From Hyphococcus sp. (lineage in GTDB: Bacteria > Pseudomonadota > Alphaproteobacteria > Caulobacterales > Parvularculaceae): a DNA stretch of 54,548 nucleotides. Within the stretch, counting starts at the first letter, position 1, and the number at the start of each line of letters is the position of its first letter. A program made the position numbers and the translations under genes. The stretch covers positions 1 to 54,548 of the forward strand of contig JABDJK010000069.1 in assembly GCA_013002535.1 (NCBI GenBank). Direction: 5' to 3'. The notes under the pieces were generated by a model. That model was not told the origin of the DNA and did not search any database. It saw only the letters and a program-made list of their open reading frames with translations. This document shows positions 1 through 54,548 of this stretch, in pieces.

Positions 1-2
1 AC

Positions 3-434
3 AAGGTTCTGTGTGCGGCGAGACGAAACCAGGCAGCCCGAGACGCTGTTGATCTGGTGTCGATCGTGCAAAATTTCGCTCCATTAGGGCCGCTAATTTG
101 GGCGCTGTCTGGCAAAGACTCCAACTTGACGCCGCCGCGTGTTCTTCAGGGAATTAGGAAGAACATATTTGGCTATGCTGACGAAGAAATTCGCGCCATT
201 CGCGTTGAAGGAGAAGGTTTTACACGAAGCGATGTACGCCGGGTTTTAGAGCCGGCTCTCGACAGGGGTGAAGAATATTGCACTGACGCGGCGCCCGAAA
301 GTAAGCTTGGAGCCTTGTTTGTTAACTCCGTCGAAAAGCCGGTTGAGGCAAATGAGAAACTAATAAATTCCGGAGAAGCTGTCGCTGTCAAAATCAAGGA
401 CTTTGCTGTGACGCCAAAGATAGTCGAACTATAG
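3..434 (+). CDS. C-terminal part of an unrecognised protein (runs in from left edge)
   Basis: The reading frame is open from the first bases of the window to a TAG at 432-434, so this is probably the 3' end of a gene that begins outside. An internal GTG at 57 could start a 125-residue protein, but the frame stays open upstream of it and I see no clear ribosome binding site. The visible part is soluble, of mixed charge, with no signal peptide, membrane segment or motif that I recognise. It ends in a hydrophobic, beta-like stretch (VAVKIKDFAVTPKIVEL). Function unknown. It faces the alkylsulfatase gene convergently across 291 AT-rich bases. Confidence 0.5.
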   Translation, partial: KVLCAARRNQAARDAVDLVSIVQNFAPLGPLIWALSGKDSNLTPPRVLQGIRKNIFGYADEEIRAIRVEGEGFTRSDVRRVLEPALDRGEEYCTDAAPESKLGALFVNSVEKPVEANEKLINSGEAVAVKIKDFAVTPKIVEL

Positions 435-725
435 GTTTAGAAAGGCTGACGGAATTAAAAAACGCATTCGAAAATCTGCACAGAAATGCACCCCAATCCA
501 CGGAAAATCCGTTAATCACTCTATTGACGACCTAGCGTTCTTCGCTTGTTGATAATAACACCCGGATTATCTATTCTCTTACCGTCAGTACACAAACGTA
601 GACAAAATAATTGTCGGTGCAGAATTCGGTATTGTGGAAACAAATAAATTAAATTACGTTCAGAAACAACGCGTTGCAACGCGCCTAGAGGATAGAGTGG
701 GAATAGGGCATATGCGGGCTTTTCG
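435..725. other. AT-rich convergent intergenic stretch
   Basis: No gene is supported in these 291 bases between two convergent genes. Base composition is clearly more AT-rich than the neighbours. A perfect 12-base palindrome GCGTTGCAACGC lies at 671-682. I see no convincing terminator with a T-run. Confidence 0.4.
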
Positions 726-2747
726 TCAGGGCGTCACCACATTAAACCACAAATTAAACTGATCGTGGACAAGCAGGAACTGGCCGAATTCAAGTGGATT
801 ACCGACTACCTGAATTGAACCATCAGCAAGTTTGCTCTGAAAGGATGCGCGGCCAAGCGTGATGTCATCCAGATCGGCGCGGTTCAACTTTATCGTCGTT
901 ATGGCGTCGTCATCGAATAACGCCTGTTTTTGAACGGCAACGCCATCGTTTACTTTGACGCCAAATTGTTCGCCGGTGTCGTCAAATTCAAAATTGAGAG
1001 CAAAGGCTTTATTTGCTTTTTCCGGTGAAACCCGAATAGCCAATGCATCGAAATAGTCCGCAGACGGAACCGCCTTCACGAAATCCGGGTTGGTGATATT
1101 AATTGAATTATCGCGCGGCGTGCCGTTGCGAAGTTCATGCGCTGCGGTCAGGTAATAATTCCGCCAGATCGAACTTTCCGATTGAAAGCCAAGCTGCTCA
1201 TAGGCGGCCGCGAGAAACGATTTCGCCAACTCGTTGTCCGGTTCAGCAAAGACTAGATAATTCATAATGCTGGCGACCCACCGATAATCGCCTTCGTCAT
1301 AGGCTTTCGCGGCGTTCTTAATCATAGCGACGCCCCCCCCGGCTAGATCAACCATGCGTTTGGCCTGCGCTTCAGGCGGGTGCGGGTTGAGGTTTGCTGG
1401 ATTGCCGTCCCACCATCCGAAATATCGCTGATAGGTCGCTTTCGAGTTGTGGTTGACGGTGCCGTAATAGCCTCGGGTTGAAAAATCCTCTCGCATGAAA
1501 TCGGGTTCGCCGATTATGTCGGCGATCTCGTGCATGGTATAACCCTGATTAGCGAGGCGCATGGTCTGATCGTGAATCCAGCGATAAGCGTCGCGCTGGT
1601 TGGCGAGATATGATTTTCCCTCCTCTTTCCCCCATGTTGGCCAATTGTGGGACGAAAGAACGACATCAGCTTTATCGCCGAACATCGTCAACGCATCATC
1701 GATGCGCTTTGACCAGGCGAGGGCGTCGCGGACTTTTGCCCCGCGTAAGGTCAACACGTTGTGCATTGTGCCGGTTGCGAGTTCTGCTGTGTGAAGCGCT
1801 TTATACTGCGGAATGTAAAACATGAATTCTGCAGGCGCTTCGGTGTCCGGCGCATTGATGAAAATAAACTCGATGCCGTCGATGGTGAGCCGTTGACCAG
1901 TTTCAGTTACAGTTTCCGTCGGTTGCATAAAGCCGACCGCGTCGCTTGAGAGCGCCTTGCCAATTCCGCTATCGACAGGACCGGTGGGGCCCGGAACGAT
2001 TTGTGTTGCGAACTGAAATTGCGCGCGTCGCGCCATGGCGTTGCCCGCAATGACGTTTTCAGCGACGGCGGATTCCGCAAAGCCTTCGGGTGCTATCAGT
2101 CGCACCTTACCGGCGGCGACGTCTTCGTCTGTCACCACGCCGCGCACGCCGCCAAAATGATCCCCGTGGCTATGAGTAAAGAGCACTGCTGTGGCAGGCC
2201 GTTCGCCCAGTGTACGGTTTACTAAATCGAGCGACGCCGCGGCGGGCGCTTTCGACAACAATGGGTCGATCAATATCCAGCCGGTTTCGCCGCGAATGAC
2301 AGTCATGACAGAGAGATCATAGCCGCGCACCTGATAGACGCCGTCGACCACTTCAAAGAGCCCGTGTATGTTGTTGAGTTTTGCTTGCCGCCAAAGCGAA
2401 GGATTGACGCTCGCCGGCGCATCGCCCTTAATAAATTGGAAGCGGCGCATGTCCCAAACGATGCGACCATTTTCATCCTCGATGACCGCGTCTTCGATCG
2501 CCGCAAGGAAACCGCGGCGTGCGTCGCCGAAGTCGCTTTCGTCATCGAGGGGTAGGCTGGCGCCAAATTTTTCGTTCGCACGTTTCGTTATTTCGGTCGG
2601 CGTGTTAGCAGGCGGCGCGGCAATCGCCGGCGTGCTCTGGCTTGCCGGCTCAGTTTCCGGATCAATCGCGTCGCTTTCCTTTTCGGTTTGTTCTCCAGCG
2701 CACGCGAAGACGGCCGCGCAACAAATTGCTGCAACAAATCGTTTCAT
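726..2747 (-). CDS. Alkylsulfatase-type metallo-beta-lactamase-fold hydrolase, lipoprotein
   Basis: This 673-residue protein belongs to the linear primary alkylsulfatase family (SdsA1/BDS1 type), which hydrolyses alkyl sulfates to alcohol and sulfate with a binuclear zinc site. The metal-binding motif THSHGDHFGG is at about residues 191-200. Further metal ligands are likely in HTAELATG and SSHNWPTWG. The middle third (about 400-520) fits the alkylsulfatase dimerisation domain and the C-terminus the SCP2-like substrate domain. The start at 2747 is chosen because GGGAG precedes it and it gives a signal peptide ending AVFAC, which suggests a lipoprotein. The longer upstream frame would overlap the dehydrogenase gene. 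It lies 25 bases downstream of the PQQ dehydrogenase and is probably co-transcribed with it. The family call is firm; the exact substrate is inferred. Confidence 0.85.
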   Translation of the reverse strand: MKRFVAAICCAAVFACAGEQTEKESDAIDPETEPASQSTPAIAAPPANTPTEITKRANEKFGASLPLDDESDFGDARRGFLAAIEDAVIEDENGRIVWDMRRFQFIKGDAPASVNPSLWRQAKLNNIHGLFEVVDGVYQVRGYDLSVMTVIRGETGWILIDPLLSKAPAAASLDLVNRTLGERPATAVLFTHSHGDHFGGVRGVVTDEDVAAGKVRLIAPEGFAESAVAENVIAGNAMARRAQFQFATQIVPGPTGPVDSGIGKALSSDAVGFMQPTETVTETGQRLTIDGIEFIFINAPDTEAPAEFMFYIPQYKALHTAELATGTMHNVLTLRGAKVRDALAWSKRIDDALTMFGDKADVVLSSHNWPTWGKEEGKSYLANQRDAYRWIHDQTMRLANQGYTMHEIADIIGEPDFMREDFSTRGYYGTVNHNSKATYQRYFGWWDGNPANLNPHPPEAQAKRMVDLAGGGVAMIKNAAKAYDEGDYRWVASIMNYLVFAEPDNELAKSFLAAAYEQLGFQSESSIWRNYYLTAAHELRNGTPRDNSINITNPDFVKAVPSADYFDALAIRVSPEKANKAFALNFEFDDTGEQFGVKVNDGVAVQKQALFDDDAITTIKLNRADLDDITLGRASFQSKLADGSIQVVGNPLEFGQFLLVHDQFNLWFNVVTP

Positions 2748-2772
2748 GAATTTTGCTCCCTTGGTCGAGCGC

Positions 2773-4968
2773 TTATTCGCCGCCCGACGTTTCTTCCTGG
2801 ATGCGTTGGTAAAACTCTGCATCGCGGTCGCTGTTTGCTTTCGCGATAACATATTCACGGATCGCCGCGGAGGTTTCTTCATCGACCAACTCGCGAAAAC
2901 TCGCCATGCCGTTTTGGGCCAGTGCGCCTTCGCGCACGACCATGTTCCATGCATCGATATCATGGAGCAGCGCTGAGTGACGTAAATTTGGCACGAGGCC
3001 GGACGACATTACCTCATCGCCGTGACAGGATATGCAGAAATTCGCATAGGCCTCGAATCCGGCCGCTATGGTTTCGGCGGACGCCGTAGACGCCGGCGGC
3101 GGCGGCGGTTCGGCAGCGGCTACGTCAAGCGCCGGCAATTCCGCATCGCCGCCAAGTTTGAAGACCAGGAGGCGTCCTACTTTGGCGGCCGAGTTCGTCG
3201 GAAGAGGACCGCCATATGCGAGAACATAAGCGCCGCCCCAACCAACGGCGACAGCAACATATTGTTCGCCATCAATTTCGTAAGTCACTGGCGCAGCGAC
3301 GACGCCAGTCTGCGTTGGGTAGCCCCATAAGCGTTCGCCGCTTGCTGCATCGTAGGCGACAAATTCCGCGCCCGCGGTTCCCTGAAAGACAATGCCGCCG
3401 TCAGTTGAAAGCACGCCGCCATTTGACGGGTCGGGATAATCAACCGCCCATTTCGCCGATTGCGTTACCGGATCCCACGCGATCAATTGGCCTTTTGCCG
3501 CGGCGACGAGCGCCTTGAACTTTGCGTCATCGTCAGGCAATGTCGCATACATAAAATTCGTGCCGGTGTTCCAGGCGCCTTCTTTGTATTCAAAATCTTC
3601 GACCTCTCCGTAGATCCAAAGGCCTTCCTGCGCAGGAATATAAACGAGACCAGTATTCGGATTATACGCCATCGGATGCCAATTATGGGCGCCGAGCGGC
3701 GCTGGCATTTGCAGATGCGGTGTCTTGCCCGGATAGCGCGCTGCCGCAACTTCGACAGGCCGGCCGGTCGCCGGATCGATATGGGTCGCCCAGTTCACTG
3801 GTACAAAATTGTTGGCCGAAATAAATTCGCCGGTTTCGCGATCAAGGACATAGAAAAACCCATTCTTCGGCGCTTGCATGATGACTTTGCGGGTCGCGCC
3901 TTCGATTTCCATATCGGCGAGGATCATATGTTGCGTTGCTGTGTAATCCCAAGTCTCGCCAGGCGTCGTCTGATAGTGCCAGACATATTCGCCGGTGTCC
4001 GGGCGAAGCGCGACGATAGACGACAGGAACAAATTATCGCCTTCGCCATTCGAACGGATCTGATAGTTCCAAGGCGAACCATTGCCAACGCCGATATAGA
4101 GAAGGTCGAGTTCGGGATCATAAGCCATCGAATCCCAAACGGTTCCGCCGCCACCGCCAACATTCCACCATTCTCCGTTCCAGGTTTCCGCCGCCATTTC
4201 CATGGCGCTGTCTTCAAATCCGTCTGCCGGATTTCCAGGCACAGTGTAAAATCGCCAGGCTTGTTCGCCAGTATCAACGTCATAGGCGGTCACGTAGCCG
4301 CGCACGCCAAGTTCAGCGCCGCCATTGCCAATGATCACTTTGCCTTTGACGATGCGCGGCGCGCCTGTAATGGAATAAGGCTTGGAATTGTCGGTTGTGT
4401 TAATGTCCCAAGCCTTCTCGCCCGTTTTTGCGTCAATAGCTATCAATCTTCCGTCAATCGTCCCGGTAAAGACTTTCTTGCCCCATATGGCGACACCGCG
4501 ATTGACAATATCGCAGCACATGATCGATGCGCGGGTTCTGTCGACCTCCGGATCAAACGACCAGATTTCAGCGCCGGTTTTGGCGTCACGCGCATGAACG
4601 ATATTCCACGATCCAGTGACGTATATAATGCCGTCACGAACAATCGGCGTTGCTTCGATGCCGCGGCTAGTTCCGAGATCGAAAGACCACGCAAGGCCGA
4701 GCTCGCCGACATTCGCCGTTGAGATCTCGTCAAGCGGCGAGTGGCGTTGTTCGGAATAGGTGCGTCCGTGAGAAAGCCATTCGCCCGGTGAGGCGTTGGC
4801 ATTGATGATTGCATCTGCGTCAACGACGGGATGTGTTTCTACCGGCGGTATTATTTTACTGGTTTTCGCGCTTGTGACACCACTCTCTTTTCCAACTTTC
4901 TCGCCACAGCTGACTATTGCGAACGGCGCCAAAAAAGAAACGACCCAAAGACAAGAACGTGTTCTCAT
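2773..4968 (-). CDS. PQQ-dependent alcohol dehydrogenase with C-terminal cytochrome c domain (quinohemoprotein)
   Basis: This 731-residue periplasmic enzyme oxidises alcohols with pyrroloquinoline quinone and passes electrons to its own heme c. The N-terminus is a lipoprotein signal ending IVSC (Cys21). The beta-propeller spans about residues 60-620 and carries the vicinal Cys-Cys pair (IMCCDIV, 151-152) that stacks on PQQ, plus the WDYTAT segment with the catalytic Asp. Two positions after that Asp there is Thr rather than the Asp found in lanthanide-dependent XoxF enzymes, so a calcium-type site is likely (inference). The heme motif CISCH is at 645-649, with Met in NGMASF a plausible distal ligand. 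The start is set by GGAG upstream of 4968. It is the first gene of an apparent operon with the alkylsulfatase and is divergent from the DUF3604 gene. Confidence 0.92.
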   Translation of the reverse strand: MRTRSCLWVVSFLAPFAIVSCGEKVGKESGVTSAKTSKIIPPVETHPVVDADAIINANASPGEWLSHGRTYSEQRHSPLDEISTANVGELGLAWSFDLGTSRGIEATPIVRDGIIYVTGSWNIVHARDAKTGAEIWSFDPEVDRTRASIMCCDIVNRGVAIWGKKVFTGTIDGRLIAIDAKTGEKAWDINTTDNSKPYSITGAPRIVKGKVIIGNGGAELGVRGYVTAYDVDTGEQAWRFYTVPGNPADGFEDSAMEMAAETWNGEWWNVGGGGGTVWDSMAYDPELDLLYIGVGNGSPWNYQIRSNGEGDNLFLSSIVALRPDTGEYVWHYQTTPGETWDYTATQHMILADMEIEGATRKVIMQAPKNGFFYVLDRETGEFISANNFVPVNWATHIDPATGRPVEVAAARYPGKTPHLQMPAPLGAHNWHPMAYNPNTGLVYIPAQEGLWIYGEVEDFEYKEGAWNTGTNFMYATLPDDDAKFKALVAAAKGQLIAWDPVTQSAKWAVDYPDPSNGGVLSTDGGIVFQGTAGAEFVAYDAASGERLWGYPTQTGVVAAPVTYEIDGEQYVAVAVGWGGAYVLAYGGPLPTNSAAKVGRLLVFKLGGDAELPALDVAAAEPPPPPASTASAETIAAGFEAYANFCISCHGDEVMSSGLVPNLRHSALLHDIDAWNMVVREGALAQNGMASFRELVDEETSAAIREYVIAKANSDRDAEFYQRIQEETSGGE

Positions 4969-5140
4969 GAAATCATCTCCTTGAACGGTATTTTCGTCAG
5001 TATCGGTACACTTCAAATCGCAAAGCGGCGCCGAGAGTTGAACGGCATTTTCCATTTGCGTCAATGGCGGGTAAGGCCGTTTTTGCACTTTCTGAGAGCG
5101 TCATTTCTGCGATCCGCTAGCGCGCGTATAGTGCTCGCGG

Positions 5141-5190
5141 CGTTTGTATATGCCAGCATTATTGTCGTGCTGCTTTTGCATATACCAAAA
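5141..5190. promoter_or_regulatory. Inverted repeat between divergent genes, possible operator
   Basis: GTATATGC at 5146-5153 is repeated inverted as GCATATAC at 5178-5185. The arms extend imperfectly outward to about 5141 and 5190, and inner CAGCA/TGCTG also pair. It sits between the divergent PQQ dehydrogenase and DUF3604 genes, where one regulator could control both. No regulator gene lies next to it, so the role is inferred. Confidence 0.4.
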
Positions 5191-5247
5191 CGCTGCAGGC
5201 TGTTATAAATATTAATGTATTTTCCAAACGCGATTTCGGAGGCGGGA

Positions 5248-7209
5248 TTGGCTAAAATAACATTCAAGATTTTCGCAGTTTTTGCAGTATCGTTATTGGC
5301 TTTAAGCGCCTGCAGCAGAAAAAACGACGACAGCGAAACCAAAGACTCGGCAGCGTCCGGCGAGAATGCGATCGTGACGGTAGCGAGCGCGGTGTCTGCG
5401 GCTAGTGAAGGTTCTTCGGCGCATCCGATTGCGACGAAGGTCTATTGGGGCGACACGCACCTTCACACATGGGATTCGCCGGACGCGTTCGCGGCGGGCG
5501 CCACGCTGGGGCCTGAAGAGGCCTTGCGTTTCGCTATGGGCGAGGAAATCGAATCGACCACCGGATTAAAAGCGCGGCTTGATCGTCCGCTTGATTTCCT
5601 TGTGATCGCCGATCACGCTATCGCGCTCGGCCTAACGCGGGAGATCGCCCGCGGCAATGAACGCCTTTTGCAGGACCCGCGCGTAGCCGAATGGAACCGG
5701 ATGATGAATTCCGGGCCCGAGGGACAACGTATGGCCGCGCGCGAACTCATTGACGGACATACTGAAGGAACGAACCCGGCAGCATTGTCAGATTTGAGCA
5801 TCGTTGTCCCCATCATGTCTAGCGTCTGGCGCGCGCGCGGCGAATTGGTGGATCGTTATAATGCCCCCGGAACATTTACCGCGCTGCATGGTTACGAATT
5901 CACGCCAACGCCGAACGGCGATAACTTGCACCGTGTCGTTATTTTCCGTGACGGCGCGGACAAAACCAATGCGATTTTGCCATTCACGTCAGCGCAAAGC
6001 GAAGACCCGAAAGATTTATGGCGCTCACTTGCCGCTTATGAAGATGCAACCGGTGGCAAGGTGCTGGCGATACCCCACAATCCGAACCTTTCTAATGGCC
6101 ATATGTTCGCCTTCACCGATTTTGAAGGCGCCGCCATCGACGCAGACTACGCCAGTGAACGTGCTCGCTGGGAACCGCTCGTCGAGGCGACCCAAATCAA
6201 GGGCGATTCAGAATCGCATCCGCTCCTTTCGCCCAATGACGAATTCGCGGCCTTTGGCGATGCAGGATGGGAGGACGGCAATCTCACGAAATCAATTACC
6301 GTGACAAAAGAAATTCACGGCGGCAATTATATTCGCGAGGCGTTGAAACGCGGTCTCGCCATCGAAGGGGAAACCGGCGTCAATCCATTCAAGCTCGGCA
6401 TGATCGGATCGACGGATTCCCATACTGCGCTGGCGACAGCGGACGAGGATAATTTTTACGGCAAATTTATTCTTGATGAGCCGTCCGCAGATCGCGCGAC
6501 AACGCGCATCCCATTGGGCGCAGACGATAATCGCATTGGTTGGCAATATCTCGCTTCCGGCTACGCAGCGGTTTGGGCCAGCGAGAACACGCGCGAAGCC
6601 ATTTTCGACGCGATGATGCGGAAAGAGGTTTACGCAACGACCGGTCCGCGAATTCAATTACGATTTTTTGGGGGCTGGGATTATGAGCCCGGCGACGCCG
6701 ACGGCGCCGATATCGCCAAAGCCGGTTACGCCGGGGGCATACCCATGGGCGCAAACTTGCCTGCCGGCGGCGACGGCGCTCCGACATTTCTGGTGAGCGC
6801 CTTGAAAGATCCTGAAGGCGCCAATCTTGACCGCGTACAGATCGTTAAAGGATGGATCAACGCCGATGGAGACCTTCAAGAGAAAGTTTTTGACGTTTCG
6901 TGGGCGGGGGAGCGTACGGTCGGACCAGACGGTAAATTGCCGCCGGTTGGCGACACAGTGAACCTCGAAAGGGCAACCTATTCCAACGATATCGGCGCGG
7001 CGACCTTAAAGACGGCGTGGGTCGATCCGGCATTCGACGCGGACGTCGCATCATTTTATTATGTGCGTGTTTTGGAAATTCCGACGCCGCGATGGACTGC
7101 CTTTGATGTTGCGCGCTTTGGCGCAGAGATGCCCGAAGGCGCGATATTGAAACATCAGGAACGGGCGTACTCTTCGCCGATCTGGTATACGCCGCTCGGC
7201 GCCCAATAA
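5248..7209 (+). CDS. DUF3604 lipoprotein
   Basis: This 653-residue protein has the DUF3604 signature: a WGDTHLHTWDS motif soon after the signal peptide, then VIADHA and GSTDSH further on. These are His/Asp-rich, PHP-like metal-binding motifs that suggest a phosphoesterase-like fold; the reaction is unknown. The start is taken as TTG at 5248 because GGAGG lies 5 bases upstream and the resulting N-terminus is a clean lipoprotein signal ending LSAC (Cys22). An ATG at 5215 has no such support. It is followed after 5 bases by a PpiC-type gene and then by HupE/UreJ. Similar clusters of these three families occur in marine proteobacteria, as far as I recall. Confidence 0.85.
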   Translation: MAKITFKIFAVFAVSLLALSACSRKNDDSETKDSAASGENAIVTVASAVSAASEGSSAHPIATKVYWGDTHLHTWDSPDAFAAGATLGPEEALRFAMGEEIESTTGLKARLDRPLDFLVIADHAIALGLTREIARGNERLLQDPRVAEWNRMMNSGPEGQRMAARELIDGHTEGTNPAALSDLSIVVPIMSSVWRARGELVDRYNAPGTFTALHGYEFTPTPNGDNLHRVVIFRDGADKTNAILPFTSAQSEDPKDLWRSLAAYEDATGGKVLAIPHNPNLSNGHMFAFTDFEGAAIDADYASERARWEPLVEATQIKGDSESHPLLSPNDEFAAFGDAGWEDGNLTKSITVTKEIHGGNYIREALKRGLAIEGETGVNPFKLGMIGSTDSHTALATADEDNFYGKFILDEPSADRATTRIPLGADDNRIGWQYLASGYAAVWASENTREAIFDAMMRKEVYATTGPRIQLRFFGGWDYEPGDADGADIAKAGYAGGIPMGANLPAGGDGAPTFLVSALKDPEGANLDRVQIVKGWINADGDLQEKVFDVSWAGERTVGPDGKLPPVGDTVNLERATYSNDIGAATLKTAWVDPAFDADVASFYYVRVLEIPTPRWTAFDVARFGAEMPEGAILKHQERAYSSPIWYTPLGAQ

Positions 7210-7214
7210 ACGCA

Positions 7215-8012
7215 ATGGCCAATAGTCAACCGTTTTGGCGCCAACCCCTGACGCATTTTATGCTCATCGGTGCGGCGATTTTTGCGCTCGGCGCGTTGCG
7301 AGGCGACCCTGCTGACAACAATAACAAGGTCGTGGTCACCTTCGCGCAAATTGAACGCATGGCCGCGGTCTTTGAAAAAACCTGGGGGCGGCCACCCAGG
7401 GACGAAGAGTTGCAGCGCGTCGTCCAGGATTATATTCGCGAAGAAATTTTATATCGCGAAGCCTTAAAGCTCGGCCTCGATGTTGACGATTCCGTAATCC
7501 GCCGCCGTTTGCGCCAGAAGATGGAATTTATGACCGCCGGCGACATCGAATTGACCGAGCCGACAGAAGAAGAATTGTTGGCATTCTTTGATAAAACTCG
7601 CGAAAAATATCTGACCGAGCCGGCTTTTACTTTCACGCAAGTCTATTTCAGCGATGAATCCCGCGCGCGCGCTGCAAAAGGCGATTTGCCGAACGCCGTT
7701 GGCGACGAGATCAACCTGCCGCGGCGCATGGCCGATGCGGATAAGTCAGAGATCGCAAAGACGTTTGCGGCCGGTTTTGCCGATGCGCTGGAAAAGCTCC
7801 CCCTTAATGAATGGTCTGGCCCTGTCATTTCTGGTTTTGGCGCCCATTGGGTGAAGGTCAAGAAAAAGTCCGCGCCGCACACGCCGCCGGTGGCGAGCGT
7901 GCGCGATCGCGTCGTCAATGACTGGAAAAATGAGCAGCGATTGCGGCGCCAGGATGCAGCGTTTCAGGGAATGGCGGCGAGTTACGACATTGAAATCGAA
8001 GCGCCGGATTGA
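7215..8012 (+). CDS. Membrane-anchored PpiC-type peptidyl-prolyl isomerase
   Basis: This 265-residue protein has one N-terminal membrane segment (about residues 14-30, FMLIGAAIFALGAL) and a long helical SurA/PpiC-like part. A short parvulin-like domain lies near residues 130-220 (FTQVYFSDES, NEWSGPVISGFGAHWVKV). The layout fits periplasmic chaperone isomerases anchored in the inner membrane. It is placed between the DUF3604 lipoprotein and the HupE protein, with a 5-base gap before and a stop/start overlap (TGATG) after, so the three are almost certainly translated from one message. A role in folding one of its partners is inferred. The parvulin domain is somewhat degenerate and activity is not assured. 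Confidence 0.8.
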   Translation: MANSQPFWRQPLTHFMLIGAAIFALGALRGDPADNNNKVVVTFAQIERMAAVFEKTWGRPPRDEELQRVVQDYIREEILYREALKLGLDVDDSVIRRRLRQKMEFMTAGDIELTEPTEEELLAFFDKTREKYLTEPAFTFTQVYFSDESRARAAKGDLPNAVGDEINLPRRMADADKSEIAKTFAAGFADALEKLPLNEWSGPVISGFGAHWVKVKKKSAPHTPPVASVRDRVVNDWKNEQRLRRQDAAFQGMAASYDIEIEAPD

Positions 8013-9001
8013 TGATGCGGTGTTTCGCGTTTCTTGCCATAATTTTCGCTGCGGCGGTTTCGCCGAGCGGCGCCGGCGCTCATGAAATTCGGCCGGGCTA
8101 TCTTGAAGTAAATGAAGCCGTGGAAAATTCCTATGAGATTGTCTGGAAAGCACCGCTGCAGTTCGGCCGGCCGCTCGCAGTGGCGCCGGTGTTTCCGACC
8201 GACTGCAAAAAACGAGGCGCTGTCGACCGGCGCTCAATGCGAAATGCGGTGGTAGCGAGATATTCGCTCGCCTGTTCCGAACCGCTCTCCGGTCGCGCCG
8301 TTGATTTGGCGGGGATCGAATTCACGACGACAGACGTCCTGGTGCGACTACAGCCGGTTAGCGCATCGGTCGAAACCTATCGCGCGTCGCCCGGCACGCC
8401 CGCCGTCACGCTTGGCGCGGAATACAGTGGGCGTGGCGTCTCCGGCGCATATTTCGGTCTCGGCGTTGAACATATTCTGCAAGGGATCGATCATTTGCTA
8501 TTCGTTGCTGCGCTCGTTCTTATCATCTCAGGCATGCAGCGGCTTGTCGAAACGATCACGGCCTTTACCATCGCGCATTCGCTGACATTGATCGCAACGT
8601 CGCTCGGGTGGGTCGCTATGCCGATTGCTCCGGTAGAGGCAGTCATCGCCCTTTCGATTGTGTTTCTCGCTAATGAGCTCGCGAATAAACAATCTGGACG
8701 AGTGCGCCCGTCGGAACAGCGACCCTGGGTGGTCGCAATTATATTCGGCCTTCTTCACGGGTTTGGTTTCGCCGGAGCGCTAGCGGAAATCGGGTTGCCG
8801 GAAGGCGATATCGCCATGGCGCTTTTGATGTTCAATATCGGCGTTGAGGCCGGGCAATTACTGTTTATCGCCGGGTTACTCATTGCATTAAAAGCTTTAG
8901 ATTTTTTTGTTGCGCGCCGACCGGTCGAACTGGCGGCGGCGTACACGATCGGCGTTTTGGCGACCGTCTGGATGTACGAGCGCGTGTCGGGAATGGTTTA
9001 G
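8012..9001 (+). CDS. HupE/UreJ family membrane protein
   Basis: This 329-residue protein begins with a signal peptide followed by the typical AHEIRPGYLEV segment. A periplasmic beta-rich domain follows (to about residue 150), then a six-helix membrane domain. The domain opens with GVEHILQGIDHLLFVAAL and contains IAHSLTL and LLHGFGFAGAL, whose histidines mark the HupE/UreJ family. Characterised members take part in nickel or cobalt uptake for hydrogenase or urease, but no such enzyme is encoded here, so the substrate is unknown. The start at 8012 overlaps the stop of the PpiC gene (TGATG). The 3' end overlaps the convergent FkbM gene by four bases, leaving no room for an intergenic terminator. 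Confidence 0.82.
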   Translation: MMRCFAFLAIIFAAAVSPSGAGAHEIRPGYLEVNEAVENSYEIVWKAPLQFGRPLAVAPVFPTDCKKRGAVDRRSMRNAVVARYSLACSEPLSGRAVDLAGIEFTTTDVLVRLQPVSASVETYRASPGTPAVTLGAEYSGRGVSGAYFGLGVEHILQGIDHLLFVAALVLIISGMQRLVETITAFTIAHSLTLIATSLGWVAMPIAPVEAVIALSIVFLANELANKQSGRVRPSEQRPWVVAIIFGLLHGFGFAGALAEIGLPEGDIAMALLMFNIGVEAGQLLFIAGLLIALKALDFFVARRPVELAAAYTIGVLATVWMYERVSGMV

Positions 9002-9774
9002 CCGCGTCGGATGCCAAAGGTCATCAATCGTTTGCCGAATTTCTCGTCGATGACGTCGTAACCGTTGTCGGCCAGGAGAGCCTTACATTCCTCGTTGGTG
9101 CGCTTGCCTTTGCGTTCGCGCCCGGTGTCGAGGGCGAAGACATCAATGCGTCCCCACATGGTGCCGACGCCCATCAACACTTCAGGCTCTGCGCCCTCGG
9201 CGTCGCATTTCAGCAAATTGACATGTTCAATATTTTGCGCCTTGCAAAAATTCTCGACGGTCGTTGCATGTTTTTTCAGGGCCGGGCCTTTGCCGCCCGC
9301 AAAGACTGAACTGTCCGCGCTTTGCGGCACCGAATAAAAATCAAGTTCGGTTTCGTCTTTCCAGATCAGCGTTTCCGTAGCATAGACATCCGGCAGTCCT
9401 GCGGTGTTCGTTTGTAGGCATGCAAAAACGTTCGGATCTGGTTCAACGCAAAAAATTTTCGCGCCATATTCATCGGCGACATATGCGAATTCACCGGCAT
9501 TAGCGCCAATATCTAGAATTGTGTCACCGGGTCGCAGTTTCACATGAGCGCCAACACCATATTCGCGCTTTAACTGTTCGATGCGCGCCGCCCAGCCTTT
9601 TTTGTACAACTTCCAGCGCAGGGGCGAGGGGACAATAATTGATTTATTTTCAGACTCAATTCGTGCGCCGAGTTCATGGTCGAAAACCCCGACCGGTTTG
9701 TGGCCGCGGAAACCTACTGAGGCATAAATCCGTTGTCGGATCAGCTTCAATTTCTGTTTCAATGGAAGGTTCAT
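8998..9774 (-). CDS. FkbM family methyltransferase
   Basis: This 258-residue protein is a class I SAM-dependent methyltransferase of the FkbM group. The SAM-binding motif I is DTILDIGANAGEFAYV (about residues 103-118), and an acidic loop CVEPDPNVF follows at the end of strand beta2. A downstream CDAEGAEPEVLMG segment is typical of FkbM proteins, which methylate sugar or polyketide hydroxyls. It lies 11 bases after the MlaF-type gene and is probably the last gene of an alr-mlaE-mlaF-fkbM transcript. A role in envelope glycan modification is a guess from context. Confidence 0.85.
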   Translation of the reverse strand: MNLPLKQKLKLIRQRIYASVGFRGHKPVGVFDHELGARIESENKSIIVPSPLRWKLYKKGWAARIEQLKREYGVGAHVKLRPGDTILDIGANAGEFAYVADEYGAKIFCVEPDPNVFACLQTNTAGLPDVYATETLIWKDETELDFYSVPQSADSSVFAGGKGPALKKHATTVENFCKAQNIEHVNLLKCDAEGAEPEVLMGVGTMWGRIDVFALDTGRERKGKRTNEECKALLADNGYDVIDEKFGKRLMTFGIRRG

Positions 9775-9785
9775 TGCTCGCGCAA

Positions 9786-10571
9786 TTACGCCCGTCGACG
9801 CAGTTGCATTTTGATTGGGCCGTCTGCGCGGCCATGAACGAATTGTTCAACCATGGGATTGCCGGAATTTTCAATTTCGTCCGGCGCGCCCCGCCAGATA
9901 ATCTTGCCCTGATAGAGCATTGCGATTTCATCAGCGATCTTGCGCGCTGACGCCATATCATGGGTAATCGAGATCGCGGTGGCGCCCAGCGCCTTTACGC
10001 GTTCGACGATTAAGTTGTTGATGACGTCCGCCATAATGGGATCAAGGCCAGTCGTCGGTTCGTCAAAAAACAGAATTTCAGGATCGGCGGCGATGGCGCG
10101 GGCAAGGCCGACGCGTTTTTGCATGCCGCCGGAAAGTTCGCTCGGCGCGAGATCACCGACCTCGGCGGCAAGTCCGACCTGGGCAAGGCAATCGAGCGCT
10201 TTTTCGCGGGCCGCGGCGCGTGATTTGCCGTCCGCGTGAAGCAGGCGAAAGGCGATATTCTCCCAGACTTTCAGGCTGTCGAACAAGGCGGCGCCCTGAA
10301 ACAGCATGCCAGACTGGCGCGCCATGAATTTTTTATCGCCGGCTGTATTGCGAGCGATATTGCGGCCATCAACGACAATCTCGCCGCCGTCGGGCTTAAT
10401 GAGGCCAAGCACCGACTTGACCAATACGGATTTGCCGGTGCCGGAGCCGCCAATGACGACGAGGGATTTACCTTTCTCGACGTCAAGATCGACCCTGCGC
10501 AGGACGTCGTTGCCGCCAAAAGATTTGGTCAGGTTTCTAATAGAAATTTTCGGATTTTCGCTGCTCATCAT
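9786..10571 (-). CDS. mlaF: MlaF-type ABC transporter ATP-binding protein
   Basis: This 261-residue ATPase has Walker A (GGSGTGKSVL, near residues 37-46), the signature LSGGMQKRVGLARA, Walker B (ILFFDEPTTGLDP) and the H-loop (SITHDM). It groups with MlaF/Ttg2A, the ATPases of the MCE-type phospholipid transport systems of the inner membrane. Its permease partner is the adjacent upstream gene. No MCE-domain (mlaD) gene follows as in standard mla operons; an FkbM methyltransferase occupies that place. Two consecutive ATGs (10571, 10568) follow AGGA, and either may start the protein. Confidence 0.85.
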   Translation of the reverse strand: MMSSENPKISIRNLTKSFGGNDVLRRVDLDVEKGKSLVVIGGSGTGKSVLVKSVLGLIKPDGGEIVVDGRNIARNTAGDKKFMARQSGMLFQGAALFDSLKVWENIAFRLLHADGKSRAAAREKALDCLAQVGLAAEVGDLAPSELSGGMQKRVGLARAIAADPEILFFDEPTTGLDPIMADVINNLIVERVKALGATAISITHDMASARKIADEIAMLYQGKIIWRGAPDEIENSGNPMVEQFVHGRADGPIKMQLRRRA

Positions 10572-10576
10572 TGATC

Positions 10577-11350
10577 CTAGAAATCTACAAACAGCGATGT
10601 GAGGAAATAGTTGGCGGAAAGCACCGCAACAGCAGCGGCGACCACAGCCGTTCGCGTCGCGTTGCCGACACCGCCGGCGCCGCCGCGGCTCGTGTATCCG
10701 TAATAGCAGCCCATCACTGAAATCAGGAAACCAAAGACCGCGGCTTTTATCAGCCCGCTCGTGACGTCGTCCATGGATAGAAAGTCGATAAGGTTCTGGA
10801 CGTATATCGGCGCGGAAAACTTCAATGCGTAAACGGAGACAAGATAGCCGCCATAAACGCCGATAATGTCTGCGATGAGAACAAGGAATGGAAGCGCAAT
10901 GGTCGTTGCGAGGATTCTCGGCGCGACGAGATATTTGAAGGGGTCAACAGACAACGTCGACATGGCGTCAATTTGTTCGGTGACGCGCATGGTGCCGATT
11001 TCTGCCGCCATCGCCGATGAACATCGCCCGGCGACCATCAGCGCCGCCAAAACGGGCCCAAGTTCGCGCACAATTGAAACGCCGAGAATTTGCGGCAGAA
11101 AAGATTCCGTGTTCGGCAACAAGCTGCCTTCATAGATATTGAGGGCGAGGGCGCCGCCGGTGAATATTGCCGTGAGCCCGACAACCGGGAGCGACGTAAA
11201 GCCGATACGTGCTAGCGCGCTCCAGAATGCTTTCCAATAGAACCGACCTGTAAAGCTGCTGAGGCCCCCGCGAACGCCAAACGCAGACAGCCGGCCAATC
11301 TCGGCGACAGCGTCCAGCGTCATCCTGCCGGTGGCGGCAAATACGTTCAT
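10577..11350 (-). CDS. mlaE: MlaE-type ABC transporter permease
   Basis: This 257-residue integral membrane protein of the MlaE/permease family has about five or six helices. It carries the characteristic segments VRELGPVLAALMVAGR and AAEIGTMRVTEQIDAM, which contact the ATPase. It ends five bases before the mlaF-type gene. In the known family, MlaE forms a dimer with MlaF and a hexameric MCE protein to move phospholipids between the membranes. Here no mlaD, mlaC or mlaB gene is adjacent, so those partners must be encoded elsewhere or be absent. Confidence 0.87.
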   Translation of the reverse strand: MNVFAATGRMTLDAVAEIGRLSAFGVRGGLSSFTGRFYWKAFWSALARIGFTSLPVVGLTAIFTGGALALNIYEGSLLPNTESFLPQILGVSIVRELGPVLAALMVAGRCSSAMAAEIGTMRVTEQIDAMSTLSVDPFKYLVAPRILATTIALPFLVLIADIIGVYGGYLVSVYALKFSAPIYVQNLIDFLSMDDVTSGLIKAAVFGFLISVMGCYYGYTSRGGAGGVGNATRTAVVAAAVAVLSANYFLTSLFVDF

Positions 11351-11383
11351 GTCGGATGGGCCCCTGACTAGCGCAACAATTGG

Positions 11384-12481
11384 TTAGACGTAGCGGCGAT
11401 CAACCCTGCCGCCAAGCCCTGTGAGGAGTTCATAGGCGATCGTATTGCAACGCTCGGCGATTTCTTCAATCGGCAGGCCTTCACCGAAGAATGTCGCAGT
11501 ATCACCTGTTTTTATTGGTGTTTTACAATCCGTGACATCGAGTGTGATCAGGTCCATGGAAATGATACCGGCGATTTTCGCGCGTTCGCCATGAATCACC
11601 GCCTCGGCCCGGGACGATCCGGCGCGCGGGAATCCGTCGCCATAACCAAGGGCGACCGTCGCAATTCTCGACGGCCTATCGACAATGTAAGTTCCGCTGT
11701 AGCCGACACTTTCGCCGGCCGCGATGTCACGCACTTGAATGACCGGCGCGCGCAGGGATGCGACCGGCTTCACCCGTTCGTCGATGTGATCGAAGGGGCT
11801 CGCGCCATAAAGCGCAACGCCCATCCGGATCAGGTCGAAATGGTATGCCGGGCCGATTAAGGCGCCGCCGGAAGCCGCGAGGCTTTTCTTTGCGCCTGAA
11901 AACTCACTCGCAAATTTTTCAAATAAGGCGAGCTGTTTAGCGTTTTCGTCACTGTCCGGCCTCGATGAAGAGGACAAGTGCCCCATGATCACGTCGACAT
12001 TGAAGGCGCCAATTTCCCTTATTGCAGGAAGTTCTGACAATGGCGCGCCAAGCCGGTTGATGCCCAAATCGAGATGGAGCGCCGCCGGTTTGTCAGGGGC
12101 GTGAGACGCCCACTTCGCTGCTTGTTCCGCACTATTGATAACGGGCGTCAGATTGTACTGTGCATATTTGCCGAGGTCATAGTCGATGGGGCCGCTGAAA
12201 ACATAAATTTTCGCGTTTGGTGCGATGTCATGCAAACTTTGTCTCAGCGCCGCGCCTTCTTTTTGGTAGGCCACAAAAAAAGTCCGGCAATTTTCCTGTT
12301 TCGCCAGCAAGCACGCAATCTCGATCATGCCGAGACCGTAGCCATCGCACTTTACGACAGCGGCGACTTCCGAATTTTTCGCTAAACCGCGTACGAGATT
12401 GTAATTCGCGCGCATCGCCGAAAGGTCGATGTCGACCCATGGCCGGTTTGACTGGGGGCTCGTAGAACTGCCGCTGCTCAT
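11384..12481 (-). CDS. alr: Alanine racemase
   Basis: This 365-residue PLP enzyme interconverts L- and D-alanine for peptidoglycan. The PLP-lysine motif reads VVKCDGYGLG (Lys at residue 44). Most alanine racemases have VKADAYGHG, so Ala to Cys and His to Leu changes flank the cofactor lysine. The C-terminal beta domain has VGYSGTYIV, with the catalytic tyrosine, and ALGYGDGFPR. Length is normal. The gene is preceded by a palindromic repeat element and followed on the same strand by the mlaE/mlaF pair at 33 bases. Confidence 0.88.
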   Translation of the reverse strand: MSSGSSTSPQSNRPWVDIDLSAMRANYNLVRGLAKNSEVAAVVKCDGYGLGMIEIACLLAKQENCRTFFVAYQKEGAALRQSLHDIAPNAKIYVFSGPIDYDLGKYAQYNLTPVINSAEQAAKWASHAPDKPAALHLDLGINRLGAPLSELPAIREIGAFNVDVIMGHLSSSSRPDSDENAKQLALFEKFASEFSGAKKSLAASGGALIGPAYHFDLIRMGVALYGASPFDHIDERVKPVASLRAPVIQVRDIAAGESVGYSGTYIVDRPSRIATVALGYGDGFPRAGSSRAEAVIHGERAKIAGIISMDLITLDVTDCKTPIKTGDTATFFGEGLPIEEIAERCNTIAYELLTGLGGRVDRRYV

Positions 12482-12555
12482 TCAGCTAGACCTAAGCTGG
12501 AATGCGGAGGCTGGAAAGGTGGAAATTTGAGCGCGTATTTCGCCATATTGTCCCG

Positions 12556-12687
12556 ATCCTCATCCTGAGGTGCAAGCGCGAAAGCGTTTGCCTCGAAGGA
12601 TGGCCGCACCTATCGATCTCTGCGACCATTCTTCGAGGCTATTTCGTCAATCTCCGATTGCCGAATTAGGCGCCTCAGGATGAGGAT
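12556..12687. repeat. Palindromic interspersed element, copy 1
   Basis: The outer arms are CCTCATCCTGAGG (12558-12570) and CCTCAGGATGAGG (12673-12685). Inner arms are GCCTCGAAGGATGG (12590-12603) and CCATTCTTCGAGGC (12626-12639), with one mismatch. The whole can fold into one long hairpin. A second copy with the same arms is at 31541-31680. It lies between dnaB and alr. There is no coding capacity; it resembles the short palindromic repeats common in alphaproteobacterial intergenic DNA. Confidence 0.85.
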
Positions 12688-12743
12688 TTGTCATTCAGTG
12701 GAATTAAGAGTGAAACCGCATCGCATACGGCTACAAGGAATTG

Positions 12744-14231
12744 TTAATCCCCGAAGTCGCCGCCAAATCGGTCTGCAGCGAGATTTGAGAACTTCGTGAA
12801 TTTCTCTTCGAAATGAAGATCAACTTTGCCGATGGGGCCGTGGCGCTGTTTGCCGATGATGACTTCGGCGGTGTCGCCGACTTCGTCGAGGCGCGCCATC
12901 CATTTGACGTGATCTTCCGAACCTTCGCGCGGCTCTGAACGGCTGAGGTAATATTTTTCGCGGAAGACGAAGAGAACAACGTCGGCGTCCTGCTCGATTG
13001 ATCCGGACTCGCGTAGGTCGGAAAGTTGCGGGCGTTTGTCGTCGCGTTGTTCGACTTGCCGTGAAAGCTGCGCCAGACCAATAATCGGAATATTCAATTC
13101 TTTTGCGAGAGCTTTCAGACCTTGCGAGATTTCGGTGATCTCCTGAACGCGGCCGTCATTGCGCCGTGCGGATCCGGAAAGGAGCTGAATGTAGTCAATA
13201 ATCAACAAATCCAGACCGTGTTGGCGCTTCAAGCGGCGCGCGCGCGCCGCTACTTGCGCAATGGAAATTCCGCCGGTGTCGTCTATATGAAACGGAAGCT
13301 TCTCCAGTTCGCGCGCAGCGTGATAAATCTTGTCGAATTCCGCTTGATCAACATCGCCACGGCGAATTTTTTCTGACGGGACCCGCGAAAACTCGGAAAT
13401 GATCCGCGTTGCAATCTGTTCGGCCGACATTTCCAGAGAGAAGAGCCCGACAACACCGCCCTCAACTGTTTTGATGGAGCCGTCCGGCTGCTTTTCAGTT
13501 TTAAGCGCCTTGGCGACATTGACGCCGATATTCACGCCGAGAGACGATTTACCCATGGAGGGGCGCCCGGCGAGAATGACAAGGTCAGACGGATGCAAAC
13601 CGCCCATCATTCGATCTAGGTCGCGAAGTCCGGTGGCGGCGCCAGCCATGCCGCCGTCGCGCTTTACCGCTGCGTTTGCAAGCTCGATGGCTTCCGTGAT
13701 CGCGGTGCGAAAGGTTTTAAACCCGCTGCCGTATTTGCCTGTTTCTGCAAGCTTGTAAAGCGACTGCTCGGCGTCTTCCAATTGCCGAACGGGCGAGTCT
13801 TCCAGATCGGACGTTTTTGCGCGATCCATCATCTCCGACCCGATGGTCATCAAGCCGCGACAGACGGAAAGGTCGAAGACAATTTTCGCGTAGTCAATCG
13901 CGCCCGTCGTGGACGGCACGTTGGCGGCGATCTGTTCGAGATATTTCTTGCCGCCGGCCTCGCTATAGCCCGGCGTCTTGCTGAGGTAAGTGTCCAGCGT
14001 AATCGGTGAGGCGAGGCGGCCGGAATTTATCAATTCGCTGCAAGCGTCATAGATCAGCTGATGAACCGGATCGTAGAAGTGTTCCGATTTCAGGAATGAA
14101 GAAGCGCGATAAAAGATTTCATTGTCAAAAAGGACGGCGCCTAAAATAGACTGCTCAGCATCAAGGCTAGCCGGACGCTTTTCGTCCGTCTCCTGATCAA
14201 TTGATAAAGATGCGCCTGCGCCGTCAGCCAT
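12744..14231 (-). CDS. dnaB: Replicative DNA helicase DnaB
   Basis: This 495-residue helicase has the N-terminal DnaB domain (SLDAEQSILGAVLFDN, residues about 20-120) and the RecA-like C-terminal domain. Walker A is GRPSMGKSSL, the Walker B region is LLIIDYIQLL, and an arginine-finger region follows (LSRQVEQRDDKRPQLSDLRESGSIEQDADVV). It unwinds DNA at the replication fork and binds the DnaG primase, encoded at 44.8 kb. It follows rpsF-rpsR-rplI in the usual alphaproteobacterial order. Unusually, a Rho-independent terminator ends only about 14 bases before its ATG. The ribosome binding site (AAAGA) is weak. Confidence 0.96.
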   Translation of the reverse strand: MADGAGASLSIDQETDEKRPASLDAEQSILGAVLFDNEIFYRASSFLKSEHFYDPVHQLIYDACSELINSGRLASPITLDTYLSKTPGYSEAGGKKYLEQIAANVPSTTGAIDYAKIVFDLSVCRGLMTIGSEMMDRAKTSDLEDSPVRQLEDAEQSLYKLAETGKYGSGFKTFRTAITEAIELANAAVKRDGGMAGAATGLRDLDRMMGGLHPSDLVILAGRPSMGKSSLGVNIGVNVAKALKTEKQPDGSIKTVEGGVVGLFSLEMSAEQIATRIISEFSRVPSEKIRRGDVDQAEFDKIYHAARELEKLPFHIDDTGGISIAQVAARARRLKRQHGLDLLIIDYIQLLSGSARRNDGRVQEITEISQGLKALAKELNIPIIGLAQLSRQVEQRDDKRPQLSDLRESGSIEQDADVVLFVFREKYYLSRSEPREGSEDHVKWMARLDEVGDTAEVIIGKQRHGPIGKVDLHFEEKFTKFSNLAADRFGGDFGD

Positions 14232-14244
14232 TCAGTCTTTAGAT

Positions 14245-14279
14245 CAAAAAAAGCGCCCACTGGAAAGCCAGTGAGCGCT
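14245..14279 (-). terminator. Rho-independent terminator after rplI, immediately before dnaB
   Basis: Read on the minus strand, AGCGCTCACTGG, a CTTT loop and CCAGTGGGCGCT form a 12-pair stem with one G-U pair, followed by seven T. It ends the rpsF-rpsR-rplI transcript. The T-run ends 14 bases before the dnaB start codon, so it may also limit dnaB expression. Confidence 0.85.
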
Positions 14280-14325
14280 AGTAATTTTCCCCGTTATCCC
14301 GTCACGTTCTCGACAGTTTGGGTTT

Positions 14326-14961
14326 TTATTCTTTTTTATCGTCTTCGCTCGCGCTTTTGTCGGCGTCTGTTTCGACAGCAGCTTGCGCTTCTTCGTCAAA
14401 GAATTCCGGCGCGGCCGCTTCCGGCGGTGCATCGGTTGCCGCTTCGGTTTTTGTGTCGTCTTCTTCTCCAACTTGTGCAAGAACATTTTCACCGCGCGCC
14501 TGGCGTTCGGCTTCGTCTTTTGAACGGGCAATGTTGACGTCGATTTTTGCTTCGACGTCCGGATGCAACACGATGCGAACCGGGAAGACGCCGAGCGTTT
14601 TTAACGGCTTGTCGATACGCACTTGAACGCGTTCGATTTTTACGCCTTCTTCTGACGCCGCATCAGCAATATCACGCGTGGTGACAGAGCCATAAAGCGC
14701 GCCAAGTTCTGACGCCTGACGGATCAGGACAAATGACTGACCGTCGAGCTTTTTACCGGCGGCTTCCGCGTCTTTTTTACGTTCCAGATTGCGGGTTTCG
14801 AGTTCCGCGCGCTGGGTTTCGAAGATTTTCTTGCTTTGCTCATTAGCGCGGAGCGCTTTTTTCTGGGGAAGCAAATAGTTGCGCGCATATCCGGGCTTAA
14901 CGGATACGACGTCGCCCATTTGCCCAAGATTTTCTACGCGTTCGAGTAAAATGACTTCCAT
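14326..14961 (-). CDS. rplI: 50S ribosomal protein L9
   Basis: This is a 211-residue L9. The N-terminal domain starts [19 protein letters not shown] and has the signature [13 protein letters not shown], followed by the long connecting helix and the C-terminal rRNA-binding domain (to about residue 150). A tail of about 50 residues is rich in Ala, Glu and Asp and is absent from E. coli L9; acidic extensions are common in alphaproteobacterial L9. It is the third gene of the rpsF-rpsR-rplI operon, five bases after rpsR. Confidence 0.97.
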
Positions 14962-14966
14962 GTTCC

Positions 14967-15191
14967 TTACTCCGATGCGTATGGAAGCAAGGCGAGGAAA
15001 CGAGCGCGCTTAATCGCGCGGGCAAGTTCACGTTGCTTTTTGTGTGAAACCGCAGAAATCCGCGACGGCACAATCTTGCCCCGTTCGGATACATATCGCT
15101 GCAGCAATTTCGGATCTTTGTAATCGATCTTCGGCGCATCATCGCCAGAGAACGGACATGTCTTACGACGTCGGAAAAAAGGTTTTGCCAT
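14967..15191 (-). CDS. rpsR: 30S ribosomal protein S18
   Basis: This 74-residue S18 begins [16 protein letters not shown] and contains [19 protein letters not shown] and the basic RNA-binding helix with [14 protein letters not shown]. It binds 16S rRNA in the platform as a heterodimer with S6, which is encoded just upstream in the same operon (12-base gap). Length and sequence are normal. Confidence 0.97.
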
Positions 15192-15203
15192 GATATTAAT
15201 TCC

Positions 15204-15554
15204 TTATTTCTTGTCGCGCTTGTCGCCGCGGTCGCGGCGGCTCAAGACTGGTGATGGTTCTTCGTCGAGTTCCTCAACGCGAATTGTCAGGGCGCGCAGA
15301 ACGTCTTCGTTGATTTTTTCCTGGCGCTCGAGTTCCTGAACTGCAACGGGCGGGCCGTCGATATTGAAAAGGCTGTAATGGCCCTTGCGATTCTTGGCGA
15401 TTTTATACTGGAGGTTGCGAAGACCCCAATATTCGGATTTTTCGATCTTGCCGCCATTGTCGGTGACGATTTTGGCAAGGGTCTCGGTCAATCCTTCGAC
15501 TTGCGCGGGAGAGATGTCCTGGCGCGCAATAAAGATGTGCTCATACAACGGCAT
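15204..15554 (-). CDS. rpsF: 30S ribosomal protein S6
   Basis: This 116-residue S6 starts [15 protein letters not shown], with [19 protein letters not shown] in the middle and a short charged tail ([11 protein letters not shown]). It forms the S6-S18 dimer on the small subunit. It is the first gene of the ribosomal operon and diverges from fabD across 275 bases that must hold both promoters; I could not pick out clear -35/-10 boxes there. Confidence 0.97.
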
Positions 15555-15829
15555 AAAGCCAGCTCCTGAACTGGCGATGGAGACCTTTCAACGCTGCTGG
15601 CGCGGTGATCAGCCTTTGGCTCGCTCGCTACGGGGACCATCCCCGATACCGGCAAAACCGGCGCAAGCGACCATCGCTCGTGAAGGCGCGGTCTCTAACT
15701 GACTAAATCAGTGATTGCAAGGCGATTCCCGTGTTCATTTCGACACCCCAAATCCTTGCCCTCGGCATTTGAGAAAGCTAAGCCCCAGGGTCAAAGCAAC
15801 CATATCACAAGTGCAGAGGAGGCGCGGCT

Positions 15830-16765
15830 ATGGCGTGCGCATTCGTATTTCCCGGACAAGGCAGCCAATCTGTTGGGATGGGTGCGGCGCTGGCGGATCA
15901 ATTTCCAGCTGGAAAAGCCGTATTTGACGAGGTCGATGAGGCGCTGGGGCAGAATTTGTCAGCCATCATGCGCGATGGCCCGATCGAGGATTTGACCCTC
16001 ACAGCCAATACCCAGCCGGCGTTAATGGCCCACTCGATTGCGGCGCTGCGGGTCCTTTCGTCGGAAACGGATTTGGGTGGCAAAACACCAAAGTTTTTCG
16101 CTGGCCACTCGCTCGGTGAATATTCAGCGCTCTGCGCTGCGGGCGCGATCTCGCTATCCGATACGGCGAAGCTTCTGCGCATTCGCGGGGAAGCGATGCA
16201 GGCGGCGGTTCCGGTCGGCAAAGGCGCTATGGCGGCGCTCATCGGTGTCAGTCTGGACGGTGCTGAAAATGCGGTCGCGGCGCATAAAGACGCTGGCGTT
16301 TGCGAGATCGCCAATGACAATGCGCCAGGTCAGGTCGTGATCTCTGGAGAGAAGGCGGCGATTGACGAAATATGCGCCAACGCCAAAGCCTTCGGCGCCA
16401 AAATGGCGAAACAACTTCCGGTATCTGCGCCGTTCCACTCGTCATTAATGCAGCCGGCGGCGGAGCGCATGGCGGCGGCGTTGGCCAAAGTTGAAATCAA
16501 GTCACCGGTCGCGCCGATCTATGCCAATATCACCGCGGCGCCGACGGCGGACCCAAACGAAATCCGCGAACTTCTGGTGAAACAGGTGACCGGACGGGTC
16601 CGCTGGACTGAAAGCGTACAAGCCATGGTCGACGCCGGTTGCGGTGAATTTGTCGAAATTGGCGCCGGCAAAGTGCTCTGCGGTTTGATCCGCCGAATTG
16701 CGCGTGACGCGAAGACTTTAAACTTTGGCGAGCCAACTGATCTTGAAAGTTTCCAAAACACTTGA
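15830..16765 (+). CDS. fabD: Malonyl-CoA:ACP transacylase
   Basis: This 311-residue enzyme moves malonyl from CoA to acyl carrier protein, the entry step of type II fatty-acid synthesis. It begins MACAFVFPGQGSQSVGMG. The nucleophile is Ser94 in GHSLGEYSAL and the catalytic His is in SAPFHSSLM. AGGAGG lies upstream of the ATG. It heads a plus-strand series fabD-fabG-acpP-fabF. Length and motifs are normal. Confidence 0.96.
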   Translation: MACAFVFPGQGSQSVGMGAALADQFPAGKAVFDEVDEALGQNLSAIMRDGPIEDLTLTANTQPALMAHSIAALRVLSSETDLGGKTPKFFAGHSLGEYSALCAAGAISLSDTAKLLRIRGEAMQAAVPVGKGAMAALIGVSLDGAENAVAAHKDAGVCEIANDNAPGQVVISGEKAAIDEICANAKAFGAKMAKQLPVSAPFHSSLMQPAAERMAAALAKVEIKSPVAPIYANITAAPTADPNEIRELLVKQVTGRVRWTESVQAMVDAGCGEFVEIGAGKVLCGLIRRIARDAKTLNFGEPTDLESFQNT

Positions 16766-16841
16766 ACAAAAATAAATTAGCGATTCATTCTTACCGCGTT
16801 GCAAGTCAATGCCCGCAAAGAACATACAAAAAGGGAAATAG

Positions 16842-17579
16842 ATGTTTGACCTTACAGAAAAAAAAGCGCTGATCACCGGGGCAACCGGCGGCATCGGCGC
16901 GGCGACGGCAAAACTTCTCCATGCGCAAGGCGCGGAAGTTGCGATCTCTGGTACGCGCGAAGAAAAACTCGGTGAACTAGCGGAAGAATTAAAAGAGCGG
17001 GTCCATAAAACACCGTGCAACCTGTCTGATCTCGACGCCGTGGACGCTCTGCCCAAACAGGCGTTCGAAGCTATGGGCGGATTGGACATCGTTGTATCAA
17101 ACGCCGGCGTCACGCGGGATACGCTAATGATGATGATGAAGCCCGACATGTGGGACGATGTTATCAAGATCAACCTGACGGCCTATTTCCGCCTCACTAA
17201 AGCCAGTCTGCGTGGCATGACAAAACAACGCTTTGGAAGAATCATTGGCGTCACTTCTGTCGTCGGCGTTACCGGCAATGCCGGCCAGGCGAATTACGCT
17301 GCCTCCAAAGCTGGCATGATCGGCATGACAAAGTCGCTTGCGCAGGAAGTCGCCAGCCGCAATGTCACCGTGAATTGCATCGCGCCGGGTTTTATTAAAA
17401 CCGCAATGACTGATGCGTTGAACGAGCAGCAACGCGCTGCGATTCTTGAAAAAATTCCGTCTGGTCACATGGGCGATGCTGGGGATATTGCCGCTGCTGC
17501 GCTATATTTGGCGTCAGACGCCGGTAATTATGTTACGGGTCAGACACTTCATGTGAATGGCGGTATGGCAATGCTGTAA
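16842..17579 (+). CDS. fabG: 3-oxoacyl-ACP reductase
   Basis: This 245-residue short-chain dehydrogenase reduces 3-oxoacyl-ACP with NADPH in fatty-acid elongation. It has the cofactor loop TGATGGIGAAT (residues about 12-22), the NAG segment SNAGVT, and the catalytic Ser-Tyr-Lys set with NYAASKAGMIG. The C-terminus GQTLHVNGGMAML is typical of FabG. It lies 76 bases after fabD and 141 bases before acpP. Confidence 0.96.
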   Translation: MFDLTEKKALITGATGGIGAATAKLLHAQGAEVAISGTREEKLGELAEELKERVHKTPCNLSDLDAVDALPKQAFEAMGGLDIVVSNAGVTRDTLMMMMKPDMWDDVIKINLTAYFRLTKASLRGMTKQRFGRIIGVTSVVGVTGNAGQANYAASKAGMIGMTKSLAQEVASRNVTVNCIAPGFIKTAMTDALNEQQRAAILEKIPSGHMGDAGDIAAAALYLASDAGNYVTGQTLHVNGGMAML

Positions 17580-17720
17580 TTTTGCCCTATATGGGCGATT
17601 GCGGTTTTGGCGTTGCAACATGGTTCGTTTTGACGTAATCCGCAGAAACACTAGGTTTGGCGGGCGCGCCAGCTGCGGAATATAAAATACCGACTTGCAT
17701 GTCGAATTAAGGAGCCTTGG

Positions 17721-17957
17721 ATGTCTGATCTTGCAGAAAGCGTAAAAAAAATTGTTGTTGAGCATTTGGACGTCGATCCGGCGAAGGTAGAGCCAAAAGC
17801 CAGCTTCATTGACGATCTGGGCGCAGACAGCCTTGATATCGTAGAATTGGTCATGGCCTTCGAAGAAGAATTCGACGTTGAGATTCCTGACGACGCCGCG
17901 GAAACGATCCAGACTGTCGGTGACGCAATCAAGTTTATTGAAGAACAAAAGAAATAA
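17721..17957 (+). CDS. acpP: Acyl carrier protein
   Basis: This 78-residue acidic, all-helical carrier holds the growing acyl chain on a phosphopantetheine attached to Ser37 in [12 protein letters not shown]. Sequence and length are those of housekeeping AcpP. An AAGGAG site precedes the ATG. Gaps of about 130-140 bases on both sides suggest its own promoter, as is usual for this highly expressed gene. Confidence 0.97.
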
Positions 17958-18043
17958 ACTTCTGCACTGCGCGGCGAACAAAAATTTCGCGTGCCATCGG
18001 CGAAGTACGCCAACATTTGCAGTGTTCGCTTTAAAGTCATTTT

Positions 18044-18065
18044 CGGCGCCCCTGTTCGGGCGCCG
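18044..18065 (+). terminator. Stem-loop between acpP and fabF
   Basis: CGGCGCCC (18044-18051) pairs with GGGCGCCG (18058-18065) around a six-base loop, followed by TTCT. The T-run is short, so it may be a partial terminator or an mRNA-stabilising hairpin that sets acpP above fabF. It ends about 23 bases before the fabF start. Confidence 0.5.
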
Positions 18066-18088
18066 TTCTGAATCGGGAGGCGAATAAT

Positions 18089-19375
18089 ATGCGACGTGTT
18101 GTTGTAACTGGCATGGGGCTTGTGACGCCATTGGCCTCCGGCCTCGACGAGACCTGGAACCGGCTCATCGCCGGTAAATCAGGCGCCGGAAAAATCGGAA
18201 AATTTGATACTTCGGAAATGACTTGCCGGATCGCGGCGGAAATTCCGAAATCCAACGGTTATGGCGGCGGCGATGCTAAAGATGCAGCGCCGTTTAACGC
18301 TGATGACTGGATTGAACCGCGCGAGCAGCGGCGCATGGGAGACTTTATTGTCTACGGTATAGCCGCTGCGCAAATGGCGTATGATCACGCCGGCCTCGAT
18401 ATCAAGACTGACGAAGAGCGTGAACGTACAGGCGTCATGACGGGGTCTGGAATTGGCGGCCTGCAAGGGATCGAACACGAAGTTAAAGTCCTGGGCGAAA
18501 AGGGACCGCGCCGGGTCTCCCCATTTTTTATTGCTGGCAATTTGATCAATTTGGTTTCGGGGCAGGTGTCGATACGCCTCGGTCTTAAAGGGCCGAACCA
18601 TGCAGTGGTGACAGCTTGTTCGTCAGGCGCCCACGCCATTGGCGACGCCGCGCGATTGATCGCGCTCGACGACGCAGACGTCATGCTCGCAGGCGGCGCG
18701 GAATCCAGCATTTGTCCAATTGGCATCACCGGATTCACTGCATGCAAGGCGCTCACCACCCACTTCAATGATGATCCGACGCGCGCATCGCGGCCTTACG
18801 ACAAGGATCGCGACGGCTTCCTTATGGGTGAGGGATCGGGCTTTGTCGTTCTGGAGGAACTAGAACACGCGAAAGCCCGCGGCGCGACGATCTATGCTGA
18901 AGTTGTCGGCTACGGTCTATCCGGCGATGCCTATCACATCACCGCGCCTGCGGAAGACGGCGATGGCGGTTTTCGCGCCATGAAGATGGCGTTGAAACGG
19001 GCCGGCATTGAGCCCGGCGACATTGATTACGTTAACGCCCACGGCACTTCGACGCCGCGCGGCGACGAGATTGAATTGCGCGCGGTCGAACGATTGTTTG
19101 GCGATGCGTCGAATGATCTAGTCATGAGTTCCACAAAATCTTCTATCGGACATTTGCTCGGCGCTGCCGGCGCTGTCGAAGCGATTTTCTGTCTCCTTGC
19201 GATTCGCGATAATGTCGCGCCGCCGACGCTTAACCTAGACAATCCGTCCGTCGAAACGCCGATAAATCTCGCCGCCAACAAGGCTGTTGAAAAAGATATC
19301 GATGTAACGCTTTCCAATTCCTTCGGTTTTGGCGGCACCAATGCTTCGCTGGTTTTCCGGTCGCATAACAGCTAG
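18089..19375 (+). CDS. fabF: 3-oxoacyl-ACP synthase II
   Basis: This 428-residue condensing enzyme elongates acyl-ACP with malonyl-ACP. The active-site Cys177 is in VTACSSGAHAIGD, and the two histidines are in NAHGTSTPRGD and SSIGHLLGAAG. The C-terminal SNSFGFGGTNASLVF is typical. GGGAGG precedes the ATG. It follows acpP in the standard order, with mltG starting 38 bases downstream. Confidence 0.97.
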   Translation: MRRVVVTGMGLVTPLASGLDETWNRLIAGKSGAGKIGKFDTSEMTCRIAAEIPKSNGYGGGDAKDAAPFNADDWIEPREQRRMGDFIVYGIAAAQMAYDHAGLDIKTDEERERTGVMTGSGIGGLQGIEHEVKVLGEKGPRRVSPFFIAGNLINLVSGQVSIRLGLKGPNHAVVTACSSGAHAIGDAARLIALDDADVMLAGGAESSICPIGITGFTACKALTTHFNDDPTRASRPYDKDRDGFLMGEGSGFVVLEELEHAKARGATIYAEVVGYGLSGDAYHITAPAEDGDGGFRAMKMALKRAGIEPGDIDYVNAHGTSTPRGDEIELRAVERLFGDASNDLVMSSTKSSIGHLLGAAGAVEAIFCLLAIRDNVAPPTLNLDNPSVETPINLAANKAVEKDIDVTLSNSFGFGGTNASLVFRSHNS

Positions 19376-19412
19376 ATTGTCGCAAAGGATTTTGGGTGGG
19401 CTGGAGAGGGCA

Positions 19413-20456
19413 ATGCAAAAAGATTTTGCAAAATCTATGGGCAATGCGGGGCAAAAGGGCGGTGTTGTAAAGTCGTTTATCTTGTTTCTTGCTGGACTTC
19501 TCTTGTTGGCCGGCGCCGCCCTCGGCGTTGGCGGATACCTTGCCCACAAGGAAGCAAATGCGCCGGGCCCGTCGGATGCGGCTACGGTGATTTTGCTGGA
19601 ACCCGGTAGCGCGGTTTCAACGATAGCCGATCAGCTTCACGAGGCCGGGGTCCTCAAATATCCTGATCTCTTTACGGTTATTGTCCGCCTGAAGGGCAAC
19701 CAGAATGAAATGAAGGCTGGTGAATATGAAATCCCGGCCGGCGCCAGCGTGATAGAGATCATCGATCTTCTGATCGAGGGCAAAAGCATTCTTCACACGA
19801 TTACTTTGCCCGAGGGACTGACAACGGCGCAGATGCTGCGCATCGTGAATGCTCACGAAATTCTCGAAGGCGACTTAACGCTGGAACCGGCAGAAGGCGA
19901 GTTGTTGCCGGAAACGTATTCTTTTACGCGTGGCGAAACACGCGACGAGATCGTACGTGAAATGATGAAAGCGCAGGATGCGCTCATTGACCGGCTTTGG
20001 CCTGATCGCGCTATGGAGCTTCCCATCTCTACGGCGGAAGAAGCGATCATCCTGGCGTCCGTGGTCGAAAAAGAGACCGGTGTTCCAGAGGAGCGCCCGC
20101 TTATCGCTGCCGTATTTGTCAATCGTTTGAAGCGCGGTATGCGGTTGCAATCCGACCCGACCATCATTTACGGCCTGACGCAGGGCGAGCCTTTGGGGCG
20201 TGGTTTGCGCCAGAGCGAACTACGCGGTGAAACGCCCTACAACACTTATGTCATAAATGGCCTCCCGCCGACGCCCATCGCCAACCCGGGTGCTGCCGCG
20301 ATAGCGGCCGTCCTGAACCCTGCAGAATCTGATTATCTGTTCTTTGTTGCCGACGGGACGGGCGGGCACGCCTTTGCAAAGACAGTCCGCGAGCATGAGC
20401 AAAACGTCGCTAACTGGCGCCGGATTGAGCGCGAACGAAGACAGGAGGGCGGATAA
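19413..20456 (+). CDS. mltG: Endolytic murein transglycosylase MltG
   Basis: This 347-residue YceG/MltG protein cleaves nascent glycan strands in the inner membrane and so sets their length. One N-terminal membrane segment (about residues 21-42) is followed by a LysM-like part and the catalytic domain, with the catalytic Glu in SVVEKETGVPEERP and the signatures VFVNRLKRGMRLQSDPT and NGLPPTPIANPG. The start at 19413 is chosen over an in-frame ATG inside fabF because GGAGAGGG precedes it and the protein then begins just before the membrane segment. It lies two bases from yicC. Confidence 0.94.
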   Translation: MQKDFAKSMGNAGQKGGVVKSFILFLAGLLLLAGAALGVGGYLAHKEANAPGPSDAATVILLEPGSAVSTIADQLHEAGVLKYPDLFTVIVRLKGNQNEMKAGEYEIPAGASVIEIIDLLIEGKSILHTITLPEGLTTAQMLRIVNAHEILEGDLTLEPAEGELLPETYSFTRGETRDEIVREMMKAQDALIDRLWPDRAMELPISTAEEAIILASVVEKETGVPEERPLIAAVFVNRLKRGMRLQSDPTIIYGLTQGEPLGRGLRQSELRGETPYNTYVINGLPPTPIANPGAAAIAAVLNPAESDYLFFVADGTGGHAFAKTVREHEQNVANWRRIERERRQEGG

Positions 20457-20458
20457 GA

Positions 20459-21346
20459 ATGGCGCATGCCTCCTCCATGACCGGCTTCGCCAGAATTGAC
20501 GTTGAAGCAAACGGGCGGCGATGGTCCTGGGAGGTTAAGAGCGTAAACGGCCGCGGTTTTGAAGCGCGCTTCCGGCTGCCGTCGGGTTTCGATGAACTGG
20601 AAATTCCTCTCAGAGAGGCGGCGCGAAATAAAATCACGCGCGGCTCGCTCAATGTTTTTTTGTCAGTAAAGACCGAGGACCAACCGGTAGCTTATAAAGT
20701 GAACGAGCAGGCGTTGAGCGCTATCCTTGATGTCTCGAGCTCGCTTGTGAAAAACGGCGTAAGTGCGCCGCCGACAGCTGACGGAATACTTTCCTTGCGC
20801 GGTGTGCTTGAAACCGTTGAACAGGAACAATCAGACGACGACAAAAAGGCGCTTCACGCCGCGCTGAAGAAAAGTTTTGACGACGCCATCGACGCCCTTG
20901 CGGCGTCGCGCCAGGCCGAAGGCAAAAATATGGCTGACGTACTGACGGGTCAGCTCGATCAGATTGACGCCTTGTTGAAAGACGCTATTGCCGCTGCAGA
21001 TGACGCCATCGCAAAACTGCGCGAACGGCTCAATACGCAAATTACGGAATTGCTGAACAGCCATGACATCTCCGAAGAACGTCTGGCGCAAGAGGCGGCG
21101 ATTTTGGCGGTGAAAGCGGATGTGCGTGAAGAAACCGACCGGCTTGGCGCCCATATCGCGGCGGCGCGCGAGCTTTTGCAAAATGGCGGCGCCATGGGCC
21201 GGCAGCTCGATTTTCTGACGCAGGAGCTGAATCGAGAGGTCAATACGATCTGTTCCAAAGCGCCGGACATCACGCTCAAACAAATAGGCCTCGATATGAA
21301 ACAGATTGTCGATCAGTTTCGCGAGCAGATTCAAAATGTGGAATAG
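20459..21346 (+). CDS. YicC family protein (endoribonuclease-like)
   Basis: This 295-residue YicC/YloC protein has the N-terminal signature SMTGFARIDVEANGRRWSWE, followed by KSVNGRGFEARFRLP. The C-terminal DUF1732 part ends DITLKQIGLDMKQIVDQFREQIQNVE. E. coli YicC has been described as a ribonuclease; activity here is inferred from the family. It sits between mltG (two-base gap) and gmk (nine-base gap), the usual alphaproteobacterial order. Confidence 0.93.
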   Translation: MAHASSMTGFARIDVEANGRRWSWEVKSVNGRGFEARFRLPSGFDELEIPLREAARNKITRGSLNVFLSVKTEDQPVAYKVNEQALSAILDVSSSLVKNGVSAPPTADGILSLRGVLETVEQEQSDDDKKALHAALKKSFDDAIDALAASRQAEGKNMADVLTGQLDQIDALLKDAIAAADDAIAKLRERLNTQITELLNSHDISEERLAQEAAILAVKADVREETDRLGAHIAAARELLQNGGAMGRQLDFLTQELNREVNTICSKAPDITLKQIGLDMKQIVDQFREQIQNVE

Positions 21347-21355
21347 AGGCGGTAA

Positions 21356-22000
21356 ATGATTGGCGGCGATCTGAAAGTGGCAAGGCGCGGCCTGATGTTC
21401 ATTTTGTCGAGCCCTTCCGGCGCCGGCAAGACGACGCTTTCCAACCGTCTTCTCGATAAAGATGGCGAGATGGTTTTGTCTGTTTCCGCAACGACGCGCA
21501 CGCGCCGGCCGGGGGAGGCCCACGGAAAGGATTATTTCTTTGTTTCAGAAGATGAATTCACCCGCATGCGTGACGAAGGTGAATTTCTGGAATGGGCGAA
21601 TGTCTTCGGTCATTATTACGGAACGCCGCGCAACCTGGTTGAACAGACATTAAGTCAGGGCAAGGACGTTCTCTTCGATATTGACTGGCAGGGCGCACAA
21701 CAACTTGCCCAGGTCTCCGGCGAGGATGTGGTCAAGGTCTTTATCTTGCCGCCCTCGCGCGAAGAGCTGGAACGCCGGTTGCGCAAACGCGCACAAGACC
21801 CCGAAGAGATCGTGCAAAAACGCATGGCGAAAGCTGACGCGGAAATGTCCCACTGGGCGGAATACGACTACGTCATCGTTAACTATGAGATCGATGAGTC
21901 AGAAGACCTCCTGCGCGCGATTCTATTTGGCGAACGCTTAAAACGCCGCCGCCAGATCGGCCTCGCCGAAATCGTCAAGGAGATGATGGGCGAGGAATAG
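21356..22000 (+). CDS. gmk: Guanylate kinase
   Basis: This 214-residue kinase phosphorylates GMP to GDP with ATP. It has the P-loop SSPSGAGKTTL (residues about 18-28), the GMP-binding segment SVSATTRTRRPGEAHGKDYFFV, and the DIDWQGAQQL motif. Length is normal. It closes the fabD-to-gmk gene series; a decayed gene follows downstream. Confidence 0.96.
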   Translation: MIGGDLKVARRGLMFILSSPSGAGKTTLSNRLLDKDGEMVLSVSATTRTRRPGEAHGKDYFFVSEDEFTRMRDEGEFLEWANVFGHYYGTPRNLVEQTLSQGKDVLFDIDWQGAQQLAQVSGEDVVKVFILPPSREELERRLRKRAQDPEEIVQKRMAKADAEMSHWAEYDYVIVNYEIDESEDLLRAILFGERLKRRRQIGLAEIVKEMMGEE

Positions 22001-22067
22001 TCAAAATCTCATAGATTTAAATTCATGATCGCCCATTTCTTCAGATTACTACCGCAAATGTTGATCC

Positions 22068-22806
22068 ATGGATAAACTGGTGAGCCGGTATCGCAAATTG
22101 GTCGTCATGTTCTGGCTGGCGATTGCGATCAAATCGACGCCATCCGAGTTCAAGGATAACAGCGGTCGCCAGGCCATTCTTGTCATTACCGGATTAGAGC
22201 AGGATGGGGTCAACAACGAGCGCGCGGCTATCGCAGACGCGAACGAAACAATTTGGTCGTCGCCTTTTGTAAAATCAACGTCGCGATTTCCCGGGAGAAT
22301 GGACCGGAAATTGATTGACCAACAGATCGCCGTCCTAATTATTGAGCTTAATCCAAATGCCCGCCCTCGCCACGTCATGCTGGTGTTGAATGAAAGCGCC
22401 ATGGCGGCAAAAAAACCGGCATCTTGAGTATCACTTGGCGCTCGAACTTTTATGGTCTGGTGAAACGCCGACCGAAGTTGATGCGTTAAAAGGCGCGGAA
22501 AGGGACTTATACCACGGCGAAATGCGCGCACTGCCATACTCAGCGCTTTTATTGTTGATTGCGTTTGGGGCAATATTCGCCGCCCTGACGCTAATACTCA
22601 TGGCATTGTTGGTAATCGAATTGACGATTGCAGTTGTTGCGTCGTTGCTTTGCGGCGTTTGGACGCCTACGACGTTTTTGATGAATGTAACGCCCCTCCT
22701 GGGATTGGCGCAAACGCTTTCCAAATCGTTCCCGCGAAGTATTGAATGGAAATCGATAATGATCGCCCAGCGCGGCTTTCGGCCTTTTCCGAATTTTGCG
22801 CAGTGA
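22068..22806 (+). pseudogene. Remnant of an MMPL/RND-family transporter
   Basis: Two overlapping plus-strand frames together look like the first third of an MMPL-type transporter. Frame one (22068-22427) begins MDKLVSRYRKLVVMFWLAIAI, like the family's first membrane helix, then has ADANETIWSSPFV and VLIIELNPNA, like the periplasmic loop. Frame two (to 22806) continues with LALELLWSGETPTEVDALKG, then RDLYHGEMRALPYSALLLLI and FGAIFAALTLILMALLVIEL, like helices 2-3, and ends within TPLLGLAQTLSKSF. A frameshift near 22390-22430 and loss of the remaining helices indicate decay. Recognition is by eye; a profile search would confirm it. An opposite-strand frame over the same bases looks like a shadow. 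Confidence 0.6.
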
Positions 22807-22813
22807 CGGTCAT

Positions 22814-22846
22814 AAAAAAACGCGCCGCCACTTTGTGACAACGCGT
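22814..22846 (-). terminator. Rho-independent terminator of greA
   Basis: On the minus strand ACGCGTTGTCAC, an AAA loop and GTGGCGGCGCGT form a 12-pair stem with three G-U pairs, followed by a run of T (A at 22814-22820 on plus). It lies about 42 bases after the greA stop. Confidence 0.75.
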
Positions 22847-22888
22847 GATGTTTTGTTAATCATTTCGCCGCGGCTAAAATTGCTTAGC

Positions 22889-23362
22889 CTATTTGAAAAC
22901 CACTTTTGCAATTTCAAAGCTGCGGGCGCCGCCCGGTGCGTGGACCTCCACGCTGTCGCCCTTGTTCTTGCCGATAAGAGCGCGGGCGATGGGCGAGGAA
23001 ACAGAGATCTTGCGTTCTTTCACGTCGGCTTCGAGATCGCCGACGATTTGCCAGATTTTCTTCTCTTCGGTGTCTTCGTCGATCAACGTAACGGTGGCGC
23101 CGAATTTCACGGTATTTCCATTAAGGCTCGCAACATCGATGACATCAGCGCGGGTATATTTGTCTTCCAGATCGACGATCTGACTTTCGATCCAGCCCTG
23201 TCGCTCTTTCGCGGCGTGGTATTCCGCGTTTTCCGAAAGGTCGCCATGGGCGCGTGCTTCCGCAATCGCCTGGATTACCGCCGGGCGTTCTTCGTTTTTC
23301 AGTTTGCGCAAGTCCGCTTCGAGTTTTTCGTAGCCGCCGAGCGTCATCGGGAACTTTTCCAT
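22889..23362 (-). CDS. greA: Transcription elongation factor GreA
   Basis: This 157-residue GreA stimulates RNA cleavage by backtracked RNA polymerase. The N-terminal coiled coil contains [17 protein letters not shown] and the tip signature [20 protein letters not shown], with the acidic residues that coordinate magnesium. The C-terminal FKBP-like domain has [23 protein letters not shown] in two adjoining parts. The start at 23362 gives the normal length; an upstream in-frame start at 23413 would add 17 unlikely residues. A terminator-like hairpin with a T-run lies 50 bases upstream in the same orientation. Confidence 0.95.
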
Positions 23363-23411
23363 CTCCCACCTCTTCGTCTGGCCAGTCTGCCGGCATGTCC
23401 GGACTCCTGGC

Positions 23412-23455
23412 AAAAAAGAAAGCGCGGCCGGAGCGGTTTAGCCCCGGCCGACGCT
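23412..23455 (-). terminator. Hairpin with T-run: M13 peptidase terminator or greA leader attenuator
   Basis: On the minus strand AGCG-U-CGGCCGG pairs with CCGGCCG-CGCT (11 pairs with one bulged U), followed by TTTCTTTTTT. It lies about 115 bases after the M13 peptidase stop and 50 bases before the greA start. It most simply terminates the peptidase transcript. If the greA promoter is upstream of it, it would instead attenuate greA, as leader termination does in E. coli greA. Confidence 0.65.
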
Positions 23456-23570
23456 GTTTCGTAGCCGGCGAGAGTTAAGACCCGCGCCGAGAAATTTCAA
23501 GTCAAATCCGCGCGAAAACCGATGAATTCTGGCAAAAACTCCAAAAACTCAACGGTTTGACGGCGTTTTA

Positions 23571-25622
23571 TTACCAGATCCGGACCCGGTCTTCGGGCGC
23601 CAGATAGAGGTCATGGTCCTCGGTTACGCCAAAAGCATCGTACCAGACGTCGATATTCCGTACGACGCCGTTGATGCGATATTTCGGCGGCGAGTGCGGA
23701 TCGGTGGTGAGGCGGCGGCGGGCTTCATCCTCGCGCATTTTGGCGCGCCAGACCTGCGCCCAGCCGAGAAAAAAGCGCTGGTCGCCTGTCAGTCCGTCGA
23801 TCACTGGCGCTTGCCCGCCGCAACAATCAGCGAGATGGCGCTGGTACGCGGCATAGCCCATCTGCAACCCGCCAAGGTCGCCAATATTCTCGCCCATGGT
23901 CAGCGTGCCGTTGATATTCATACCCTCAACCGGTTCGTAGGAATTGTATTGGGCGCCAAGGACATCAGCTTTTTCCTGGAACCGGTCATTCGCGGTTTCG
24001 GTCCACCAGTCACGAATTCGGCCGGCCTCGTCGAAGCGGCGGCCCTGATCGTCAAAGCCGTGACCGATCTCGTGGCCGATGACAGCGCCGATTGCGCCGT
24101 AATTTACAGCGGCGTCTGCATACGGATCAAAGAACGGCGGCTGCAAGATGCCGGCCGGGAAGGTGATCTGGTTGAGGAGTGGGTTGTAAGACGCGTTCAC
24201 TGTTTGCGGCGGATATGGCCAGAGCTGCCGATCAACCGGGCCACCGAGACGCTTGATATCTTCGTTCCAGTGAAACTTTGTGACCGCGAAAACGTTTTCA
24301 AGAAGTTTGCCTTCCTTGATCTCAAGCGGCGAGTAATCAATCCATTTGTCGGTGAACCCAATGCGCGGTTCGAAAGTGGAGAGTTTCAACAGCGCCTGCT
24401 CGCGTGTTTCCTCATCCATCCAATCGTTGGCTTTGAGGCGCTCTTGAAAAGCCGCGATGAGATTGCTGACGAGGCCTTCCATTTGCGCCTTGTATGATGG
24501 CGGGAAATGACGGCCGACATAGATTTGTCCGACCGCCTCGCCGAGAGCGCCGTTGACGAGTTGAACGCCGCGTTTCTCGCGCTCGCGTTTTTCTTCGGTG
24601 CCTCGCAGGGTTTTGCCAAAGAATTCAAAGTCTGCATCGTCAAATTCGGTCGACAGAAAGGTCGTGTTTTCATTTATCAAATGAAAAGCAAGGTAGTCTT
24701 TCACCAGATCGAGCGGCGTATTTGCGAAGAGCTCCGCCGCCTTGTCGATCGCTGACGGCTGCGCCACCACAAACGTATCAACGCTGTCGAGCTGTAATTC
24801 TTTCAGAATAAGTTTCCAATCAAATTCCGGCGCAGTCTCAATGAGCTGCTCAACCTTCATCGGATTGTAAATTTTCTGAATGTCGCGGGAGTCTTGCTGT
24901 GTCCAGTGAACTTTCGCGAGCTCTGTTTCCAGCGCGATCACCGCGTCTGCCCGCGCTTCAGCATTTTCAAACCCGGCAAGTGTGAAAAGTTTCGTGACAT
25001 AGTCGTCATAAACCGCCCGATAAGCCAGGAATTTTCCGTCTTCATTCAAATAATAATCGCGGTCCGGCATGGCGAGGCCATCTTGTCCGATAAACACGAT
25101 GTAACGCGTCGTATCAGCGGGGTCCGGGATAACGCCGGCGCCGAATGGCGCCTCCGCGTGAAGGCTGGCATAGGCTTTCATCAAGTCGTCTTGAGACTCT
25201 ATTGCGAATATCTTGTCGAGAAAAGGCTGCAACGGCTCAACGCCCATGGCGTCGAGGGCGTCAGTATCGATCCACGCAGCATAGTGATCGCCGACTTTTT
25301 GTTCTAGCGTGCCGTCGGCGGCGTTCTCGCCCGCGACTTCCTCGACGATTGCCTGAATGTCGGCCTCAGCGTCGAGGCGCAACTGGTCGAACATGCCGTA
25401 GCGGGCGAGATCGCCCGGGATTTCGGTTTCAGCGAGCCAGACGCCGTTTGCGTGTTCGGCAAAGTCGTCGCCCGCGGCGACATTGAGGTCGCGCTTGTCG
25501 AGTTCAACGCCCCAATCGCCGAGCGTCGCGGCGTCTTGTTGCGTACCGGTTGTGCAAGCGCCAAGCGTTGTTGCGGTCAAAAGCGCAAGCGCAGCGGCGC
25601 TTAGTGGTAATTTATTCTGCAT
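23571..25622 (-). CDS. M13 family zinc metallopeptidase, lipoprotein
   Basis: This 683-residue neprilysin/PepO-like oligopeptidase has the zinc motif in VIGHEIGHGFDDQGRRFD (HExxH) and the third ligand in GENIGDLGGLQMGY, where most members have ENIADNGG. NASYNPLLNQITFPAGILQPPFF is the usual substrate-binding segment (split here as NASYNPLLNQ and ITFPAGILQPPFF). The C-terminus ends RVRIW, without the Cys of the classic CxxW end. The start at 25622 gives a lipoprotein signal ending LGAC (Cys23), so the enzyme is probably anchored in the periplasm. It lies between carB and greA on the same strand, 120 bases after carB. Confidence 0.93.
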   Translation of the reverse strand: MQNKLPLSAAALALLTATTLGACTTGTQQDAATLGDWGVELDKRDLNVAAGDDFAEHANGVWLAETEIPGDLARYGMFDQLRLDAEADIQAIVEEVAGENAADGTLEQKVGDHYAAWIDTDALDAMGVEPLQPFLDKIFAIESQDDLMKAYASLHAEAPFGAGVIPDPADTTRYIVFIGQDGLAMPDRDYYLNEDGKFLAYRAVYDDYVTKLFTLAGFENAEARADAVIALETELAKVHWTQQDSRDIQKIYNPMKVEQLIETAPEFDWKLILKELQLDSVDTFVVAQPSAIDKAAELFANTPLDLVKDYLAFHLINENTTFLSTEFDDADFEFFGKTLRGTEEKREREKRGVQLVNGALGEAVGQIYVGRHFPPSYKAQMEGLVSNLIAAFQERLKANDWMDEETREQALLKLSTFEPRIGFTDKWIDYSPLEIKEGKLLENVFAVTKFHWNEDIKRLGGPVDRQLWPYPPQTVNASYNPLLNQITFPAGILQPPFFDPYADAAVNYGAIGAVIGHEIGHGFDDQGRRFDEAGRIRDWWTETANDRFQEKADVLGAQYNSYEPVEGMNINGTLTMGENIGDLGGLQMGYAAYQRHLADCCGGQAPVIDGLTGDQRFFLGWAQVWRAKMREDEARRRLTTDPHSPPKYRINGVVRNIDVWYDAFGVTEDHDLYLAPEDRVRIW

Positions 25623-25742
25623 GAGGAAATGCCCCTTCAAAAACGCGTTTGAACGGTTCCCCACGCTGCCCAAACAATTGGCGCAGATCATAATGGGTTC
25701 GCGGCAAAGGGGAACTGCGAGCCGTCGCGCAATATACGCGCT

Positions 25743-28700
25743 TTATCGCGAAAAATAGGCCTGAAGTGGAGCAACTTCGACGCCGCCCTGGCGCAGGGCG
25801 TCAATCGCGCGCACGGCGGCGCGGGCGCCGGCGGCAGTGGTGATGCAGGGAATTTTCTGGGCCAGCGCCGTCGTGCGAATGGAGCGCGAGTCCTTAATTG
25901 CTTGCGCGCCCTCGGTGGTGTTAAGGATCAAATCAATGTCGCCGTTCTTCAGCGCGTCAACGATATGGGGGCGACCTTCCAGCACTTTGTTGATGCGCTC
26001 AACGCTTAAACCGTTCTCGCTGAAATAGTCCGCGGTGCCGCCGGTGGCGACGACGACAAAACCCATCTCAATCAATTTCGACGCGGCTTTAATCATGCCT
26101 TCCTTGTCGGAATCCTTCAGCGACACAAACACTTTGCCGCTTGACGGCATGATGGCGCCGGCGGCGATGAGGCTCTTCGCGCGCGCTTTAGCGAAGTTCT
26201 TGTCGATCCCCATGACTTCGCCGGTGGACCGCATCTCCGGGCCGAGTACGGTATCAACGCCAGGAAAGCGCGAGAACGGGAAGACAACTTCCTTTACAGA
26301 GATATGTCCCGAATAATCCGGGTTCAGATCAAATGTTGAGAGCTTCGCCCCCGCCATCACCTTCGCGGCGACATTGGCGATGGGAACGCCGGTTGCTTTT
26401 GCGACAAACGGCGCAGTGCGTGATGCGCGTGGGTTAACTTCTAACAAATAGATATCGTCATCCTTGATGGCGTACTGAACATTCATAAGGCCAACGACGC
26501 CAAGTTCCAGAGCCAGTTTTTTCGTCTGGTCCTCGAGGCGCGTGATGGTTTGTTCCGATAACGTATAAGGGGGAAGGGAGCAGGCGCTATCGCCGGAATG
26601 GATGCCGGCTTCCTCAATGTGCTCCATGACGCCAGCGATATAGACCTCGCCGCCGTCGCAGATCGCGTCGACGTCAACTTCAACTGCGTTCTGTAAATAT
26701 TGATCGAGGAGGAGGGGCTCTTTTTCCGAAATTTCTATTTGCGCGGTCGCCAGATACAGATTGAGCGCCGCCTCATCGCGAACGATTTCCATGGCCCGTC
26801 CGCCAAGTACATAGGATGGCCGTGTCACCAGCGGATAGCCCACTTTGGTCGCGATTTCCGCGGCGCTTTCCCGGCTCGGCGCCGTTGCATTTTTTGGCTG
26901 CAAGAGGCCGAGGCGCTGAACCAGTTCCTGAAAACGCTTTCGATCTTCAGCGAGGTCAATGGCGTCGAAAGATGTCCCCAATATCGGTATGCCTTCTTCA
27001 TTGAGAATGCTGGCAAGTTTCAATGGCGTTTGCCCGCCATATTGTACGATGACGCCGAGAAGTTCGCCCGACGCCTGTTCGGTGCGGACGATTTCAAGGA
27101 CGTCTTCGGCGGTCAGCGGCTCGAAATAAAGCCGGTCGGAGGTGTCATAATCCGTCGAAACTGTTTCCGGGTTGCAATTGACCATGATCGACTCAACGCC
27201 GATTTCTTCGAGCGCAAAGGCAGCGTGACAGCAGCAATAATCAAACTCGATGCCCTGGCCGATGCGATTTGGTCCGCCGCCAAGAATAATGACCTTCTTT
27301 CGATTTGAGACCCGTGCTTCGCTGTTGTTCGCCTCGCCATAGGAAGGATCGTAGGCGGAATACATATATGGCGTTTTGGCGGAGAACTCCGCGGCGCAAG
27401 TATCGATGCGGCGATAAAGCGGACGGACATTTCGTTTGATACGAAAATCGCGCACTTCTTTCTCGCTGGCGCTGCATAATTCCGCGAGGCGTTTGTCGGA
27501 AAAGCCGAGGGCTTTCAGTTGCCGCAACGCTTCGGGGTCGGATGGCAGGCCTTTTTGCGCAATAGCGTTTTCAGCGTCGATAATCTCATGAAGTCGATCG
27601 AGAAACCACGGATCATATTGCGTGATGGCGCGGATTTGCTCGACCGGCAGATTGTGACGGATCGCCTGCGCTGCAACACGTAATCGGTCCGGCGTTGTTG
27701 CTGCGAGCGCGGCGCGGAATGCATTCAGATCATCGCCTTCATCGAGGCCGGGAACGGCGATGGGATCGAGACCATTGAGGCCTGTTTCCAATGACCGTAG
27801 GGCTTTCTGCAATGACTCCGCAAAATTTCGGCCTATGGCCATAGCCTCGCCTACAGATTTCATGGCGGTGGAAAGGTTCTTCTCGGCGCCCGGGAATTTC
27901 TCAAATGCAAAGCGAGGAATTTTCGTGACGACGTAATCGATGGTCGGCTCAAAAGACGCCGGCGTTTCGCCGGTGATGTCATTGTCGAGTTCATCGAGCG
28001 TGTAACCGACGGCGAGCTTCGCAGCGATGCGCGCAATTGGAAAACCGGTCGCCTTCGACGCGAGCGCAGATGAGCGTGAGACGCGCGGGTTCATCTCGAT
28101 GACGACGACGCGGCCATTGTCGGGGTTGACGGCGAACTGCACGTTCGACCCGCCGGTTTCAACGCCGATCTCGCGCATGACCGCGATGGATGCGTTGCGA
28201 AGGCGCTGGAATTCCTTATCGGTAAGGGTCAAGGCCGGGGCCACGGTAATCGAGTCGCCGGTGTGAACGCCCATAGGGTCAACGTTCTCGATGGAGCAGA
28301 CGATGATGCAGTTATCGGCTTTGTCGCGAACAACCTCCATCTCGAATTCTTTCCAGCCGAGAAGGCTTTCGTCGATCAGCACTTGCCCGACAGGTGAGGC
28401 GTCAATACCGGAGCGGACGATGTGTTCATATTCATCCCGGTTGTAAGCGACGCCGCCGCCTGTGCCGCCAAGGGTGAACGCAGGGCGGATAATCGCCGGC
28501 AGTCCGATCTCGTTGATCATGGCGATGGCTTTGGCAACACCGGTCGCGCGGTCATAGCCGATTATGGCGCCGTTATCGTCGCAAATTTCCGGCGACGACG
28601 CGATTACCGATTTTGGGTTTTCAAGGCCGATCTTCTCCATGGCCGTACGGAATTTTTCGCGGTCCTCGGCTTTGTCGATAACGTCGGCCCGGGCGCCGAT

Positions 28701-29045
28701 CATCTCGACATTGTATTTTTCAAGAACGCCGCGCTTTTCCAGTTCAAGTGCGCAGTTGAGCGCCGTCTGTCCGCCCATGGTCGGAAGCAGCGCGTCCGGT
28801 TTTTCCGATGCAATGATCTTTTCGACGAATTCCGGCGTGATCGGCTCAATATAGGTAGCGTCGGCGAGACCCGGATCGGTCATTATCGTCGCCGGATTCG
28901 AATTGACAAGAATGACCCGTAAACCTTCCTCTTTCAGCGCCTTTACAGCCTGAACACCGGAATAATCAAACTCGCAGGCCTGACCAATAATGATGGGACC
29001 GGCGCCAATAATCAGAATTGAGGAAATGTCGTCGCGTTTCGGCAT
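25743..29045 (-). CDS. carB: Carbamoyl-phosphate synthase large subunit
   Basis: This 1100-residue enzyme makes carbamoyl phosphate from bicarbonate, ammonia from CarA, and two ATP, for arginine and pyrimidine synthesis. It shows the tandem ATP-grasp halves: first half with [16 protein letters not shown] and [16 protein letters not shown], second half with [17 protein letters not shown] and [16 protein letters not shown]. The C-terminal MGS-like allosteric domain follows from about residue 960. Length is normal. carA lies 5.8 kb away on the same strand instead of adjacent, with seven other features between. Confidence 0.97.
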
Positions 29046-29190
29046 TGGTTACTCACATGCGCGCGCCCGAAAGCGCAGGAGCTCGCGCGCAGAATCGGGT
29101 CGGGGATCAGAATCAAATTGTCGGCTAAAGCGGTGTCTTATTGCATGATCCTTGAAAGGGAAACCCCGGAAAGCCGCTGAATGTGACGGA

Positions 29191-29219
29191 TGTGCAAAAT
29201 TTTTTCGCTGGCGCTATAA
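29191..29219 (+). promoter_or_regulatory. Possible promoter of the Vgb-like gene
   Basis: A perfect TATAAT at 29214-29219 has, at 17-base spacing, the weak -35 GTGCAA (29191-29196). It lies about 35 bases before the ATG at 29254, which has AGGAG. The -35 matches the consensus poorly. Confidence 0.4.
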
Positions 29220-29253
29220 TCGCTGCTTCCTGGCTAACAAAAGGAGATTTCCC

Positions 29254-30264
29254 ATGCGATTGATGATTGGCGCCGCGGTGTTTGCCGTTCTTGGCTTGAA
29301 TGTTGGCGGCACAGCGGCCGCAGACGACCTCGCGACTATCGACATTCAGGAATGGGAAGTGCCCTACGAGAAATCGCGCCCGCGCGATCCGTTCGCCGAG
29401 AGCGAAAACTCAGTCTGGTTTGTCGGCCAAAAAACCGGGTATCTCGCGCATCTCGACGTGATGAGCGGCGAATTCAAAAAAATCGACCTCAAGGACGGCT
29501 CCGGCCCGCACAACCTCATTGTTGGGTCTGACGGCATCGTCTGGTACGCCGGCAATCGTACGGCGCTGATTGGGCGATATGACCCGGCGACGGAAGAAAT
29601 CGAGGAAATCCCGATGCCTGATCCGGCGGCGCGCGACCCGCACACGCTCGTGTTCGACAAGGGCGAAGAGAACATTTTCTTCACGTTGCAAGGCGCCAAC
29701 ATGATAGGCCGGATGAATATCGAAACGCGTGAGGTGACGCTCGTCAATTCGAAAACCGAACGCTCGCGGCCATACGGCATCAAAGTCGCTCCGAACGGCG
29801 ACGTGTATGTTGTGCTTCTCGGCACAAACAAAATGGCGCATATCGATCCGGACACCATGGCGCTCACTGAAATTGATTTGCCGCGCGAAGAGGCGCGCCC
29901 GCGCCGGATGGAGATCACTACCAACGGCCGTGTCTGGTATGTCGATTACGCCAAGGGCTATCTCGGCGCCTATGATCCGGCAACGGAAGAATTCGAAGAA
30001 TGGGCGTTCCCGCAAGGCGCGGAGGCGCGCCCCTATGGCATGGCGTCTGACGCCAGCGGCACCATCTGGGCAGTAGCGACGGGCGTCGATCCGAATATGT
30101 TCATGGGCTTTGATTCAGAAACCGAGACGTGGGTCTCCGCAACGCCGGTCCCGTCCGGCGGCGGCACATTGCGTCACATGCACTATCACGAGCCTTCCGG
30201 CGCGGTCTGGTTCGGTGCGGATACCAACACAATTGGCCGCGCGATTGTCGAGTCAGCGGAGTAG
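29254..30264 (+). CDS. Exported Vgb-family (streptogramin-lyase-like) beta-propeller protein
   Basis: This 336-residue protein has a signal peptide (MRLMIGAAVFAVLG, cleavage near TAAADD) followed by a beta-propeller. Repeated blades read like VWYAGNRTALIGRYDPATEE, VYVVLLGTNKMAHIDPDT and VWYVDYAKGYLGAYDPATEE. This repeat belongs to the virginiamycin B lyase-like family. The true lyase is cytoplasmic, while this one is exported. The His residues HYHEPSG and GPHNL may or may not form a lyase site, so resistance should not be assumed. AAAAGGAGA precedes the ATG. It diverges from carB. Confidence 0.82.
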   Translation: MRLMIGAAVFAVLGLNVGGTAAADDLATIDIQEWEVPYEKSRPRDPFAESENSVWFVGQKTGYLAHLDVMSGEFKKIDLKDGSGPHNLIVGSDGIVWYAGNRTALIGRYDPATEEIEEIPMPDPAARDPHTLVFDKGEENIFFTLQGANMIGRMNIETREVTLVNSKTERSRPYGIKVAPNGDVYVVLLGTNKMAHIDPDTMALTEIDLPREEARPRRMEITTNGRVWYVDYAKGYLGAYDPATEEFEEWAFPQGAEARPYGMASDASGTIWAVATGVDPNMFMGFDSETETWVSATPVPSGGGTLRHMHYHEPSGAVWFGADTNTIGRAIVESAE

Positions 30265-30279
30265 GTCGCAATTTTTGAA

Positions 30280-31062
30280 GTGATGAAACATGCGCATTCT
30301 GTTGTTTGTGTTTGCAGCGGCGCCCACCTCTCCCCGTTGGGGAAAGGTCGAAATTTGCGGCGGCAAATTTCGCGTGATGGGCTAGGCTTTGGAAGCCGTA
30401 CAACGTATGTTCCCCCGCACCCCATCCTTCTCCCCGTTGCGGAACGGGAGCGGAATGCACGTGTTTCGATTTTCCGTTTTTGCCGATTGTTCGCCATCGC
30501 TATTGTAGCGATGCCAACAGCCACGATAACGGCACACGCTAATTCCGACGGCCCCCCTTGGGGCTCGGCTGACCCAAATGCTGCGCAAAACTGCCATAGT
30601 TGTCACTTTGACAATGACGCGGTAATGGCATCGGAGGCTCTGCAAATCGCGGGGTTACCTGAACGTTTCGAGCGCAACAAATCTTATGTCGTAACTCTTG
30701 CGTTCCCTGTTACCAATGCCAAGACGGGCGGATTGATGGCAATTGCATCTAGTGGAATTTTTTCCGCTGGCGGCGACTTTCTGGAGGCAAGCGGCGCTCG
30801 AATTCGTTCTACGTATGCAAAGAAACCGGAAGGTGGACAATTGCACTGGACTTTTATGTGGACTGCCCCGATCGACGCAGCAGACCCGGTCGACATAGCG
30901 ATTGCGGTCAACGCGTCGAATGACGATGCTTCTGCGTTTGGGGATGCGATTCATTTCAAAACGTTTTCGATGAATTCGGGCGATGAATTTGTCGAGAAAC
31001 CACCCGAAACGTCTGTTAATATTGAGCCGCAGGGCCCAACTAAAGATGGCGAGGCATATTAA
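30280..31062 (+). CDS. Exported protein with one CxxCH motif and a Reeler-like beta-sandwich
   Basis: The reliable part starts near 30487 with a signal peptide (LFAIAIVAMPTATITAHA). Then come NCHSCHFDND, one heme c-type CxxCH motif, and a beta-sandwich (LQIAGLPERFERNKSYVVTL, LHWTFMWTAPI) resembling the 'choice-of-anchor V'/Reeler-like domains that often follow such motifs. The frame is open back to GTG/ATG at 30280/30283, but the extra 5' part runs through a palindromic repeat (30325-30451) and reads as low-complexity Arg-rich sequence. The true start may be TTG at 30487, which lacks a clear ribosome site. It may be electron-carrying and periplasmic; function unknown. It follows the Vgb-like gene by 15 bases. 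Confidence 0.6.
   Translation: MMKHAHSVVCVCSGAHLSPLGKGRNLRRQISRDGLGFGSRTTYVPPHPILLPVAERERNARVSIFRFCRLFAIAIVAMPTATITAHANSDGPPWGSADPNAAQNCHSCHFDNDAVMASEALQIAGLPERFERNKSYVVTLAFPVTNAKTGGLMAIASSGIFSAGGDFLEASGARIRSTYAKKPEGGQLHWTFMWTAPIDAADPVDIAIAVNASNDDASAFGDAIHFKTFSMNSGDEFVEKPPETSVNIEPQGPTKDGEAY
30325..30451. repeat. Palindromic repeat element of the 'CACCTCTCCC' type, copy A
   Basis: It contains CCACCTCTCCCCGTTGGGG, a perfect inner palindrome CGAAATTTGC/GCAAATTTCG (30349-30358 and 30363-30372), and a second arm CCATCCTTCTCCCCGTTGC then GGAACGGGAG. Similar short blocks appear in the element at 31066-31214. It overlaps the 5' extension of the CxxCH gene. Confidence 0.65.
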
Positions 31063-31065
31063 TCT

Positions 31066-31214
31066 ACCCCCTCCGTCCAGACGCGAGTAGCGGCTGGACA
31101 CCTCTCCCGCGGTGCGGGGGAGGAAGGCGCTACGATGGAGATTAAGCGCAAATTTGCATCGCTTTCTCTCTTCCCTCGTTTGCGGAGAAGTGTCTGCGAG
31201 GCAGACGAAGGGGG
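31066..31214. repeat. Inverted-repeat element of the 'CACCTCTCCC' type, copy B
   Basis: The left arm reads CTACCCCCTCCGTC then GACACCTCTCCCGC. The right arm, read in reverse complement, has AACCCCCTTCGTCTG then AGACACTTCTCCGCAAACG. Between them is a conserved-looking core (GCGCTACGATGGAGATTAAG, then GCGCAAATTTGCATCG). The structure is that of a short non-coding mobile-type repeat (MITE-like); no target duplication was identified. Confidence 0.65.
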
Positions 31215-31540
31215 TTTTTGCAGTAGAAATAACCAAACGGGGTTCAGCCGTCGGAGGCGTTCGAGGCGACTGTTTGAGAACCGAACGCAGCACCGCCGAC
31301 GAATCTTTTTCGCAAAAATTTCGTAACATGTTGCGCGCCGCGCAACATTACTCAGCCTCTGCAAGAAACGGGATTTCAGTTTTCTAGTACTGGAAGAAAA
31401 CCAACATTCAAAATCTCGTTTGTTTTCGCAAAACCGGGTTCCATCCCGAATTCGCGCGGAACAAACTCGTGGATAGTTATCCTCATGCGTACTGGGCGCT
31501 TATGGTAGTTCTCAGAATAAGGATTGTTCAAATCCCTATT

Positions 31541-31680
31541 CCTCATCCTGAGGTGCAAACGCAAAGGCTTTTGCCTCGAAGGATGATCAAGAGCGTTGCG
31601 CCGTTTGTTACGCTGGATGCCATCCTTCGAGGCTCCATCCGCAATCAGACGATTACGAATAAAGGCGCCTCAGGATGAGG
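31541..31680. repeat. Palindromic interspersed element, copy 2
   Basis: Outer arms CCTCATCCTGAGG (31541-31553) and CCTCAGGATGAGG (31668-31680) are perfectly inverted. Inner arms GCCTCGAAGGATG (31573-31585) and CATCCTTCGAGGC (31621-31633) are also perfect. The same two arm sequences occur in copy 1 at 12556-12687, with differing loops. Confidence 0.88.
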
Positions 31681-31857
31681 GTTGCAAATTGAAACAAGTC
31701 TTAACCAGACCACATTTTGGAACGATAAACTCAATGAGAAATCCCCCGGCGAACGCCGCTTCGACAGCCAACAATTTCCGCGAAACCAGTCCGGAAGACC
31801 AGAGTCGCTTAGAGGCCAGCAATGGCGGCAAGAAAAGCTTCCACAAAGAGAACGTAT

Positions 31858-32589
31858 TTACTGCCAGCGCTTGGATGTCTTCTGCGCAATTGTGTCCGGC
31901 GCTTCTGTCCTAGCGCCCTGATAGCCGGTAATGTGATCCGCGACGAAGGGATTGCTTTTGCGCTCAGCGCCGAAAGTCGAGGTCGGCCCATGACCAGGAA
32001 CGAACTGCATAGTCTCGCCGAGCGGCCAGAGTTTTTGAGTGATAGAGTCTATCAGCGTTTGATGATCTCCGCGCGGAAAATCCGTCCGTCCAATAGAGCC
32101 GGCGAAAAGAACGTCGCCGACAAAGGCAATATTGACGCCTTTATGGTAAATCACAACGTGCCCCGGCGTGTGCCCCGGCGTGTAGACGACGTCGAATTTG
32201 ATTCCGTCAAGTTCCAGCTTGTCGCCGTCATTTAGCCATTTATCCGGTTTGCAGTCTTCGCCCATGCCAGGTTTGCCGTACTGCGCCCAGTGGCTCGCTA
32301 TTTCATCGAGCCAGAATACATCGTCCTTATGCGGACCAATAATCGGCGCGCCTGTTTCGCGTTTTACAGCTTCGGCGCCGCCAGCGTGATCAAGATGACC
32401 ATGGGTAAGCCATATCTGCTCAATCTTTGCACCAAACTCTTTCGCGGCGCCGAGAATTTTTTCCGGTTCGCCGCCCGGGTCGACAACCGCGGCCTTGCCC
32501 GAGGGCGCTTTGATGATCGAGCAATTCTGTTGAAACGGCGTTACCGGAACGACGCGAATTTGAAACGGCGGTGTTTTTTCTTGTGTCAT
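31858..32589 (-). CDS. MBL-fold metallo-hydrolase (glyoxalase II/YcbL-like)
   Basis: This 243-residue hydrolase has the zinc motif LTHGHLDHAGG (near residues 80-90), then TPGHTPGHVV, FVGDVLFAGSIGRTDFPRGD and FVPGHGPTSTFGAERKSNPF. These match the short type II glyoxalase-like group (YcbL/GloC), which hydrolyses S-lactoylglutathione and similar thioesters. It lacks the long C-terminal glutathione-binding domain of GloB. It ends the minus-strand pair with the sulfotransferase-like gene 32 bases upstream. Substrate is inferred from the family. Confidence 0.87.
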   Translation of the reverse strand: MTQEKTPPFQIRVVPVTPFQQNCSIIKAPSGKAAVVDPGGEPEKILGAAKEFGAKIEQIWLTHGHLDHAGGAEAVKRETGAPIIGPHKDDVFWLDEIASHWAQYGKPGMGEDCKPDKWLNDGDKLELDGIKFDVVYTPGHTPGHVVIYHKGVNIAFVGDVLFAGSIGRTDFPRGDHQTLIDSITQKLWPLGETMQFVPGHGPTSTFGAERKSNPFVADHITGYQGARTEAPDTIAQKTSKRWQ

Positions 32590-32621
32590 GGCGCCTCAGC
32601 TAAGGACCGGAATGCGTCGCG

Positions 32622-33635
32622 TCAACCGAAGCGATCAATCGCAATGGCAATTGGCGGGAATTGTTTCGCCTGGGTCTCTAGCCATAGGCGACCCCGCGAA
32701 ATCTCGTCTCCGGCGATGCGCGCATATTCGGCGAGGAGGGTTTTTCGTAAGTCAGCGCCATATTCATGTTCCGGTGCTTTTGAATATTGCCGCATGATCG
32801 GGCCTTCCAGCGTCTGGGCGATTGCGCCGCTGTCCGGTGCGCCGCCGAGGGCGTCAACGATATCGAATAGGCGATCAGCGGGTTCGGCAAGAAATTCTTC
32901 GAAGTCAAAAGATTTGGCAGTGTCGGCCTCTGCGGCCGTCGCCGTTTCGCTGGCCCATGCCGCGGCAGCTATTTCCCCGTGAGACATTGCCGCGAGATCG
33001 CCAATGTCGCTGCTGCAGAGTACACGCAAGCGCCGCATACGCAATTCAATGGAGCCAAACAGATCGTGAATGTTGTTTTCCGCGCCCAACATCGTGGCGA
33101 TGTATGCATCGGCTTTAATGGTGATGAACGCTTGTTTTGCAGCACCAAATGCCGCAGCGTTGGCCATCAAATTGTTGCAAAAGCTCGTTGCTTTCACCGC
33201 CGACGGCGCCTTGGCGCAACTGCGCAAAAACAAATCAAAACGGTCGCGGGCGTCCTCTTCACGCCACATGCTGAGGCGCTCTGCGGCGTTCGCACGCATC
33301 ATCGCAAAGGTGCGCATGGGCAAGGGCTCACGAAGACCGCGCGGCCCGCCTGCCGCCTCAACCAGCTTCGAGATAAGGGTCGATCCGCAATGGCCAATAT
33401 GGAAAATAATCGCCGGATATTGTTTTGGAAGTGTGCTCAGTATGGTTTTGGCGTCCGCCCAGGGAACCATCGCGCCTTGCGTTGTTGGCGTCAGAATGCG
33501 CTGGTCGAGAAAGGCGGCGTTGCGGATTTCATCAGCGGAAAACGATGCAATCGCCGCCGCGTCGCGGACAGGATCGATCTGGTGGATCAAAAGATTGGGA
33601 TCGGACAAAAGGCGATTTAAAAGGTCGGTGGACAT
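32622..33635 (-). CDS. Sulfotransferase-like P-loop protein
   Basis: This 337-residue protein contains YPAIIFHIGHCGSTLISKLV followed by EAAGG (about residues 73-97). The HCGSTLI part resembles the 5'-phosphosulfate-binding loop (RSGTTLL type) of PAPS-dependent sulfotransferases. A downstream LREPLPM segment matches the usual position of the acceptor-site region. A 3'-phosphate-binding Arg/Ser pair is not obvious, and part of the middle is Ala-rich. The start at 33635 is chosen because upstream codons look non-coding, though the ribosome site is weak. It may modify small molecules or be an inactive relative; confidence in the fold is moderate. It diverges from the YcaQ gene by 60 bases. Confidence 0.6.
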   Translation of the reverse strand: MSTDLLNRLLSDPNLLIHQIDPVRDAAAIASFSADEIRNAAFLDQRILTPTTQGAMVPWADAKTILSTLPKQYPAIIFHIGHCGSTLISKLVEAAGGPRGLREPLPMRTFAMMRANAAERLSMWREEDARDRFDLFLRSCAKAPSAVKATSFCNNLMANAAAFGAAKQAFITIKADAYIATMLGAENNIHDLFGSIELRMRRLRVLCSSDIGDLAAMSHGEIAAAAWASETATAAEADTAKSFDFEEFLAEPADRLFDIVDALGGAPDSGAIAQTLEGPIMRQYSKAPEHEYGADLRKTLLAEYARIAGDEISRGRLWLETQAKQFPPIAIAIDRFG

Positions 33636-33695
33636 GACGCCCGGTTTACACCCATTGTTTCCGCTTCGCCACTTCGTCTTCACAATTGAGAATTT

Positions 33696-34862
33696 ATGGC
33701 CCTCAAAATTTCAAATCGCGACGCCCGGCGGCTTTGGCTCAACAGGCAGGGGCTCGCCGAAACCCCTACGGGCAAATTGGATAAGGACGGGCTTTTGCAA
33801 ATCGTAAAAGCTCTCGGCTTTGTTCAGATGGATACGATCCGTGTTGTCGCCCGCGCCCATGATCACATTGCCTGGTCGCGCAACCAGCATTATCGCGAAG
33901 GTATGCTCGATGAACTGGTGAAGGATCGATTGGCGTTTGAGCATTTCACCCATGATGCGTCGGTTTTGCCCATGGAGACCTATCCCTATTGGCGGCGTCA
34001 GTTCGATCGCATGCGTGGGCAACTCGACAGCGGACGCTGGCCGAAATTCATGTCGCCTAAGCGCGAGCGCGACAAAATGTTAAAGCGAATTGAAAAGGAG
34101 GGCCCGCTTTGCTCCAACGATTTCGAAGCGGCGCCCAGCACAAGCCGCAAAGAGGGGTGGGCCCGGCCGCCGCACAAATACGCGCTCGATTATCTCTGGT
34201 ACATTGGCGTTCTCGCGACCTGCCATCGGCGCAATTTCATCAAGATGTATGCGACGCGGGAAAAAGTCATTCCGGAAAATATTCTTACGAAATCGATCAG
34301 CAACGCAAAGCAAGTCGATTGGTTGTGTGAAAACGCGCTCAACCGCCTCGGCTTCGCGAGCGAAGGCGACATCATGCGGTTCTGGGGCGCTGCCGATCTC
34401 GATGAAGTCAAAGCATGGATCAAAAAACGCCGCAGAAAACTCGTTCCCGTCGAAGTCGTCAACGCAGACAAATCGCTAAAGAAAGCGTGGGCCCCAGCCG
34501 ACATTGAAGAGCGGATTGAAAACCTATCCGCGCCAACGAGCCGGTTGCGCATTTTAAATCCGTTTGATCCGGCGGCGCGCGATCGTAATCGCCTGCAGCG
34601 GCTCTTCGGGTTTGACTATCGCATAGAGATTTTCGTGCCCCCCGCAAAACGTCAGTATGGCTATTACGTTTATCCGCTGTTGGAGGGCGATCGTTTCGTC
34701 GGACGGATTGAAGCTCGCGCCAACCGCAAAAAGAAAACGCTGACAATTGAAAATTTCTGGTGGGAGAGGGGCGTCAAGAATACGCCCGCGCGCCGCAAAA
34801 AACTCGACGCGGAGTTAGAGCGGATGGCCCGGTTTGTCGGGGTGGACGAAATCGTTTCTTAA
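33696..34862 (+). CDS. YcaQ/AlkX-type winged-helix DNA glycosylase
   Basis: This 388-residue HTH_42 (DUF1006) protein matches the YcaQ/AlkX/AlkZ family, which removes alkylated bases and unhooks interstrand crosslinks. The catalytic QxD motif is present as Gln44-Met45-Asp46 in GFVQMDTIRVVARAHDHI. The family segment FEHFTHDASVLPMETYPYW follows, and the C-terminal region has RILNPFDPAARDRNRLQRLF. Winged-helix repeats make up the rest. It overlaps the convergent carA by four bases. The family assignment is by motif; lesion range is unknown. Confidence 0.87.
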   Translation: MALKISNRDARRLWLNRQGLAETPTGKLDKDGLLQIVKALGFVQMDTIRVVARAHDHIAWSRNQHYREGMLDELVKDRLAFEHFTHDASVLPMETYPYWRRQFDRMRGQLDSGRWPKFMSPKRERDKMLKRIEKEGPLCSNDFEAAPSTSRKEGWARPPHKYALDYLWYIGVLATCHRRNFIKMYATREKVIPENILTKSISNAKQVDWLCENALNRLGFASEGDIMRFWGAADLDEVKAWIKKRRRKLVPVEVVNADKSLKKAWAPADIEERIENLSAPTSRLRILNPFDPAARDRNRLQRLFGFDYRIEIFVPPAKRQYGYYVYPLLEGDRFVGRIEARANRKKKTLTIENFWWERGVKNTPARRKKLDAELERMARFVGVDEIVS

Positions 34863-36022
34863 GCCGCTTCAACCCGCTCAAGAAATCTTCTGAAAATATA
34901 AAAACTGTCTTCCGGGCCGGGGGAGGCCTCCGGGTGATGCTGTACGGAGAATGCCGGCGCGTCTTTCAGCGTTATCCCGCAATTTGTTTGATCGAACAGC
35001 GACACGTGGGTTTGTTCGACATTGCCCGGCAACGATGACGCGTCAACGGCGAAGCCATGGTTCATGGAAACGATCTCAACTTTGCCCGTAGCAAGGTCCT
35101 TCACCGGATGGTTCGCGCCGTGATGGCCTTGCGGCATCTTTACGGTCTTTGCGCCAACGGCGAGTGCGAGCAGTTGATGCCCGAGACATATGCCAAACAC
35201 CGGAATTCTCGCGTTCAGCAGTTCGCGGATGACCGGCGCGGCGTATTCCGCCGTCGCCGCCGGATCGCCGGGGCCGTTGGAAAGAACAACACCGTCTGGG
35301 GCGAGCGACTTGATCTCATCGAAACTTGCCGTCGCAGGCACGACCGTCACACGGCAGTCCTCGCTGGCAAGCCGCCGCAGGATGTTGGCTTTGACGCCAT
35401 AATCGATGACCACGATGTGGGCGCCATTACCGGCGCTTAACCCGTAGCCGTCATCCCATCCCGCTTCGGTGTGTGAGAATTGCTTTGGCGTCGTTACGTA
35501 TTTTGCGAGATCGCGGCCTACCAACCCTTGCCAGTCGGCGGCCATTTTCGCGAGCGTGTCAATGTCAAAATCTCCGGCGGTGTTATAAGCGATGACGCCG
35601 TGGGGCATGCCGTTTTCGCGAATAAATATCGTCAGGGTGCGTGTATCGACGCCGGCGATGCCAATGATGCCGCGCCGTCTCATCCATGCAGAAAGATCAA
35701 GTTGTGCCCGATAATTTGCCGGGCTAGTCGGTATCGCACTGACAATTGCGCCGCGCGCCGCAGTCGCTGCGACAGCCGATGCATTCTCAACGTCCTCGGC
35801 GTTGACGCCGACATTGCCGATATGTGGAAACGTGAAGGTGACGATCTGCTCGGCGTAGGAGGGGTCCGTTAAAATTTCCTGATAGCCGGTCATTGCCGTA
35901 TTGAAACAGATCTCACCGACGGCGTTCCCCGGCGCGCCGAAGCCCGTCCCGTAAATTGTTGTTTTATCAGCAAAAACGAGTGCTGCGGTCGACTTTTGGG
36001 AGGGTTCTTGACTAATTTTCAT
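34859..36022 (-). CDS. carA: Carbamoyl-phosphate synthase small subunit
   Basis: This 387-residue glutaminase subunit supplies ammonia to CarB. The N-terminal CPSase domain starts with ALVFADKTTIYGTGFGA, and NTAMTGYQEILTDPSYAEQI is the family signature. The class I amidotransferase domain has the catalytic Cys in VFGICLGHQLLALAVG and the His-Glu pair in FSVQHHPEASPGP. An AAGAGA site precedes the ATG. Its partner carB is 5.8 kb away on the same strand. It diverges from the YqeY gene. Confidence 0.97.
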   Translation of the reverse strand: MKISQEPSQKSTAALVFADKTTIYGTGFGAPGNAVGEICFNTAMTGYQEILTDPSYAEQIVTFTFPHIGNVGVNAEDVENASAVAATAARGAIVSAIPTSPANYRAQLDLSAWMRRRGIIGIAGVDTRTLTIFIRENGMPHGVIAYNTAGDFDIDTLAKMAADWQGLVGRDLAKYVTTPKQFSHTEAGWDDGYGLSAGNGAHIVVIDYGVKANILRRLASEDCRVTVVPATASFDEIKSLAPDGVVLSNGPGDPAATAEYAAPVIRELLNARIPVFGICLGHQLLALAVGAKTVKMPQGHHGANHPVKDLATGKVEIVSMNHGFAVDASSLPGNVEQTHVSLFDQTNCGITLKDAPAFSVQHHPEASPGPEDSFYIFRRFLERVEAA

Positions 36023-36250
36023 AAAGGCATATCTCTTCGCGGCCTGATCGCGGATTGGCGATCACGCGCGGCGGCGCTGGCGAATGCGGCGACCTTCCGC
36101 GCAAAACGGCCGGAAGCTAGGCGAAGCTAGGCATCAGGTCAATTGAACGGATACGTCAGAAAAAATCCCGGAAGATCAAACGACTAAATCCCAGAATAAC
36201 GCCAACGAATTTTGTCGTTCGGTATTTTAAGTCCCGTTGGAGAATCGCTC

Positions 36251-36709
36251 GTGCTTAGAACCCAGATTGAAGACGCGCTGAAAGCATCAATGAAGGCGAA
36301 GGATGACAAACTTCGCGTTTCGACGCTGCGTCTTGTTATGGCTGCGATTAAGGACCGCGATATTGCGGCGCGCGGCAATGACAATTGCGAGGGAATTGGC
36401 GACGACGATATTCTGGAATTGCTCGCAAAGATGGTGAAGCAGCGTGAAGACAGTGCCGAAGCTTATGAAAAAGGCTGCCGGCCTGAGCTTGCTGAGGCTG
36501 AACGCAACGAGATTGAAGTCATCCGTGAATTTATGCCGCGCCAGCTCGACGAAGCCGAAATCAAGGCAGCGGTAAATTCCGTTGTCGAGGAATACGAAGC
36601 CTCAGGTCTTAAAGACATGGGCAAGTGTATGGGCGCCTTAAAAGAGCGCTATCAGGGCACAATGGATTTCGGCCAGGCCGGCAAGCTAATGAAAGAAGCA
36701 CTGAGTTAG
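36251..36709 (+). CDS. GatB/YqeY domain protein
   Basis: This 152-residue protein is the stand-alone GatB/YqeY type: MLRTQIEDALKASMKAKD, LRVSTLRLVMAAIKDRDI, EVIREFMPRQL and GKCMGALKERYQGTMDFGQA. GTG at 36251 is taken as start because GGAG lies eight bases upstream and the family begins at this LRTQIED segment; an ATG 39 bases upstream would add atypical residues. The domain in GatB binds tRNA, but the role of free YqeY is unclear. Divergent from carA, as in many alphaproteobacteria. Confidence 0.9.
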   Translation: MLRTQIEDALKASMKAKDDKLRVSTLRLVMAAIKDRDIAARGNDNCEGIGDDDILELLAKMVKQREDSAEAYEKGCRPELAEAERNEIEVIREFMPRQLDEAEIKAAVNSVVEEYEASGLKDMGKCMGALKERYQGTMDFGQAGKLMKEALS

Positions 36710-36731
36710 GTCGGCCGGCGTCGTCCATTCA

Positions 36732-37904
36732 ATGGATATCGCGGTCGCAGGAGCCGGCATCGCCGGGCTTTCCTGTGCAGCGTTTCTTGCGCGGGACGGC
36801 CATCGGGTTTCGATCTTTGATCAGTTCGATGAACCGGCGCCTATCGGGTCAGGCGTTGTCATACAGTCAACCGGACAGGCGGTACTGTCCCGGCTCGCGT
36901 TACTTGAAAAATTGAAAGAGTTCGGCGCGCCAATCGAGCGCCTTTATGGCGTCGTCGCTGCGTCCGGCCATACCGCACTTGACGTCAGATTGAACACTGG
37001 CGCTGACAATAAGACCGGTGTCGGCATTCACCGCGCATCGCTATTTCACATTCTCTTTGGCGCCGCGCGCGATGCTGGCGTTAATTTTGAAACGGGCAAA
37101 AAAATTATCGGCGCCGGCGATAAATATTTGGAATTTTCGGGCGGCAGCCACAGCCCAGCGTTTGATTTACTGATCGACGCCATGGGGGTTCACTCACCGC
37201 TGATCGAGCGGGAGAAAACGACGCTTGGCTATGGCGCCTTATGGGTGAACGTCACGACGCCGAGGGGTGATGCGTTCCTGCCTCGTTCAATTGAGCAGCG
37301 TTACTATCGTTCCAGCAAAGCGGTTGGCTTGATGCCGATTGGCAAGCCGCCGGGCGCGGCGGCTGAATTGTCGGCATTATTCTGGAATTTGCGCGGCGAC
37401 CATTTTGATGATTGGCGCGCGCATGGTCTAGCATGCTGGAAAGACGAAGTGCTTGCGCTCTGGCCAGCGTTGGCGCCGGTGCTTGAGGAAATTTTAGACG
37501 CCGATCAGTTCGTTTTTGCCCGCTACGCCCACGATGCGATTGCGAGTCCGGTCGAGGGCCGCCTTATTCACATTGGCGACGCTTGGCACGCGGCGAGCCC
37601 GCAATTGGGGCAGGGCGCCAACATGGCGCTCCTCGACGCATTTGCGCTGGCGCGGAGTTTGCGCGAGCATTCCGACTATAACGTGGCGATAAAAACGTTC
37701 CTCAAATTGCGCCATCGTCATGTGCAGCTTTACCAGGCCATGAGCGCCATGTTTACGCCGGTCTATCAATCGGATTCTGAGGTCTTGCCGTTGGTTCGCG
37801 ATGCGCTGGCGGGACCACTCTCGGGCGTCTGGTTTGTTTCGAAGCTGTTGGCGGCTATGGTTTCGGGGACTTTGGGAGCGCCTTCGTTGGAAAACTTAAA
37901 GTAA
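36732..37904 (+). CDS. FAD-dependent monooxygenase (UbiH/PHBH-like)
   Basis: This 390-residue flavoprotein begins with the Rossmann motif DIAVAGAGIAGLSCAAFLAR. It has the GD motif region HIGDAWHAASPQLGQGANMA (about residues 281-300) that binds the FAD pyrophosphate. It belongs to the group of aromatic hydroxylases such as UbiH, salicylate hydroxylase and p-hydroxybenzoate hydroxylase. The substrate cannot be read from sequence. It lies 22 bases after the YqeY gene and may be co-transcribed. Confidence 0.85.
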   Translation: MDIAVAGAGIAGLSCAAFLARDGHRVSIFDQFDEPAPIGSGVVIQSTGQAVLSRLALLEKLKEFGAPIERLYGVVAASGHTALDVRLNTGADNKTGVGIHRASLFHILFGAARDAGVNFETGKKIIGAGDKYLEFSGGSHSPAFDLLIDAMGVHSPLIEREKTTLGYGALWVNVTTPRGDAFLPRSIEQRYYRSSKAVGLMPIGKPPGAAAELSALFWNLRGDHFDDWRAHGLACWKDEVLALWPALAPVLEEILDADQFVFARYAHDAIASPVEGRLIHIGDAWHAASPQLGQGANMALLDAFALARSLREHSDYNVAIKTFLKLRHRHVQLYQAMSAMFTPVYQSDSEVLPLVRDALAGPLSGVWFVSKLLAAMVSGTLGAPSLENLK

Positions 37905-37947
37905 TCAATGCTATTTTCAAATTTGGATCTAGGAGAGGAAATTTGCG

Positions 37948-38331
37948 ATGCCAATGCATCGGAATTGGAAGAATTTGGCGAGCAGTTACGTAGAGTTATC
38001 TAGGAATAATGAGCAGTGGCGGGAATCGCATATGGCAATGGAGGATATTTGCCGATACATCGCATCATCATTTTTACGAAAATCGGTGTTCGGTCTTTCG
38101 TTGCACCACGCACTGTTTGTATCGCAGAGTAATTATGAGTTTTCCGCTCCGCCGGACGTAATTTTTCTGAAGATCGAACCGCTTTCGAATGGCGGAATAG
38201 ATTTCATCAATGAAGATACAAAAATAAAGAGTCGGCAATGGCGTCGTGAAGTGATTGCAAACAACGCGACGCAACGTTTCAAAAGCTTAGTCGATCAATT
38301 TGGCTGCTCATCTGCCACTTTATCTGATTGA
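37948..38331 (+). CDS. Small hypothetical protein
   Basis: I do not recognise this 127-residue protein. Support comes from a strong GGAGAGG site nine bases before the ATG and from the lack of a competing frame. It has no signal peptide or membrane segment. It is rich in Ser, Asn and aromatic residues, with a predicted mixed fold (FGLSLHHALFVSQSNYEF, DVIFLKIEPLSNGGIDF). Base composition is more AT-rich than neighbouring genes, which may indicate recent acquisition. It ends 13 bases from the convergent typA. Confidence 0.6.
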   Translation: MPMHRNWKNLASSYVELSRNNEQWRESHMAMEDICRYIASSFLRKSVFGLSLHHALFVSQSNYEFSAPPDVIFLKIEPLSNGGIDFINEDTKIKSRQWRREVIANNATQRFKSLVDQFGCSSATLSD

Positions 38332-38344
38332 ATATACCAAATTT

Positions 38345-40195
38345 CTATCCGTTTTCCTTCGCTCTTCTCTTCCGCAAATGTGGTTTCAGCGCGATCTTTC
38401 GGAGACGGATTGATTTTGGCGTGACTTCGACGAGCTCATCATCATTGATGTAGGAAATTGCCTGTTCCAAAGTTAGGCGTCGCGGTGGTGTTAGCCGAAC
38501 GGCGTCGTCCTTACCGGCGGCGCGAATATTGGTGAGCTGTTTCGCTTTCAGCGGATTGACGTCGAGGTCGTCAGGTTTCGCATTTTCGCCGACAATCATG
38601 CCCTCGTATACGGCATCGCCCGGCGAGATAAACATGACGCCGCGCTCCTCCAGATTCCAGATTGCGAACGGCACAGCGGCGCCGTCTCCATTGGAAATAA
38701 GGACGCCATTTCGGCGGCCCTGAATGACGCCTTTATGCGGCGCATGCTCAAGATAAGACCGGTTGATGACGCCGGTGCCGCGGGTGTCGGTCAGGAAGTC
38801 GCCGTGATAGCCGATCAGCGCGCGCGCCGGTGCGTGCATGGTAAGCCGTGTTTTCCCGGCGCCCGCCGGTTTCATTTCCACGAGATCCGCTTTGCGCTGC
38901 GAGAGCTTTTCGATAACGACGCCGGAATAATCATCATCAAGATCGATCACGACTTCTTCGATAGGTTCGAGAATGGCGCCGTCTTCATCTTCGCGGGTTA
39001 CGACGCGCGGGCGCGAGACGGCAAGTTCAAATCCTTCGCGGCGCATGTTTTCGATCAGAACGCCGAGCTGTAATTCGCCGCGACCGGCAACATCAAACGC
39101 GTCCTTTGCTTCGGTTTCTGTCACCGTTATTGCAACGTCTCCTTCCGCCTGACGCAGCAATCGGTCGCGGATAACGCGTGATTGAACCTTGTCTCCTTCG
39201 CGTCCGGCGAGTGGAGAGTCGTTAGCAGCGATTGTGACTGACAATGTTGGCGGATCGATCGGTTGCGCAGGCAGGGGCGTCTCAACCGGTAAATCGCAAA
39301 TTGTGTCGGAAACTGATGCTTCGGAAAAACCAGCGATAGCGACGATGTCGCCCGGATGCGCCTCATCGACCGGTTGGCGTTTCAGGCCGCGGAATGCGAG
39401 TACTTTAGTCACCCGCGCCTGTTCAACTTTTTTGCCATCGCGCGACAAGGCTTTCATGGTGACACCAGGTTTTGCAATGCCGGAAACAATCCGGCCCGTC
39501 AGAATCCGGCCAAGATAGGGATCTGCCTCAAGGGTCGTCGCCAGCATGCGGAATGGCTCCGATGTCGCAGTTTTGGTGATATCCGGCGCCGGCGCCCGCG
39601 CGACGATGGTTTCAAAGAGCGGGGTTAGGTTTTCATGCGGATCATCTATCGCCCGCGCCGCCCAACCGTCACGCCCAGCCGCGTACAAGATATCAAAATC
39701 GAGTTGTTCATCACTCGCACCGAGGGCCGCGAATAAATCAAACGTTGCGTCAAGCGCTTCATCAGGCGCGGCGGACGGCCGGTCAACTTTGTTCAATACA
39801 ACGATTGGCTGGAGGCCAAGCGCCAACGCTTTCGAGAGAACGAATTTTGTCTGCGGCATCGGACCTTCGGCGGCGTCAATCAAAAGCAGACAGCCATCGA
39901 CCATGGATAGAATGCGCTCGACCTCGCCGCCGAAATCGGCATGTCCTGGCGTGTCAACGACATTTATACGTACAGCTTCGTCGCGACCCTCCCACAAAAC
40001 GCTTGTGCATTTGGCGAGAATGGTGATCCCTCGTTCACGCTCAATATCATTGGAATCCATGACGCGCTCAGCCATTTCCGCGCCTTCACGGATAGCGCCA
40101 GCCTGGCGCAGCATTTCGTCAACAAGCGTGGTTTTGCCATGATCGACGTGGGCGACAATAGCTATATTCCGGAGTGAATTTGTGCGTTGCGTCAT
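38345..40195 (-). CDS. typA: Ribosome-associated GTPase TypA/BipA
   Basis: This 616-residue translational GTPase has G1 [11 protein letters not shown]3 [14 protein letters not shown] and G4 NKVD, followed by EF-G-like domains and the TypA-specific C-terminus ([21 protein letters not shown], then [18 protein letters not shown]). It acts in ribosome assembly and stress adaptation. The start at 40195 ([20 protein letters not shown]) is typical; an upstream ATG at 40231 adds 12 unlikely residues. Confidence 0.96.
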
Positions 40196-40256
40196 AGAGC
40201 GCGAGGTGCGCGTTTTTTCAAGAATTAGCAAGGCCCTGCGGCGTTTTCTCCTGTTA

Positions 40257-40286
40257 TTGTCGGAAAATTGTTTTATTTGATATATG
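40257..40286 (+). promoter_or_regulatory. Possible promoter of the TIR-TolB-TPR gene
   Basis: TTGTCG at 40257-40262 and TATATG at 40281-40286 are separated by 18 bases. They lie about 50 bases before the TTG start at 40339. The surrounding sequence is AT-rich. Match to consensus is moderate. Confidence 0.4.
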
Positions 40287-40338
40287 CATCAGCCACTGAC
40301 GCGCAGACCAAACACGAGCGAGAAGGGGGAGGCGAGCT

Positions 40339-42327
40339 TTGGCGCAGATATTCATTAGCTATTCGCGCAGCGATCGCCCTGCGATTGAAAAGCTCTCTGA
40401 CGCCCTGGAAGCGGCCGGTCATGCCGTCTGGTGGGACCGCCACATTCGCGGTGGCGCGGCCTTCGCAAAAGACATTGAAGCCCAGCTTCAAAAAGCTGAC
40501 GCCATCATTGTTGCCTGGTCATCGGATTCAAAAGAGTCAGACTGGGTGAAAGACGAAGCGGTCTTTGCTCGAGACAAAGGCATTTTGATCCCCATCAATC
40601 TTAGCGGCGGCGACGCGCCATTGGGGTTCCGCCAGTATCAGATTATTGATTTTCTTAAATGGAAAGGCGATCCGAAAGATGAACCGGTTCAGTCGCTATT
40701 GAGCGCGATTGCTGATCTCACTGGTGGCGAGGCGCCAGAAAAGGTGGAACCGGCCCCGCCGACACTCATCGACAAGCTGAAAATAAACCCGGCCCTGACG
40801 GCAGGAATTATCGGCGGCGTGATGATGTTGGCGATCGCCGGTTTTTTGTTGATGCGCGAAACATCGCAGGAAGAGCCAGCAGAGCAGGTCGCGGCAGCTG
40901 GGCGATTGCCGGCTCCGAGCGAAGTTTCAATCGGCGTTCTTCCGTTCACGGATATGTCGCCTGAAGGCAATCAGGAATATTTTGCGGACGGCCTCTCGGA
41001 AGAGCTGTTGAACGTATTGGTGCGTATTGAGGGCTTGAAAGTCGCATCGCGGACATCGTCATTTGCCCTAAAAAATGAAATCCTGAATATTGGCGACATC
41101 GCAAAGCGCTTGAAGGTGAACTATGTCCTTGAGGGCAGCGTTCGCAAGATGGATAATCGCATTCGCATTACGGCGCAATTGATTGACGCCCGTGACGACC
41201 GCCATCTCTGGTCAGATACATATGATCGGCATCTGTCCGACATCTTCCGCATTCAAGACGAAATTGCGACCGCCGTTGTCGGCGAATTGCGCGATGAACT
41301 TGGCATGGCGGCGAATGCGCCTGTGGTGATCAAGCCGGCGACAGAAAACATGAGCGCCTACGATATGTATTTGCGTGCCCGCGAAAAATTCATTGCGCGC
41401 GGCACGGCGAATGTGCGCGAAAGTTTGCAGTTGTTTGAACAAGTTGTTGATATGGATCCCGGTTTTGCGCGCGGCTGGGAAGGGCTCGCTGCCGTATACG
41501 CCATCGCGACAAGTTGGGGCATACTTGATCGCGATTACTCTGCGTTATCATTGGTTGCTGCAAAAAAAGCATTAGATCTCGATCCGGAATTATCAATGCC
41601 ATACGCAGTGATGGGGCTGACCTATCGAACGCATTATCCGACGCCGTGGGCGGAATCGATTCAGAATTTGCAAAATGCTATTGAGCGCGACGATAAAAAT
41701 TCGAACGCGTGGCTTTGGCTCGGCATGAATTATATGGCGACCGGCGACGCCGATGCCGCTATCGATGCGTTTAACAATTGTATGGAAATCGATGAAGCGG
41801 CGCGGCTTTGCCGGAAATACCGGTCAATCTCGAATTTGTTCCTTGGAAATGTAGATGAGGCTATGGCTGATGCAGAGGAAAACGCGAAGATCGGATATTT
41901 CGGGGATTTCGACGTTTATATTTCGACGTTTCTTCAGCGCAATGACATCATCACCGCCTATACGGTGTCACGAAACGTCTACTGGTGGGGCGGCTTTCCG
42001 CACTCGGACTATATTGATGCGCTGATCAACCCTGACAACCAGCCCGCCGATCGACTATCAACCTTCGAAAAATGGGGTGAAGCCAACAAAGTCACGGTCT
42101 ATGGTCGAACGAATGTCATGCTCGCCATACGCGCGTATGATAAAATCGATGTTGAGACATTCGATAATGATTACGAAGATCTTTGGTTGCCGCAATTTGC
42201 GCATTTCAGAAAATCAGAAGACTTCATTCGACTAACAGAGGCCCTTGGCCTTGCGGATTATTGGCGCGAAGTCGGCTTCCCATCGCGCTGTCGCGAATTG
42301 CCGGAAGATAAGTTTGAATGTGATTGA
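40339..42327 (+). CDS. TIR domain membrane protein with TolB-like and TPR domains
   Basis: This is a 662-residue protein. Residues 1-120 form a bacterial TIR domain (QIFISYSRSDRP, HAVWWDRHIRGGAAFAKDIE, WSSDSKESDWVKDEA, PLGFRQYQIIDFLKWKG); Glu46 or a neighbour could be the NAD-cleaving Glu, not proven. One membrane helix is at about 153-172. Residues 197-325 match the TolB N-terminal/FlgO-like module (IGVLPFTDMSPEGNQEYFAD, YVLEGSVRKMDNRIRITAQL), which is often found in proteins annotated as adenylate cyclase, but no cyclase domain is present. TPR-like helices fill 340-600. The start is TTG, with GGGGAGG six bases upstream. It is convergent with the TIR-WD40 gene, two bases apart. Signalling role inferred. 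Confidence 0.85.
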   Translation: MAQIFISYSRSDRPAIEKLSDALEAAGHAVWWDRHIRGGAAFAKDIEAQLQKADAIIVAWSSDSKESDWVKDEAVFARDKGILIPINLSGGDAPLGFRQYQIIDFLKWKGDPKDEPVQSLLSAIADLTGGEAPEKVEPAPPTLIDKLKINPALTAGIIGGVMMLAIAGFLLMRETSQEEPAEQVAAAGRLPAPSEVSIGVLPFTDMSPEGNQEYFADGLSEELLNVLVRIEGLKVASRTSSFALKNEILNIGDIAKRLKVNYVLEGSVRKMDNRIRITAQLIDARDDRHLWSDTYDRHLSDIFRIQDEIATAVVGELRDELGMAANAPVVIKPATENMSAYDMYLRAREKFIARGTANVRESLQLFEQVVDMDPGFARGWEGLAAVYAIATSWGILDRDYSALSLVAAKKALDLDPELSMPYAVMGLTYRTHYPTPWAESIQNLQNAIERDDKNSNAWLWLGMNYMATGDADAAIDAFNNCMEIDEAARLCRKYRSISNLFLGNVDEAMADAEENAKIGYFGDFDVYISTFLQRNDIITAYTVSRNVYWWGGFPHSDYIDALINPDNQPADRLSTFEKWGEANKVTVYGRTNVMLAIRAYDKIDVETFDNDYEDLWLPQFAHFRKSEDFIRLTEALGLADYWREVGFPSRCRELPEDKFECD

Positions 42328-42329
42328 TC

Positions 42330-44546
42330 TCAGGCGCGGCGCAGCTTCTGCGTGAAATTCCGCAAGACTGTCACGCGCCATATCCAGCGTAAAAACGCTA
42401 ATACAGTCGCAGGGACGAAAGCCAGAACTGCCCAAAGCGATAACGCTTCAACGGGCAGCGCTGACGCCATCAATACACCAATATATGTGGTCACCAGCAG
42501 CAGCGATAGTACGACGATTGATCCGGCGATTTTATGGTTCTTCGAAAACCAAAAAACGCCTTTTATAAGTAAGGCAATAATCAATAATCCGAATGCTATC
42601 ACGAGGCCCTTAGTCATCAGGAATGCCGCCGCTCCGGGATCGTTTCTGAAGTCCTTGGGTGAGGGAGCTTGCGAAGTTACAAATACAGGCGGCGTATCAA
42701 TTGCAACAGGCAGGTCTATCGCCGATTTGATGTGCCCCATCGTTGCTATCTCTGCGCCAGTCTGAGCGTCCCAGACGCGCGCAGTATTATCACGTGAACC
42801 GCTGATGAGAAGCACGCCATCGCTTGATGAATCAAGGCCGCGCACGCCGTCAGTGTGAGCCTCGATTTCGCGCAACAATTCCTGATCGTTAACGCGCCAA
42901 AGCCTGACAATTGGATCAATGCCGCTGGTTGCGATGACGGCGTCGTTGTCGGCGAACGCGACTGCGAATGCCCGTTCCGCACCGTGATCAAATGTGGCGA
43001 TCCGCTGAAGCGGTTCTGATCGCCATACGCGTATCCGCCCGTTATCCGCAGCCGCGGCGAAAAAGTCGCCGCTATTGGAATACTTAACGTCGTTGCCAGC
43101 GCCGCCAATTGATTGCGCTGACACCCGTCGACCGGTTTCCCAATCCCACAGTCTGACCATGCCGTCGCGCGATGACGAAACTAGCAAACTGCCATCCGGG
43201 TGAAAGTCCACTGACGTAACATCATCGTTATGGCCGCTAAGCGTCCTGATTGCTTCACCGCTTTCCGGGTCCCAAATGATGATGTCATTGTCGCCTCCGG
43301 CGGTCGCAATCACATCGCCGCCGGGATGCCACGCGACGTCATAAATGCTCGCGCGATGTCCTGTTAATTTGAACAGCGGCGTCTCACTCCACACTTGCCA
43401 GACAATTGCAGTGCGATCGCGGGATGCAGTAACGACCCGGCTTGCGTCAGGCGAAAAGTCAGCGCCCCACACCCAACAAAGCGGGCGTTCTTCGTCGTCG
43501 AAATTTTCGCATTCCTTGCGGTGCAACGTGAATTGATTGAGTTCAACGCCGGTTCTTGTGTCCCACATTTTCACAATGGAATCGTCGGATGCAGTAAGGA
43601 GTTTCGTACCGTCTGCGCTGACAGTCACATTGTTGATGTCGGCGCCTTCGACGCCTTTGATTTTCACGCCTTCAAGGGCTGCGGCGTATAATCGTCCTTC
43701 AAGTATTATGGGTGAAATCGCGATCAGGGAAAAAAGAATGAGCGCCACATAAGAACGCGGGATCAGCGCAAGCGAGGCGGCGCCAGCCGCGCGGTCGGCT
43801 TCCAGGGTTCCATAGCGCGACAGGAATGCGAGGACGCCCATGGCGCCAACAAAAAACTTGCGATATTCCGGGAAGACAAAATCGGAACTGTAGGCGAGGG
43901 CGCCAAAGCCAGCAGCGACGAGCAAAGATAACAGCACTGCTTGCGCGTAGAGACCCCAACGCCGTTTCGACCCGGTGGTCGTATATTTGCGCTTCGGCTG
44001 TTTGGCCGGTTTTGGTTTTTTTGGCTTTGGGGATTTCTTCTTTGGTTTGGGTTTTTCATCGACCGGCGCCGGTTCACTTTCTTTTGCGGGCGCTGGTTCC
44101 GGTTGAGGCTCTCTCAACGGGGATGGGCGGCGTGACGCAGCGCCCTGCATGGCGGCGGCGCCCGCTTCGATTGCGTTTACAAATGCTTTCAACGCCGGGT
44201 CATTCATCCGGCCTTTCCAATGGGTCAAGTCCGCCGTCTGAATCTGCCTGAACCCGAGCGGGATATCGACATTGTCAATCAAGGCCGGGAATAGAATTTC
44301 ACGTGCGGCGCCTTCGTCAGCTTCGTCGCAGACAAATCGTGACGCCACGGAATATTTTGACCAGATGACTATAACTGAGCGGGTGTTCTCCAGCGCTTCT
44401 GCGATCTCGGCGCGAAACCCGGCGCCAGTTTTGATTTTCGGATCCCACCATACGTGGAGCCCGCGCTGGGTCAGCGCGTGCGCGATTTTTTCGACCTTGT
44501 CTCGGTCTTCGCGCGAATAAGATATGAATACGTCGTGGCGCCCCAA
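42330..44546 (-). CDS. TIR domain membrane protein with WD40 propeller
   Basis: This is a 738-residue protein. The TIR domain is at about 4-125 (DVFISYSREDRDK, HVWWDPKIKTGAGFRAEI, WSKYSVASRFVCDEAD, PLGFRQIQTADLTHWKG), closely like the neighbouring TIR. A linker at 140-195 is rich in Pro, Lys and Glu. Membrane helices lie near 199-218, 230-245 and 265-283. About seven WD40 blades follow (about 300-620; HRASIYDVAWHPGGDVIATA, SGHNDDVTSVDFHPDGSLLV, DGVLLISGSRDNTARVWD), then two or three C-terminal membrane helices. The start is TTG with GGGGG upstream. The propeller lies between membrane segments, so it may face the periplasm or the cytoplasm depending on helix count. Function unknown. Confidence 0.85.
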   Translation of the reverse strand: MGRHDVFISYSREDRDKVEKIAHALTQRGLHVWWDPKIKTGAGFRAEIAEALENTRSVIVIWSKYSVASRFVCDEADEGAAREILFPALIDNVDIPLGFRQIQTADLTHWKGRMNDPALKAFVNAIEAGAAAMQGAASRRPSPLREPQPEPAPAKESEPAPVDEKPKPKKKSPKPKKPKPAKQPKRKYTTTGSKRRWGLYAQAVLLSLLVAAGFGALAYSSDFVFPEYRKFFVGAMGVLAFLSRYGTLEADRAAGAASLALIPRSYVALILFSLIAISPIILEGRLYAAALEGVKIKGVEGADINNVTVSADGTKLLTASDDSIVKMWDTRTGVELNQFTLHRKECENFDDEERPLCWVWGADFSPDASRVVTASRDRTAIVWQVWSETPLFKLTGHRASIYDVAWHPGGDVIATAGGDNDIIIWDPESGEAIRTLSGHNDDVTSVDFHPDGSLLVSSSRDGMVRLWDWETGRRVSAQSIGGAGNDVKYSNSGDFFAAAADNGRIRVWRSEPLQRIATFDHGAERAFAVAFADNDAVIATSGIDPIVRLWRVNDQELLREIEAHTDGVRGLDSSSDGVLLISGSRDNTARVWDAQTGAEIATMGHIKSAIDLPVAIDTPPVFVTSQAPSPKDFRNDPGAAAFLMTKGLVIAFGLLIIALLIKGVFWFSKNHKIAGSIVVLSLLLVTTYIGVLMASALPVEALSLWAVLAFVPATVLAFLRWIWRVTVLRNFTQKLRRA

Positions 44547-44557
44547 CGCTAACGACC

Positions 44558-44718
44558 CCCGCTAATTACCTTGGCGAAATCCGCCACCCCACGCTCTTTA
44601 GAAACCGGGCTCTCCCCCGTCACTTGGAGCCAATAAAGTGTAGCAAAATCAAAGCCGCGTCACAAATGAAACCGTTAAGTGCATGTCTTTGCGCGCGAAA
44701 ACGCCCGCTAATTAGCGG
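44558..44718. promoter_or_regulatory. Repeated CCCGCTAATTA motif upstream of dnaG
   Basis: CCCGCTAATTA occurs at 44558-44568 and again at 44704-44714. The second copy is part of the perfect 14-base palindrome CCGCTAATTAGCGG (44705-44718). The pair lies in the 273-base divergent gap between the TIR-WD40 gene and dnaG and could be a regulator-binding site. No regulator was identified. Confidence 0.3.
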
Positions 44719-44819
44719 ATTCATTATGTTTGGAACGCTCGGTTGGAGAAAACCTGCGCTTGCGCCACCTTGCTTGCAGCGGCATTAACCATACCTGACC
44801 GCTTGCCAAGAAGTATTGT

Positions 44820-46757
44820 ATGGCCCGTTTCACGCCTGACTTTTTAGATGAATTGAAGTCGCGATTGCGTCCGTCCGACGTCATCGGGCGGTACGTAAAG
44901 TTGAAAAAGCAGGGCAACGAATGGGCTGGGCTGTCCCCATTCACAAACGAAAAGACGCCGTCATTTTTCGTCAATGATCAAAAGGGCTTTTACCACTGTT
45001 TTTCGTCTGGGCAGCATGGCGACATCATTTCGTTCCTGCAGGAGACGCAGAAGCTTTCGTTTCATGAAGCAGTCGAAAGACTGGCGGAAGATGCTGGCCT
45101 GCCATTGCCGGTTGAAACACCGGCGGAGGCTGCGCGCGCCGAACAGGCGAAAGGTCTCGCTGAGGCGTGCGCGGCGGCTGCGGCGTATTTCGCCAACATG
45201 CTTCACCGGTCTGACGGTCGTCACGCCCTTGACTATCTATACAATCGTCAAGTTTCCGACGCGCAGATAGGAAAATTTCAGATTGGGTATGCAACAAACG
45301 GCCGAAACGCACTGAAAGACTATCTGACCATTAAGGGGTTTTCAGATGAAACGTTGATTGAGGCTGGGCTTGTCATCAAACCTGTTGACGGATCAGTAAG
45401 TTATGATCGCTTTCGAAATCGCGTCATGTTCCCAATTACCGGTGCGCGCCAGCGCGTCATTGCCTTTGGCGGTCGGGCGCTTGACCAGAATGCGCGTGCG
45501 AAATACTTGAATTCGCCGGAAACGCCGATTTTTCACAAAGGTTCTGTTCTTTACAACCTCGATACCGCGCGCAGCGCCGCCGCAAAGGACGATGCGTCAA
45601 TTATCGTTTGCGAAGGCTACATGGATGTCATTGCCTTGTGGGGCGCCGGCATAAAGAATGCCGTGGCCCCGCTCGGGACTGCGTTGACAGAAGATCAACT
45701 CGCGTTGCTTTGGCGATCTTCTGATGAGCCGGTTTTGTGTTTTGATGGCGACAAAGCCGGCATTGGCGCTGCCTATCGCGCCGTTGATCGCGCCATGCCG
45801 TTGCTCAAACCCGGCAAGTCGCTTTCGTTTGCATTCCTGCCGGACGGCGAAGACCCGGACGATGTCGTGCGCGCTGGCGGCGCGAGCGCGATGAACACCA
45901 TTGTCGCAGACGCTGAGCCGCTAGTGAATGTTTTGTGGGATCGCGAAATTCAAGTGCGCAAGTTGGACACGCCTGAAAGGCGCGCCGCATTGCGTTCTCA
46001 CCTGCGCGTTTTAGTGAAATCTATCGCCGACAAAGATGTGCGGCTTGCCTACGGCAATGAACTTGGCCGCCGGTTGGATGAACAATTTCAGCCGCCAAAA
46101 CGACAATACCAATCTGGCGGCGTTGGCCGAAATTTCGATGCGCGACGCCAAGGCTTCCGATTCGCGAAGCCGCCGGTGCGCCCAACCCCGGACCTGAAAC
46201 GCCTTGGCGGTCCGTCGAAATGGGCGCGTGAGGCTAGTGTGGTATTGGCGATCGTAAATCACCCGGCAGCGCTGGAACGCTTGGAATCCCTGATATTTGA
46301 GCTGGATTTGACCGACGCCGGCCTCAAAACCTTACTCGGCGAGGCAATATCGGCGATTTCGGCGGATCCGGGCCTTGACAGTCAGGGGCTGAAAAGCCAT
46401 CTCACGCAGACCGGCGCGGCAGGGTCCCTGGAGCGGGTTCTTAATGACCCAGAGCTCTCGAAACAAAGCTTCCTCCGCCCCGACGCAGAAATCGACGAAG
46501 TTGTCCATGGGGTGAGCAACTCCGTGGCGCATCATATTTTTGAATCGGTGCTTAAAAAGGAAGTCGTCCGATCTGCGGCGAATATTTTTACTGACGGCGA
46601 GGAAGAATGGAAAGCGGCGGCGATCGCGCGTGAAGAATTGATCAATCGCAGTAAGGATGACCGGAGCGCTGAAACGAGCGACGAGGATTCCGAAAGTCGA
46701 TTTAACAGCGTGCTCGATCAATGGAAACGCACCGGCGCAGACAAATTCAACCGATAA
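44820..46757 (+). CDS. dnaG: DNA primase DnaG
   Basis: This 645-residue primase makes RNA primers at the fork. The N-terminal domain aligns with CHC2 zinc-binding domains, but the ligands Cys-His-Cys-Cys are replaced by Ser39, Thr42, Cys60 and Ser63 ([14 protein letters not shown] and [13 protein letters not shown]), so the zinc site is probably lost. The RNA polymerase core and TOPRIM domain are intact ([24 protein letters not shown]). The C-terminal helicase-binding domain follows from about residue 470. It is 16 bases upstream of rpoD, the common dnaG-rpoD arrangement. Confidence 0.96.
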
Positions 46758-46773
46758 AGGTTTGAAAGAGATA

Positions 46774-48732
46774 ATGGCGAAAAAAGCGGCGGCTAAAAAG
46801 CAATCTGAAACTGCGGAAGCGAATGACAACCCCATCCTCGATCTGACGGATGCGGAAGTCAAAAAGCTCATTCGTCAGGCGAAGAAGCGTGGATATGTCA
46901 CCTATGACGAGTTGAACAAGGTTCTTCCGTCTCAGGAGGTTTCTTCCGAACAAATCGAAGACATTATGGCTCAGCTCTCAGAGAAGGGCATCAACGTTGT
47001 CGAGAATGAAGAGGAAGAAGACGACGCCGATGACGGCAAGTCAAAAGCGCTTACAACCAAAGACGAGAAAACCGGTAAAGGCCTCGTCACCACGAATACC
47101 GGCGCATCCGCTGATCGCACTGACGACCCTGTCCGTATGTATCTCCGCGAGATGGGGACGGTTGAGCTTCTATCGCGCGAAGGCGAGATCGCGATCGCGA
47201 AACGCATAGAGGCCGGCCGCGAGACTATGATCCGTGCTCTGTGTGAGTCGTCGTTGACTTTTGAAGCGATTACGGTCTGGCGAGACGAGCTTCAGGAAGG
47301 CCGCGTACTTCTTCGCGACATTATTGACCTTGATGCGACCTATGGCGGTGGCCCGGAGGCGCGCCCCGATATGACGCAGCCTGAAGTCGCTGAACGCGTC
47401 CATAAAGAAGAAGCCGAAAAAGCAGAAGCGGAAGAAGACGACGAGGATGATTTCGACGAAGGCGCCTTGTCGCTTTCAGCCATGGAAGCGGAACTTCGCG
47501 ACGGTGTAATGGCGACATTTGACGACATTTCTTCCGACTACAAAAAGCTGCGCCGCCTTCAGGACATCATGATCGAAGAGCAGTTGAAGGGCGATGATCT
47601 GACGCCGTCGCAGACGCGCCGGTACAAGAAACTGCAAAAAGATATTGTTGAGCGTGTGCGCCAGGTTCGCCTGAACAACCAGCGGATCGAGGCGCTTGTT
47701 GAACAGCTCTATGACATAAACCGCCGATTGATGGCGCTGGAAGGAAAGCTGGTGCGATACGCTGATAGCTACGGCGTTAATCGTCAGGAGTTCCTGAAAG
47801 AATATATCGGCGCCGAACTCGACCCCGAATGGTTTGAGCGGATATCCGAACATACCGGCAAGGGTTGGAAAAATTTCGTCACCAAGGCCGGAGATCAAGT
47901 TGTCGCCATTCGCGATGAAATCGGTCACCTCTCAACCGAAACAGGCCTGACCGTTGAAAATTTCCGCCGTATTGTCTCGACGGTGCAAAAGGGTGAGCGC
48001 GAAGCGCGTATCGCCAAAAAAGAAATGGTCGAGGCAAATCTTCGCCTCGTTATTTCGATCGCCAAAAAATACACCAATCGCGGTTTGCAATTCCTTGACC
48101 TCATTCAGGAAGGAAATATCGGCTTGATGAAAGCGGTCGATAAATTCGAATATCGCCGCGGATACAAATTTTCGACTTATGCAACCTGGTGGATCCGTCA
48201 GGCGATTACGCGCTCCATCGCAGATCAGGCCCGAACCATCCGTATTCCGGTCCACATGATCGAAACCATCAATAAGATTGTACGGACGTCGCGCCAAATG
48301 CTCCATGAAATTGGCCGCGAGCCGACGCCGGAAGAGCTTGCGGAAAAACTTTCCATGCCATTGGAGAAAGTCCGCAAGGTGATGAAGATTGCGAAAGAAC
48401 CGATCTCCCTCGAAACGCCGATTGGCGACGAAGAAGATTCTCATCTTGGCGACTTTATCGAGGACAAGAATACGATCCTGCCCATTGACGCGGCGATTCA
48501 GTCGAACCTTCGCGAGACGACAACACGGGTGTTGGCGTCACTCACGCCGCGCGAAGAGCGCGTTCTACGCATGCGCTTCGGCATCGGCATGAACACCGAC
48601 CACACATTGGAAGAAGTCGGCCAGCAATTCTCTGTGACGCGCGAACGCATCCGCCAGATCGAGGCGAAAGCTCTGCGCAAGCTGAAGCACCCGTCACGAA
48701 GCCGAAAGCTGCGGAGTTTCCTCGACAACTGA
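46774..48732 (+). CDS. rpoD: RNA polymerase sigma factor RpoD (sigma-70)
   Basis: This is a 652-residue housekeeping sigma factor. Region 1.1 lies at the N-terminus ([20 protein letters not shown]), region 1.2 has [20 protein letters not shown], and an acidic non-conserved insert is near 230-260. Region 2 has [35 protein letters not shown] and [19 protein letters not shown]. Region 4 ends [20 protein letters not shown]. The start is taken at 46774 (MAKKAAAKK); an in-frame ATG inside dnaG is unlikely. Confidence 0.98.
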
Positions 48733-48763
48733 CCGCACTCACGCAGACTTCATCAGAGTTGAC

Positions 48764-48792
48764 CGGGCGACGCCTATGCCAGGCGTCGCCCG
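48764..48792 (+). terminator. Stem-loop terminator after rpoD
   Basis: CGGGCGACGCCT (48764-48775) and AGGCGTCGCCCG (48781-48792) form a perfect 12-pair stem with a five-base loop. It lies 32 bases after the rpoD stop. No clean T-run follows, so efficiency is uncertain. Confidence 0.65.
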
Positions 48793-48829
48793 ATTGCTAT
48801 CGCGGGGTGTCATCAATTTGAGGGGCGTC

Positions 48830-49282
48830 ATGCGAAGTTTTCTAATCATCAGTTTATCTATTCTCGCCGCAGCCTGTTCCGGTGAGCCCGCCGCTGAAAA
48901 CAAAATGGCGGATCCGCCGCAGATGATCGTAATTTCTAAAGAGGCGTTGGAAGACGCTCGCGTTGCAGCCGTGCTCTTGCGTGCGGATTGGTGCACGTCC
49001 TGCAAAATTTTGGAACCAAAGCTCGACGTCGTAAAGGCGCAAGATGCTATTGATGGCCTCGCGCATGTCACCATTGACTACACGGATCGCGACAAAGGCG
49101 CACTGTACGCTGCCGCAGTTGAAATTGGCGTCGGCGAGGCGATCTACAAATACCTGGATGGCGACGTCACGACGGGCATTGTCCTTCTGGTCGATCTTGC
49201 ATCGAATGAAGTCGTTGGCGATCTGCGCAAGAGCTTGAGCGAAGTAGAGCTGCGCGAGGCAATGACTAAAGCGGCGGCTTGA
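48830..49282 (+). CDS. Thioredoxin-like lipoprotein
   Basis: This 150-residue protein has a lipoprotein signal ending LAAAC (Cys16) and a thioredoxin fold with the redox motif RADWCTSCKILEPK (Cys55, Cys58). It probably acts as a periplasmic thiol-disulfide protein. The usual cis-Pro is not obvious; the expected region reads TTGIVLLVDLAS, so activity is uncertain. The start at 48830 has GAGGGG upstream and gives the clean signal; an upstream ATG at 48776 falls in the loop of the rpoD terminator. Confidence 0.75.
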   Translation: MRSFLIISLSILAAACSGEPAAENKMADPPQMIVISKEALEDARVAAVLLRADWCTSCKILEPKLDVVKAQDAIDGLAHVTIDYTDRDKGALYAAAVEIGVGEAIYKYLDGDVTTGIVLLVDLASNEVVGDLRKSLSEVELREAMTKAAA

Positions 49283-49532
49283 CGTAACGCGCAGCGCTGA
49301 AAATTTGCGCGTCGCCATGCGCTGGCGCACCTATGCCGTTCGGCATATAGGATTTATCAGCCCTCAATCGTATCCAATGCATCGGTCGTCGCTTTGATGG
49401 CGATGATTTGAGGCGCTGAGTCTCGCGACAGAGTAATGCGGACCAACCAATAAGTTGATCGTTAATATTGGCGCCATGCGGGAGCACCGGTTCGGCGCGG
49501 GTGAGCGCTATTGCCGTGAAAGGAAAAGGACA
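49283..49532. other. Non-coding stretch before a broken ORF
   Basis: No gene is supported here. A short palindromic block TATGCCG-TT-CGGCATA at 49333-49348 is present. The stretch leads into the ribosome site (AGGAAAAGGA) of the disrupted frame at 49533. Confidence 0.3.
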
Positions 49533-49895
49533 ATGTTGGAACCAAACGAGCAGGCGACAATTCTCGCCGCCGAAAATCACCCCGAAGAAGAAAAGATGAT
49601 GCTGGGCTCCAGGCGCGGCGATGACATCAAAATCCATTTGTCGGAAAAGAACGGTCATCTCGCGCTCAACTGAGAAAATGACGGCGCGGTCGGAAAGTGG
49701 GATTACGTCGCGCTTTATGATCACAACCCCGCCGGCGCTTCAGACTATTTGACCCTGCAATGGCAATACACCTCAAACCACCAGTCGCCCCATGTGACGC
49801 GCACGAAAAAGTCGGAAACGAATCACTGGATTGGCTACTGCGCTTTTGGCTATCGCGCCAAAAGCGTACGAAAGAAAACTGCAGATCCGTATTAG
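49533..49895 (+). pseudogene. Unrecognised ORF interrupted by one in-frame TGA
   Basis: From ATG 49533 (AAAAGGA upstream) the frame reads MLEPNEQATILAAENHPEEE, then KIHLSEKNGHLALN, a TGA at 49671-49673, and continues in the same frame to TAG at 49893-49895. The part after TGA (ENDGAVGKWDYVALYDHNP, then DYLTLQWQYTSNHQSPHVT) looks like real beta-sandwich protein. A TGG Trp would fit at the TGA (LNWENDG). It may be a recent nonsense mutation, a sequencing error, or readthrough. The fold vaguely recalls SKICH-like or lectin-like domains; I do not claim a family. Confidence 0.5.
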
Positions 49896-49974
49896 ACCTC
49901 AGACGTCATCGAAATAGGAGCGCGCCGGACCGAATCACGTATGGAGTTGTCAGCAAGTTGAAGGACAAAAAACG

Positions 49975-50265
49975 ATGACAGCACTAACCGGCTCAAAAGC
50001 CAATCCGTCGGAATTTGACTGCTATGATGATCTCGGCGAGGACGAGCCCTATTTCGTAATCCGCGCCGATGACCCGCTCTCCGACGCGCTGATCGAGCTC
50101 CACGCCTATATCGGGGCGGGGCAGGCGGGCGCCGCGCACAATAAGCTCGCGGAAATCATGGAGCTGACGCGCGACCGACCGCCGCGCCCGTCCGACTCGC
50201 CGAAATATCGCGAGACCTTCGCGATTTCACAGGCGATGGACGCCTGGCGCGAGGCGCGGCGGTAG
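49975..50265 (+). CDS. Small hypothetical protein
   Basis: This 96-residue acidic protein is not recognised. It has no signal or membrane segment. It starts at ATG 49975 with AAGGA ten bases upstream. It has a disordered N-terminus (MTALTGSKANPSEFDCYDDL), a helical middle (SDALIELHAYIGAGQAGAAH) and a C-terminus ending SQAMDAWREARR. High G+C and codon use like the neighbours support real coding. It converges on the terminator at 50285-50313. Confidence 0.6.
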   Translation: MTALTGSKANPSEFDCYDDLGEDEPYFVIRADDPLSDALIELHAYIGAGQAGAAHNKLAEIMELTRDRPPRPSDSPKYRETFAISQAMDAWREARR

Positions 50266-50284
50266 AACAGATTTATTGTTCAAA

Positions 50285-50313
50285 GAAAAAGCCCCGGCTA
50301 TTCCGCCGGGGCT
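50285..50313 (-). terminator. Strong Rho-independent terminator of the minus-strand tail-family operon
   Basis: AGCCCCGGC (50290-50298) and GCCGGGGCT (50305-50313) form a perfect 9-pair stem with a six-base loop. On the minus strand it is followed by TTTTTC. It ends the transcript of the genes at 50341-52446 and possibly the TIR-TPR gene. Confidence 0.85.
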
Positions 50314-50340
50314 ATATCTAATAATAAAGTCAAATCGACG

Positions 50341-50916
50341 TTACCATTGTCCGACGCCGCCATTTGTTACTTTTGGATCAATCACCACCGGCGTCTTGCG
50401 CCCGCCCTGACTAACGACCACGCCGAGATTGTACTCGAACCCACACCCAACAAGTTCCGCCGGGGCGTGAAACCGAACTGCCATCATCCGTGGCGGCCGG
50501 GCAAATCTTCGGCGACGCTGAACGGATCTAGGCGTTGACCGGCATTCATGAAAAATGCTTTTGCCGGATCGGCTTCCCATTTCCAGGCGCCGGGCGACAA
50601 TTTAAATACGATCATGGTGTCAGCGGATAACTGCAAATCGAACGGCGTCGCGTCTTCTGCGTCGCCTGCATTGTGAGGCGTCAAATCGCCTAGCATGTCG
50701 TCGAGTTGCCACGCGTAATCCGGCAGGCCATTGGCGCGCTTCGCGGAAGAAACGCCGAACTCGCTATCGCTATCGAGACCAATCGACATCTGCGGCCGGA
50801 TTAGAAGAGTCATTTGGCGGCGGCGTAAATGACGGGTCATCAAGGGCGCAAGTATCGGCAAGGGCCGGCGACATCACCAGTGTTGCCGCGACGGTTAAAG
50901 CAGACAATCTTTTCAC
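50341..50916 (-). pseudogene. Exported DPKVxNGGVG-tail protein, frame disrupted twice
   Basis: From GTG 50916 the frame gives a signal peptide (VKRLSALTVAATLVMSPALA), then DTCALDDPSFTPPP, and stops at a TAG after VDWSR near 50773. The next frame continues sensibly (SIGLDSDSEFGVSSAKRANG, PDYAWQLDDML, AWKWEADPAKAFFMNAG) until about 50490. The original frame then resumes with VRFHAPAELVGCGFEYNLGV and ends VVIDPKVTNGGVGQW. The two shifts cancel. The ending matches the two upstream lipoproteins, so this is a third family member. Either it is decayed or two small indel errors exist in the assembly. It lacks the lipobox Cys of its relatives. Confidence 0.7.
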
Positions 50917-51009
50917 GAGCAATTCTTTTAATGGGTAAGGGACAGGGTAAACGCAAACGTATGTGATTTGCGTTTACCCCCCCTTCACTGAAGGCAAGTT
51001 ACGAGCGGT

Positions 51010-51618
51010 TTATCTATTACCAACCCCGCCATTTTGAACTTTCGGATCAAGAACTACTCGCCCGCTGGGGCCGTTGATGGCGACGGAATATTCATAGGTC
51101 TCCGTGTCATCGTCCTTGTCGGTAAAGGTGAGCGTTTTCAGATCAGAAGAAACCGCCGGCGCGCCGAATTCCGCTGTCGGCCATGAGCCCGCCCCGAAAA
51201 CCGGGGTCGGTTTGGGGCCGGTTTGCGGGTAAATGATCATCGCCACCGCCTGAAACGGATCGCTCGGGAAGCGCCAGCCAGCATTATAGGCGTCATCGCC
51301 AATCGAAATCGACAAGGCAACATCACCGGCAGGAAAATGTGACAAATCAATATCGCCGCTGATACCGTTGAGTGATATGCCGCTGCTATTGCCGCACTGC
51401 CCATTTGGATTGCAGGTAACGCTACTTTCCCCAACAAATTTCGGTGCGCCATTGACGATGCCAATTGATATATTCGAGGAATTGCCCTGCGTTTCCGCGA
51501 CCATCGCCTCCACCATTGGTTTGGCGGATGCTTCCGGTTCCGGCGCCGCGGTGTGTTCGCAGGCGCTGACGATAAGTCCGAGCGCCGCTATTGGGAAAAG
51601 AATGTATTTATTTGTCAT
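51010..51618 (-). CDS. Lipoprotein with DPKVQNGGVGNR tail (family member 2)
   Basis: This 202-residue protein has a lipoprotein signal ending IVSAC (Cys20). A low-complexity Ala/Glu stretch is followed by a beta-rich domain (NISIGIVNGAPKFVGESSV; ALSISIGDDAYNAGWRFPSD; LKTLTFTDKDDDTETYEYSV). It ends VVLDPKVQNGGVGNR. Shared with family member 3 (50341) is a W[RK][FW]xxDPxxA segment (GWRFPSDPFQA), and with both others an xYEY[SN][LV] strand before the tail. Two Cys in VTCNPNGQCG may pair. It lies 21 bases after member 1. Outer-membrane or periplasmic lipoprotein of unknown function. Confidence 0.75.
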   Translation of the reverse strand: MTNKYILFPIAALGLIVSACEHTAAPEPEASAKPMVEAMVAETQGNSSNISIGIVNGAPKFVGESSVTCNPNGQCGNSSGISLNGISGDIDLSHFPAGDVALSISIGDDAYNAGWRFPSDPFQAVAMIIYPQTGPKPTPVFGAGSWPTAEFGAPAVSSDLKTLTFTDKDDDTETYEYSVAINGPSGRVVLDPKVQNGGVGNR

Positions 51619-51639
51619 GTTACTCTCCTGTTTGTTGAT

Positions 51640-52446
51640 TTAACGGTTGCCAACGCCGCCATTTTGTACCTTTGGATCGATAATGATCCGCATGCCGCTT
51701 TTGATCGAATTGGCGCCGTCAAGATTGAGGGTCATCGCGAGAGAATACTCGTAGGTCTGTAGCTGATTATTGTCGTTCTGGTCCCAGACATAGATGGAGT
51801 TGGGGTCGCTTTTCAGGATGATTGGCGGGCATAATTCAAAGGAGGGCGTGCGGCTGTCGGCCTGCCAGGCGGCTTCGCCAAATAATGGCTGTTCGCAAGT
51901 GACGCCGGTTTGCGGATTGTTCGTGCAAAGATTGACGGCAAGGGCGTCATACGCATAGATGCCGTCGGTGCTGGCCGTCATCGCGCTTGTGTCATAATCC
52001 CACGAATAATGATTGGAGACAGTGCCCGGGGCGTAATCGCCGCTCGCCGGGTCTTTGTATCTATCGCTATTGTTCCAGCGCAACATCACGCCCGTGCCCG
52101 CCGGCGTCGGTGCAATGGTGAGCGCGGAATTGGGCGGCTGCACATTTTCGCCATGGTTTGAGCCCAGATAAAATGTATTGCCGTCCTGCAGCATGTTTTC
52201 ATCGCCGGAATAAAGGCCGAGATAATAACTCGGTTGATAGTTCGGATTGGCGGTGATGAATTGCTGGAGCGCAGTTGGCGTCATGCAGCCCGCTGGCGGC
52301 CACTGGCCGCCGCCCTCAGCCTCAAATGACGCCATTGTTTCCGCTTCAGCGGCGTCTGCTGCATTACCGTCCTGTGATGATACGGTCTCGCAAGCGCTCA
52401 TTAACATTGCCGATGATCCGGCGAGAAGAAGTGTTTTCAATTTCAT
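51640..52446 (-). CDS. Lipoprotein with DPKVQNGGVGNR tail (family member 1)
   Basis: This 268-residue protein has a lipoprotein signal ending LMSAC (Cys19). The mature part is rich in Asn, Asp, Tyr and Pro (PNYQPSYYLGLYSGDENMLQ, VSNHYSWDYDTSAM), suggesting a beta-sandwich. Four Cys (AGCMTPT, NLCTNN, VTCEQP, ELCPP) could form two disulfides. The end, TYEYSLAMTLN then MRIIIDPKVQNGGVGNR, is identical over the last 12 residues to the downstream lipoprotein although the rest differs. It starts 63 bases after the TIR-TPR stop on the same strand. Function unknown. Confidence 0.75.
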   Translation of the reverse strand: MKLKTLLLAGSSAMLMSACETVSSQDGNAADAAEAETMASFEAEGGGQWPPAGCMTPTALQQFITANPNYQPSYYLGLYSGDENMLQDGNTFYLGSNHGENVQPPNSALTIAPTPAGTGVMLRWNNSDRYKDPASGDYAPGTVSNHYSWDYDTSAMTASTDGIYAYDALAVNLCTNNPQTGVTCEQPLFGEAAWQADSRTPSFELCPPIILKSDPNSIYVWDQNDNNQLQTYEYSLAMTLNLDGANSIKSGMRIIIDPKVQNGGVGNR

Positions 52447-52509
52447 TGGTAGCCTCCGGTGTAAGAGTGGTCAGGTCGATGATACGCAACTCAGATTTTC
52501 TATTTCATT

Positions 52510-54548
52510 CTACTCCGTGTCAGGAATAAGAAACGGATGGTCGTCGAAAAGTCGAATAAATTCAGGATGGCGAAATCCAGGTTTATGCAAGGATTGCGAG
52601 AGATCGGACGCAAGTTCATGTTGCCCCATCTGTGCGTGTGCCTCGATCGCCAGAGTCAGTGTTTTTGGTCCATGTTTTTGAATATCGCCTGCAAGAAAAG
52701 AAACGATCGTCGCCCAGTTATCCGTGAAATCGTCATTGATCCGGGCCTGACATGCGAGCGATGTCAAATAAATCCGAAGGACAGCCACGTCAGATGCTCC
52801 CTCTTCGACGAGGGGACGGAGCCGCAATAATAGCGGATCAATTTTTTCCGCTGCTTCTTCTAACCGATCTTGTCTTTCCGCCAGAATTGCCAACTGCAGT
52901 TCTGGCAATGCTGCGACTTTTCCGCGCCAACGTAAATTTGTTGGATCTTCTGCAATAAGACGATCAGCAATGGTAACTGCTGTTGTTAAGTTTGAGCTTG
53001 CATTGACGTAATCGCCAGTATGTGTGAGCGCTTCGCCCAAAATTGACCGCGCCAGAACGGCGCGATCTGCGAGGTGCAAATTTTTCGGATCAGCGTTGAA
53101 TAGCCTGTCCGCAAGCGCAGACGCTAATTGCGCTTCGTCTATGGCGCGATCGATGCGTCCTTCCGACAACAGAATGTCGGCGTAACTGTATCTCGCGATC
53201 GATTCATTATTTCCGAGGGTCGCATCAGTCTCAGTCCCGGCTTGCACCGCTTCATAAATCGCTAATTCCGACTCGCGCGCTTCGCGTGCTTCGCGGATTT
53301 TCGCCTGATGATAGAGCGCCTCAGCGAGCCATGAATAAGATTGGCCCGCAGCGATCTGTCGATTCACGGCGCCAGGATATTTTTCGGCTAATGCTTTTGA
53401 GACGCCCAGGGATTTGCGAAACCACTCTTCGGCTTCGGCAGCGTTTCCTTGGTCCATTTCCAGCGTGCCGAGATTGGAGTAGGAATATTCAAGCTCCGCC
53501 TGAAAATCATCATTGCCGGGATCAATCTCGATGAGGCGCTTGGCTTGGTCGTAATATTGTGTCCAATAGCGCCGCGCCGTGTTGGCGTCGCCGCGCTGCC
53601 AGGCGATATAGCCGACCCAGAACACTGATTGGGAATGATCGAAAATCCGGTCCGGATTATCCGGGTCGCGGCGCAATTGTTCTTCCGTGGTATTTGCAGC
53701 AGCGGTGTAGGCTTCAAGCGCGGCATCCAGATCGCCGCGCAGATTATCGACTTCGCCAACGAGGAGTTGCGCTCGTGCGCGTCGGCCTAGTTCGTCGGGA
53801 GAAGCTGAGGAAAGATCACGCTTCGCATAGTAACCAAGCGCTCGTTCACCGACGGTATCCAAGATATCCAGTCGCCCTACGGCATCCAGCTTTTTGCGGA
53901 GATCGGTAAGCATGAATTCAATTTCATCCTCCGCCTCGCTGCGTGCGACTAACGCGTCATCGCGCGCTTTCACGGCTTCCGCTTCTGCCACGCGCGCCAC
54001 ATCCCGTTGGCGCATCGCGTCAAAGGCGAGGGCGCCCATGGCGACAGCGACCGCGCCGAAGCCGGCCGCCATCGCCCGCATGCGCTGGTTGCGCCGGGCC
54101 TGTTCGCGCTGGATGAGGTCGTCGAGTTTTGCGCCGGTGAGGCCCGCGACAAGTTTAGAAATCGCGTATTTCTTGCCGTCGCCGCCTTTGCGCAAATCGG
54201 CTGCAATGGGTTCCGCATGCTCGCCGGTCATCTCGCCGACGTCGTCGAACTTGAACCGCAAAGCCTCTGGAAAACATTCCGTATCAGGATCGTCGGAGAA
54301 AGGCTCACCGCCGACAATCACGGCGCGAATGCGTCCTTCGCCATGCATCTTTTTGAACGCTTTAATTTCTTCGTTGACCCATTGGCTTTGCGCCGCCGCC
54401 GGCGAACACATCACCAATAGGAACATCGACGCTTCGAGCGCCGCTGTTATTTCGTGGCCAAGGTCGTCAGCAGTCGCCAGTTCATCACGGTCGCGGAAGA
54501 TTGGCGCCAGGCGACGCGGGATCGGGCCATGTACGGTTTCGCGGCCAA
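52510..54548 (-). CDS. TIR domain-TM-TPR protein (5' end beyond right edge)
   Basis: The frame runs off the right edge; at least 678 residues are present. The first visible residues (GPIPRRLAPIFRDRDELATA, DDLGHEITAALEAS, LLVMCSPAAAQSQWVNEEI, KAFKKMHGEGRIRAVIV) are the second half of the TIR/SEFIR-type domain that usually starts with a SYSH motif. A membrane helix follows (AAGFGAVAVAMGALAF), then a coiled-coil segment and the conserved LRKKLDAVGRLDILDTVGER motif. About 10 TPR-like repeats run to the C-terminus. An internal ATG at 54426 would cut the TIR domain and is not the start. The linked lipoprotein genes start 63 bases downstream. A receptor-like or NAD-consuming role is inferred from the domain only. 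Confidence 0.88.
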   Translation of the reverse strand, partial: GRETVHGPIPRRLAPIFRDRDELATADDLGHEITAALEASMFLLVMCSPAAAQSQWVNEEIKAFKKMHGEGRIRAVIVGGEPFSDDPDTECFPEALRFKFDDVGEMTGEHAEPIAADLRKGGDGKKYAISKLVAGLTGAKLDDLIQREQARRNQRMRAMAAGFGAVAVAMGALAFDAMRQRDVARVAEAEAVKARDDALVARSEAEDEIEFMLTDLRKKLDAVGRLDILDTVGERALGYYAKRDLSSASPDELGRRARAQLLVGEVDNLRGDLDAALEAYTAAANTTEEQLRRDPDNPDRIFDHSQSVFWVGYIAWQRGDANTARRYWTQYYDQAKRLIEIDPGNDDFQAELEYSYSNLGTLEMDQGNAAEAEEWFRKSLGVSKALAEKYPGAVNRQIAAGQSYSWLAEALYHQAKIREAREARESELAIYEAVQAGTETDATLGNNESIARYSYADILLSEGRIDRAIDEAQLASALADRLFNADPKNLHLADRAVLARSILGEALTHTGDYVNASSNLTTAVTIADRLIAEDPTNLRWRGKVAALPELQLAILAERQDRLEEAAEKIDPLLLRLRPLVEEGASDVAVLRIYLTSLACQARINDDFTDNWATIVSFLAGDIQKHGPKTLTLAIEAHAQMGQHELASDLSQSLHKPGFRHPEFIRLFDDHPFLIPDTE

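What the first reader, a model, noticed from the sequence alone, without database searches (positions are those of the whole stretch)
50341..52446. Tandem family of exported proteins sharing a C-terminal DPKVxNGGVG tail
Three consecutive minus-strand genes end in IIIDPKVQNGGVGNR, VVLDPKVQNGGVGNR and VVIDPKVTNGGVGQW. The rest of the sequences is far more diverged, apart from a YEY[SN][LV] strand before the tail and, in two of them, a W[RK][FW]xxDPxxA segment. Two are lipoproteins and one has a normal signal peptide. Conservation at the extreme C-terminus with a variable body suggests recognition of the tail by a partner, a protease or an export factor, or a shared closing strand of the fold.
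Basis: seen in the sequence. Interest (0 to 1): 0.7.

Follow-up and report, generated by a model that had tools for sequence, protein, structure and literature searches.

The report
Self-cleaving-protein relatives paired with TIR receptors
The shared tail is the last strand of a small protein fold related to a little-understood self-cutting bacterial protein, and these proteins are encoded right beside a membrane receptor with an immune-type TIR domain, which suggests they work as its dedicated partner.

Summary
The tails are real, but the third gene is broken: signal peptide, body and tail lie in different frames. The tail is not a free tag. In models of a relative (good) and of the 51010-51618 protein (weak) it is the closing strand of a beta-sandwich. 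Both models match first SO1698 of Shewanella, the solved member of Pfam DP-EP/DUF1888, in which, by recall, the Asp-Pro bond of this strand is self-cleaved. No Pfam or NCBIfam model detects the window proteins above cut-off, and they lack the Ser two residues before the Asp. The main result is genomic. Genes ending in DPxxxN lie directly downstream of receptors built as effector, one membrane helix, then a particular TPR domain. The effector is TIR (window, own contig C36, G319, G343, G505) or winged helix plus nSTAND1. Of 17 receptors met only through receptor searches, 16 have DPx[IVM]xN and one DPQVRS; background is 3 of 455 long ORFs. All three genomes of 249 with PF08985 genes show the pairing. 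Two partner loci lack it (L039, G058). The searches listed found no description in print. Binding and cleavage are untested.

The parts
52510..54546 (-). TIR-TM-TPR receptor gene, 5' end cut by the end of the contig (678 aa read): partial TIR with SQWVNEE, one predicted membrane helix, juxtamembrane IEFMLTDLRKKLDAVGRLDIL, TPR
   Evidence: Pfam TPR_12 E=8.5e-10, ThsB_TIR 0.003 and TIR_2 0.07 (below cut-off) on the truncated part; complete homologues give TIR_2 E=1e-12 to 6e-16; A8 profile E=1.1e-114, in-sample; TM by hydropathy
54019..54075 (-). predicted single transmembrane helix of the receptor
   Evidence: Kyte-Doolittle mean 1.65 over 19 residues, 35 residues before the FMLTDL motif; in the other 21 receptors the best helix lies 18-24 residues before it. 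Three of the 22, the window's among them, score below 1.66
53047..53988 (-). juxtamembrane + TPR module shared between TIR receptors and wHTH-nSTAND1 receptors
   Evidence: alignment A8; residues 193-549 of the own-genome C36 TIR receptor match the wHTH-nSTAND1 receptor of G275, E=2.5e-31
51640..52446 (-). P2, 268-aa predicted lipoprotein with C-terminal DP-EP-like domain
   Evidence: lipobox MSAC; match to P1, E=2e-6; A4 profile E=5.6e-32, in-sample
51643..51687 (-). closing-strand motif IIIDPKVQNGGVGNR of P2
51010..51618 (-). P1, 202-aa predicted lipoprotein, DP-EP-like beta-sandwich
   Evidence: pLDDT 62; top 11 PDB hits all SO1698, E 1e-4 to 1e-3
51013..51057 (-). closing-strand motif VVLDPKVQNGGVGNR of P1
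50341..50916 (-). P3, degraded third copy: signal peptide, body and tail in different frames
50344..50388 (-). closing-strand motif VVIDPKVTNGGVGQW of P3

Best explanation
P1, P2 and the broken P3 are tandem, exported, divergent relatives of the DP-EP (DUF1888) beta-sandwich family, and the conserved DPKVxNGG is the closing strand of that fold, containing the Asp-Pro bond that SO1698 self-cleaves (recalled). They form one module with the TIR-TM-TPR receptor gene just upstream. SHOWN here by computation: the fold match, profile links between the groups, and the near-constant pairing of DPxxxN-strand genes with one TPR receptor family whose effector is either TIR or winged helix plus nSTAND1. 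INFERRED: the beta-sandwich protein is a dedicated regulatory subunit or ligand of the receptor. It docks on the TPR domain outside the membrane, and its state (intact, cleaved, closing strand released, or removed) sets whether the cytosolic effector fires: NAD-consuming TIR here, transcription by winged helix in the other branch. Most uncertain: whether the window copies still self-cleave. They kept Asp-Pro but have Val/Ile where SO1698 has the Ser that appears to be needed, so a non-cleaving partner is at least as likely.
For: Fold: relative L034 modelled at pLDDT 83.8, 113 of 176 residues at 90 or more. Its top 12 PDB hits are all SO1698 (E 4.6e-7 to 3.2e-4), next hit E 0.022. P1's own low-confidence model gives SO1698 as its top 11 hits. 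Sequence: a profile of wHTH-receptor partners hits SO1698 at E=4.4e-6; of four such partners scanned, L120 and L121 pass Pfam's DP-EP cut-off, L113 and G742 give no DP-EP hit. Profile-profile, TIR partners vs DP-EP plus wHTH partners: 90% probability, E=1.4e-6; tail removed 76%, E=2.3e-5. Linkage, receptors met only through receptor searches (G343, G275, G115; L111-L117 and L119-L124; G873): 16 of 17 have DPx[IVM]xN just downstream, the other DPQVRS; background 3 of 455 long ORFs. Partner-first: TIR receptor directly upstream in 7 of 8 loci; receptor upstream in 3 of 3 profile hits outside the family (G319, G505, G742) and in 3 of 3 PF08985 genomes. Specificity: five more distant TPR homologues with other N-termini have no such gene downstream, 0 of 5.
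Against: No Pfam or NCBIfam model reaches the window proteins above cut-off. The TIR-partner profile A4 finds no SO1698 chain in the PDB by sequence. Subgroups compared alone are weak: P1 group vs DP-EP 25%, vs DP-EP plus wHTH partners 8.6%; close lipoprotein group vs DP-EP 15%, and P1 group vs the wHTH partners not significant. Ser at -2 of Asp-Pro: 2 of 16 TIR partners, 13 of 17 wHTH partners, 4 of 4 Pfam DP-EP. No interaction, cleavage or TIR activity was tested. The partner's side of the membrane is inconsistent: lipoproteins here, but no signal peptide by a crude hydropathy test in the own-genome C36 partner and in 15 of 17 wHTH partners, although the TPR should lie outside if the effector is cytosolic. 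Two partner loci have no receptor upstream: L039 and G058:C382, where the gene upstream of the two partners is something else. Most loci come from one family of bacteria, so the 17 are not independent.
Confidence: 0.66

Rival explanations
1. The partner is an effector, not a receptor subunit: the receptor only controls its expression or release, and the (self-cleaving) sandwich acts elsewhere in the envelope.
For: Winged-helix receptors could regulate the adjacent gene; partners occur in tandem with different export signals (L144 has one without and one with a signal peptide; the window has three).
Against: The gene stays paired when the effector is TIR, for which I know no role in transcription, so what is constant is the TPR module plus partner. 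Genes nearly touch or overlap: gaps -3 to +14 nt in eight of nine wHTH pairs measured; the ninth (L120) is -52 with the first start codon and +10 with the ATG used later.
Confidence: 0.17
2. The partner is an inhibitor that keeps a toxic TIR (or STAND) receptor off, an antitoxin-like arrangement; its loss or cleavage triggers the response.
For: Immediate downstream gene in nearly every case; TIR domains with the SxWxxxE stretch are often toxic NADases (recalled).
Against: No direct data; the window carries extra copies and a broken one; wHTH receptors need no antitoxin. This is a sub-case of the best explanation with a fixed sign.
Confidence: 0.3
3. The tail is a recognition tag read by an export factor, protease or surface partner.
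For: The most conserved stretch between P1, P2 and P3 is C-terminal.
Against: The tail is a folded strand in the models. Signal-less relatives in other classes keep DPxxxN; 6 to 44 residues follow the DP. Residues after NGG are not conserved.
Confidence: 0.04
4. The neighbourhood is coincidental: tandem duplicates that happen to sit beside a TIR gene.
For: In G100 the TIR gene is on the opposite strand; L039 and G058:C382 lack an upstream receptor.
Against: 16 of 17 receptor-first cases plus the partner-first cases, in alpha- and other proteobacteria, against 3 of 455 background ORFs.
Confidence: 0.02

Closest known systems
DP-EP family (Pfam PF08985, DUF1888), type structure SO1698 of Shewanella oneidensis (PDB 3n55, 3njf-3njn)
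   Same: Beta-sandwich; closing strand D-P-x-[IV]-x-N with the Asp-Pro bond; in the three PF08985 genomes seen, same position downstream of a TM-TPR receptor.
   Different: Window proteins fall below every family model, are predicted exported lipoproteins, lack the Ser before the Asp-Pro, and pair with TIR rather than winged-helix receptors.
Winged helix (Trans_reg_C) - nSTAND1 - TM - TPR receptors
   Same: Same kind of membrane helix, juxtamembrane motif and TPR module, same downstream partner.
   Different: Effector is winged helix plus nSTAND1 NTPase instead of TIR.
Known bacterial TIR systems (Thoeris ThsB, TIR-SAVED, TIR-NLR)
   Same: TIR_2/ThsB_TIR domain with SxWxxxE.
   Different: PADLOC scores are weak and cover only part of the TIR (best SAVED_TIR about 1e-8); membrane-anchored TPR receptor with a beta-sandwich partner; the C36-type copy of the module (not the window's) sits near mutM in several relatives, which does not look like a mobile defence island.

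Membership tests
DP-EP (PF08985) | matches the Pfam model above its cut-off | tested here: not met
   P1, P2 and the P3 body: no DP-EP hit, nor any of the 11 relatives of A1. wHTH partners L120 and L121 pass (25.7, 25.9 vs 25); L113 and G742 do not.
DP-EP (PF08985) | SO1698 beta-sandwich fold | tested here: met
   Foldseek E=4.6e-7 for relative L034; P1 E=1e-4 on a model of pLDDT 62. Predicted models only.
DP-EP (PF08985) | Asp-Pro in the closing strand followed by x-[IV]-x-N | tested here: met
   P1 DPKVQN, P2 DPKVQN, P3 DPKVTN; 36 of 37 tabulated partners have N five after D.
DP-EP (PF08985) | residues needed for self-cleavage in SO1698 (D37, S114, D116, P117, inferred from PDB chain lengths) | tested here: not met
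   D116-P117 kept; S114 is Ile in P2 and Val in P1 and P3. D37 by eye: Asp in P1 (GDIDLS), Asn in the close lipoprotein relatives, not found in P2; three of the four PF08985 genes also seem to lack it, so it is not constant in the family.
DP-EP (PF08985) | self-cleavage at Asp-Pro | not testable with these tools
   Needs protein.
DP-EP (PF08985) | encoded beside a TM-TPR receptor (seen here in 3 of 3 PF08985 genomes) | tested here: met
   Window receptor at 52510-54546, 63 nt upstream of P2.
TIR domain receptor | TIR_2 fold with catalytic Glu | tested here: inconclusive
   The window copy is truncated and below Pfam cut-offs but has SQWVNEE; complete homologues pass TIR_2, and SxWxxxE is in 10 of 11 TIR receptors within the first 160 residues (G343 has a long N-terminal extension and was not scanned further). 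That this Glu is the catalytic one is recalled.
Known anti-phage TIR systems (PADLOC) | match to a defence-system model over the full protein | tested here: not met
   Window protein none; homologues partial and weak.

The most novel reading that the evidence does not exclude
Bacteria use a membrane receptor with interchangeable immune-type effectors (TIR, or winged helix plus STAND NTPase) whose dedicated ligand is a small self-cleaving beta-sandwich protein; Asp-Pro cleavage or release of its closing strand is the switch read by the receptor's TPR domain. This would give the orphan DP-EP endopeptidase family its first function.
Probability: 0.3. Interest if true: 0.82.

Novelty: new variant of a known kind. 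Interest (0 to 1): 0.62.

Why it matters
DP-EP/DUF1888 is, to my knowledge, a structurally solved self-cleaving family without a known biological role. A near-constant pairing with one receptor family, seen in alpha- and other proteobacteria and across a swap of effector between winged helix/STAND and TIR, turns that orphan into a testable signalling module. It also adds a membrane-anchored, TPR-sensing TIR architecture with a built-in partner to the bacterial TIR repertoire.

Tried and rejected
Direct Pfam, NCBIfam and PDB sequence searches with the window proteins found nothing above cut-off; P1's and P2's relatives likewise. PADLOC was run on ten receptors and relatives' partners, not on P1 or P2. 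Protein searches of plasmids and phages found nothing: P1 in both, the L034 partner in plasmids only. I first dismissed the G505 hit as chance because shadow frames hid the genes; the receptor search showed a real TIR receptor plus partner. VV20781 and other weak NCBIfam hits (E about 0.2) were not pursued. A tag read by an export factor was rejected. Phage defence as the sole role was neither supported nor excluded.

Receptor matches not counted. TIR-only matches (G143, own C9, G191, G326) and weak TPR-only matches; of these I looked at L062, L063, L066, L067, L069, L070, L077 and L078 and saw no DP gene, but several loci end inside the gene; L068, L071-L073, L075, L076 and L079 were not looked at; all but G742 (the query) and G873 match only part of the protein and were not looked at; three long matches had no locus (G1071:C3, G1068:C3, G1069:C232), G1077 is split by contig ends, and the weaker L125-L132 showed no partner though several end inside the gene; L133-L139 were not looked at; one opposite-strand ORF near the G566 receptor has DPHLLS in its last 45 residues; I take it as chance.

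Literature searches with no description of the pairing: (search listings only). Passages only were seen of PMC7159879, PMC8195603 and PMC11655445 (which cites Osipiuk et al. 2012, J Biol Chem 287:19452, for a self-cleaving Shewanella endopeptidase). That paper is not held; Asp116-Pro117 self-cleavage and the Lys98-Asp116 link are recalled.

Full report
OBSERVATION. The two intact ORFs 51640-52446 and 51010-51618 (minus strand) and their tails are as described. In the whole genome a degenerate DNA pattern for DPKVxNGG occurs three times, all in this window, and never reversed. The third copy is not an intact gene: signal peptide, body and tail are in different frames. A relative in another genus of the family (L050) has the same protein in one frame apart from a gap of N and matches the two window pieces in two different frames. 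It is therefore a pseudogene or an assembly error.

FAMILY. By protein search P1 has relatives in genomes of its own bacterial family, which the record titles name Parvularculaceae. Aligned, they share D-P and N-G near the end, an aromatic Y-x-Y strand before it and a GN/GD-[FIV]-D strand. Beyond NGG the ends differ. The own genome has a further, signal-less relative on contig C36 in which 44 residues follow the DP of DPMIKNGG. No Pfam or NCBIfam model reaches any of the 11 members of A1 above its cut-off.

NEIGHBOURHOOD. A TIR-TM-TPR gene ends 63 nt upstream of P2 in the window (cut by the contig end). The same kind of gene lies directly upstream of the partner in 7 of the 8 loci found through the partner (L034-L038, L040, L041; not L039), on own contig C36 and in G319, and in G505. 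In G050 only the TPR part is left at the contig edge; in G100 the receptor faces the partners from the other strand; in G058:C382 the gene upstream of the two partners is not a receptor. Complete receptors carry TIR_2 plus TPR, one predicted helix and a conserved juxtamembrane motif. In G742 the upstream gene is instead Trans_reg_C plus nSTAND1 plus TPR. The TPR part of the TIR receptor matches wHTH-nSTAND1 receptors (G275 E=2.5e-31, G115 E=1.5e-24), so the constant unit is TM-TPR plus partner.

COUNTS. Receptors met only through receptor searches: G343, G275 and G115; 13 more in the order of G275 (L111-L117, L119-L124; L110 repeats G275); G873. Of these 17, 16 have a downstream protein ending DPx[IVM]xN and G873 has DPQVRS. 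Receptors found again in receptor searches but first met through the partner, or the finding itself: own C36, the window, G319, G493, G505; all five have the partner. The 13 are related, so the cases are not independent. What was left out of these counts is told under Tried and rejected. Background: 7 of 459 other ORFs of 100 aa or more (mechanical calls, shadow frames included) had DPx[IVLM]x[ND] in the last 40 residues; four of these are further family members, leaving 3 of 455. In one search five matches lie below 1e-80, all with the partner, but four of them are rows of the search model and only G505 is new. Five weaker matches (1e-33 to 1e-55; G566, G594, G501, G512, G530), which have other N-termini, have no such gene downstream.

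FOLD AND IDENTITY. AlphaFold2 of relative L034 with the alignment A5 gives pLDDT 83.8: a sandwich of nine strands in which the DPDGQN stretch is confident and the last four residues are not. Foldseek against the PDB returns 12 SO1698 chains first (E 4.6e-7 to 3.2e-4), then a gap to 0.022. P1's own model is weak (pLDDT 62) but has a similar strand order and again SO1698 as the top 11 hits. A profile of wHTH partners finds SO1698 by sequence alone (E=4.4e-6). Of four wHTH partners scanned with Pfam, two pass the DP-EP cut-off (L120, L121) and two give no hit (L113, G742). Profile comparison links TIR partners to DP-EP plus wHTH partners at 90% (E=1.4e-6) and 76% without the tail. Subgroups alone are weaker: close lipoproteins vs DP-EP plus wHTH 78%, P1 group 8.6%; P1 group vs wHTH partners not significant. 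The TIR-partner profile does not find SO1698 by sequence. The three genomes (of 249) with PF08985 genes all have them directly after a wHTH-nSTAND1-TPR receptor; one has two in tandem, the second with a signal peptide.

ACTIVE SITE. In the PDB set the entries D37A, S114A, D116A and P117A are listed as 128-residue chains, while wild type, K98A, P115A and Q118A are listed as 119. I read this as the first four being uncleaved; the paper itself was not available. In the table (37 partners), D-P is in all and N five residues after D in 36. Ser two before D is in 4 of 4 Pfam DP-EP, 13 of 17 wHTH partners (G742 and G873 counted here) and 2 of 16 TIR partners. Left out of that table: P3, G058's second gene, the two G100 genes, and the second ORFs of L114 and L115. 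P1, P2 and P3 have V, I, V. Self-cleavage in the window copies is therefore doubtful by the SO1698 route.

MECHANISM. Shown computationally: fold, linkage, effector swap. Inferred: the partner is a dedicated subunit or ligand of the TPR ectodomain controlling the effector; the sign and the role of cleavage are unknown. A difficulty is that many partners lack a signal peptide by a crude hydropathy test (15 of 17 wHTH partners), while a receptor with a cytosolic effector and one helix would put its TPR outside. Either those partners are exported otherwise, or the topology differs, or they act inside.

PRINT. Searches and the passages gave no description of the pairing. The library lacks most subscription papers.

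Noticed in passing
L144:11098-12051, L145:8509-9462, L146:6403-7497: All three PF08985 loci also have a gene that looks like a PAS/GGDEF protein nearby (C-terminal AADTALYRAKAEGR-like stretch; identified by eye).
   Followed up: no
L114:5269-5682, L115:342-755: A second DP-EP-tailed ORF close to the receptor-partner pair, on the other strand.
   Followed up: no
L051 (own contig C36) and L034, L036, L038, L040, L041: The C36-type TIR receptor-partner pair sits within three genes of a gene that looks like mutM/fpg (LPELPEVETVRRG-like start; by eye), suggesting an old chromosomal locus rather than a mobile island.
   Followed up: partly
window 51010-52446 versus G000:C36 partner (L051:8979-9569): The same genome has exported lipoprotein partners and a signal-less partner for the same receptor architecture; which side of the membrane the TPR faces is unresolved.
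   Followed up: partly
L048:45-485: G058 carries a partner that combines a stretch like the close lipoproteins (GPYVGAQF ... NDDGRTYRYSL) with a P1-type end (VMDPKIQNG) in one protein.
   Followed up: no
G000:C9:42120 (L078:1489-3378): A third TIR protein in the genome (629 aa) is followed by a signal-peptide gene; only its first 96 codons were read, with no DPxxxN end in that part.
   Followed up: partly
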